A stretch of 36,758 nucleotides of DNA, taken from NCBI GenBank assembly GCA_011682385.1, contig JAACET010000039.1, forward strand, positions 1 to 36,758. Reading direction: 5' to 3'. Both the position numbers and the translations under genes were made by a program. Each line of letters begins with the position of its first letter. Position 1 is the first letter of the stretch. Below the pieces are notes generated by a model. That model did no database searches. It was not told the origin of the DNA and worked only from the letters and a program-made list of their open reading frames with translations. This document shows, piece after piece, positions 1-36,758 of this stretch. The DNA is from Actinomycetota bacterium (lineage in GTDB: Bacteria > Planctomycetota > Phycisphaerae > JAACET01).

Positions 1-1875
1 CGGGTCTGGCTGGAGTTTGCCCTGGCTACCCCGGTCGTGCTCTGGTGCGGCTGGCCTTTCTTTGTTCGTGGATATCGCTCGATCGTCAGCTTCAACCTCA
101 ACATGTTCACCTTGATTGGCGTCGGCGTCGGGGCCGCATGGGGTTACAGCGTGGTGGCTACACTGTTACCACAAGTTTTTCCCGCGTCGTTTCGGGCTGA
201 TGGCGGCACGGTTCGCGTGTACTTCGAAGCCGCCGGTGTGATCATAACCTTAGTCCTTTTGGGGCAGGTTCTGGAGTTGCGGGCTCGCCGACACACCAGC
301 GGGGCGATCAAGGCTCTGCTGGGACTTGCCCCCAAGATCGCCCACATCATTACCGACAACGGCCACGATCAAGATGTCCCGCTTGAAGAGGTGCAAATCG
401 GCGACCGGCTGCGGGTCCGTCCGGGCGAAAAGATTCCCGTGGACGGCAAAGTTCTGCAAGGCAGCAGTTACGTGGATGAATCGATGATCAGCGGAGAACC
501 CATTCCCGTTGAGAAGACACCGGGCGATAAAGTAATTGGGGCCACCGTCAATACCACGGGGGGTTTTGTCATGGAGGCCGAGCGAATCGGCAGCGATACG
601 GTGCTGGCTCAGATTGTGCAGATGGTCAGTGAAGCCCAGCGAAGTCGGGCTCCGATCCAACGCGTTACCGATCTGGTCGCTTCTTACTTCGTGCCTGCGG
701 TGATTCTTGTGTCCGTGGTGACTTTTATTGTCTGGTCGATCTTTGGTCCCGAACCGGCCTTGGCTTATGCCCTGGTAAACGCTGTGGCGGTGCTTATTAT
801 TGCCTGCCCCTGCGCCCTGGGATTGGCTACACCCATGTCTGTTATGGTCGGCGTGGGGCGCGGTGCTCAAGCGGGGGTGCTGATCAAGAACGCCGAAGCC
901 CTGGAAATCATGGAGAAAATTGACACCTTGATCGTGGATAAGACCGGAACGCTCACAGAGGGCAGGCCCCGCCTGGTTTCCGTGAGTCCCACCGATGATT
1001 GGACTGAAAAAGATTTGATCCATTATGCGGCCAGCGTCGAACGCAACAGCGAACACCCACTTGCCGCAGCGATTGTGGCCGGGGCTAAGGAGCGTAACAT
1101 TGACTTGGCCGAGGTGGCGGAATTCGAGTCGATCACCGGCAAAGGCGTCATTGGCCGGATAAAGGATCGCCGTATTGCTTTGGGCAATCGCCGACTCATG
1201 GATGATCTCGGCGTGGACTGCCATGCGGTTGATAAGCGAGCGGAGGATTTGGCTCACGGTGGTACAAGTGTCATGTTTGTCGCTGTGAACAGCCGAATAG
1301 CCGGGCTGCTGGGCGTAGCCGACCCCATCAAGGAATCGACGGCTGAAGCCGTGGAGCTACTACGCCAGGATGGTGTGGAAATCGTGATATTGACCGGTGA
1401 CAACCGCATTACAGCCCAGGCTGTTGCTGAAAAGCTGGGCTTGGATCGCGTTGAGGCCGAGGTACTCCCGGATCAGAAAGCGGATATAGTAAAGCGCTTC
1501 CAGCAGGAAGGGCGGCAAGTAGCCATGGCCGGCGACGGCATTAACGATGCCCCAGCCTTGGCCCAGGCCCAGGTGGGTATCGCTATGGGTACGGGTACTG
1601 ATGTTGCTATGGAAAGCGCCGCTATCACCCTGCTCAGCGGAGATCTTCGGGGTATTGCCAAGGCTCGGCGAATGAGCCGGGCAACCATGCGGAACATTCG
1701 TCAAAACCTGTTCTTCGCTTTTTTCTACAATTCGTTGGGTGTGCCGATTGCCGCCGGTCTGCTCTATCCGTTTTTTGGAATCCTGCTGAGCCCGATGTTG
1801 GCTGCGGCAGCCATGACCTTTAGTTCTCTTTCCGTGGTCAGCAATGCCTTGCGTTTGAGGAGAGTGCAGCTTTGA
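1..1875 (+). CDS. copA: Cu+-exporting P1B-type ATPase, 5' end outside window
   Basis: ATP-driven export of Cu+ (possibly Ag+) across the inner membrane. The frame is open from base 1, so the gene is cut by the window edge and the track start at 37 (GTG) is internal. Visible motifs in order: actuator-domain SGEP (near residue 163), the transmembrane metal site ACPCALG (near 268), phosphorylation site DKTGT (near 313), nucleotide-binding SEHPLA, and hinge GDGINDAP (near 511). The last two helices carry FFYNSLG and MTFSS, matching the YN and MxxSS signatures of Cu+ P1B-1 pumps. The N-terminal metal-binding domains and first helices are missing from view. The gene converges on cusA with 7 bp between stops, so two copper export routes sit together: this pump to the periplasm and CusBA onward. 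Copper over other soft metals is inferred from these motifs. Confidence 0.93.
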
Positions 1876-1882
1876 CGCTAAA

Positions 1883-4096
1883 TCAATCAGCCTTTGTACT
1901 GTCGCTCGATGCCAGGAGCTCATCTCGCATACCCGTGTTCAATTTAAACTCTTTGATTGCACAGTAGAGTAACGGGACCACGAAGATGCTTACGAGTACG
2001 ACCAGCATTCCTCCAAAAGAGGGAATGGCCATGGGCACCATCACATCACTACCGCGGCCAACGGAGGTGAGAATCGGAATCAGGGCCAGGATGGTTGTGG
2101 CTGAGGTCATCAGGCAGGGCCTTACCCGCCGCTGAGCAGCCACTATCGTGGCCTCTCGAATCTGCCCAATGGAGGCCGGTTTGGTCTCCCTGAAGACCTG
2201 GTTCAGATAGGTGGATTGAATGACGCCATTGTCGGAGGCGATTCCAAAAAGGGCCAAGAAGCCCACCCAGACAGCTACACTCATATTGATGGTGTGAACC
2301 TGGAACAAATCGCGCATGCTGGTTCCGAAGACACTGAAATCCAGGAACCAAGGCTGGTCGTACAACCAGATCAATATGAATCCGCCGGCCCAGGCCACAA
2401 AGATGCCGGAAAAAACCAGCAGCGTGGTCGGCACCGACTTGAACTGGAAGTAGAGAATCATGAAGATGGCAAACATGGCCAGGGGCAAGACAATCGAGAG
2501 GGTTTTCTGAGCCCGGATCTGGTTCTCGTAGCTTCCGGCAAAGGTGTAACTGATCCCAGAGGGCAGCACCAACTCGCCACTGTTGATCTTGGTTTGCAGG
2601 TAGCGCTGGCAATCTTCGACTACGTCCACTTCGGCGTTGCCCGGCTTCATGTCGAACAGTACATATCCGGTCAAAAACGTGTCCTCGCTCTTGATGACCT
2701 GGGGTCCTCTGAGATAGCGAATCTCGGCCAGCTCGGCAATGGGGACCTGTACACCTGCCTTGCCGGGAATGAGTATTTTTACCATGGTCTCAATCTGATC
2801 CCGCAGTTCCCGTTGGTATCGCACACGGACAGGAAATCTCTCACGGCCCTCCACTGTAGTTGTAATCTTTTTGCCGCCGATGGCGACTTCGATGATATCC
2901 TGAAAGTCGCGGATTTTCACTCCATAGCGGTTGAGAGCCTTACGGTTGGGGACAATTTCCAGGTAAGGCTTGCCCACAATGCGGTCGGCGATGACCGCCG
3001 CCGGTTCTACGCTGGGGACTTCTTTTAGAAATCGCTCAATTTGCAGCCCTACTTTCTCAATGCTTTCCAGGTTTGGGCCCTTAATTTTGACTCCCATAGG
3101 TGCGCGCATGCCGCTTTGCAGCATGACAATCCGGGCGGCGATGGGCTGAAGTTTTGGGGCTGAGGTCGTTCCGGGAATTTCCGAAGCCTTGACGATTTCT
3201 TCCCAGATATCGTCTGGGCTTTTGATATAGTCTCGCCATTGGCGGAACGGTCGGCCCTTGGGGTCAGGAATGAGTTCAGCGTTTTTATCGAGGGCGAAAC
3301 GTTCCTGACTCTCGTCGTAGCGGAACTTGATTCGTCTGCCCTTCTTATCTGTCTTGTATTCCGGCTTATAGTTGATGACTGTTTCGATCATGGAAATCGG
3401 GGCCGGGTCCAAGGGACTGTCCACTCGCCCGATCTTGCCGACCACCGATTCGATCTCCGGAATGCTGTTCAGAGCCATATCCTGCTTACTCAAAACGTCT
3501 ATGGCCTCCCCGATGGAAGCATGGACCATGGTAGTGGGCATAAAGAGAAAGGAACCCTCATCGAGTGGGGGCATGAATTCCTTACCGAAGCCGGGGAACT
3601 TTTTTGTGCCTTGGACCCAGAAGGTAGTCGAACGCGTCTTTTCTTCAGGGATGCCCAACTTTTCTGCGGCAGCAGGAACCCAGCCCAGAGTGCTGGAAAA
3701 TCCCATCCAAGCAGTGAAGCCAAAGAATAGGATTAACGTGACGAACGATAGAAAGATCACCTTGTGTGCCAAGGCCCAGCGCAGGGAGGCGGGATATATC
3801 AGCATGAATAGCTGGAAAAATCCCAGCAGTCCGCCCACGAGCACAGCCACAAAAATGAAGTTAATAAAGAGCCCCAGCTCAGGCCCCAGCGGTTCCCAGT
3901 ATTGGCTCAGCAACAAGGTGATGAGTATCACCACTGCGCCATTGGCAATCCAGGGAACGAATTTCCCCACAGCTTTAGGGATTCGGTTTTGAAAGATGTT
4001 GTAAAGGGCGAACAGGCTAAGAGCTATGCCGGCCAGAGTGATCAGGATCGATCCTTTCCAGAAGCCATAGCCGGTCAGAGCCACGCCGGCAAGCAC
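1883..4096 (-). pseudogene. cusA: CusA-type heavy-metal RND pump, C-terminal part (after second frameshift)
   Basis: C-terminal part of the HME-RND proton-driven pump that drives Cu+/Ag+ out through a CusCBA tripartite complex. It begins in the frame GTG-CTT-GCC inside a transmembrane helix, so it is not a natural start. It holds the second periplasmic porter region (FLFMPTTMVHASIGEA, GMRAPMGVKIKGPNLE, VPNRKALNRYGVKI) and the last membrane bundle (TLLVFSGIFVAWAGG, SATTILALIPILTS). An insertion of charged residues (roughly YKPEYKTDKKGRR to IWEEIVKAS) makes the rebuilt protein about 1330 residues, longer than E. coli CusA (about 1047) but like long CusA forms known in other phyla. The upstream portion lies in two other frames. 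Either the gene is decayed or two single-base errors exist in the assembly. Confidence 0.85.
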
Positions 4097-4097
4097 C

Positions 4098-5895
4098 GAC
4101 GATTGCGAAAAGTATTACTCGCAATTTTTTGGCCGTTACTTTTGAGGACAGCAGAAGCATAGCCCCGGGGGGCAGAACCGTCAGGGCTATGACGATCGAG
4201 GCGATCAGGGCGAAGGTCTTGGTGAAGGCCAGCGGTCTGAAAAGCTTCCCTTCGGCACCGATCATGGTGAAAACCGGAAGAAAGCCCACGATGGTGGTGG
4301 CCACCGCGGTAAGCACGGCACTGCCTACTTCGCTGGAGGCCCGGTGCACGACCTCCAACTTGGGGGCCTCGGGCGGGGCCTGTTCCAGATGGCGAAGAAT
4401 GTTCTCGCTGACCACGATACCCATGTCCACGATGGTGCCGATGGCTATGGCGATGCCCGAAAGGGCCACGATATTGGCGTCCACTCCGAAAGTCTTCATA
4501 GCAATGCAACAGCACAGCCAGGGGAAGCATACTTCCGATCAGCAGGCTGCTGCGCAAGTGCATCATCATCACGATAACCACGATCAAGGTGATCAGGATT
4601 TCCTGACTGAGGGCATCATCAAGTGTGCCCAGGGTTTCGTAGATCAATCCCGTACGGTCGTAGAATGGTACGACCGTAACCTGACTTGTATTGACCCAGC
4701 TTGGCCAGTCGGACCTCGGCGTGGCCCGGAGATATTTTATCCAGCCGTCCTGGTTGATTTCGTCACTGGCTTCAAGATAGGCCTCAAAACCGTGTTCTTG
4801 AGCGAAACGGCTGATCTGCTCGATGGATACCTTGGAATTATCGAAAACGGCTTTGGTCCGCAAACCGGCTGAGAGTTCCGCGATTTTGTTTTTTACATTC
4901 TTGATAGTGGCCAAGGGATTCTCGCCATATCGGGCCACGACAACTCCACCGACAGCCTCGGCTCCGCCTTTATCCAATGCTCCGCGGCGCAGGGCTGGTC
5001 CCAGGGTAACCGTGGCTACCTCCTTGATGCTGATAGGAACGTTTTGGGCCACCTTAATAACGCTCTCTTCGATGTCTTCCACCCGCTTGATGAATCCGAT
5101 ACCCCGGATGAAATACTCCACGCGGTTTAGCTCGATACTCCTGGCCCCGACATCTATATTGGATCGTTTTACCGCTGCATAGATTTCCGGCAGCGTTACC
5201 TGGTAAGCCCGCATGGCATCGGGGTCGACGTCGATTTGGTACTCACGGACGAAGCCGCCAATTCCGGCGACCTCGCTGACTCCATCTGCGGAAAGCAGGC
5301 CATAGCGGACATACCAGTCCTGGATAGTGCGGAGTTCCTCAAGGTCCCAGCCCCCAATGGGCTTACCCTTAGGGTCGCGGCCTTCCAGCGTGTACCAATA
5401 TATCTGTCCCAGAGCTGTGGCGTCAGGTCCCAGGGCTGGCCGTACGCCCATCGGCAGTGTACCCGCCGGCAGGGAGTTAAGCTTTTCCAGCACCCGGGTA
5501 CGCGACCAATAGAAGTCCACCTTTTCCTTGAAAATGATGTAGATACTGGAGAAGCCAAAAAAAGAATAACTCCGAATTGTTTTCACGCCGGGAACGCCCA
5601 GCAGCGAAACAGTCAAAGGATAACCAATCTGATCTTCCACGTCCTGAGGAGATCGGCCCATCCACTCGGTAAAAACGATTTGCTGGTTTTCGCCGATGTC
5701 CGGAATAGCGTCCGTGGGGATGGGGCTTCGCTCAATGCCGGCGATGTTCCAATCGAAAGGGGCAACGTAAATTCCCCATGCCACCACAAAGAGCACAAAC
5801 AATCCCACTACGAGCTTGTTGGTCAGGCAAAACCACATTAGCCTTCCAATGAAGGACTTCTGTTCAGGCGTGGTCTCATTGTAGTTTTCACTCAT
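4098..5895 (-). pseudogene. cusA: CusA-type heavy-metal RND pump, N-terminal part, split by a frameshift at about 4506
   Basis: N-terminal half of the same pump. The ATG at 5895 (MSENYNETTPEQ) is chosen because it overlaps the cusB stop (ATGAGTGA); the longer track ORF starting at 6003 lies inside cusB. The first frame covers helix 1 and the porter domain (IPTDAIPDIGENQQ, EWMGRSPQDVEDQIGYPL) and runs in correct sequence to PLAVLL near base 4507. Homology then continues one frame over, from IAMKTFGVDANIVALSG through GTIVDMGIVVSENI, which includes the TM4 acidic residue used in proton relay, to LFAIV near 4098. There the frame moves again into the C-terminal part. Both moves are +1 in the reading direction, so they do not cancel. 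Pump function is certain at family level; whether an intact product is made is not. Confidence 0.85.
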
Positions 5896-7816
5896 GTACT
5901 TGGTCTCCTGTGGGCGTGCCTGTCTGCCGAGAAATCCCCTTGAGGGCACTACCGAACTTCGACCGCAGATAATTGATATTTTCCGCCAACGAGTCCGCTG
6001 CACGCTGAAATTCGGAAGGGGTCTTTACCGTTTGGCCTTCTATGGCATCGTTGCCCAGGCGCATGGAGGCTTCCTTCCAAAGCATACGTGGGTGCCCCTT
6101 CAGCAGATTGATATCCACAGCCTGGACCGCTTGGCCCAATCCGACAAAGCTGGCTCTAATCTCGCTGAGGTCCTCGTTTTTGACCGCCTTGTTCACATTG
6201 AGAGCCGCTGTGAGTACGGTCCTAAGCTGCTGCTGGAACTGGGCCGGCAGCTGCATGGCGGGCTTCGCGGTGGCGTCACCTTTGGCAGGCTTCTTCATCT
6301 TCATCCCGCCGTGGCCGCCGGCAGCTCCCCCGCCTTCCGGGGTCATCATGCTGGGCTTAGCTTCAATCTGCAGGGCGCTGTCAATCTTGAAGTTTCCTTT
6401 GGTGACGACCCGCTCTCCGGCTTTGAGCCCCCCGCGGACCAGATAGTAGTTGCCCGCCCGGGGCCCGAGGACAATTTCCCGGCCTTCATAAGAAGGTTTG
6501 TCCTTTTCCGGAAGTTCCACATAAACGATCGCCCTGGTGCCGGTGACCATCGCGGCGGAAACGGGAATGACCAGGGGCTTATCCACCTCAGCGGGATCTA
6601 CACTGACATAGCCGAGTGTTTCGATTGGTACCAGAGGCATCTCGCAAATATCGCAGTTGCCGGCTGAGTCTTCGATAATCGACGGGTGCATGGGGCAGGT
6701 CCATTTACCTGCCAGGTCAGGCTCCATCACTCGCCCGCCAGCGGCAATCTGGGCTCGTACTATGGCCTTGACGAACATCTGGGGTTTGAGCTTGCCTTGA
6801 GGGTTGGGAACGTTTACGCGTATTTTAACCGTTCGGGTCAGGGGGTTCAAAATTGGATCGATGAAGGAGATGGTCCCCATGAATATCTCACCCGGATACG
6901 AGACAGTGGTAAACTCGACCTTTTGGCCGGGTCGTAGCCACATCAGGTCGGATTCATAGGCGTCAAGCTTTATCCAGACCTTAGACAGGTCAGCCAAGGT
7001 ATAAATACGTGTGCCCGTATTGACGTACATACCTTCCTGAGCGTTCTTGTGAATGACCGTCCCGGCCACAGGGGCGTATATGGTCATGTGGTCAGAGACC
7101 TCTCCCCGCTCCTCGATCTGGGTGATCTGCTGTGAGGTCAAGCCCCACAAACGCAGTTTGCCCCGCGCAGCCTCTACCGTAGCATGGGCAGTTTCTCTAA
7201 TTATCTTTATGTCGCTATCTTCGAGATCCTTGAGCGCCTGGTGGGCTTGGAGCAGTTCCTCCTGGGCGCTGAGCAGTTCCGGACTATACAGGGAAACCAT
7301 ATGATCGCCCTTGTTCACCTCAACGCCTGTATAGTCCACGAAGAGTTTGTCCAAGCGCCCGGGGATCCAGGCGGTTATGTAGGCCAGGCGGGTTTCGTCA
7401 TAATCCACCTTGCCCACCATGCGGATCTCTGCGGTTACAAATTTACGTTCAACCACCGCTGTTTCGATATCCATCAGGACCTTGGCCTCTTGGCTGATCG
7501 TGAACTCGCGCAGACCCGACATTTTGTCCCCGCCGGTCGTGCGAGCTGGTATGAGTTTCATGCGGCACTTTGGGCACAGACCCGGCCTGGAAAGGCGTAC
7601 TTCCGGGTGCATCGAGCAAGTCCACATGGTGGTTGGTTCTTCGGCTTGGTCTTCTGAGGATTTGGCGGCTGAGACTGGAGCGCCGCCCGAATCGGGTGCC
7701 GGACCTGAAAAAACCAGATACCCGATTCCAATACCGACCAACACTGCAATCAACAATCCCGCGTGCCTGCCTATCCAACGGACCGTAGCCCAAATCCGAA
7801 CTAATATTTTATTCAT
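5888..7816 (-). CDS. cusB: CusB-type periplasmic adaptor with two heavy-metal-binding domains
   Basis: Membrane fusion protein that links the CusA pump to an outer-membrane channel and hands over Cu+/Ag+. It has an N-terminal membrane anchor (residues 17-37). A first heavy-metal-binding module, WTCSMHPEVRLSRPGLCPKC, lies near residue 62, followed by barrel-sandwich and hairpin regions (APVAGTVIHKNAQEGMYVN). A second module, WTCPMHPSIIEDSAGNCDIC, lies near 370. A His/Met/Gly-rich linker leads to a helical C-terminal domain (about 515-640) resembling the DUF3347 domain fused to some adaptors. Start ATG has a good SD (AAAGGAA). It is first in a cusBA operon and overlaps cusA by 8 bases. No outer-membrane channel gene (cusC type) is in view. 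Confidence 0.88.
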   Translation of the reverse strand: MNKILVRIWATVRWIGRHAGLLIAVLVGIGIGYLVFSGPAPDSGGAPVSAAKSSEDQAEEPTTMWTCSMHPEVRLSRPGLCPKCRMKLIPARTTGGDKMSGLREFTISQEAKVLMDIETAVVERKFVTAEIRMVGKVDYDETRLAYITAWIPGRLDKLFVDYTGVEVNKGDHMVSLYSPELLSAQEELLQAHQALKDLEDSDIKIIRETAHATVEAARGKLRLWGLTSQQITQIEERGEVSDHMTIYAPVAGTVIHKNAQEGMYVNTGTRIYTLADLSKVWIKLDAYESDLMWLRPGQKVEFTTVSYPGEIFMGTISFIDPILNPLTRTVKIRVNVPNPQGKLKPQMFVKAIVRAQIAAGGRVMEPDLAGKWTCPMHPSIIEDSAGNCDICEMPLVPIETLGYVSVDPAEVDKPLVIPVSAAMVTGTRAIVYVELPEKDKPSYEGREIVLGPRAGNYYLVRGGLKAGERVVTKGNFKIDSALQIEAKPSMMTPEGGGAAGGHGGMKMKKPAKGDATAKPAMQLPAQFQQQLRTVLTAALNVNKAVKNEDLSEIRASFVGLGQAVQAVDINLLKGHPRMLWKEASMRLGNDAIEGQTVKTPSEFQRAADSLAENINYLRSKFGSALKGISRQTGTPTGDQVHE

Positions 7817-8181
7817 GATCTGATTCCTTTGTTTCTATTTTTTGTTTTTATCATGTCCGTTAGTTGGAGGTTCCGTAAAAATGAAAATGTTTTCCGATTG
7901 AACCAAGTCCTCCGCATTTTCCGTTCGGCTGCGCAGGACCACCCTCTAAACGTTTGGTTCCTTCGATATCTCCCTTAATAGGGTAGTCGTTGTGCCCCCT
8001 GATCGTCAAGGGTAACAAACGGGGAGTTGTCCGTCTCTAGGCAGGGATTGATCGAAACCAGCATAGGGGAGGCACGATTGTCAAATCAATCTCGGTAAAT
8101 GCCTTTTTTGCCGAGCCGATTGGCTGGCGGTGCGGCGAGCTGATGTGTGGGTCGTAGATAAGCCCCTTGGGGCTTCTGGTA
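7817..8181. other. intergenic stretch between cusB and the SDR gene, no gene seen
   Basis: This 365-bp gap should hold the cusBA promoter and the end of the SDR transcript. I see no convincing coding frame, no clear -35/-10 pair and no copper-regulator palindrome. A short hairpin (CCCTTAATAGGG) near 7975 and the hairpin next to the SDR stop are the only structures noticed. Confidence 0.5.
8160..8175 (-). terminator. possible weak terminator hairpin after the SDR gene
   Basis: AAGCCCC and GGGGCTT form a perfect 6-7 bp GC-rich stem just past the SDR stop codon. No U-run follows on the minus strand, so intrinsic termination is uncertain. Confidence 0.3.
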
Positions 8182-8967
8182 TTAATGGGCGGTGAACCCG
8201 GCGTCGACCGGTAGATTAATGCCCGTTACGTAAGCGCTGGCGTCACTGGCTAAGAAAACAATGGCCCCCTTTATGTCATCGGGGTTGGCCATTCGGCCCA
8301 AAAAGGTGTTCTTACCATAGCGACTCAAGAAGGGCTCGCTCTGATCGGACATTAAGCCACCAGGCGAGATAGTGTTGACCCGAATATTGTGTTTGCCCAG
8401 TTCAGCAGCCAAAAAGCGGGTCAGGTTGATCATCCCGGCTTTGTGGAAGTAGTAATCGGGGGGTTGATCCAGCCAGGCTGGTCCCATGCCCTCATATTGG
8501 GAGAAGCTCGGGCCGACCATGCCGTAGATCGAAGAAATATTGATAATACTGCCCTTGTTCTGCTTGATCATGTCTTCGGCAAACAGGCGTGTCAAGTGGA
8601 ACATGCCCGTAGCATTGACTTCCAGCGATTCCCGCCATTGGTCCAGAGGACCACGATAGCCCTTCATGGGACGCAAGACGGCATTGTTGACCAGAATGTC
8701 CAGGGGACCAAAGCGCTCGGTGAGCTGTTCGTGCAATTTGTTGATCGACTCCTCGTCGCCCTGGTCCAAATAATAGCTGTGAGCGTCATAGCCGGCAGCT
8801 TTCAGACTGTCGACGACCTTCCGGCGTTTTTCCTCGCTGCGCGAAGCAATGATGGTTGTGGCCCCGGCTTCAGCAAGGCCCTGTGAGATACATGTGCCAT
8901 AACCTGCAGCCCCGCCGGTTACCAGGACCTTTCTGCCTTCCAAAGCAAATGTTTCCAGTACGGCCAT
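8182..8967 (-). CDS. short-chain dehydrogenase/reductase (SDR), classical type
   Basis: NAD(P)-dependent oxidoreductase, probably acting on a sugar acid or other hydroxy/keto compound; the substrate cannot be read from sequence. The 261 residues fit a classical SDR: cofactor-binding TGGAAGYG (about 17-24), NNAV, catalytic Ser in INISSIYG, and catalytic YxxxK in YYFHK near residue 176. A conserved C-terminal segment is VTGINLPVDAGFTAH. General layout recalls gluconate 5-dehydrogenase or KduD-like enzymes, but that is only a guess. The start ATG has a strong SD (AGGAG, 9 nt upstream). It is transcribed alone, divergently from fur, with a repeat element between them. Confidence 0.88.
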   Translation of the reverse strand: MAVLETFALEGRKVLVTGGAAGYGTCISQGLAEAGATTIIASRSEEKRRKVVDSLKAAGYDAHSYYLDQGDEESINKLHEQLTERFGPLDILVNNAVLRPMKGYRGPLDQWRESLEVNATGMFHLTRLFAEDMIKQNKGSIINISSIYGMVGPSFSQYEGMGPAWLDQPPDYYFHKAGMINLTRFLAAELGKHNIRVNTISPGGLMSDQSEPFLSRYGKNTFLGRMANPDDIKGAIVFLASDASAYVTGINLPVDAGFTAH

Positions 8968-9101
8968 GATCCTGCTCCTATTTGGTTCACCTAGCTGATA
9001 CGCATCGCTCTTTGCCCAAGTTCAATGCGGGGCAACGCGATTAAGGTGCTAAGCATAGTAGCCGGCGTCCGTTTTGGCAAGAGATTGTTGCCGATGGGGA
9101 C

Positions 9102-9261
9102 TATTGATGTTTGAGCAGTTAAATAAACTATGGGCCAACCGTTGTCATTCCCGCGAAAGCGGAAATCCAGGCCAATAACGTACAGACTAAGATGGATCCC
9201 CGCTTTCGCGGGGATGACACTTGGAGGACTCGCCGTTGAATTAGGCATTCAAACATCAATA
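9102..9261. repeat. nested palindromic element (outer 13-bp inverted repeat)
   Basis: TATTGATGTTTGA at 9102-9114 is perfectly complementary to TCAAACATCAATA at 9249-9261. The pair encloses the REP doublet at 9144-9220, giving a roughly 160-bp element with nested inverted repeats between the divergent SDR and fur genes. It looks like a small non-autonomous mobile element. Confidence 0.6.
9144..9220. repeat. REP-type inverted doublet
   Basis: Two copies of a common bacterial interspersed palindrome face each other: GTCATTCCCGCGAAAGCGG (from 9144) and CCCCGCTTTCGCGGGGATGAC (9198-9218). Each can form its own hairpin and the two can pair with each other. The peptide VIPAKAGIH in the overlapping ORF is the well-known translation of such repeats. 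Confidence 0.8.
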
Positions 9262-9310
9262 AATCGGCAGCCGGAAGAAGTTTAAGCAGCAAGAAAAAAA
9301 CTCTTAGGGC

Positions 9311-9339
9311 TTGACGGGGCGGGGTGGGGGAGATATACT
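9311..9339 (+). promoter_or_regulatory. sigma70-type promoter of the fur-feoB operon
   Basis: TTGACG (9311-9316), a 17-bp spacer and TATACT (9334-9339) nearly match the consensus. Transcription would start near 9346, leaving a leader of about 60 nt before the fur ATG. I saw no clear Fur box overlapping it. Confidence 0.8.
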
Positions 9340-9408
9340 GACAGGCGATTGAGTCTGTGTCTCAATCTCAATAGGCCGTGTTGGCAGCCTGGTAGGAATG
9401 ACCGGCAC

Positions 9409-9852
9409 ATGAACAAGCAAAGTGCGAACAAGCGACAAGTTTTCACCGCTTATCTAGCCAGGAGAGGATTGAGTAACACGCCTGAGCGTCAGGCGGTTCT
9501 GCAACAGATACTCGCCAGCGGGAGCCATTTTCAGGCTGACGAACTCTATCTGAAATTAGCCCGCGACAAGACCCGTCCGGTGAGCAGGGCTACGGTGTAT
9601 CGCACCCTGAGTCTGTTGACGGACTGTGGACTGATTCGCAAGGTGGCCTTCATAGATCGCCACAGTCACTACGAACACGTATTCGGACACGAACACCTGA
9701 TCTGCAGGAAGTGTAGACGAATCTTCGAATTCCAGGATCGCAGCCTCTCTGAAGCCCTCAACCAGGTATGCAAAGGAAAGGGTTTTCAACGGCTCTCGCA
9801 CAAGATCGAGGTGGTGGGATTGTGTGCCAGATGTTCATCGAAGAAAAAGTAG
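9409..9852 (+). CDS. fur: Fur-family metal-responsive repressor
   Basis: Dimeric winged-helix regulator that senses Fe(II) or a related metal. I prefer the ATG at 9409 (MNKQSANKRQ) over the track's TTG at 9349, which lies at the transcription start; the result is 147 residues, normal for Fur. The winged helix includes LSNTPERQAVLQQIL and the recognition segment VSRATVYRTLSLLTDCGLI. The hinge and dimerisation domain carry HSHYEHVFGHEHLICRKC, matching the Fur metal-binding stretch, plus a second CARC pair, giving two CxxC motifs for a structural zinc. It is first in an operon with feoB only 27 bp downstream, so control of ferrous iron uptake is a reasonable inference. Fur, Zur and PerR cannot be told apart with certainty. 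Confidence 0.88.
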   Translation: MNKQSANKRQVFTAYLARRGLSNTPERQAVLQQILASGSHFQADELYLKLARDKTRPVSRATVYRTLSLLTDCGLIRKVAFIDRHSHYEHVFGHEHLICRKCRRIFEFQDRSLSEALNQVCKGKGFQRLSHKIEVVGLCARCSSKKK

Positions 9853-9879
9853 ATCGAGGGTGCCAAGAGAAAGTTCGCC

Positions 9880-12069
9880 ATGAGCGGAAATACCTCTGAA
9901 CTTGAATCGCCGATCCGGCCACTCTTACTGGTAGGCAATCCCAACGTGGGCAAGAGCGTACTGTTCGGCCTGCTGAGCGGTAAATATGCGATGGTGAGCA
10001 ACTACCCGGGCACCACCGTGGAGATGAGCCGATCGCACGTCCGGCTGGAAGGCCAAAAATACGATCTTATCGACACGCCCGGAGCCAACAGCCTGCTGCC
10101 AAACTCCGAGGACGAGCAAGTCACAGCCAGGATGGTGCTGGAGAACCCCGAGGCCATCGTGTTGCAGGTGGCTGACGCTAAGAACATCGCCAGAGCCCTG
10201 ATGCTGACGGTGCAACTAGCAGAGCTGGAAATGCCCATGGTGTTGGCCCTGAACATGTGGGATGAGGCCAAAGACCTGCACCTGAGCATAGATTACCTAG
10301 GGCTGGCCGAAAGGCTCGGAGTACGGGTTGTCCGTACAGTAGCTACAGAAAAACGAGGATTCACAGCAGTAAAACATGCCTTGGGTAAGGCCGGAATAGC
10401 TCGGATGGCGGTGACATATCCTGAGGCCATCGAGCAGGCAGTGAGCCGAATCCAAGCGAAGCTGGGCACCAACGGCAGAGGCAGCCGTGGGCGAGCACTG
10501 ATGATCCTTGGGGGAGCATCGGGTCCGCTGGAATCGCTAAACGCAGAAGACCGGCAGGATATATTAGAAATACGCAGGAAAACTCAAATACAATTTGGTG
10601 AGCCGTTGGGATATATCATCAGCCAAACTCGCTTCAACTATCTGGGGCAACTGCTTGAGCCGATCGTCGGCCGTCCGGAGGTCGAGCAGGCTGGAGGGTC
10701 CGCAACAAGGTTGGCCAAAACAAGAATTCTTTTGGCCATCATAACCTTTCTGGTGGGCTACAAACTGGCTGATATGGTTCTGGGGATAACACCTCTGCAG
10801 AACCGGCTGGGATCGCTGGGCTATTACCTGCTGCTGGCCGGGCCGGGATTGCTGTGCAGTTGGGCCTACCAGAGGTTCATTCGTAATCCATACTTCCGGC
10901 AGGCAAATTCGTTCAGCGAATTACTGGGACTGCTGACCATGCGGGTGCGCACAGCAGCGCCGCTGGTAATCATTACACTGTGGTTGCTATACCTTCTGGT
11001 AGGAAAATTCGCGGCTGGGATATGCGTGGACTTTTTGGAAAACACCGTCTTCGGTGCATACATAAATCCCGGTCTGATGTATGTAGTCAAGTTGGGGGTA
11101 TCCGAACAATCTCTTGTCTATAAGATTCTGTTCGATCCAGAGGCAGGATTAATCAGCGTGGGGTTGACCTACTCAGTGGCGATTGTGCTGCCTATCGTGG
11201 GGTTCTTTTTCCTGGCCTTCGGGTTATTGGAAGATTCAGGATACTTTCCGCGACTGGCCATGATGCTGGATAAGGTCTTTAAACGAATGGGGCTCAGCGG
11301 AAAAGCTGCCTTACCCATGGTGCTGGGACTGGGATGCGCTACCATGGCCACCCTGACCACGCGAGTATTGGAGACAAAAAAGCAGCGGACCATCGCTATC
11401 CTGTTGCTGGCCTTGGCGGTGCCGTGCTCGGCACAGTTGGGAGTGATTGCCGGGGTGCTGGGCAGGGTGTCCGGAGGAGCATTCGTCCTATACGTGGCCG
11501 TAATCGGGACGCAACTGCTGTTGGTAGGATATCTGGCAGCCAAAATCCTGCCCGGACCGGCGCCACAGTTGATCCTGGAGATTCCACCGTTTAGAGTTCC
11601 GCAACTGGGCAACGTCCTGACCAAAACCGGATATCGGCTAGTGTGGTTTCTCAAAGAAGCAGTGCCGCTGTTCCTGCTGGGGACACTGATCCTGTTTGTG
11701 TTGATGAGACTGGGAATACTGGCGCAATTGGAGCAGGCTGCTGCGCCCGTGGTTTCAGGAATGTTGGGCTTACCGGAAGATACCGCCAAGGGTTTTCTTA
11801 TGGGTTTCCTTCGCCGTGATTACGCAGTAGTTTCAATCTTCAACACCTATCGCCAGCAGGCTATGGGACAGGACCAGATTTTGGTAGCCTTGGTGGTCAT
11901 AACCTTGTTCGTGCCCTGTATTGCCAACTTCTTTGTAATGATCAAAGAAAAAGGAATCAAAATTGCTTTCCTGATGTTGGCCTTTATTGTTCCCTTTGCG
12001 GTGCTGGTGGGCACAGCCCTGCGAGGTGTATTAATTCTATACCGCAGTATATTCACGGGAGTGAACTGA
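9880..12069 (+). CDS. feoB: FeoB-family ferrous iron transporter, variant gate motifs
   Basis: Inner-membrane Fe(II) importer with an N-terminal G-protein domain. G-motifs are clear: GNPNVGKS (about 19-26), PGTTVE, DTPGANS, and NMWD as the NxxD motif. A linker leads to two Gate-type membrane modules, with LLEDSGYFPRLAMMLDKV typical of FeoB. The gate sequence after it is unusual: GLGCATMATLTTRVLE where classic FeoB has GCNVPAI-ATRT, and VPCSAQLGV where classic FeoB has CGARLPVY. The gate cysteines are kept but the surrounding residues differ, so this is a divergent FeoB branch. Length of 729 residues is normal. It overlaps the next gene by one base (TGATG). Iron is likely, but a different divalent metal is possible. 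Confidence 0.88.
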   Translation: MSGNTSELESPIRPLLLVGNPNVGKSVLFGLLSGKYAMVSNYPGTTVEMSRSHVRLEGQKYDLIDTPGANSLLPNSEDEQVTARMVLENPEAIVLQVADAKNIARALMLTVQLAELEMPMVLALNMWDEAKDLHLSIDYLGLAERLGVRVVRTVATEKRGFTAVKHALGKAGIARMAVTYPEAIEQAVSRIQAKLGTNGRGSRGRALMILGGASGPLESLNAEDRQDILEIRRKTQIQFGEPLGYIISQTRFNYLGQLLEPIVGRPEVEQAGGSATRLAKTRILLAIITFLVGYKLADMVLGITPLQNRLGSLGYYLLLAGPGLLCSWAYQRFIRNPYFRQANSFSELLGLLTMRVRTAAPLVIITLWLLYLLVGKFAAGICVDFLENTVFGAYINPGLMYVVKLGVSEQSLVYKILFDPEAGLISVGLTYSVAIVLPIVGFFFLAFGLLEDSGYFPRLAMMLDKVFKRMGLSGKAALPMVLGLGCATMATLTTRVLETKKQRTIAILLLALAVPCSAQLGVIAGVLGRVSGGAFVLYVAVIGTQLLLVGYLAAKILPGPAPQLILEIPPFRVPQLGNVLTKTGYRLVWFLKEAVPLFLLGTLILFVLMRLGILAQLEQAAAPVVSGMLGLPEDTAKGFLMGFLRRDYAVVSIFNTYRQQAMGQDQILVALVVITLFVPCIANFFVMIKEKGIKIAFLMLAFIVPFAVLVGTALRGVLILYRSIFTGVN

Positions 12070-12809
12070 TGGAGCTGAGGGAACGACAGATCGAGGAGCT
12101 GTTGGAGAAGGCCTGGCTGAGTTGGGAAGACAACGGCGTATTGGCTGAGGAAGATTTTCTTCGGCGGTGCAATGCGGAGGAAACTCCTGAGCCGATAAAG
12201 GCTCTCGAGAATCTGGGTCTGCTCAAAAAAAGTGAGGGTCAATTGAAGTTCACGGCTGAGGGACGCCGCAGGGCTGAGTTGGTTATTCGACGGCATCGGT
12301 TGGCGGAGCGACTTCTGCGGGACGTGCTGCAAGTACACAGCCAATCTTTTGAGCCCAGTGCGTGTGAGTTTGAGCATTGCCTGGATAGCGAAGTGACCCA
12401 ATCGGTGTGTACACTGCTGGGGCATCCGACTACGTGTCCACACGGCAAACCTATTCCACCGGGGCCGTGCTGCAAGGCGGCTGCAAAAGACGTTCAGCCG
12501 GTAGTGATGAGCCTGCGGGACCTGCCGGTGGGACAAGAAGCCCGGCTGGCCTATATCAGTAGTGCATCGCATAAACATTTGGACCAGCTTACATCCGCGG
12601 GTCTGCTGCCCGGAGTGAATATACACGTGCATCAGCGTAGCCCGGCCTTCGTGATCAACGTCGGACAGAGCTCGCTGGCCCTGGACGAACAGATTGTCTC
12701 CGGGATATACGTCCGCCCTCTGGGGACATTTCAGGAAAGAGAATACTATGGTAGAGGTCGTGGTGCTCGGCAGCGTCGTCGGCGTCGTGGTCTTTTTGGG
12801 ACTGCGTAG
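12069..12809 (+). CDS. DtxR/MntR-family metalloregulator with C-terminal FeoA/SH3-like domain
   Basis: Fe(II)- or Mn(II)-dependent transcriptional regulator. The N-terminal part is a short winged-helix-like region (EPIKALENLGLLKKSEGQLKF). Next comes the metal-binding and dimerisation domain: HRLAERLL resembles the ancillary His-x3-Glu site and ACEFEHCLDSEV fits the primary C-x2-E-H site of DtxR, followed by LGHPTTCPHGKPIP. Residues about 150-230 form the FeoA/SH3-like domain (LRDLPVGQEARL, GLLPGVNIHVH, ALDEQIVSGIYVRPL). No separate feoA is present, so this domain might also act on FeoB, but that is speculation. It ends in an Arg/Gly-rich tail overlapping the start of the next gene by 62 bases. 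With Fur upstream, the operon encodes two metal sensors. Confidence 0.82.
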   Translation: MELRERQIEELLEKAWLSWEDNGVLAEEDFLRRCNAEETPEPIKALENLGLLKKSEGQLKFTAEGRRRAELVIRRHRLAERLLRDVLQVHSQSFEPSACEFEHCLDSEVTQSVCTLLGHPTTCPHGKPIPPGPCCKAAAKDVQPVVMSLRDLPVGQEARLAYISSASHKHLDQLTSAGLLPGVNIHVHQRSPAFVINVGQSSLALDEQIVSGIYVRPLGTFQEREYYGRGRGARQRRRRRGLFGTA

Positions 12810-12939
12810 CCTGATTGCCCAAGTCCGCAGAAAACACTGCGGCGGATCAGATCAGGACAACGGAAAAGGCTGTCCAGGTTGTACGCCATGCCCAAGCAGG
12901 GAATCGTGCCCGCTTGACAGCAGAAGAAGAGCCTGCTAG
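12748..12939 (+). CDS. FeoB-associated Cys-rich small membrane protein
   Basis: A 63-residue protein starting at the ATG 12748 (MVEVVVLGS), picked because AGGAAAGAG lies 6 nt upstream; the track ORF begins earlier without support. One membrane helix (VVVLGSVVGVVVFLGL) is followed by a basic stretch and a Cys cluster, CGG...GCPGCTPCPSRESC. This layout is the FeoB-associated Cys-rich membrane protein family found beside feoB in many bacteria; its role in iron passage is unproven. The start lies inside the end of the DtxR-like gene in another frame, pointing to coupled translation. Confidence 0.8.
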   Translation: MVEVVVLGSVVGVVVFLGLRSLIAQVRRKHCGGSDQDNGKGCPGCTPCPSRESCPLDSRRRAC

Positions 12940-12949
12940 TAAGGTGCTC

Positions 12950-13852
12950 ATGGAACTGAATCCGCCAGCCCTGGAAACATATATCGACCTGCTGAAACGA
13001 GCCTTGGCCGAGGATATCGGTGCGGGAGACGTAACCTCGTCGGCCCTGATCGACAAAGACTGCAGCAGCGTGGGTGTGATTCTGGCCAAACAGGAAGGGG
13101 TGGCGGCGGGACTGGTGGTACTAGAGCCGTTGTGCGGCCTAGCCTGTGAATCACTAAAAGTTCAGCTCAAGGCCAGCGACGGAGATTCTCTAGAGGCCGG
13201 CGAAGAAGTGGCTCGCATAAGCGGGGCGCGGCGGGAGATTCTGGCAGTGGAAAGGGTGGCCCTAAACTTTCTGGGGCATCTGAGCGGTATAGCGACACTA
13301 ACCAACAGATTTGTCAAGGCGGTCAAAGACAGCTCGGCATTGATCTGCGATACCCGCAAGACAATACCCGGGTTACGAGTATTGGAAAAATACGCGGTGC
13401 GGGCCGGCGGTGGAACAAATCACCGGATGGGACTCTACGACTCGGCCTTGATAAAGGATAATCATCTTTTCTGCCTGAGCCAGAGCCGACAAGGACAAAG
13501 CACCTTCGAAGTTCTGGCACTACGGCTGAAAAAACTGCGCAGGCAACTGCCGGCAGGGGGATTCATCCAATTGGAGGTAGACGACCTGGGGCAATTCCAA
13601 CAGGTTTTGAATATGCGTCTGGCAGTAGACATGGTGCTGCTGGACAACTTCTCCAACCAAGAACTTGCTAAGGCAGTGAAGATGCGCAACCAGGCAGGAC
13701 TGGCTGGAAGACTGCTGCTGGAGGCATCGGGAAACATCAGGTTGGAAAACGTCGCCGGGGTAGCAAGCAGCGGGGTGGACAGGATATCGGTGGGGGCCCT
13801 GACGCACTCGGCAGCGGGGTTCGATTTCTCCATGGAGTTTAGGCAAAGGTGA
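12950..13852 (+). CDS. nadC: nicotinate-nucleotide pyrophosphorylase (quinolinate phosphoribosyltransferase)
   Basis: Converts quinolinate and PRPP to nicotinate mononucleotide, CO2 and PPi in de novo NAD synthesis. I choose ATG 12950 (MELNPPALETYI), giving 300 residues, normal for NadC; the track start at 12815 would overlap the preceding gene. Family motifs: EDIGAGDVTSSAL near the N-terminus, RKTIPGLRVLEKYAVRAGGG with GTNHRMGLYDSALIKDNH in the active site, then LEVDDL, LLDNF, LEASGNI and ISVGALTHSA lining the phosphate-binding barrel. It sits 10 bp after the Cys-rich gene and overlaps birA by four bases (GTGA). The link between iron uptake and NAD/biotin genes may only be operon convenience; NadA, the preceding pathway enzyme, has an Fe-S cluster. 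Confidence 0.93.
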   Translation: MELNPPALETYIDLLKRALAEDIGAGDVTSSALIDKDCSSVGVILAKQEGVAAGLVVLEPLCGLACESLKVQLKASDGDSLEAGEEVARISGARREILAVERVALNFLGHLSGIATLTNRFVKAVKDSSALICDTRKTIPGLRVLEKYAVRAGGGTNHRMGLYDSALIKDNHLFCLSQSRQGQSTFEVLALRLKKLRRQLPAGGFIQLEVDDLGQFQQVLNMRLAVDMVLLDNFSNQELAKAVKMRNQAGLAGRLLLEASGNIRLENVAGVASSGVDRISVGALTHSAAGFDFSMEFRQR

Positions 13853-14808
13853 AACTGCAATTGCTACGGCTGCTACAGAAACGACAACCCCAATGGGTGG
13901 TAATGGAGGGGCTGTGTCGGGAACTGGGATTTGAGGCCAAAGAAATCGCCAAGACGGTCGATGAATTGCAGGCTCAGGGGTTTGGGATCGAAGTATCCCC
14001 CATCTCAGGCTATCGCTACGTGATCGGCGAAGAACCATTGTGGGATGAACTACTGAAGGTGCAGGGTCTTAGGCATGGACGCCTGGGGCAAAAAATCAAA
14101 GTAGTACAAGAGTCCGGCAGCACAAATGATCTGGCCCGGGCAGCAGCGAACGACCGTGATAATGACGGGCTGGCCATATTCAGCGAGTTTCAAACTGCGG
14201 GCAGAGGGCGGCAAGGGGCGGGGTGGTTTTCGCCAGCAGGGGTGAATCTGCTTTTCAGCGTGCTGCTGTTCGATGAACATAAACATTTCGATCCGCACCT
14301 GGTTACGCTGGCGGCCGGAATAGCCCTGGCCCAGGCGGTCAAACAGAACGTTGGCGTCGATGGCAAACTCAAATGGCCCAACGATCTATTGCTGGATGGT
14401 CAAAAGGCCGGCGGAATTCTGGTAGAGATATTCGACTCGGCTGTCGTCGTGGGTATGGGTCTAAACTGCAATTGTCGTAGAGACGATTTGGCCGAGGCGG
14501 TCGGGGTGCCGGCGGTGAGCCTGCGAGAGATGGCTGGGCACATCATTGATCGACACAGTCTGGCCCGGTCGATATTAAAACATCTCGATGAGTGGCTGGA
14601 AATCTGTCTGGCTGACGGTCGGCAGCAGGTACGCGAAAAATACCTGGAGCTGTCCGATCTGTTGGGCAAAAGTGTCAATATCTCCTGCGACTCTCGACAG
14701 TATTGCGGGCGAGTGGTTGACCTGGACCCATTCAAGGGGATTCTGGTGCAATTAGATCGCGGGGGAGTTCGGCTGTTCACGCCGGCCAGTACCAGTCTGG
14801 TGGGATAG
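13849..14808 (+). CDS. birA: biotin-[acetyl-CoA-carboxylase] ligase with N-terminal HTH
   Basis: Attaches biotin to the carboxyl carrier protein through biotinyl-AMP, and probably represses biotin genes. GTG start overlaps the nadC stop (GTGA). Residues 1-60 form a winged helix (LLRLLQKRQPQWVVMEGLCRELGF), so this is the bifunctional class. The catalytic domain has the biotin-binding GRGRQGAGWFSPAGVNLLFS and KWPNDLLLDGQKAGGILVE, and a C-terminal SH3-like domain (GRVVDLDPFKGILVQL). Length of 319 residues matches E. coli BirA. It ends the operon, 21 bp from the convergent aminotransferase gene. Confidence 0.92.
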   Translation: MKLQLLRLLQKRQPQWVVMEGLCRELGFEAKEIAKTVDELQAQGFGIEVSPISGYRYVIGEEPLWDELLKVQGLRHGRLGQKIKVVQESGSTNDLARAAANDRDNDGLAIFSEFQTAGRGRQGAGWFSPAGVNLLFSVLLFDEHKHFDPHLVTLAAGIALAQAVKQNVGVDGKLKWPNDLLLDGQKAGGILVEIFDSAVVVGMGLNCNCRRDDLAEAVGVPAVSLREMAGHIIDRHSLARSILKHLDEWLEICLADGRQQVREKYLELSDLLGKSVNISCDSRQYCGRVVDLDPFKGILVQLDRGGVRLFTPASTSLVG

Positions 14809-14829
14809 CCTGATCCGTAAAATGGCGTT

Positions 14830-15693
14830 TCAGGTGTGGGGCTGGACGTACTTGTGGAAGCTGTCTATCAGGCGCTTGGTTATGGGACCAGGCTTGCCTG
14901 TGCCGATAACCTTGTCGTCAATTTTAGTAACGGGGACAATCTCGGCGGCTGTGCCGGTAAGGAAGCACTCATCGGCGGCGTAGATATCCTCCTGCCGTAG
15001 TTGGCTTTCTTCCAATGCCAAACCCTGCTTGGCCGCCAACTCTATAACCACGTCCCGGGTAATTCCCTCCAGGATGCCCGCAGAAACCGGAGGGGTCAGA
15101 ACTTTTCCTTCTTTGACGATGAAGATATTATCGCCGGTACACTCAGCCACGTATCCGTCACAACTGAGCATTAGGGCCTCGGAAACACCGGCTTTGTTAG
15201 CTTCTATCCTGGCCAATATATTGTTGAGGTAATTCAGCGATTTCACCTTGGGGTTGAGCGATTGTGCAGGAGTACGGACCGTTTTAGCGGTTATAATGCT
15301 CATCCCCTCGGTATACATTTGCTCGGGGTAGAGTGCGATTCTGTCCGTGATAATAAAAACCACAGGAGTTTTGGTCTTGCCTGGGTCCAGACCCAAATCG
15401 CCCGGACCTCGAGTAACCACTAAGCGAACGTAGGCATCCGATTGGCCGTTTGCCTCCATAGTTTCGTATATAGCTCGGCTGAGCTGCTCGGCGGTAAAAG
15501 GTATGACCAGGCTGATGGCCTGGGCTGAGGCATACAACCGCCTCAGATGCCGGTCGAGCTTGAAAACCCGACCTTGATAGGCCCGGATACCTTCGAAAAC
15601 GCCATCACCATATAACAGGCCATGGTCGTAGACGCCTATCTTGGCATCCTCGGCCGGGAGAAGTTCACCATCCATCCATACCTTCAAGCTCAT
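14830..15693 (-). CDS. ilvE: branched-chain amino acid aminotransferase (class IV PLP enzyme)
   Basis: Transfers the amino group between 2-oxoglutarate/glutamate and Val, Leu or Ile in the cytoplasm. Fold-type IV features: VYDHGLLYGDGVFEGIRAY near residue 22, PLP lysine in NPKVKSLNYLNNILAR near 155, and phosphate-binding GTAAEIVPV and SAGILEGITRDVV. Length of 287 residues is typical. The start ATG has AAGGG 7 nt upstream. It lies 55 bp behind the antiporter pair on the same strand, so it may be cotranscribed. D-amino-acid aminotransferase or 4-amino-4-deoxychorismate lyase are relatives, but the GLLYGDGVFEGIR segment favours IlvE. Confidence 0.88.
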   Translation of the reverse strand: MSLKVWMDGELLPAEDAKIGVYDHGLLYGDGVFEGIRAYQGRVFKLDRHLRRLYASAQAISLVIPFTAEQLSRAIYETMEANGQSDAYVRLVVTRGPGDLGLDPGKTKTPVVFIITDRIALYPEQMYTEGMSIITAKTVRTPAQSLNPKVKSLNYLNNILARIEANKAGVSEALMLSCDGYVAECTGDNIFIVKEGKVLTPPVSAGILEGITRDVVIELAAKQGLALEESQLRQEDIYAADECFLTGTAAEIVPVTKIDDKVIGTGKPGPITKRLIDSFHKYVQPHT

Positions 15694-15748
15694 AACAAAC
15701 CCTTATTTTAGGCACACGGACACAAAAAATCAAAATGATCCAGGTATT

Positions 15749-17470
15749 CTAAGCCCGGTGGGAATTATCGGCAATACTCTGGCGGCGAATTATCTCTTCG
15801 GTGAGGGCTTTATTAACGCTGCGCTGCTCGATGAGACCGACTAACCTATCATCGCCGGGTCCAGCCACGACCGGCAAATAGTCCAGCTTAAACTGCCGCA
15901 TCCGCTCCAGGGCGTCTTGCAAAGGCACCTCAGGGGTGATTCTGTCCTGGGCGGGCTCCATAAGATCATAAGCCAATAGCCAGTCCTGGAAGTGACGAGT
16001 GGCAAAGGCCTCCTTCACCTCGGCAATAGTGATCATTCCAGTCAGCAGACCTTGGGCATTGACCACGGGATAACACGAACTGTCGCGTTCGCTGAAGGTC
16101 CGCAGAATCTGGCTGGCTGGGCAGCTCTCCGGCAGGATAGACGGTTCACGGTCCATGACATCGGCTACGGTGTAAGAGCGGATAAGGTCTTCTTCAGTGA
16201 CGTCCAGGCCGATTTCGCCGGCTTTTTTCACTCCCAGCTTGACCATGGGCGGTCCCAGTATTTCCACCACGAAAGTAGTGGCAATGATGACCACTACGAT
16301 AATCTCACCGGGCACGATGGAAGTACCGCGTATAGGTTCGGCGAATCGGTGGGTGGCAATAATGGCTAAACCCACGGCCACACCACCTTGACTAAACAAG
16401 CACAGGCCGAGATATTTCCGTACAGTAACGGCGGCCTTGGACCAAGTTGCTCCCAGGTAAGCCCCAGCTATTTTGCCGGCGGAGCGTGCGATCACATAAG
16501 TCCCAGCCAAGGCCCAAGTCCAGTTCACCAGACGATGCAGGCTCAACTGAGCACCGACCAGAACAAAAAACAGCACATAGATCGGCGGGGCAAAACCTTT
16601 TATCAACTCGAATGTTTCGCGGCTGCGGCGAGGCGCTAAGTTGGCGACGGTCAAACCCAAAATCATAGCTGAGAGAATTACATCAAACTTGATGGCTGTA
16701 GCCGAACCGACAGCCAACAGAATAAGTCCAACACTTATAGCTAAGATCAGGGCCTGCTCTCGACTGCGCTTGATGACAAAAGATAATATCCAGCCAGCCG
16801 CTGCTCCCAGGAGTATGGCTCCGCCGATCTCCTTCAGAGGTCCTAAAGTGATACTGCTTATCCAATGGCCGCCATTGCCGCTGATGATTCCGGCGATACT
16901 GCTGGCAAAGCCATAAAGCAGAAGGCTCAAGCCGTCATCCAAGGCTACGATAGCCAGTATAGCTGTAGTGAGCACTCCACGGCTCTTATACTCCCATAAT
17001 ACCGCCATCGTAGCGGCAGGAGCCGTGGCCGAGGCTATGGCCCCCAAAAGTAGCCCCAGCACTGCCGCGAGGGATGTACTACCCGTAGCCCAATAGCTCA
17101 GTCCAAAGGTAAGAAATCCAACTACAACAAAAGCCCCCAAACCCTCTGCAACCAGGATGGTCATAAGCTGCCAGCCGTGCTTCTTGAATACCTCCCAGCG
17201 GAGTTCACCACCAATCATAAAACCGATGATTCCCAAGGCCAAAAAGCTAAGTTCCTCCAATTGACCGACTGTTTCCCGTCTGATAATCCCCAGACCGTAT
17301 TCGCCGACCAGGATGCCGATGGCTATGTAACCGACTACCTGCGGAATCCTCAGGCGTTTGAAGATCCGAGCCCCTATGGTTCCTCCGAAGATGGCCAAGC
17401 CAACCAGCAGCAGAAGATTGCCGTGATAAAGAGATGTCTGAGCTAAGATTTGAATGCTGTGTTCAAACAC
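15749..17470 (-). CDS. CPA-type cation/proton antiporter with two CBS domains (paralogue B)
   Basis: Inner-membrane exchanger of Na+ or K+ for H+. Roughly residues 1-410 form the antiporter core of about 12-13 helices, ending with PPMVKLGVK. A cytoplasmic pair of CBS domains follows (VADVMDREPSILPE and PLQDALERMRQFKLDYLPV), which in such proteins bind adenine nucleotides. The ion-site region reads GAIASATAPAATMAVL and, in the next helix, IVALDDGLSL; the Asp-Asp pair is kept, but the Asp after Thr seen in the neighbouring copy is Ala. GTG start (MFEHSIQIL) is 6 bp after its paralogue and aligns with that protein's ATG start, which supports it despite no clear SD. Confidence 0.85.
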   Translation of the reverse strand: MFEHSIQILAQTSLYHGNLLLLVGLAIFGGTIGARIFKRLRIPQVVGYIAIGILVGEYGLGIIRRETVGQLEELSFLALGIIGFMIGGELRWEVFKKHGWQLMTILVAEGLGAFVVVGFLTFGLSYWATGSTSLAAVLGLLLGAIASATAPAATMAVLWEYKSRGVLTTAILAIVALDDGLSLLLYGFASSIAGIISGNGGHWISSITLGPLKEIGGAILLGAAAGWILSFVIKRSREQALILAISVGLILLAVGSATAIKFDVILSAMILGLTVANLAPRRSRETFELIKGFAPPIYVLFFVLVGAQLSLHRLVNWTWALAGTYVIARSAGKIAGAYLGATWSKAAVTVRKYLGLCLFSQGGVAVGLAIIATHRFAEPIRGTSIVPGEIIVVVIIATTFVVEILGPPMVKLGVKKAGEIGLDVTEEDLIRSYTVADVMDREPSILPESCPASQILRTFSERDSSCYPVVNAQGLLTGMITIAEVKEAFATRHFQDWLLAYDLMEPAQDRITPEVPLQDALERMRQFKLDYLPVVAGPGDDRLVGLIEQRSVNKALTEEIIRRQSIADNSHRA

Positions 17471-17476
17471 AATGTG

Positions 17477-19195
17477 TTATTGTTGAACCGAATTCGCTGG
17501 CGTTCGACGCCTGATTAGTTCTCGGTCCACTTTTTTAAGAATACGTGTCATATCCAATATGCCTACAGCCCGGTCGGACTCTTCATTGTCCACCACGGGC
17601 ATCTGGTCCATTCTGTACCCCTTCATTCGCTCGAGCACTGCACTTAGAGGGGCGCCCTGGGTCGCTTTTTCAGTAATTGGTTCAAGCACATCGGAGGCCA
17701 CCAGCCAAGCCCAAGAATACTTGTCCGACAGAGCAGTTTTTATGCCGGCCAAAGAGACCGTGCCCGCCAATTGACCTTGCGGATTTACCACCGGATAAAT
17801 CAGAAAATCGTGAGTGGCAAAAAGCTTTACCATGTTGTTCATAGGCATATTAGCTGGCACTGGCTCAATATCCTTGTCCATAACATCAGCCACTTTCCAA
17901 GAGGCTATGATATCCTCTTCGGTGACGTTGCGTCCTAATTCGTCAGCCAGCTTGATAGACAGTTTGACCATGGGCGGGCCTATGAGCTGTGAAAGAAGTG
18001 TAGTTGCCGTAACCGTAAAAATAATGGTATCGCCCAGGGAGAGGTCTCCCAAAACCTGGATAGTGGACAAATGCTGGCTAGCCACGATGGAAAGCCCCAC
18101 AGCCACGCCACCTTGAGCAAACAGGCCCAGCCCCAGGTATCGGCGGACGTTTTTTTCACTGCCTGTGCTGGCGGCACCCAGCCAAGCGCCGGCCATTTTG
18201 CCCAGCGTTCGGCCTGAAATGTATAGTACGACCACGACCCAAAGCCAGCCGGGCATATGTGCCAATCCTAACCTGGCACCAACTAGCACAAAGAATAGAA
18301 CATAAATAGGTGTGGAGAAACCTCTAAGAACCTTGAATAACTCACGGCTGCGGTTCGGGGCGATATTGACCAGGGTAAAGCCCAGTGCCAGGCTGGCCAA
18401 AATGACGTCCATGTCAAAAAAGAGTACGATGCCGATCAGCGTCATGATCAAGCCGACACCGACAGCCAAACTTTTTTCCGGCTCATACAGCCATCGCAGC
18501 AAGAAACGCAACAGCAGTGCAATAGCAAAACCCAGAGCCACCGCTCCCAACAACTCCACACAAACCAGTCCCAGTTCGTGCCAGATAGAGCCGGTCTGGA
18601 TGGTGAGTATCTCCGCCGCCCCTTTTCCCAAGCCGTACAAGGTCATCGCCAAAGCATCGTCCATAGCCACAATAGCCGTGATAGAAGTTGTCAGAACACC
18701 CCTGGCTCGGTATTCCCACAGAACGTCAATGGTAGAAGCCGGGTCGGTGGCGGAAGCTATAGCTCCCAGCACCAAGCCGACGGCCACAGACATAAGGACA
18801 TCGTGCACCACTAGGTACATGGCCAACGAGCAGAAGAGAGTCACTAAGATAAAGGCGCCCAAGCCTTCGCCGAATAGGATGGCCAAAAACTGCCGGGCGT
18901 ATTTTTTTAAGGTATCTATCCGAATTTCGCCCCCCACCAGAAAGCCGATAATACCCAGGGCAAATTGGTTGAACGGCTGGAGTAGTACGACCTGAGCGGG
19001 CTTGATCAGGTTTAAGGCGTTTTCGCCCATTAAAATGCCAATAGCGATATAGCCGACAACCTGGGGTATCTTCAGCTGTTTGAAAATCCTAGCCCCTACC
19101 GTCCCGCCAAAAATAGCCAAGCCCATCAGCAGTAACAGTATATTACCTTGTTCAATGGATGTTTGAGCCAAAGCCAAGTTGTAATTACCAAACAT
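17477..19195 (-). CDS. CPA-type cation/proton antiporter with two CBS domains (paralogue A)
   Basis: Same architecture as its downstream neighbour: membrane exchanger core, then CBS pair (VADVMDKDIEPVPANM and PLSAVLERMKGYRMDQMPV). I choose ATG 19195 (MFGNYNLALAQTS) over the track's TTG because it aligns with the paralogue's start (MFEHSIQILAQTS). The ion-site region is GAIASATDPASTIDVL followed by IVAMDDALAM, so it holds both the TM5 Thr-Asp and the TM6 Asp-Asp. In NhaP-type structures these positions bind the cation. The two genes are plainly a tandem duplication, six bases apart, and probably make either two exchangers or a heterodimer. Whether Na+ or K+ moves cannot be told. Confidence 0.86.
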   Translation of the reverse strand: MFGNYNLALAQTSIEQGNILLLLMGLAIFGGTVGARIFKQLKIPQVVGYIAIGILMGENALNLIKPAQVVLLQPFNQFALGIIGFLVGGEIRIDTLKKYARQFLAILFGEGLGAFILVTLFCSLAMYLVVHDVLMSVAVGLVLGAIASATDPASTIDVLWEYRARGVLTTSITAIVAMDDALAMTLYGLGKGAAEILTIQTGSIWHELGLVCVELLGAVALGFAIALLLRFLLRWLYEPEKSLAVGVGLIMTLIGIVLFFDMDVILASLALGFTLVNIAPNRSRELFKVLRGFSTPIYVLFFVLVGARLGLAHMPGWLWVVVVLYISGRTLGKMAGAWLGAASTGSEKNVRRYLGLGLFAQGGVAVGLSIVASQHLSTIQVLGDLSLGDTIIFTVTATTLLSQLIGPPMVKLSIKLADELGRNVTEEDIIASWKVADVMDKDIEPVPANMPMNNMVKLFATHDFLIYPVVNPQGQLAGTVSLAGIKTALSDKYSWAWLVASDVLEPITEKATQGAPLSAVLERMKGYRMDQMPVVDNEESDRAVGILDMTRILKKVDRELIRRRTPANSVQQ

Positions 19196-19304
19196 AATAG
19201 TCGGTCTCAAATGGATACCTGTCGTAGTTTCAATAACGGTCTGGATTTTCGCACTTTTACACTAAGCTGTCCATGCAAATCCAGCGGCAATTTGTGGGCT
19301 AAAA

Positions 19305-19333
19305 GACCCCCAGGGTAAACCTGGGGGCTAAAC
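19305..19333. repeat. left palindromic (REP-like) flank of the RAYT gene
   Basis: CCCCCAGG-GTAAA-CCTGGGGG forms a perfect 8-bp stem with a 5-nt loop and is followed by GCTAAAC. The unit is nearly the reverse complement of the right flank. Confidence 0.8.
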
Positions 19334-19378
19334 AAATTGCTCATTGATCGGAGATTGAAGTGGGAATATCATTTCGGC

Positions 19379-19828
19379 ATGGCCAAGATGCTCGGCTATA
19401 TGATTACTTGGACAACATACGGTACCTGGTTGCCAGGTGATGACCGCGGCTATGTTACCCACGGTAAGATTCTGGGTAGAAACGAAGGTTTGCGACAAAC
19501 CAATATGAGAAGATTGAAAAGTAGGATTGTAAACTTATCCCAGCAGGAACAGGAGGTCGTTCGAAGAGCTATACTCAGTCGGGCGGAAAGTCTAAGGCAA
19601 AAGATATATGCAATTGTGGTACGTTCAAATCACGTGCATATAGTAGCTCAACGCATCTCAAAATCAATAGAAATGGTGGTCAGCTATTATAAGAATTCAG
19701 CTCGGCTGGCGCTGCGAGCGAACGGATTTACTGACCGGCTCTGGACAAGGGGTTTTGACAAACGGTTTTGTTATGAGCACTCCCAGTTGAAAGGCAGAAT
19801 CGAGTATCTGCAAGGACATCCAGAGTAA
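19379..19828 (+). CDS. REP-associated tyrosine transposase (IS200/Y1-like, RAYT)
   Basis: Single-strand DNA transposase of the HUH/Y1 class, expected to cut near REP hairpins. I choose ATG 19379 (MAKMLGYMITWTTYGTW), giving 149 residues, since family members begin close to the WTTYGTW motif; ATG 19388 is also possible and no strong SD is seen for either. The HUH motif is SNHVHIVA, the likely nucleophile Tyr lies in the helix VSYYKNSARLAL, and the RAYT signature RLWTRGFDKRF and YLQGHPE end follow. It appears full length and intact. Its hairpin flanks differ from the REP doublet near fur, so it may mobilise only its own pair. Confidence 0.88.
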   Translation: MAKMLGYMITWTTYGTWLPGDDRGYVTHGKILGRNEGLRQTNMRRLKSRIVNLSQQEQEVVRRAILSRAESLRQKIYAIVVRSNHVHIVAQRISKSIEMVVSYYKNSARLALRANGFTDRLWTRGFDKRFCYEHSQLKGRIEYLQGHPE

Positions 19829-19832
19829 TATC

Positions 19833-19861
19833 GTTTAGCCCCCAGGTTTAACCTGGGGGCC
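19833..19861. repeat. right palindromic (REP-like) flank of the RAYT gene
   Basis: GTTTAGC precedes a palindrome with arms CCCCCAGGT and ACCTGGGGG around a 3-nt loop. It starts 4 bp after the transposase stop and is inverted relative to the left flank. Confidence 0.8.
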
Positions 19862-19922
19862 ATATCCGTGAAATTAGTGTAAATCCTGCGCAAATGAGGG
19901 GCAAACTCCAAGTGCGCCAAGG

Positions 19923-19955
19923 AAAAGGCCGAGTCCTTAGAGGGAATCGGCCTTT
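19923..19955 (-). terminator. intrinsic terminator of the rrn operon
   Basis: Read on the minus strand, AAAGGCCGA and TCGGCCTTT form a 9-bp stem ending in a short T tract just after 5S. This is the expected place for rrn termination. Confidence 0.75.
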
Positions 19956-19963
19956 GTACAGAT

Positions 19964-20070
19964 GCCGGCAATCACCTACTCTCGCCCGTAAGGACTACCA
20001 TCGGCCGTCAGGGCTTAACTTCGCAGTTCGGAATGGGATGCGGTGTTTCCCCTAACGTATGGTCACCGGC
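19964..20070 (-). rRNA. rrf: 5S ribosomal RNA
   Basis: On the minus strand the RNA starts GCCGGUGACCAUA and ends GGUGAUUGCCGGC, closing helix I. The conserved core CCGAACUGCGAAGUUAAG is present. The length of about 107 nt is slightly short but normal; ends are set by helix I. Confidence 0.92.
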
Positions 20071-20300
20071 AAAATCGTGGACCCACATTTAGCGGGCCGT
20101 TTTATTCAAATAAACTGCTGAATAGGAGCAAATCAAGAAATTGACCAACAGGGCAAAATAGATGTGGTCAAGCACTTGTCCGTTAGTACTGGTTAGCACA
20201 CGTATCTCTACGCTTACACATCCAGCCTATCAACCTGGTAGTCTACCAGGGGACTCTCGCTCAACCCCGAAGGGGAGCCGGCAGACCTAATCTCGAGGGA

Positions 20301-20333
<33 letters not shown>

Positions 20334-20476
20334 TTTCCCGGCGTAGCTACCCAGCAGTGCCCTTGGCAGGACAACTGGTACACCAGAGGCCAGTCCCACC
20401 CAGTCCTCTCGTACTAGGGTGAAATCCTCTCAAGTCTGCAACGCCCACGACAGATAGGGACCGACCTGGCTCACGC

Positions 20477-20507
<31 letters not shown>

Positions 20508-20536
20508 TTGGCGAACAGCCAAACCCTTGGGACCGC

Positions 20537-20580
<44 letters not shown>

Positions 20581-21064
20581 GCCTCGCCGCTATGGACGCT
20601 CGGAGGCGATCAGCCTATCCCCGGAGTACCTTTTATCTGTTGATCAATGGCCCTTCCACACGGGACCACTGGGTCACTAGGTCCTGGTTTCCCATCTGCT
20701 CGATACATATATCTCGCAGTTAAGCACCCTTATACCCTTGCGCTCTACGTGCGATTGCCAACCGCACTGAGGGTGCCTTTGAACTCCTCCGTTACCCTTT
20801 AGGAGGAGACCGCCCCAGTCAAACTGCCCACCTAACACTGTCCCACACCCGGATTCACGGGCTGTGGTTAGGACGGCTGAGGCAGAAGGGTGGTATTTCA
20901 AGGATGGCTCCACCCCGGCCGAAACCGGGACTTCATCGCCTCCCACCTATCCTACGCATCTGACACAAACATCCAATATCAGGCTACAGTAAAGGTTCAC
21001 GGGGTCTTTCCGTCTTGTCGCGGGTAAGTGGTATCTTCACCACTACTTCAATTTCACCGAGTCT

Positions 21065-21104
<40 letters not shown>

Positions 21105-21129
21105 CGTCGGAACTTACCCGACAAGGAAC

Positions 21130-21167
<38 letters not shown>

Positions 21168-22857
21168 AACCGGGGCTTCGGTCGAAAGCTTCTCAGGATT
21201 ACTCCCAATGACCTCCTTCCTTAACCTTCCGGCACCGAGCAGGCGTCAGTCTCTATACGTCGTCTGTAGGACTTAGCAGAGACCTGTGTTTTTGATAAAC
21301 AGTCGCCAGAGCCACTTCACTGCGCCCTCCATCCGACCAAAATGTGAACATAAAGATCAGGTGGGAGGGACCCCTTATCGCGAACTTACGGGGTCAATTT
21401 GCCTAGTTCCTTAACCAGAGTTCTCTCGAGCGCCTGAGGATATGCTCCTCGCCTACCTGTGTCAGTTTTAGTACGGATGTGCACCCAAGTCCTTACGAGG
21501 TTTTTCTCGGTCGAGAGGCCAGCCACTTCGGCAACGTAAATCGGCCTCGAGCTGACGGATCACCTGATGATTGGCGGATTTACCTACCAATCAGCGACCC
21601 GTCCCCAACGCACACGTCCAATCGTGCGCTGGCCTTTCCCTCGACGTCACCCCTTAAGTACAAACCCGGGGCGCACAGTGCAGGAATATTAACCTGCTGT
21701 CCATCGTCTACGCCTTTCAGCCTCAACTTAGGGTCCGACTAACCCTGGGCGGATTTACCTTCCCCAGGAAACCTTAGGCTTACGGCGGGCAGGATTCTCA
21801 CCTGCCTTATCGTTACTCATACCGGCATATTCACTTGCACACGCTCCACCGCTCCTTACGGTACGACTTCAACGCTGTGTGCAACGCTCGGCTACCACTT
21901 CCACAATTAAGTGGAAATCCGCGGCTTCGGTGACGTGCTTAGTCCCGTTCATTATAGGCGCCAAACTGCTCGACCAGTAAGCTATTACGCACTTTTTAAA
22001 TGGTGGCTGCTTCTAAGCCAACATCCTGGCTGTCTTGGCAATTCAACTTCCTTACGCACTTAGCACATCTTGGGGACCTTAGCCGACGGTCTGGGTTGTT
22101 TCCCTTTTGACCACGGAGGTTATTCCTCGTAGTCTGACTCCCGGGGTAGTCGTTATGGTATTCGGAGTTTGATTGAAGGAGGTAGTCGGGTAGACCCCTC
22201 ATTTCATTCAGTAGCTCTACCCCCATAACGTAGTGTCCCGAGGCTAGCCCAAGAGCTATTTCGCCGAGAACCAGATATCTCCGAGTTTGATTAGACTTTT
22301 ACTCCTCCCCACAGCTCATGCCAAAACTTTTCAACGTTTACGGCTTCGGTCCTCCAAGGATGATTAGATCCTTTTCAACCTGGCCATGGGTAGATCACTC
22401 GGTTTCGGGTCTACCACCTGCGACTAAAACGCCCTATTCAGACTCGCTTTCGCTACGGCTTCCCTGCGTAACAGGTTAGCCTAGCCGCAAACGGTAACTC
22501 GCCGGTCCATTATGCAAAAGGTACGCCGTCACCCGTTATCAGCCCCGAAGGACTGATCATAGGGCTCCGACTGCTTGTAAGTATATGGTTTCAGGTTCGT
22601 TAACTCCCCTAATAGGGGTTCTTTTCATCATTCGCTCGCGCTACTTGTACACTATCGGTCGTCAAGGAATACTTAGCCTTGGAGGGTGGGCCCCCCAGCT
22701 TCACACGGAGTTCCACGAGATCCGTGCTACTCTGGAATAGCAGGCATAACGGAGGGCTCCCAGTACCGCCTACAGGACTTTCACCCTCTACGGTGGGCCT
22801 TTCCAGGACCCTTCGGCTACCGGTGCCTTTGTAACTCCTACCTACAATCCACAACCC

Positions 22858-23160
22858 CCAGCACCTATTTTAATCAAGCAACATGCTATTGCATATGCGA
22901 TCCAACAATTGCCTACGTGCACGACCGTCATGTTTCAGACGATATTCACGTCTTGTTGCATCCGCCTTCACTAGGTAAGCCTCATAGTAAACCAGTTCCC
23001 ATCTGCCTTTACGAGCCATTTTCGCGCCTGTGCCGCTTTTGTGCCGCTCAACGCGCTGTCGCAGATCCGAACTATAGCCTATATAATTCTCACCAGTTTC
23101 TTTTTCCAGCAAAACATACACATAGTACATTGCATGTCCCTTAACTAAAATAGGTGCTGG
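22858..23160 (-). other. 23S rRNA intervening sequence closed by a perfect 15-bp stem
   Basis: CCAGCACCTATTTTA (22858-22872) and TAAAATAGGTGCTGG (23146-23160) are perfect reverse complements and enclose 273 bases. In other bacteria this spot, between AGCCCAAACC and GGGGUUGU, is a short variable hairpin. The insertion therefore sits at a hairpin tip, as RNase III-processed intervening sequences do. There is no room for a group I or II intron core. Confidence 0.88.
22870..23130 (-). CDS. GIY-YIG nuclease domain protein encoded inside the 23S rRNA insertion
   Basis: An 86-residue single-domain GIY-YIG endonuclease of the UPF0213/YhbQ-like type. The signature Tyr triads are YYVYVLLEKETGENYIGYS (the first usually written GIY, the second YIG). 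The catalytic Arg follows in DLRQRVERH, WELVYYEAYL is a family-typical strand, and the metal-binding Glu is in ATRREYRLK. All key residues appear present, so it may be active. The ATG is preceded by AAGGGA six bases upstream. The start lies 15 nt inside the insertion and the UAA stop is part of the closing stem, so the gene fills the loop almost completely. It reads in the same sense as the rRNA. Its target is unknown: homing into rRNA genes, rRNA cleavage or a merely parked gene are all possible. Confidence 0.88.
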   Translation of the reverse strand: MYYVYVLLEKETGENYIGYSSDLRQRVERHKSGTGAKMARKGRWELVYYEAYLVKADATRREYRLKHDGRARRQLLDRICNSMLLD

Positions 23161-23610
23161 GTTTGGGCTATCTCCGATTTCGCTCGCCGCTACTGACGGA
23201 GTCTCGGTTGATTTCCTTTCCTACAGGTACTTAGATGTCTCAGTTCCCTGCGTAGTCTCCACACGACCTATGAATTCAGCCGTGGGTGACGCCATCCGCC
23301 CGAAGACGGTGACGCCGGGTTGCCCCATTCGGAAATCCCCGGATCAATGTTCGTTTGACAACTCCCCGGGGCTTATCGCAGCCTACCACGTCCTTCATCG
23401 ATTCTTGACGCCTAGACATCCACCATATACTCTTAGGAGCTTGACCACAACTATTTCACCCTGTCAGCAGGGATTCAAAAGTCGGTCAAATTCCTCTCAA
23501 AACGCTCCAAAGTTGCGAGGACACCATAAGATTGAACATACAGTGCGACCGCAACCTTTTGGTGAGGGCTAATCGGAATGATTAGCCACACCACTTATCC
23601 AGCAGTTTAA

Positions 23611-23649
23611 TTGTCAAAGAGCAATAACGACTAAGGACTATCTCCTTAG
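23611..23649 (-). promoter_or_regulatory. boxB-boxA antitermination site in the 16S-23S spacer
   Basis: On the minus strand CTAAGGA-GATAG-TCCTTAG forms a boxB-like hairpin, followed after 7 nt by TGCTCTTTGACAA, one change from the rrn boxA consensus TGCTCTTTAACA. This order is the known arrangement for the Nus factor antitermination complex in rrn operons. Confidence 0.75.
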
Positions 23650-23745
23650 CCGACCGGAATACACCGGAAATATTATTAACTACATTACCAGTCCAGCCGC
23701 CGCTGATTCCGTCGAAGCTCACTTGAGCGATTATATCGATCAAAA

Positions 23746-23818
23746 TGGAGCCGAGCGGACTCGAACCGCCGACATCTAGCTTGCAAAGCTAGCGCTCTCC
23801 CAGCTGAGCTACGGCCCC
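23746..23818 (-). tRNA. tRNA-Ala(UGC)
   Basis: The acceptor GGGGCCG pairs with CGGCUCC (one G-U), discriminator A. The anticodon stem-loop CUAGCUUUGCAAGCUAG gives anticodon UGC, and the T-loop GGUUCGAGUCC is standard. CCA is not encoded. It lies second in the 16S-23S spacer. Confidence 0.95.
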
Positions 23819-23891
23819 GGTGTCCTTCCCAAGGCCTTTTTGCCCAAAGTCGGCAATCCAAGGCCCTAATACCGAGTATCCTTAGCTATAA

Positions 23892-23965
23892 TGGGCCCGG
23901 ATAGACTCGAACTATCGACCTCGTCCTTATCAGGGACGCGCTCTAACCAGCTGAGCTACGAGCCC
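23892..23965 (-). tRNA. tRNA-Ile(GAU)
   Basis: The acceptor GGGCUCG pairs with CGGGCCC, discriminator A. The anticodon loop CUGAUAA gives GAU, and the T-arm GUUCGAGUC is standard. CCA is not encoded. Order 16S-Ile-Ala-23S is the classic one. Confidence 0.95.
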
Positions 23966-24011
23966 TCCAGACTCAGTTGTATCTGGTAGCACCAGCACCT
24001 GGCTTGTAGTT

Positions 24012-24083
24012 GGGTTTTTAGAGACCGGCTGGTTTCTAAAAAACCCCGAACAGTTGACCGCCGCCGAGCCAATAAAGGCTCGG
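24012..24083 (-). other. hairpins in the 16S-tRNA-Ile spacer
   Basis: GGGTTTTTAGA (24012-24022) faces TCTAAAAAACCC (24035-24046), and CCGAGCC (24064-24070) faces GGCTCGG (24077-24083). These stems are likely rRNA processing structures. I see no further gene between 16S and tRNA-Ile. Confidence 0.5.
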
Positions 24084-24134
24084 ACAGCGAGAATGAGTTG
24101 ACTTTACCAGCTTTTGGCTGGTCCTAGGCATCCC

Positions 24135-25775
<1,641 letters not shown>

Positions 25776-25822
25776 ATATATCGATCATTCGCCCGAAAAT
25801 AAATTTCCGGTCGAATTCGATC

Positions 25823-25866
25823 AAAAAAAAGGCTCAAACATTTACATCGTCACGAGAATGTTTGAG
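25823..25866 (-). terminator. terminator-like hairpin plus T8 in the rrn leader
   Basis: On the minus strand CTCAAACATT and AATGTTTGAG form a 10-bp stem, followed by CC and eight Ts, about 50 nt before 16S. It has the shape of an intrinsic terminator, although the stem is AT-rich. It could be an attenuator overridden by boxA or just a processing stem. Confidence 0.45.
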
Positions 25867-25964
25867 TATTGCACCCCTTACGGGGCACACACCATATTCA
25901 TACTGTAGACCGACCGTGACGTCGGCGAACAGTATCACACTCTCGTGGCGGCCAACTGTTAGGA

Positions 25965-25976
25965 TGTAAAAGAACA
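25965..25976 (-). promoter_or_regulatory. boxA-like site in the rrn leader
   Basis: TGTTCTTTTACA on the minus strand has two changes from the boxA consensus TGCTCTTTAACA. It lies about 45 nt after the promoter at 26020-26047, in the expected place. Confidence 0.55.
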
Positions 25977-26019
25977 ATTCAAACGGCTAAACCTTCATCC
26001 GGTTTACCGAGAACGAAGC

Positions 26020-26047
26020 ATTGTAGAGGCTTTAGCAAAGGTGTCAA
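26020..26047 (-). promoter_or_regulatory. rrn promoter P2
   Basis: On the minus strand TTGACA, a 16-bp spacer and TACAAT. Both boxes are at or near consensus. Transcription should begin near 26013. Confidence 0.78.
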
Positions 26048-26416
26048 CAACAAAAATCGACTCTTTTTTCCGAAATCATGACCTTGGCCAAAGAAAGTAA
26101 CCACTTTCTCAGCCTCAAAAACGGCGATGGAGTCAATTTTTGTTAGGTTTTCTTGCTGACATGGCCCATTTCACAGTTGAGCCAGCCAACAGGTCAATCG
26201 CACCCACACCCACAGGCGTTGCAGCACGCCCTCAGGGGCGATCCCACGAAATGTACTAACAGTGCCAGTGCTGCTAAAGTCCTTAACCGTTATTAATGAT
26301 AGCCGTTGGAGCATTATCTGTCAAGGGGATGAAAAATTATTTTTATCAAAACAGACCGCTATGTATAAGTAGCTGTTCGTGCTGTAGTTATGCGTTGCGA
26401 TGGGCCGCGGCAGACT
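26048..26416. other. rrn upstream region without a gene
   Basis: This 370-bp stretch between the nearer rrn promoter and the DUF167 gene end holds the second promoter at 26296-26324 and AT-rich sequence upstream of it. I see no supported coding frame or RNA gene. Confidence 0.5.
26296..26324 (-). promoter_or_regulatory. rrn promoter P1
   Basis: On the minus strand TTGACA, an exact 17-bp spacer and TATCAT. The sequence just upstream is AT-rich (ATTATTTTTATC-like on the plus strand), which would suit an UP element. Confidence 0.72.
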
Positions 26417-26713
26417 TTAACGGAGGCCCAATTGCCGGGCTAAGAGGTTAATCGCCAAAATCCGTTTTCGCGGCTGGCTGTGGCCGCTAAGGATACAAAG
26501 CTCATTGGGACGCAAATTGAACCGCTTGGCCAGCACCTTCAGCAGGGCCTTATTGGCGGAACCCTTCTCGGCTGGGCTGGAAACAGCTACCTTGAGTGAT
26601 TGGCCCAATACACCCACTACGCGGTCACGACTGGAGCCGGGAACAACTTTAACGGTGAAAGTACATCCGTCAGGCGTGTCAGTAATCTCAAGAGCAGAAA
26701 AATCAGCGGGCAT
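26417..26713 (-). CDS. DUF167 / YggU family protein
   Basis: A 98-residue protein of the small, widespread DUF167 (UPF0235) family, whose molecular role is unknown. Family signs: CTFTVKVVPGSSRDRVVG near the start, LKVAVSSPAEKGSANKALLKVLAKRF in the middle, and LSGHSQPRKRILAI toward the end. It begins with ATG 26713 with little SD, 29 bp after tRNA-Thr on the same strand, so it may be read from the tRNA promoter. Confidence 0.88.
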   Translation of the reverse strand: MPADFSALEITDTPDGCTFTVKVVPGSSRDRVVGVLGQSLKVAVSSPAEKGSANKALLKVLAKRFNLRPNELCILSGHSQPRKRILAINLLARQLGLR

Positions 26714-26742
26714 GATCGGTGCCTAGACCTCAAAGCAAACAA

Positions 26743-26814
26743 AGCCGGCGGGGGGAATCGAACCCTCAACCCCAGCTTTACGAAAGCTGTGCTCTACCGT
26801 TGAGCTACGCCGGC
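26743..26814 (-). tRNA. tRNA-Thr(CGU)
   Basis: The acceptor GCCGGCG pairs with CGCCGGC, discriminator U. The anticodon loop within GCUUUCGUAAAGC gives CGU, and the T-arm GGGUUCGAUUCCC is standard. CCA is not encoded. Confidence 0.95.
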
Positions 26815-26957
26815 AAATAGAACCATCCGGGCTGTTCCGTAACATGCTAGCAAATCAACCTGAGCTCTACAAGGGATAGATTAGGACATTAGAAGAAACG
26901 GAAAGAGCTCACCACGAAGGGAATTTGAAATTCGAGAATCGAGAATAGAAAGTGGAG

Positions 26958-26987
26958 ATTGCCACGGCCCCTACGGGGCTTCGCAAT
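26958..26987. repeat. REP-like hairpin near the MNT-HEPN gene
   Basis: ATTGC...GCAAT encloses GGCCCC-TAC-GGGGC, giving an imperfect palindrome followed by GACGG. It resembles the GATTGC...GCAATGAC interspersed repeats seen in many genomes. Confidence 0.55.
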
Positions 26988-27009
26988 GACGGAAAGACGG
27001 GGATGGCGG

Positions 27010-27801
27010 CTAGCCGAGGGAAGTGATCTTGTCTCTACAGACTTGTTCGATAATCTCGTGCAGCTTGCGGACGCAGGCGGCTAACTGCTCGAGCTGCTCT
27101 TTGGTAATCGTGTACTTCGGGTCGTAACGGGCACCAATATAAGCATAATCCAGAAGCTCAAAAAGCTCCTGCTCTTTGAGAGTATCCTTGGGAAAGACAT
27201 CATATAAATCCGGAGCCTGCCGAACGGCTCGCTTATCCAAGGCGTCGAGATAATGCTCGTCAGGACAGTAATGGGTAAAGACCAAAAGCAAAGCCTTGTA
27301 GGCATGTTCAGTGGCCTGGTTAAGATTGAAGGCAGCAATTTTGCACCAGCCCTTTTCTAGGGCAGTCTCAAACAGACTGTAAAACTGCTTGGCACTGGTT
27401 AACCAGTGGTCAAAATAAGTTTGGGCGATTTGCTTTCTTTCCCCGTCCAGAAGTGCTACTCGTACCTGCTGGGGAAAGTTGAAAGCTTCCGAATGATAGA
27501 GGGCAATGCCTTCTTTGCGGATATCGCTGAAGAAGTATTGGCCCTCTCGCAGCTTTTTGATGAACTTGATGTCATGGGCGATGAGCCGAACGTGGGTTGA
27601 AAGGTTCAAGCCGGCAAATTCGTTCTGCAGACCCTGCAGGACCGCAGTATTCTCGGCGGTGACCTGGTATTGGGTGATAACCAGGATGTCGTAATCGCTC
27701 TTCTTCTCGATGGTCAATCGGCCGTGGCCCTGTTGGTGAGGACCGTCCACCCAATCGCCGCGGGCGTAGGAACCATAGAGGATAATCATCCCCGTTTCCA
27801 T
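27010..27801 (-). CDS. nucleotidyltransferase (MNT) domain fused to HEPN domain, N-terminally shortened
   Basis: Residues 1-110 hold a minimal nucleotidyltransferase: GSYARGDWVD for nucleotide binding and SDYDILVI for the metal-binding Asp pair. From about residue 125 a helical HEPN-like domain follows (AAFNLNQATEHAYKALLLVF). MNT and HEPN pairs often act as type VII toxin-antitoxin systems in which the MNT AMPylates the HEPN RNase; here both are fused. I do not see a clear R-x4-6-H RNase motif, so toxicity is doubtful. The reading frame continues upstream to an ATG at 27879 but is cut by a TAG at 27841-27843, leaving ATG 27801 as the first start after the stop. It is either a shortened protein that still works or a fresh pseudogene. 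Confidence 0.75.
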   Translation of the reverse strand: METGMIILYGSYARGDWVDGPHQQGHGRLTIEKKSDYDILVITQYQVTAENTAVLQGLQNEFAGLNLSTHVRLIAHDIKFIKKLREGQYFFSDIRKEGIALYHSEAFNFPQQVRVALLDGERKQIAQTYFDHWLTSAKQFYSLFETALEKGWCKIAAFNLNQATEHAYKALLLVFTHYCPDEHYLDALDKRAVRQAPDLYDVFPKDTLKEQELFELLDYAYIGARYDPKYTITKEQLEQLAACVRKLHEIIEQVCRDKITSLG

Positions 27802-27879
27802 GCGTTTGCGGATTAGCTCGGTAATGAGCGTTAGATCGTCCTACTTTTCCGGCGGTAGATGGGCAAGGGATTCTTTCAT
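27802..27879 (-). pseudogene. 5' remnant of the MNT-HEPN gene ending in an amber codon
   Basis: From ATG 27879 the frame reads MKESLAHLPPEK, then TAG, then DDLTLITELIRKR in the same frame as the downstream protein. Family members usually read like HLPEHKQ at this place, so TAG most simply replaces a CAG Gln codon. Confidence 0.65.
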
Positions 27880-27928
27880 CGGGTGAGTATTATGGCTAAA
27901 TACATCCTAGTCGTAAAGAGAATAAAGA

Positions 27929-27957
27929 CTGGATTCCGCATCAAGTGCGGAATGACA
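27929..27957. repeat. REP-like hairpin upstream of tsaB
   Basis: CTGGATTCCGCA-TCAAG-TGCGGAATGACAC is a hairpin with the same outer sequence (TGGATTCC...GGAATGAC) as the common interspersed repeat near fur but a different loop. Confidence 0.65.
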
Positions 27958-28025
27958 CAAAGGTATAGATAACAGGGGGCTTTCATCGGGCCTGAAGTTC
28001 GGGTAAGCTACGGCTGAAAAATGAT

Positions 28026-28727
28026 ATGGCACATAATCCAAGCAAAATACTGGCTATCGAGACCTCCAGCAGGGCAGGGTCCATCGGGCTGGCTCAGGGC
28101 GATGAGCTGCTGGGAGTAGAGAGATTTGAGCGAAGTCCACGGCATGTGGCGGAATTACTGCCGGCTATCAACAGGGAGACGCAAAAACTGGGCTGGAAGG
28201 CAAATGATCTGGACGAGGTATACGTCTCGGCTGGGCCGGGATCGTTCACCGGACTGCGGATCGGTATAACGGTGGCCAAAACGTTGGCCCAGGCCTGCGG
28301 GGTGCGGATCGTGGCTGTGCCGTCGATTGAGGTAATCGCGGCTAACGCACCGCCGACTGCGGTCAATGTGGGCGTGGTGCTGGACGCCAAACGCAAACAA
28401 GTCTTTGCCGGTCGCTTTGTGCGAGAAAACGGTAGGCTGATAAATACACTGGAAGCCTGCTTGATTGATCCAAGGCAGTTCGTGAACGAAAGCCCCAGAC
28501 CCTTGCTGCTGATCGGAGAAGGAATAAAATATCACCAGGAGGCCCTAACGGCTGAAGGGGTAAATATCGGGGATGAATCACTGGCTTGGCCGAGGGCGGA
28601 AATGATGCACAGGATTGGTCAGGCCATGGCCGACAAGGGTGAGTTTGCTGATCCATCGACCTTGGCGCCAATCTATCTGCGCCGGCCGGAAGCTGAAGAG
28701 CTATGGATTAAACGGCACGGAACATAA
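28026..28727 (+). CDS. tsaB: tRNA threonylcarbamoyladenosine biosynthesis protein TsaB
   Basis: Partner of TsaD in making the t6A37 modification of ANN-decoding tRNAs. The ASKHA-type fold is visible: [18 protein letters not shown] at the N-terminus, [11 protein letters not shown], and the TsaB signature [23 protein letters not shown] near residues 67-89. 233 residues is typical. It lacks the metal-binding His pair of TsaD, which marks it as TsaB. It leads a plus-strand cluster with rnhA 28 bp downstream. The ATG at 28026 lacks an obvious SD. Confidence 0.92.
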
Positions 28728-28755
28728 TTTATTTAAACATCCGGAAAGGACACCG

Positions 28756-29214
28756 ATGGAAAAAACGCCGAACAAGAAGACAGAAATTATCCTATACGCT
28801 GACGGTGCCTGCTCAGGTAATCCCGGACCGGGCGGCTGGGCAGTGATACTCAAACACCTCAGCAGCGCCAAAACTCGTGAGTTCTCAGGCTGTGAAAAAC
28901 AAACCACAAATAATCGCATGGAATTGACGGCTGTGATCCGTGGCCTGGAAGCTATCAGAAAGCGGAGCAAAGTTACCGTGGTTACCGATTCGCAATACCT
29001 GGTCAAGGGCATGACCGAGTGGATAGACAACTGGATAGCGAAAAACTGGAGAACAGCCAACAAGAAACCAGTTAAAAATGTCGATCTGTGGCAAAGGCTG
29101 CTGGAGCTTAGCGGGAAACATGATGTATCCTGGCAGTGGATTGAAGGCCATGCCGGGCATCCGGAAAACGAGCGGTGCGACCAATTGGCTGTACGTGCGA
29201 CAGCGGAGATATAA
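28756..29214 (+). CDS. rnhA: ribonuclease HI
   Basis: Cuts RNA in RNA-DNA hybrids. I choose ATG 28756 ([12 protein letters not shown]), with GGAAAGGA six bases upstream; the track start at 28615 lies in tsaB. The 152 residues match E. coli RNase HI (155). The acidic active site is complete: Asp in [16 protein letters not shown], Glu in NNRMELTAV, Asp in VVTDSQYLV, and Asp in NERCDQLA, with the substrate-handling [14 protein letters not shown] loop. The basic protrusion helix ([16 protein letters not shown]) is present, so it is the E. coli-type enzyme. Confidence 0.95.
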
Positions 29215-29285
29215 ACAGGCTTGAGGCCTGAAGTAGCTATAGTTTATAATCACTTGAGTAGAAGAGAAGGGGCGAGGCACATCAA

Positions 29286-29846
29286 ATGAACCTGCCAACC
29301 AAGATTACCTTCACGCGGATAGCCGGTAGTCCGTTGTTCATCGTCTTTTTCTACCTTGGCTGGCGGGTCAATCGATGGTTCCTGCTCGTGGGGTTGCTGC
29401 TGGCAATAGCATTCGAAATAACCGACCTGATCGACGGACTGCTGGCCCGGCGTTGGGGACAAGTTACGGACCTGGGAAAAATACTAGACCCCTTTGCCGA
29501 CTGCATTAGCCGATTCAGCATCTTCCTGTGCTTTATGTGGGCCGGCTATGCCCATATCTTTATGGTGGCCCTGATTTTCTACCGGGATATTATCGTGGCC
29601 AACATACGCATAGTAGCCGCGATGCGGGGACTGGTAATTCAAGCACGGACCAGCGGCAAGATCAAGGCCGGTGTCCAGGCGGCTGTAATAATAGCGGTCA
29701 TGATAGGAATAAACATCTTCGGCAGGGAGAATCAAGCCTTCACGAACGTCTCCCTTTGGCTAATGGCAGCGCTAACGGCTGTGACCGTCTGGAGCGGAGT
29801 AGATTATCTGTTGGGATACCTACGAGTGGCTCGACCGGAAAAATAA
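29286..29846 (+). CDS. CDP-alcohol phosphatidyltransferase (PgsA-like)
   Basis: Integral membrane enzyme joining an alcohol to a CDP-diacylglycerol-type donor, most likely phosphatidylglycerophosphate synthase in phospholipid synthesis. The full family motif D-x2-DG-x2-AR-x8-G-x3-D-x3-D is visible as DLIDGLLARRWGQVTDLGKI followed by LDPFAD (about residues 47-72). It has about six predicted membrane helices and 186 residues, typical of PgsA. It follows rnhA by 71 bp. The alcohol (glycerol-3-phosphate, inositol phosphate or other) cannot be fixed from sequence, so no gene symbol is given. Confidence 0.88.
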   Translation: MNLPTKITFTRIAGSPLFIVFFYLGWRVNRWFLLVGLLLAIAFEITDLIDGLLARRWGQVTDLGKILDPFADCISRFSIFLCFMWAGYAHIFMVALIFYRDIIVANIRIVAAMRGLVIQARTSGKIKAGVQAAVIIAVMIGINIFGRENQAFTNVSLWLMAALTAVTVWSGVDYLLGYLRVARPEK

Positions 29847-29884
29847 CAATTGAGATAACACGGTATTCTCATGGAGGAATGCAA

Positions 29885-30136
29885 ATGAACATGGCCATAC
29901 TGCTGGGACAAATATCAGCACAAACGGAAAACGTCCTTAGCGAAAAAGAGATGATCCAGCAGATTCACCAAGCTGTGCAGGGGGCACCGGCAGGTGGGTT
30001 GCGCTGGGTGTTGATTCTTAGTGTTGTCAGTCTGGTAGGAATACTCTGGCTGGTGCACCGTCAACACAGGCTGGCCCGCAACCAGGTAAAAATAGCGACT
30101 ATGCTGGAAGACTTGTCCAAACGATGCGACGAGTAG
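29885..30136 (+). CDS. small single-pass membrane protein, unknown function
   Basis: An 83-residue protein not recognised. ATG 29885 (MNMAILLGQISA) is favoured over ATG 29879, because GGAGG would then be 7 bases away instead of touching. A cytoplasm- or periplasm-facing acidic/polar N-terminal stretch (about 40 residues) is followed by one helix (LRWVLILSVVSLVGILWLVH), then a basic tail (RQHRLARNQVKIATMLEDL) that could be a short coiled coil. It ends the tsaB-rnhA-pgsA-like cluster and meets the pseudopilin gene with only 2 bp between stops. Confidence 0.7.
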   Translation: MNMAILLGQISAQTENVLSEKEMIQQIHQAVQGAPAGGLRWVLILSVVSLVGILWLVHRQHRLARNQVKIATMLEDLSKRCDE

Positions 30137-30138
30137 GA

Positions 30139-30588
30139 TTACAGGTCTCTGGTCGGGGAATCCGGATCGATAACACTGAAATCGTTGGACTGGAAATGAC
30201 CGGTCTGCTCATCATAGGTCCAGCCGCCGCTACCGTCTTGCGTGGGACTGATGCGCCTGGAGCCATCCAGGGGATTGACCGGAATCTGGAGCAAGTAAGG
30301 ACCGCAGGACCCGCGGGTAGATAAATTGCCGTTGGGCCGACTTCGGCCGAGCATCTGCTTGTTCCACTCAGCAAAAGGCGGAAAAGAGCCGTCGTGCTGA
30401 ATCATATAGTACTGCAACTGAGTGCGAATCGTCTGCAAAGTGGCCGAGAGAGCTGCCAAATCGGGGTCGGCAGAGGCTTGGCCAAACTGAGGGACCACCA
30501 GAGCGGCCAAAGTAGCCAGGATTATTACCACAATGAGAATTTCTACGAATGTGAAACCGGTGTTTCTAGCGTCAAGTGTCTTCATCAT
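30139..30588 (-). CDS. type II secretion/type IV pilus pseudopilin (GspG-like)
   Basis: Prepilin-type protein, assembled into a pseudopilus after cleavage by prepilin peptidase. The ATG-ATG start at 30588/30585 has CGGAGAG just upstream; the track start at 30630 is unsupported. The class III signal is RNTG-FTFVEILIVVIILATLAALVVP with Glu at +5 after the cut Gly. After the helix (about 40-70) a globular part follows with GPYLLQIPVNPLDGS and GWTYDEQTGHF, as in major pseudopilins GspG. 149 residues. It is isolated here from other secretion genes, a common situation for pseudopilins in Planctomycetota-type genomes. Confidence 0.88.
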   Translation of the reverse strand: MMKTLDARNTGFTFVEILIVVIILATLAALVVPQFGQASADPDLAALSATLQTIRTQLQYYMIQHDGSFPPFAEWNKQMLGRSRPNGNLSTRGSCGPYLLQIPVNPLDGSRRISPTQDGSGGWTYDEQTGHFQSNDFSVIDPDSPTRDL

Positions 30589-30722
30589 ATCTCTCCGGCA
30601 CAACAGCACTGAGCCAAGTACATAGACCAACCGTCAACATCAAGGATATCGGTGCTATTAGGGCGGCTCTTGAAGAGAAAGGCAGAGGGAATGGCCCATT
30701 CGATCAGGCCCGATAATCAACT

Positions 30723-30740
30723 CGGGTGTAGCTCAGTTAG
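30723..30740 (+). other. isolated tRNA 5'-end-like sequence
   Basis: CGGGTGTAGCTCAGTTAG matches the acceptor and D-arm start of many tRNAs, but nothing after it forms an anticodon or T-arm. It overlaps the stop codon of the FAD oxidase gene. It may be a relic or chance. Confidence 0.3.
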
Positions 30741-33655
30741 CTCTTTGGTTTGGCGGCTCGGATGCTCTGGACCCAATGGAGGGCCTTTACGCCGGTGCCG
30801 TCGGCAATCTGATGGCGGCAACTGAAACCGCAGGCCACTACGGCAGCACCATCAGGACGATTACAAACGGCAGGGAAAAGACGCTCCCGGCCGATCTGCA
30901 TGGACATGTCGTAATGCTCCCGTTCATAGCCGAAGGTGCCAGCCATGCCGCAGCAGCCGGAGTCGATCTCGCTGACAGATATGCCCGGCACACGGTCAAG
31001 CAGATTCTTCATGGCCGTGGTGCCAAAAAGTGATTTTTGATGGCAATGGCCGTGAATGAGAATCTTGTTGAACGGGGAGGTGAACTCGCAGTCGAGAGTG
31101 CCCTGCTGAACCTCGCGGGCCAGAAACTCGTCAATCATCATGACGTTGGCCTTTATGCGCTGGCCGAGCTGCTCATCATCAATCAGATCGGGTAGATCAT
31201 CAGTCAGGGCAGAACAGCAACCTGGCTCACAGACGACTATCTTCAGGCCCTGTTGGATGTAGACATCGAGATTACGGAGGGTTTCTTCGCCGGCTACCTT
31301 GGCCTTGCGCAAAAAACCGTGGGAGATGCGCGGTCGCTGGCAGCAGCCAGCCTGGGCCAAGATCACCTCGTAGCCGCAGGATTCCAGCAACTCGACGGCT
31401 GATATGCCAACCTCAGTCTGGTGGTATTTCAAATAGGTGTCGTCAAAGAGAACAACCTTCTTACGTAGTTGTCCATTCGGTTTGGCGTGCCTTCTGAACC
31501 ACTTTTCGAAAGGTACACGGGCGTAACTTGGGGCTGTACGTCTGCTGTCGAAGCCGACAATCTTCTCAAGAACTTTACGGAATAACCAAGTGGACTGAAA
31601 CCAATTTACCAGCGGGGCTTTCCAGCCGGCAACCATGGCGGCCATGCCGGGCGAATTGGCGATCATCCGTTCCCGCAAAGGCAGACCGTGAGCGTCGTGG
31701 TACTTCTGCAGAAACTCACTTTTGAGCCAGGTAAGGTCAACATTGCTGGGACACTCTGATTTACAGCTCTTGCAGGAGAGGCATAAATCCAAGACCCGAA
31801 AGAGCCCGGAGCTGGTCATAGCGTCGGGGCCGAGCTTTCCGCTGATGGCCAGGCGCAGGGCATTGGCCCGGCCGCGAGTGGAGTCCTGCTCGTTTCGGGT
31901 AAGGCGGTAACTCGGGCACATCGTACCTGCGAGCCGTTGCAGGCAGGCCCCGTCGCCGCTGCACATTTCTATCGCGGCGGCAAAACCGCCGTCCTGGCGG
32001 TAATGGTACTCAGTGGGTTCCGGGAGAATCTCATAGGTAGTGCCATAACGCAGGTGCCGGTCCATGGGGTCCGGATCAACAATAACGCCGGGGTTCATAA
32101 GGCCAGCGGGGTCGAATAATTTCTTAACCTCTCTCAAAGCATTATAGACCTGAGGGCCAAAGTAGCGCTGCAAAAAAGGACTACGTACGCGGCCGTCACC
32201 ATGTTCGCCGCTCCAGGCTCCGCCGTACTTACAGACCAAGCCAAAGGCAAACTCAGCAATAGCCTTCATGTTGTCAATGTCCTGCTGCTGCTTAAGATTG
32301 AGGACCGGCCGGACATGTATGGTGCCCACACTGGCGTGGGCATACATGGCTACGGGAACGTTGCGAGCCTTGCAGAACTTCCGTATTTGGTCAACGTACT
32401 CCGGCAGGACTTGAACGGGTACACAGGAGTCCTCAATAAAAGCCAGCGGCTTACGGTCGCCCTTCATGCCCAACATCAGCCCCAGGCCATTTTTGCGGAC
32501 GGCCCAGACGTTGGCCTGCTCGGTGGGTTCAGTGATTGTCGGCCAGGCGTAGCCCAGCTTCTGGCCCTGGAGGTCGGCACCCAAGGCGTCGGCCTTCTGC
32601 TTGGCCTGGGCGGGAGTATCGCCGAAAAACTCCACCACCAGAACTGCCTGGGGATCGCCCTGGATAAAACCACACATGGGAGCAATGTTGAGATTCTTGC
32701 GGGCCAGCGAAATGATGTCCCAATCTATAATCTCCACCGCCGAGGGACTGTGTTTGAGAATCGGGACTACCGTGCCAATAGCCTCCAGGAGTTCGGCAAA
32801 GTGCGCAATGCACAAAGCTCTGTGTTTGGGCAACGGTTCAAGATTCAATTTGGCTTCGAGGAATACGCCGAGCGTCCCCTCGCTACCGGTCATCAACCGA
32901 GCAAGATTCCAGCGGTCGGTGCCAACAAAGGCATCGAGGTTGTAGCCTTGGACACGGCGCATGACCTTGGGGAATTTTTTAATGATCTCCTCGCGGTTGG
33001 CCTGGATAATGTTTTTGAAACCGCTGAGTATCTCAGCCTCGCGGGTGTTTCCGTTACCGGCTTGGGCCTGACGATCATACTCTTGGGCGGAAGTTTCGCC
33101 TGAATCCAAGATCGTGCCGTCGGATAGCACAACCTTCAAGGTCAATACATGGTCGAGAGTTATACCGTAAACAATACTCCTGGTGCCGGAAGAGTTATTG
33201 CCGATCATTCCGCCAATGGTGGCCCGACTGGAAGTGGCGGGATCGGGCGCGAAGTGCAATCCATGTGGGGCCAGGGTGGCATTGAGTTCATCAAGAACGA
33301 TGCCCGGCTGAACGCGAACCCATTTCTGCTCGGTGTTCAACTCGAGAATCTTATTCATGTACTTGGTGAAATCGATGATCATTGAGCTACCGACGCATTG
33401 GCCATTCAGACTGGTGGCTGAACCGCGAGGCAGGATGCCGACCTTGTGCCGGGCGGCGACCTCAACAGCGGCACGGACGTCGGCCTCATCACGGGGCACT
33501 ACCAGGGCCAGCGGGGTAATCTGGTAGATGCTGGCGTCGGTGGCGTAAAGGCCCAAAGTGACCGGATCAAAAGAGACTTCACCCCTGACGCGCTTGCGGA
33601 GGTCTTGTTCGAATTCGCTCAATGTCATTTTTTCTGCCATCTTTCGCAGACCCAT
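30737..33655 (-). CDS. FAD-linked oxidase with Fe-S and CCG domains (D-2-hydroxyacid dehydrogenase, GlcD/YdiJ-like)
   Basis: Large flavoprotein oxidising a D-2-hydroxyacid (lactate, glycolate or 2-hydroxyglutarate type) and passing electrons through Fe-S centres. FAD-binding PCMH domain first (PRGSATSLNGQCVGSS, GGMIGNNSSGTRSIVYG), then an FAD-oxidase C-terminal domain (WSGEHGDGRVRSPFL). Next come Fe-S cysteines (MCSGDGACLQRLAGTMCPSY, CLSCKSCKSECPSNVD), and last a heterodisulfide-reductase-like CCG part (AGCCQRPRISHG, EPGCCSAL, HGHCHQKS, DSGCCGMAG). About 970 residues, like YdiJ-type fusions. The start is uncertain: ATG 33655 lies 2 bases after the aminotransferase stop and could be used by coupling; ATGs at 33640 and 33628 are alternatives. 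Confidence 0.87.
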   Translation of the reverse strand: MGLRKMAEKMTLSEFEQDLRKRVRGEVSFDPVTLGLYATDASIYQITPLALVVPRDEADVRAAVEVAARHKVGILPRGSATSLNGQCVGSSMIIDFTKYMNKILELNTEQKWVRVQPGIVLDELNATLAPHGLHFAPDPATSSRATIGGMIGNNSSGTRSIVYGITLDHVLTLKVVLSDGTILDSGETSAQEYDRQAQAGNGNTREAEILSGFKNIIQANREEIIKKFPKVMRRVQGYNLDAFVGTDRWNLARLMTGSEGTLGVFLEAKLNLEPLPKHRALCIAHFAELLEAIGTVVPILKHSPSAVEIIDWDIISLARKNLNIAPMCGFIQGDPQAVLVVEFFGDTPAQAKQKADALGADLQGQKLGYAWPTITEPTEQANVWAVRKNGLGLMLGMKGDRKPLAFIEDSCVPVQVLPEYVDQIRKFCKARNVPVAMYAHASVGTIHVRPVLNLKQQQDIDNMKAIAEFAFGLVCKYGGAWSGEHGDGRVRSPFLQRYFGPQVYNALREVKKLFDPAGLMNPGVIVDPDPMDRHLRYGTTYEILPEPTEYHYRQDGGFAAAIEMCSGDGACLQRLAGTMCPSYRLTRNEQDSTRGRANALRLAISGKLGPDAMTSSGLFRVLDLCLSCKSCKSECPSNVDLTWLKSEFLQKYHDAHGLPLRERMIANSPGMAAMVAGWKAPLVNWFQSTWLFRKVLEKIVGFDSRRTAPSYARVPFEKWFRRHAKPNGQLRKKVVLFDDTYLKYHQTEVGISAVELLESCGYEVILAQAGCCQRPRISHGFLRKAKVAGEETLRNLDVYIQQGLKIVVCEPGCCSALTDDLPDLIDDEQLGQRIKANVMMIDEFLAREVQQGTLDCEFTSPFNKILIHGHCHQKSLFGTTAMKNLLDRVPGISVSEIDSGCCGMAGTFGYEREHYDMSMQIGRERLFPAVCNRPDGAAVVACGFSCRHQIADGTGVKALHWVQSIRAAKPKS

Positions 33656-33657
33656 CC

Positions 33658-34773
33658 TTATTTCATTATCTTCCGCAAGGCGGCTAAAAGCATATTCACA
33701 TGGTTCTCGGTACAACTACATCCCATCAGGCCGATTCGCCAAACCTTGCCGGCAAAGTCGCCCAGTCCGCCGCCTACCTCAATGTTATATTCATTGAGCA
33801 GACGACTACGGGCCGCAACGTCGTCAAGGCCGGCAGGAAGCTTGACCGCATTGAGCATGGGCAGGCGATACTCGGGGGCAACGATAAACTCAAAGCCCAA
33901 CTCCTCGAGGCCATCGCGGAGAAGTTCGTGGGTTCGCTGGTGGCGGGCAAAACGAGCTTCAAGGCCCTCCTCGAAAACAAGCCTAAGGGCTTCGTACAAG
34001 GCATAGACCATGGTAATGGGGGCAGTATGGTGGTAGGCACGCTTGGCACCGGACCAGTAGTTTCTGACCATGCTCAGGTCCAGATACCAACTCTGCGGCT
34101 TGGTCTTCCTGTTCTCCATGGCCTGGACGGCTCGGGGACTAAAAGAAACGGGAGAAAGTCCTGGCGGAGCGCTGATACATTTCTGAGTGCCACTATAAAC
34201 AGCGTCTATACCCCAATCGTCGACACGGACATCGGTGCCGCCCAGGGAGGTTACGGTATCGACCAGTAAAAGTGAGCCGGCCTTGTGGACAATCTTGCTG
34301 ATCTCAGCCAAGGGTTGGAGTACGCCGGTGGAGGTCTCGGCGTGGACGATGGCTACAATCTTGGGACTGCACGTTTCCAGGGCCTGCTTTACTTGGCCTG
34401 GGTCAATGGGGGTTCCCCAGGGGGCATCGACACGAATGAGCTTGGCGCCGCAACGCTCGACGATGTCGGACATGCGATTTCCAAAGACGCCGCTGACACA
34501 TACCAGGGCCTCGTCGTCGGGTTCGAGCAGATTGACCAGGCAGGTCTCCATGCCGGCACTGCCGGTGGCAGAGACGGCAAAGGTCAGATCGTTCTCGGTG
34601 CGAAACAATCGGCGCAACATATCCTTGAGGCCATCCATGATCTGGATGAACTGCGGGTCGAGATGGCCGATCATCGGCGTAGCCATGGCCTTGAGGACAC
34701 GGGGGTGGACGTCACTGGGGCCGGGGCCCATCAGAAATCGAGCGGTGGGGTTCAGTTCGCTGACTGTGCACAT
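33658..34773 (-). CDS. class V aminotransferase (alanine-glyoxylate / serine-pyruvate type)
   Basis: PLP enzyme probably making glycine from glyoxylate with alanine or serine as donor. The start ATG 34773 (MCTVSELNP) has AGGAG six bases upstream; the track start is a TTG two codons earlier. Motifs: [17 protein letters not shown] at the N-terminus, [21 protein letters not shown] Asp in [12 protein letters not shown], and PLP Lys in [19 protein letters not shown] near residue 197; the C-terminal WRIGLMG is typical. 371 residues. It is first of a two-gene unit with the hydroxyacid dehydrogenase, so together they could oxidise glycolate and then aminate glyoxylate. Phosphonate-type or hydrogenase-like relatives are less likely. 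Confidence 0.87.
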
Positions 34774-34915
34774 GGTCAACTCCTATAACTGACTGCGAAA
34801 CTTGCGGGAAGCACCATGATATATAAATTGCCGGCAAAATGGAATAGGTCACATAAAGCAGGCATGAGGCCACAATAAATATTGCTAGGCAAGGGGCTTG
34901 TAAGCAATCAAGAAA

Positions 34916-35155
34916 GTGGTAAAATCCAGGTCTCAAAATGGCTGGTTGTGGTTGGAATACGCTAATGAAAACAGGATGCTATCTCTTTCGCAAAGAACAC
35001 GAGCCGAAAAAGGCTGCCTTCCCAGCCATTGGGCGATCTACGGGATCGGTCTACCTGAAGAAGTGCTGGCTAAGATTTATCATAAGAACGCACTGGAGAT
35101 TATTCCGGGTTTGAAAAAGGATCTGAAAGACATTTTGCCCAACGTTGACGATTAA
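34916..35155 (+). pseudogene. amidohydrolase C-terminal remnant
   Basis: The last 40 or so codons (AIYGIGLPEEVLAKIYHKNA then LEIIPGL) match the C-terminal end of TIM-barrel amidohydrolases, in which such a helix closes the barrel. The codons before it show no amidohydrolase features and the GTG at 34916 is not a credible start. It looks like the tail of a deleted gene, 25 bases before the sugar-isomerase gene. A short real protein is possible but unlikely. The rest of the 34774-35180 gap shows nothing else convincing, and I could not find a clear promoter for the minus-strand aminotransferase. Confidence 0.5.
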
Positions 35156-35180
35156 ATGCTCAAAAGGAGGTCAACAAGTA

Positions 35181-36563
35181 ATGATTAGGCCGAGAGTAGG
35201 GTTCATTGTTTATGGTGTACACAAGGACGGCCTAGTTGACCCGCTGGGCAAACCTTTTATAGACGACAAACTTCTGGCCGCTGCCAAAAAGACCCTTACA
35301 GAAGCCGGGCTGGAGCTGGTGGAGCACGACGTGATTCTGGCTACCAAGGCAGAGGCCAAAGAATGCTTCGGTAAGTTCAAGAAAATGGATGAGATCGATG
35401 CAGTGGTGCTCTTCTCGGGTACCTGGGTGTGGTCGGCTCATATGATCGCGGCCATTAGAGATTTCGCCCTTACCGGCAAGGGCATTGTGCTCTGGACCCA
35501 TCCTGGCAGCCAAGGTTGGCGTCCCGTCGGCGGCCTGGTTCTGCAGGCAGCAATGAAAGAAGTGGGTATAAAACACCGCTTCGTGTATGGCCGCCACGAC
35601 GATCCGAAAGAAATCGAACGGATCACATCCTACTGTTCAGCCAGCGCCATGAAGAATCGGCTGAACATAAGCACCATCGGGATGTTCGGCGGCAGGGGTA
35701 TGGGCCAAACCTGCGGCGTAGCAGATCCGTCCCAGTGGATGAAGGTCTTTGGCGTAGACATTGATTCCAGAGACACGACTGAACTTATCGAAACAGCCAA
35801 GGCCGTCACAAAGGCTGAGCTACAACAGGCTCGAGAAAGGATACAGAAACTCTTCGCGGAACCGATCCCGGAAGATGACATTGCCGATCGATCTATCCGG
35901 CTATACGTGGCTCTGAAAAAGATTGTCGAAAAGGAGGCCTTCGACTTCTATACCATCCAATCCTTCCCGGGACTGGGCGATGATTACAGCGCCACCTGCT
36001 TTGCCCAAAGCATGATGCTCGAAGACGGCGTGGGCACGTCGACACTGGGCGATTTCAATACAGCCCTGACCGTCAAGCTATTGACCGACCTCAGCAGCGA
36101 GCGGGTATATTACGGCGATCTACAACACGTCGACAAAACCAACAATGAAATCAAGATTATAGGCGACGGCTGCTGCCCACCATCGCTGGCCGACAAATTG
36201 GGCCTCGCGGGCTTTGCCCAGCACGGTGTGCCAACGGAAGGCAAGGCCGGTGGCATCTCAGTAAAACTCGTCTGCAAGATCGGTGAAGGAGTGTTGGCCA
36301 GGCTCGGTCGCAATGACGGCAAATTTGAAATGGTAATCACCCGTTGCAGCATTTTCGAGCCGCCAACTGAGAAACTTGCCCAACGCAAGAACGAGTGCGG
36401 GCTCCCATTCTGGCCCCACGGCTTTGTTACAGCTCATTGCGACATTGACGCCCTGCTGGAGGCCTGGAACAACGAATACGCTGTCTTGGGCTACGGCGAA
36501 CATCTATACGAAGAGCTAAAAGCCTTCTGTGAGATTATGGGCATCAAGGCCATCGCTCTTTGA
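35181..36563 (+). CDS. L-fucose/L-arabinose isomerase family protein
   Basis: Member of the sugar ketol-isomerase fold. ATG 35181 (MIRPRVGFIVYG) is chosen because AAAGGAGGT lies 9 bases upstream, giving 460 residues. The N-terminal Rossmann-like part is seen in VGFIVYGVHKDGLVDP and AVVLFSGTWVWSAHMIAAIR; the middle has GMFGGRGMGQTCGVADPSQW; and the C-terminal part has SFPGLGDDYSATCFAQSMML and STLGDFNTALTVKLL. Classic enzymes coordinate Mn2+ through Glu/Asp and His residues in the latter region. I cannot confirm a full set here, so activity and substrate are open. The preceding amidohydrolase scrap suggests a lost neighbour in a sugar or uronate pathway. Confidence 0.78.
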   Translation: MIRPRVGFIVYGVHKDGLVDPLGKPFIDDKLLAAAKKTLTEAGLELVEHDVILATKAEAKECFGKFKKMDEIDAVVLFSGTWVWSAHMIAAIRDFALTGKGIVLWTHPGSQGWRPVGGLVLQAAMKEVGIKHRFVYGRHDDPKEIERITSYCSASAMKNRLNISTIGMFGGRGMGQTCGVADPSQWMKVFGVDIDSRDTTELIETAKAVTKAELQQARERIQKLFAEPIPEDDIADRSIRLYVALKKIVEKEAFDFYTIQSFPGLGDDYSATCFAQSMMLEDGVGTSTLGDFNTALTVKLLTDLSSERVYYGDLQHVDKTNNEIKIIGDGCCPPSLADKLGLAGFAQHGVPTEGKAGGISVKLVCKIGEGVLARLGRNDGKFEMVITRCSIFEPPTEKLAQRKNECGLPFWPHGFVTAHCDIDALLEAWNNEYAVLGYGEHLYEELKAFCEIMGIKAIAL

Positions 36564-36586
36564 TCGAGAATCAAAACAGCTATTTC

Positions 36587-36614
36587 TTGACCGGCAAGGT
36601 TTAGCTGGTATATA
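36587..36614 (+). promoter_or_regulatory. promoter of tRNA-Pro
   Basis: TTGACC, a 16-bp spacer and TATATA, with an alternative -10 TATATT two to four bases on. Transcription would begin about 25 nt before the tRNA. Confidence 0.65.
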
Positions 36615-36645
36615 TATTGAAGGGGACGCTTGAGTCCGACGGCTA

Positions 36646-36721
36646 CGGGGCGTAGCTCAGCTTGGTTTAGAGTGCTTGACTGGGGGTCAAGAGGTCGCTG
36701 GTTCAAATCCAGTCGCCCCGA
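36646..36721 (+). tRNA. tRNA-Pro(GGG)
   Basis: The acceptor CGGGGCG pairs with CGCCCCG, with C1-G72 as usual for tRNA-Pro, and discriminator A. The anticodon arm CUUGA-CUGGGGG-UCAAG gives GGG. The T-arm GGUUCAAAUCC is standard. CCA is not encoded. Confidence 0.95.
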
Positions 36722-36747
36722 TTTTGAGTGATCATCTCGCTCAAAAT
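36721..36747 (+). terminator. hairpin after tRNA-Pro, possible terminator
   Basis: ATTTTGAG (36721-36728) and CTCAAAAT (36740-36747) form an 8-bp stem immediately after the tRNA. It has no T-run within the window, so it may be a processing hairpin. Confidence 0.35.
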
Positions 36748-36758
36748 AGAGCAGGCGA

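Follow-up and report, generated by a model that had tools for sequence, protein, structure and literature searches.

Intervening sequences occur sporadically in the 23S rRNA genes of Coxiella, Leptospira, Salmonella and other bacteria, where they may carry one ORF and are devoid of an intron core. In Coxiella, the intervening sequence has a 28-bp stem, and RNase III removes the loop (PMC4990558). A study of CPR bacteria describes rRNA insertions with GIY-YIG ORFs that are scattered in 16S and 23S rRNA genes, places many of them at the top or base of stem-loops, and judges them to be outside a homing context (PMC11270868). Homing endonucleases in CPR rRNA spacers have also been reported, as have diverged RNase P RNAs with extended helices (PMC8172020), and a GIY-YIG protein is among the genes inferred to have been transferred out of Patescibacteria (PMC12455944).

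Here we describe a 305-nt insert within a 23S rRNA gene of a planctomycete, encoded on a stretch of 36,758 nucleotides that is referred to as the window. Like the intervening sequences above, the insert occupies a 23S hairpin tip, has terminal repeats that can form a long stem, and contains one ORF and no intron core. It differs from them in that the ORF encodes a GIY-YIG nuclease and not the four-helix S23 protein, and in that its ends are common to copies in RNase P RNA genes, beside tRNA genes and in intergenic DNA. The CPR insertions likewise have a GIY-YIG ORF inside 16S or 23S rRNA at stem-loops, and thus provide the precedent that a first-pass annotation of the window had implied to be lacking (PMC11270868). 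That study deals with CPR rRNA only and, in its accessible part, leaves terminal repeats undescribed, whereas the window insert is from Planctomycetota, has defined inverted repeats, and is related to ORF-less copies and to elements at RNase P RNA and tRNA genes.

The catalytic domain and its conserved residues are shared with I-TevI of group I introns and with the free-standing Seg enzymes; unlike these, the window protein (86 aa in total) is associated with neither an intron nor a separate DNA-binding domain, and is bounded by inverted repeats. The ORF-less copies resemble MITEs, REPs and Rickettsia palindromic elements, which are short palindromic units spread in genomes, but here a full-length version encoding a GIY-YIG protein exists and structural RNA genes are targeted. 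By sequence and fold, the closest solved structures are those of UPF0213/YhbQ-like proteins and SLX1, neither of which, to our knowledge, is known as a gene of inverted-repeat elements. A literature search that took in few subscription papers or preprints found no account of repeat-bounded GIY-YIG elements as one family, nor of members in RNase P RNA or adjacent to tRNA genes.

A GIY-YIG gene within a planctomycete 23S rRNA gene

The rRNA operon has the normal gene order on the minus strand (16S, tRNA-Ile, tRNA-Ala, 23S, 5S), as identified with Rfam and ARAGORN. Its features, and those of the insert, are as follows.

19963–20070, minus strand: 5S rRNA gene of the same operon (Rfam RF00001)
20164–23446, minus strand: host 23S rRNA gene, otherwise full length (Rfam RF02541, model positions 1–2925, 2680.6 bits)
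22857–23161, minus strand: whole element, 305 nt (repeat search, alignment to E. coli and relatives, empty site in genome G247, 304-nt homologue in locus L085)
22857–22878, minus strand: 3' terminal inverted repeat in the rRNA sense, CTTGATTAAAATAGGTGCTGGG, overlapping the ORF stop codon
22870–23130, minus strand: GIY-YIG nuclease ORF, 86 aa, ATG start, catalytic residues intact (ORF list, Pfam, AlphaFold)
23137–23142, minus strand: Shine-Dalgarno-like AAGGGA, 6 nt 5' of the ATG (sequence)
23139–23161, minus strand: 5' terminal inverted repeat in the rRNA sense, CCCAGCACCTATTTTAGTTAAGG, a terminus common to L085 (23S), L095 (RNase P RNA) and G246 (16S leader)
23746–23965, minus strand: spacer tRNA-Ala (23746–23818) and tRNA-Ile (23892–23965) (ARAGORN)
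24138–25775, minus strand: 16S rRNA gene, in the same operon as the interrupted 23S (Rfam RF00177)

The 23S gene is 3283 nt long, compared with 2925 positions in the model, and alignment with E. coli rrlB and relatives places the surplus mainly in one block after E. coli position ~288. It is the only 23S (RF02541) in the assembly, a 2.35-Mb draft in 185 contigs that is 89% complete. Two other features of the window are recorded here. An ORF resembling Y1 (IS200/REP-type) transposases occurs immediately past the 5S gene (19337–19828), and a heavy-metal efflux gene (CzcA/CusA-like, 1883–6003) appears to be broken into several overlapping minus-strand frames, which suggests frameshifts or sequence errors.

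The element is bounded by CCCAGCACCTATTTTA and TAAAATAGGTGCTGGG, with termini CC...GG. The first-pass annotation had reported a perfect 15-bp inverted repeat around a 273-nt loop; the loop length holds, but the perfect repeat is 16 bp (22857–22872 and 23146–23161) and extends imperfectly to 33 nt at 85%. Further pairs are contributed outside the repeat by the host-hairpin flanks AACC and GGGGTT. The complementarity score of the arms is 60.5, compared with a maximum of 30.5 among 100 shuffles. Just 44 nt of the insert are non-coding, and therefore an intron core cannot fit, as had been proposed from the first inspection; there is also no match to an Rfam intron family within the window, and a group I or group II intron is rejected on these two grounds. 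The group I introns found in L087 and L107 are located elsewhere in those genes.

The earlier identification of a complete GIY-YIG gene in the rRNA sense is borne out. The ORF matches the Pfam GIY-YIG family (PF01541, E = 3.6e-15), and its protein has Y5, Y16, G18, R26, H30 and E62, none of which varies among 30 relatives. The AlphaFold model has a mean pLDDT of 88.9 and matches, from best to worst, the UPF0213 structure 1zg2, SLX1, UvrC N-domains and I-TevI; 1zg2 is also the closest solved structure by sequence (E = 6e-15), in agreement with the fold search. Pfam, the residues and the model together place the protein in the GIY-YIG superfamily by its fold and its catalytic Tyr, Tyr, Arg and Glu. 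The ORF has no S23 (23S_rRNA_IVP) match in Pfam and, as the sole ORF, leaves the element with no known transposase (DDE, Y1, serine or tyrosine recombinase). Compared with the homologue at the same site in L085, mismatches at the three codon positions number 33, 23 and 57, as expected of a protein-coding gene under selection. Several homologues have stronger Shine-Dalgarno versions (AGGAGG, AGGAGA) at the equivalent place.

The insertion point corresponds to about E. coli 23S position 288, where the apex of a short expansion hairpin is replaced. In G247, a genome of the same genus, the flanks are 92% and 94% identical and there is only a 4-bp UUCG hairpin at the insert site (AGCCCAAACC-AGTC-TTCG-GACT-GGGGTTG, compared with AGCCCAAACC-CAGCACCTATTTTA...TAAAATAGGTGCTG-GGGGTTG in the window). 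The insert is absent from all 28 other 23S loci of the class at this site, G247 included, and 24 of the 28 have a short hairpin there that is mostly UUCG-capped. The proposed location at a hairpin tip is thereby upheld, and the empty site and the survey of the class indicate that the insertion is recent on a genus scale. Judged from the aligned sequences, the insertion replaces or opens the apex of the expansion hairpin.

A search of the protein against other 23S loci, which had been suggested at the outset, recovered relatives in the 23S genes of L085, G127 and Lagierella massiliensis. L085, an independent planctomycete assembly, has its 304-nt homologue at the same 23S site. G127, a closed genome of the same class, has a gene 60% identical to that of the window in both 23S copies, at helix H68. 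In the isolate Lagierella massiliensis SIT14, elements occur in both rrn copies, and the 23S inserts are located in H68 and in the H25 region. These occurrences are independent, which makes the assembly chimera contemplated in the first-pass annotation very unlikely. In the second rrn copy of Lagierella (L088/L210, L212), the H68 element has a ~40-nt YIG-encoding patch replaced and is otherwise nearly identical, a difference due to decay, local conversion or assembly error. GIY-YIG matches were found in 29 of 397 genomes of the class, and sites were classified in G127 and G317, the latter apparently being the L085 record.

Shared ends and targets of the element family

A scan of species-representative genomes yielded 288 relatives, and the best 80 of these were kept, which are not a random sample. 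Near-identical ends (CCCxGCACCTATTTT...) flank GIY-YIG ORFs elsewhere in rRNA and within RNase P RNA. The terminus of the L085 23S element (CCCCGCACCTATTTTTG) has counterparts in the P12 helix of RNase P RNA in L095 of candidate division TA06 (CCCCGCACCTATTTTGC) and in the planctomycete L098 (CCCCGCACACAGTTTGC), in the 16S–23S spacer of L122 (TCCCGCACCTTTTAGCC) and in the 23S gene of L124, a Levybacterium (CCCCTCACCTTTTTG). Terminal inverted repeats common to copies at unrelated sites, as in transposons, are therefore a property of these elements. The initial view of the closing stem as simply a 23S hairpin has to be given up: related genes are enclosed by these same repeats in RNase P RNA, in 16S, in spacers and in intergenic DNA, and a purely host-derived stem is rejected for this reason.

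Flanking inverted repeats that outscored every shuffle, with z > 4, were detected at 47 of the best 80 of 288 relatives and at 14 of 389 control ORFs from the same contigs; the other 33 of the 80 have no detectable repeat pair. Across 38 anchored elements, arms pair at 96.2% within an element and at 54% when swapped between elements, the outer CC...GG is invariant, and every other column includes changes on both sides. Anchored elements are 257–314 nt long, most of them 284–314 nt. Direct repeats of at least 5 bp that resemble target duplications are present at the termini of 8 of the 38, compared with 0.39 expected and a maximum of 3 in 2000 draws. They include ATGTAA (L100), ATGAT (L134) and ATGAA (L140), as well as those of L091 and of four related tRNA copies. 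Where present in family copies, such duplications measure 5–7 bp; none is visible at the window copy.

Copies without an ORF are also found. G246, which belongs to the genus of the window, has one of 107 nt (CCCCGCACCTATTTTGAG...CTCAAAATAGGTGCGGGG) ~100 nt 5' of its 16S gene, and in L113 there is one before tRNA-Ala. Five intergenic palindromes of ~46–70 nt in G127 (contig C1, at 1463063, 3217863, 3567151, 3573624 and 3574033) have the core CCGTCACTTGTTT, which is nearly that of the ends of the two 23S elements in the same genome (CCGTCACTTGATT). Further RNase P RNA helices in L094 (4254–4596), L095, L098 and L109 are ORF-less hairpins with the same ends (CCCAGCACATAGTTTATGTGCTGGG, CCCGCACCTATGCATAGGTGCGGG), as if these RNAs had been invaded several times. 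In L091 (~2893–3156), palindromes are nested on both sides (ATAGGTGGGGGAAAAATCCCCCACC and GGTGGGGGAAAATCCCCGCACCTAT), a pattern that insertion of one element into the ends of another could produce.

About half of the best 80 of 288 relatives lie within or next to genes for rRNA, RNase P RNA or tRNA. Twelve of the 80 are in 23S or 16S genes and one is in a 16S–23S spacer, and several of the rRNA loci carrying relatives belong to CPR. RNase P RNA hosts account for six of the 80 (L094, L095, L098, L101, L109 and L135, of which L101, L109 and L135 were assigned by conserved motifs and not by an Rfam gathering-score match), with insertion points in P12, in the hairpin preceding GAGGAAAGTCC, or close to the 3' end. 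No Rfam RNA family was found around L027, whose ORF shares its ends with the RNase P insert L026. Four 23S genes have two elements each: L085 at 288 and H68, L088 at H68 and in a gap at E. coli ~533–560, and L103 and L104 with the second element in the 288 gap. Related elements thus occupy several non-homologous sites, with more than one in a single 23S, which is not the behaviour of a homing element with one target site. The first-pass proposal of a mobile insertion maintained by its own endonuclease survives in part: relatives in other phyla imply mobility, but 23S-specific homing to one site is contradicted by the same ends elsewhere. In the H68 copies of L025, L085 (second copy), L086 and L092, the ORF reads through the right repeat and stops inside host 23S sequence, with a C-terminus of ..GEAPN or ..GEADD.

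Approximately 20 of the best 80 of 288 relatives are at tRNA genes. By a strict count, a same-strand tRNA follows directly 3' of 18 of these 80, compared with 9 of 399 control ORFs; at none of the 80 does an opposite-strand tRNA lie in this position. At many tRNA sites a partial duplicate of the 5' end of the same tRNA lies upstream of the ORF, and therefore an intact tRNA remains. The tRNA-Glu loci (L096, L130, L136, L148, L149 and L153) have an architecture that differs from the inverted-repeat members of the family: the first 22–39 nt of the tRNA are copied upstream of the ORF, followed by two small G+C-rich hairpins and a remnant of tRNA sequence from beyond the break. The family may be mixed, given that 33 of the 80 are without a detectable repeat pair and that the tRNA-Glu loci have a pair of small hairpins in its place. 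In L161 (Elusimicrobia, ORF 4001–4270), the element apparently interrupts the D-loop of a tRNA-Asp-like sequence, and a complete tRNA-Asp is located ~236 nt downstream.

All insertions in RNA genes are in the sense direction. At the other loci, orientation agrees with that of the upstream gene by 25 to 14, and no consistent target was seen outside RNA genes. The target bias reflects either true target choice or survival of tolerated insertions. Alignment-based scanning of 2.9 million viral contigs revealed no relative, and a viral origin is rejected on that basis.

A tree of 82 proteins, which are short and leave many forks unresolved, places the window with G127, L085 and L086 (97% SH-aLRT), all of them planctomycete 23S inserts, at two different hairpins. 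Other groups unite hosts from different phyla: WOR-3 and Planctomycetota in the RNase P group (97%), Lagierella and Saccharicenans in the H68 group (95%), and CPR and Elusimicrobia in the tRNA-Glu group (98%). The tree requires 17 changes of target class; 300 shuffles required 36.4 on average and never fewer than 31. Target class therefore tracks the tree across phyla, indicating that target preference is inherited with the nuclease while hosts change. Proteins of the window clade are not sorted by 23S site; the window protein (288) is closest to that of G127 (H68), and the 288 copy of L085 shares 59% identity with that of G127 and 56% with that of the window. On the evidence of these protein sequences, the family has spread horizontally.

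Possible modes of movement

The insert is probably a small mobile DNA element of ~300 bp, in which terminal inverted repeats of ~16–25 bp surround a GIY-YIG endonuclease gene as the only gene, and which is tolerated at hairpin tips in the same way as 23S intervening sequences. Host RNA polymerase would copy the element as part of the rRNA, and the sense orientation, the Shine-Dalgarno-like motifs and the codon constraint lead us to infer that the ORF is translated by means of a ribosome-binding site of its own. The nuclease, with its fold near UPF0213 and SLX1, may cut DNA at the element ends, at the target or at both, and thereby lead to insertion elsewhere. A protein related to SLX1, a branched-DNA endonuclease, would suit the hairpin or cruciform DNA that inverted repeats can form. 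Insertion would sometimes leave a target duplication of 5–7 bp, as seen at other copies and not at that of the window. The copies that persist have repeats that lengthen an existing RNA hairpin (23S H68, the 288 hairpin, RNase P P3 and P12) or leave an intact tRNA downstream, a pattern that could result from selective survival. From what is known of intervening sequences, RNase III probably cuts the long stem in the transcript, resulting in a working 23S in two pieces. The short ORF-less copies with the same ends would be non-autonomous derivatives. Against a clean insertion, the apex of the host hairpin in the window is replaced and not cleanly interrupted.

We consider it unlikely that the insert is a classical 23S intervening sequence with a GIY-YIG homing endonuclease, in which the stem is a 23S structure or RNase III site and spread is to the same 23S site only, by cleavage and homologous repair. 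The hairpin-tip position and long closing stem are indeed as in the Coxiella intervening sequence (PMC4990558), GIY-YIG ORFs are present in CPR rRNA insertions (PMC11270868), the 288 and H68 sites are each used in several phyla, and four 23S genes have inserts at two sites. This is not a complete account, however, as the same ends and related proteins occur at RNase P RNA, the 16S leader, spacers and intergenic DNA, and the proteins closest to that of the window are not grouped by their 23S site.

Movement could instead occur at the RNA level, with an excised hairpin RNA re-inserting into structured RNAs, a host reverse transcriptase copying the product to DNA, recombination following, and the nuclease acting on RNA or aiding repair. 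The uniform sense orientation in RNA genes and the location at RNA hairpin tips are consistent with this, but a need for read-through expression would explain the orientation equally well, no reverse transcriptase is linked, and the duplication-like repeats at intergenic L100, L134 and L140 suggest insertion of DNA; we regard this route as very unlikely.

It is highly improbable that a host or housekeeping gene of the UPF0213/YhbQ-like GIY-YIG type was passively trapped in palindromes that are moved by a different enzyme such as a REP-type Y1 transposase. In many phyla the ends are found together with the ORF at a near-constant 257–314 nt, and target class follows the GIY-YIG tree, even though the nearest solved structures are UPF0213 proteins, ORF-less palindromes exist, and the window has the Y1-transposase-like ORF beyond its 5S gene. 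An assembly artefact or pseudogene has a negligible probability despite the draft state of the source genome (185 contigs, 89% complete), given the occupied site in the independent L085, the elements in both rrn copies of G127 and Lagierella massiliensis, and an ORF under codon constraint.

Returning to the mobile DNA element, a broader proposal is quite possible, although we do not favour it as it stands: a new class of DNA transposons in prokaryotes, with a small single-domain SLX1-like GIY-YIG nuclease as the sole enzyme, which recognizes its own hairpin-forming ends. Such elements would prefer hairpins and structural RNA genes (23S, 16S, RNase P RNA, tRNA), spread among phyla including CPR and Planctomycetota, and leave palindromes lacking an ORF, which have altered the shape of helices in rRNA and RNase P RNA. 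We know of no demonstrated case of transposition in which a GIY-YIG protein is the only enzyme. We file the element with intervening sequences and homing-nuclease elements, and see a real chance that it represents a new transposon class.

Implications for structural RNA genes

The window insert appears to belong to a family of mobile elements, so far little noticed, that inhabit the structural RNA genes of many unrelated bacteria. Every 23S copy found in the genome of the window, in G127 and in Lagierella carries an insert, and thus the ribosomes of these organisms must use interrupted or cut rRNA. If the proposed explanation is correct, it would link the GIY-YIG insertions in CPR rRNA (PMC11270868), the CPR spacer endonucleases and odd, extended RNase P RNAs (PMC8172020), the inferred export of GIY-YIG genes from Patescibacteria (PMC12455944) and unexplained 23S intervening sequences. 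It would also explain rRNA and RNase P genes that are hard to detect in metagenomes, offer a testable origin for fragmented rRNAs, and supply a candidate for a minimal transposon based on a non-classical nuclease.
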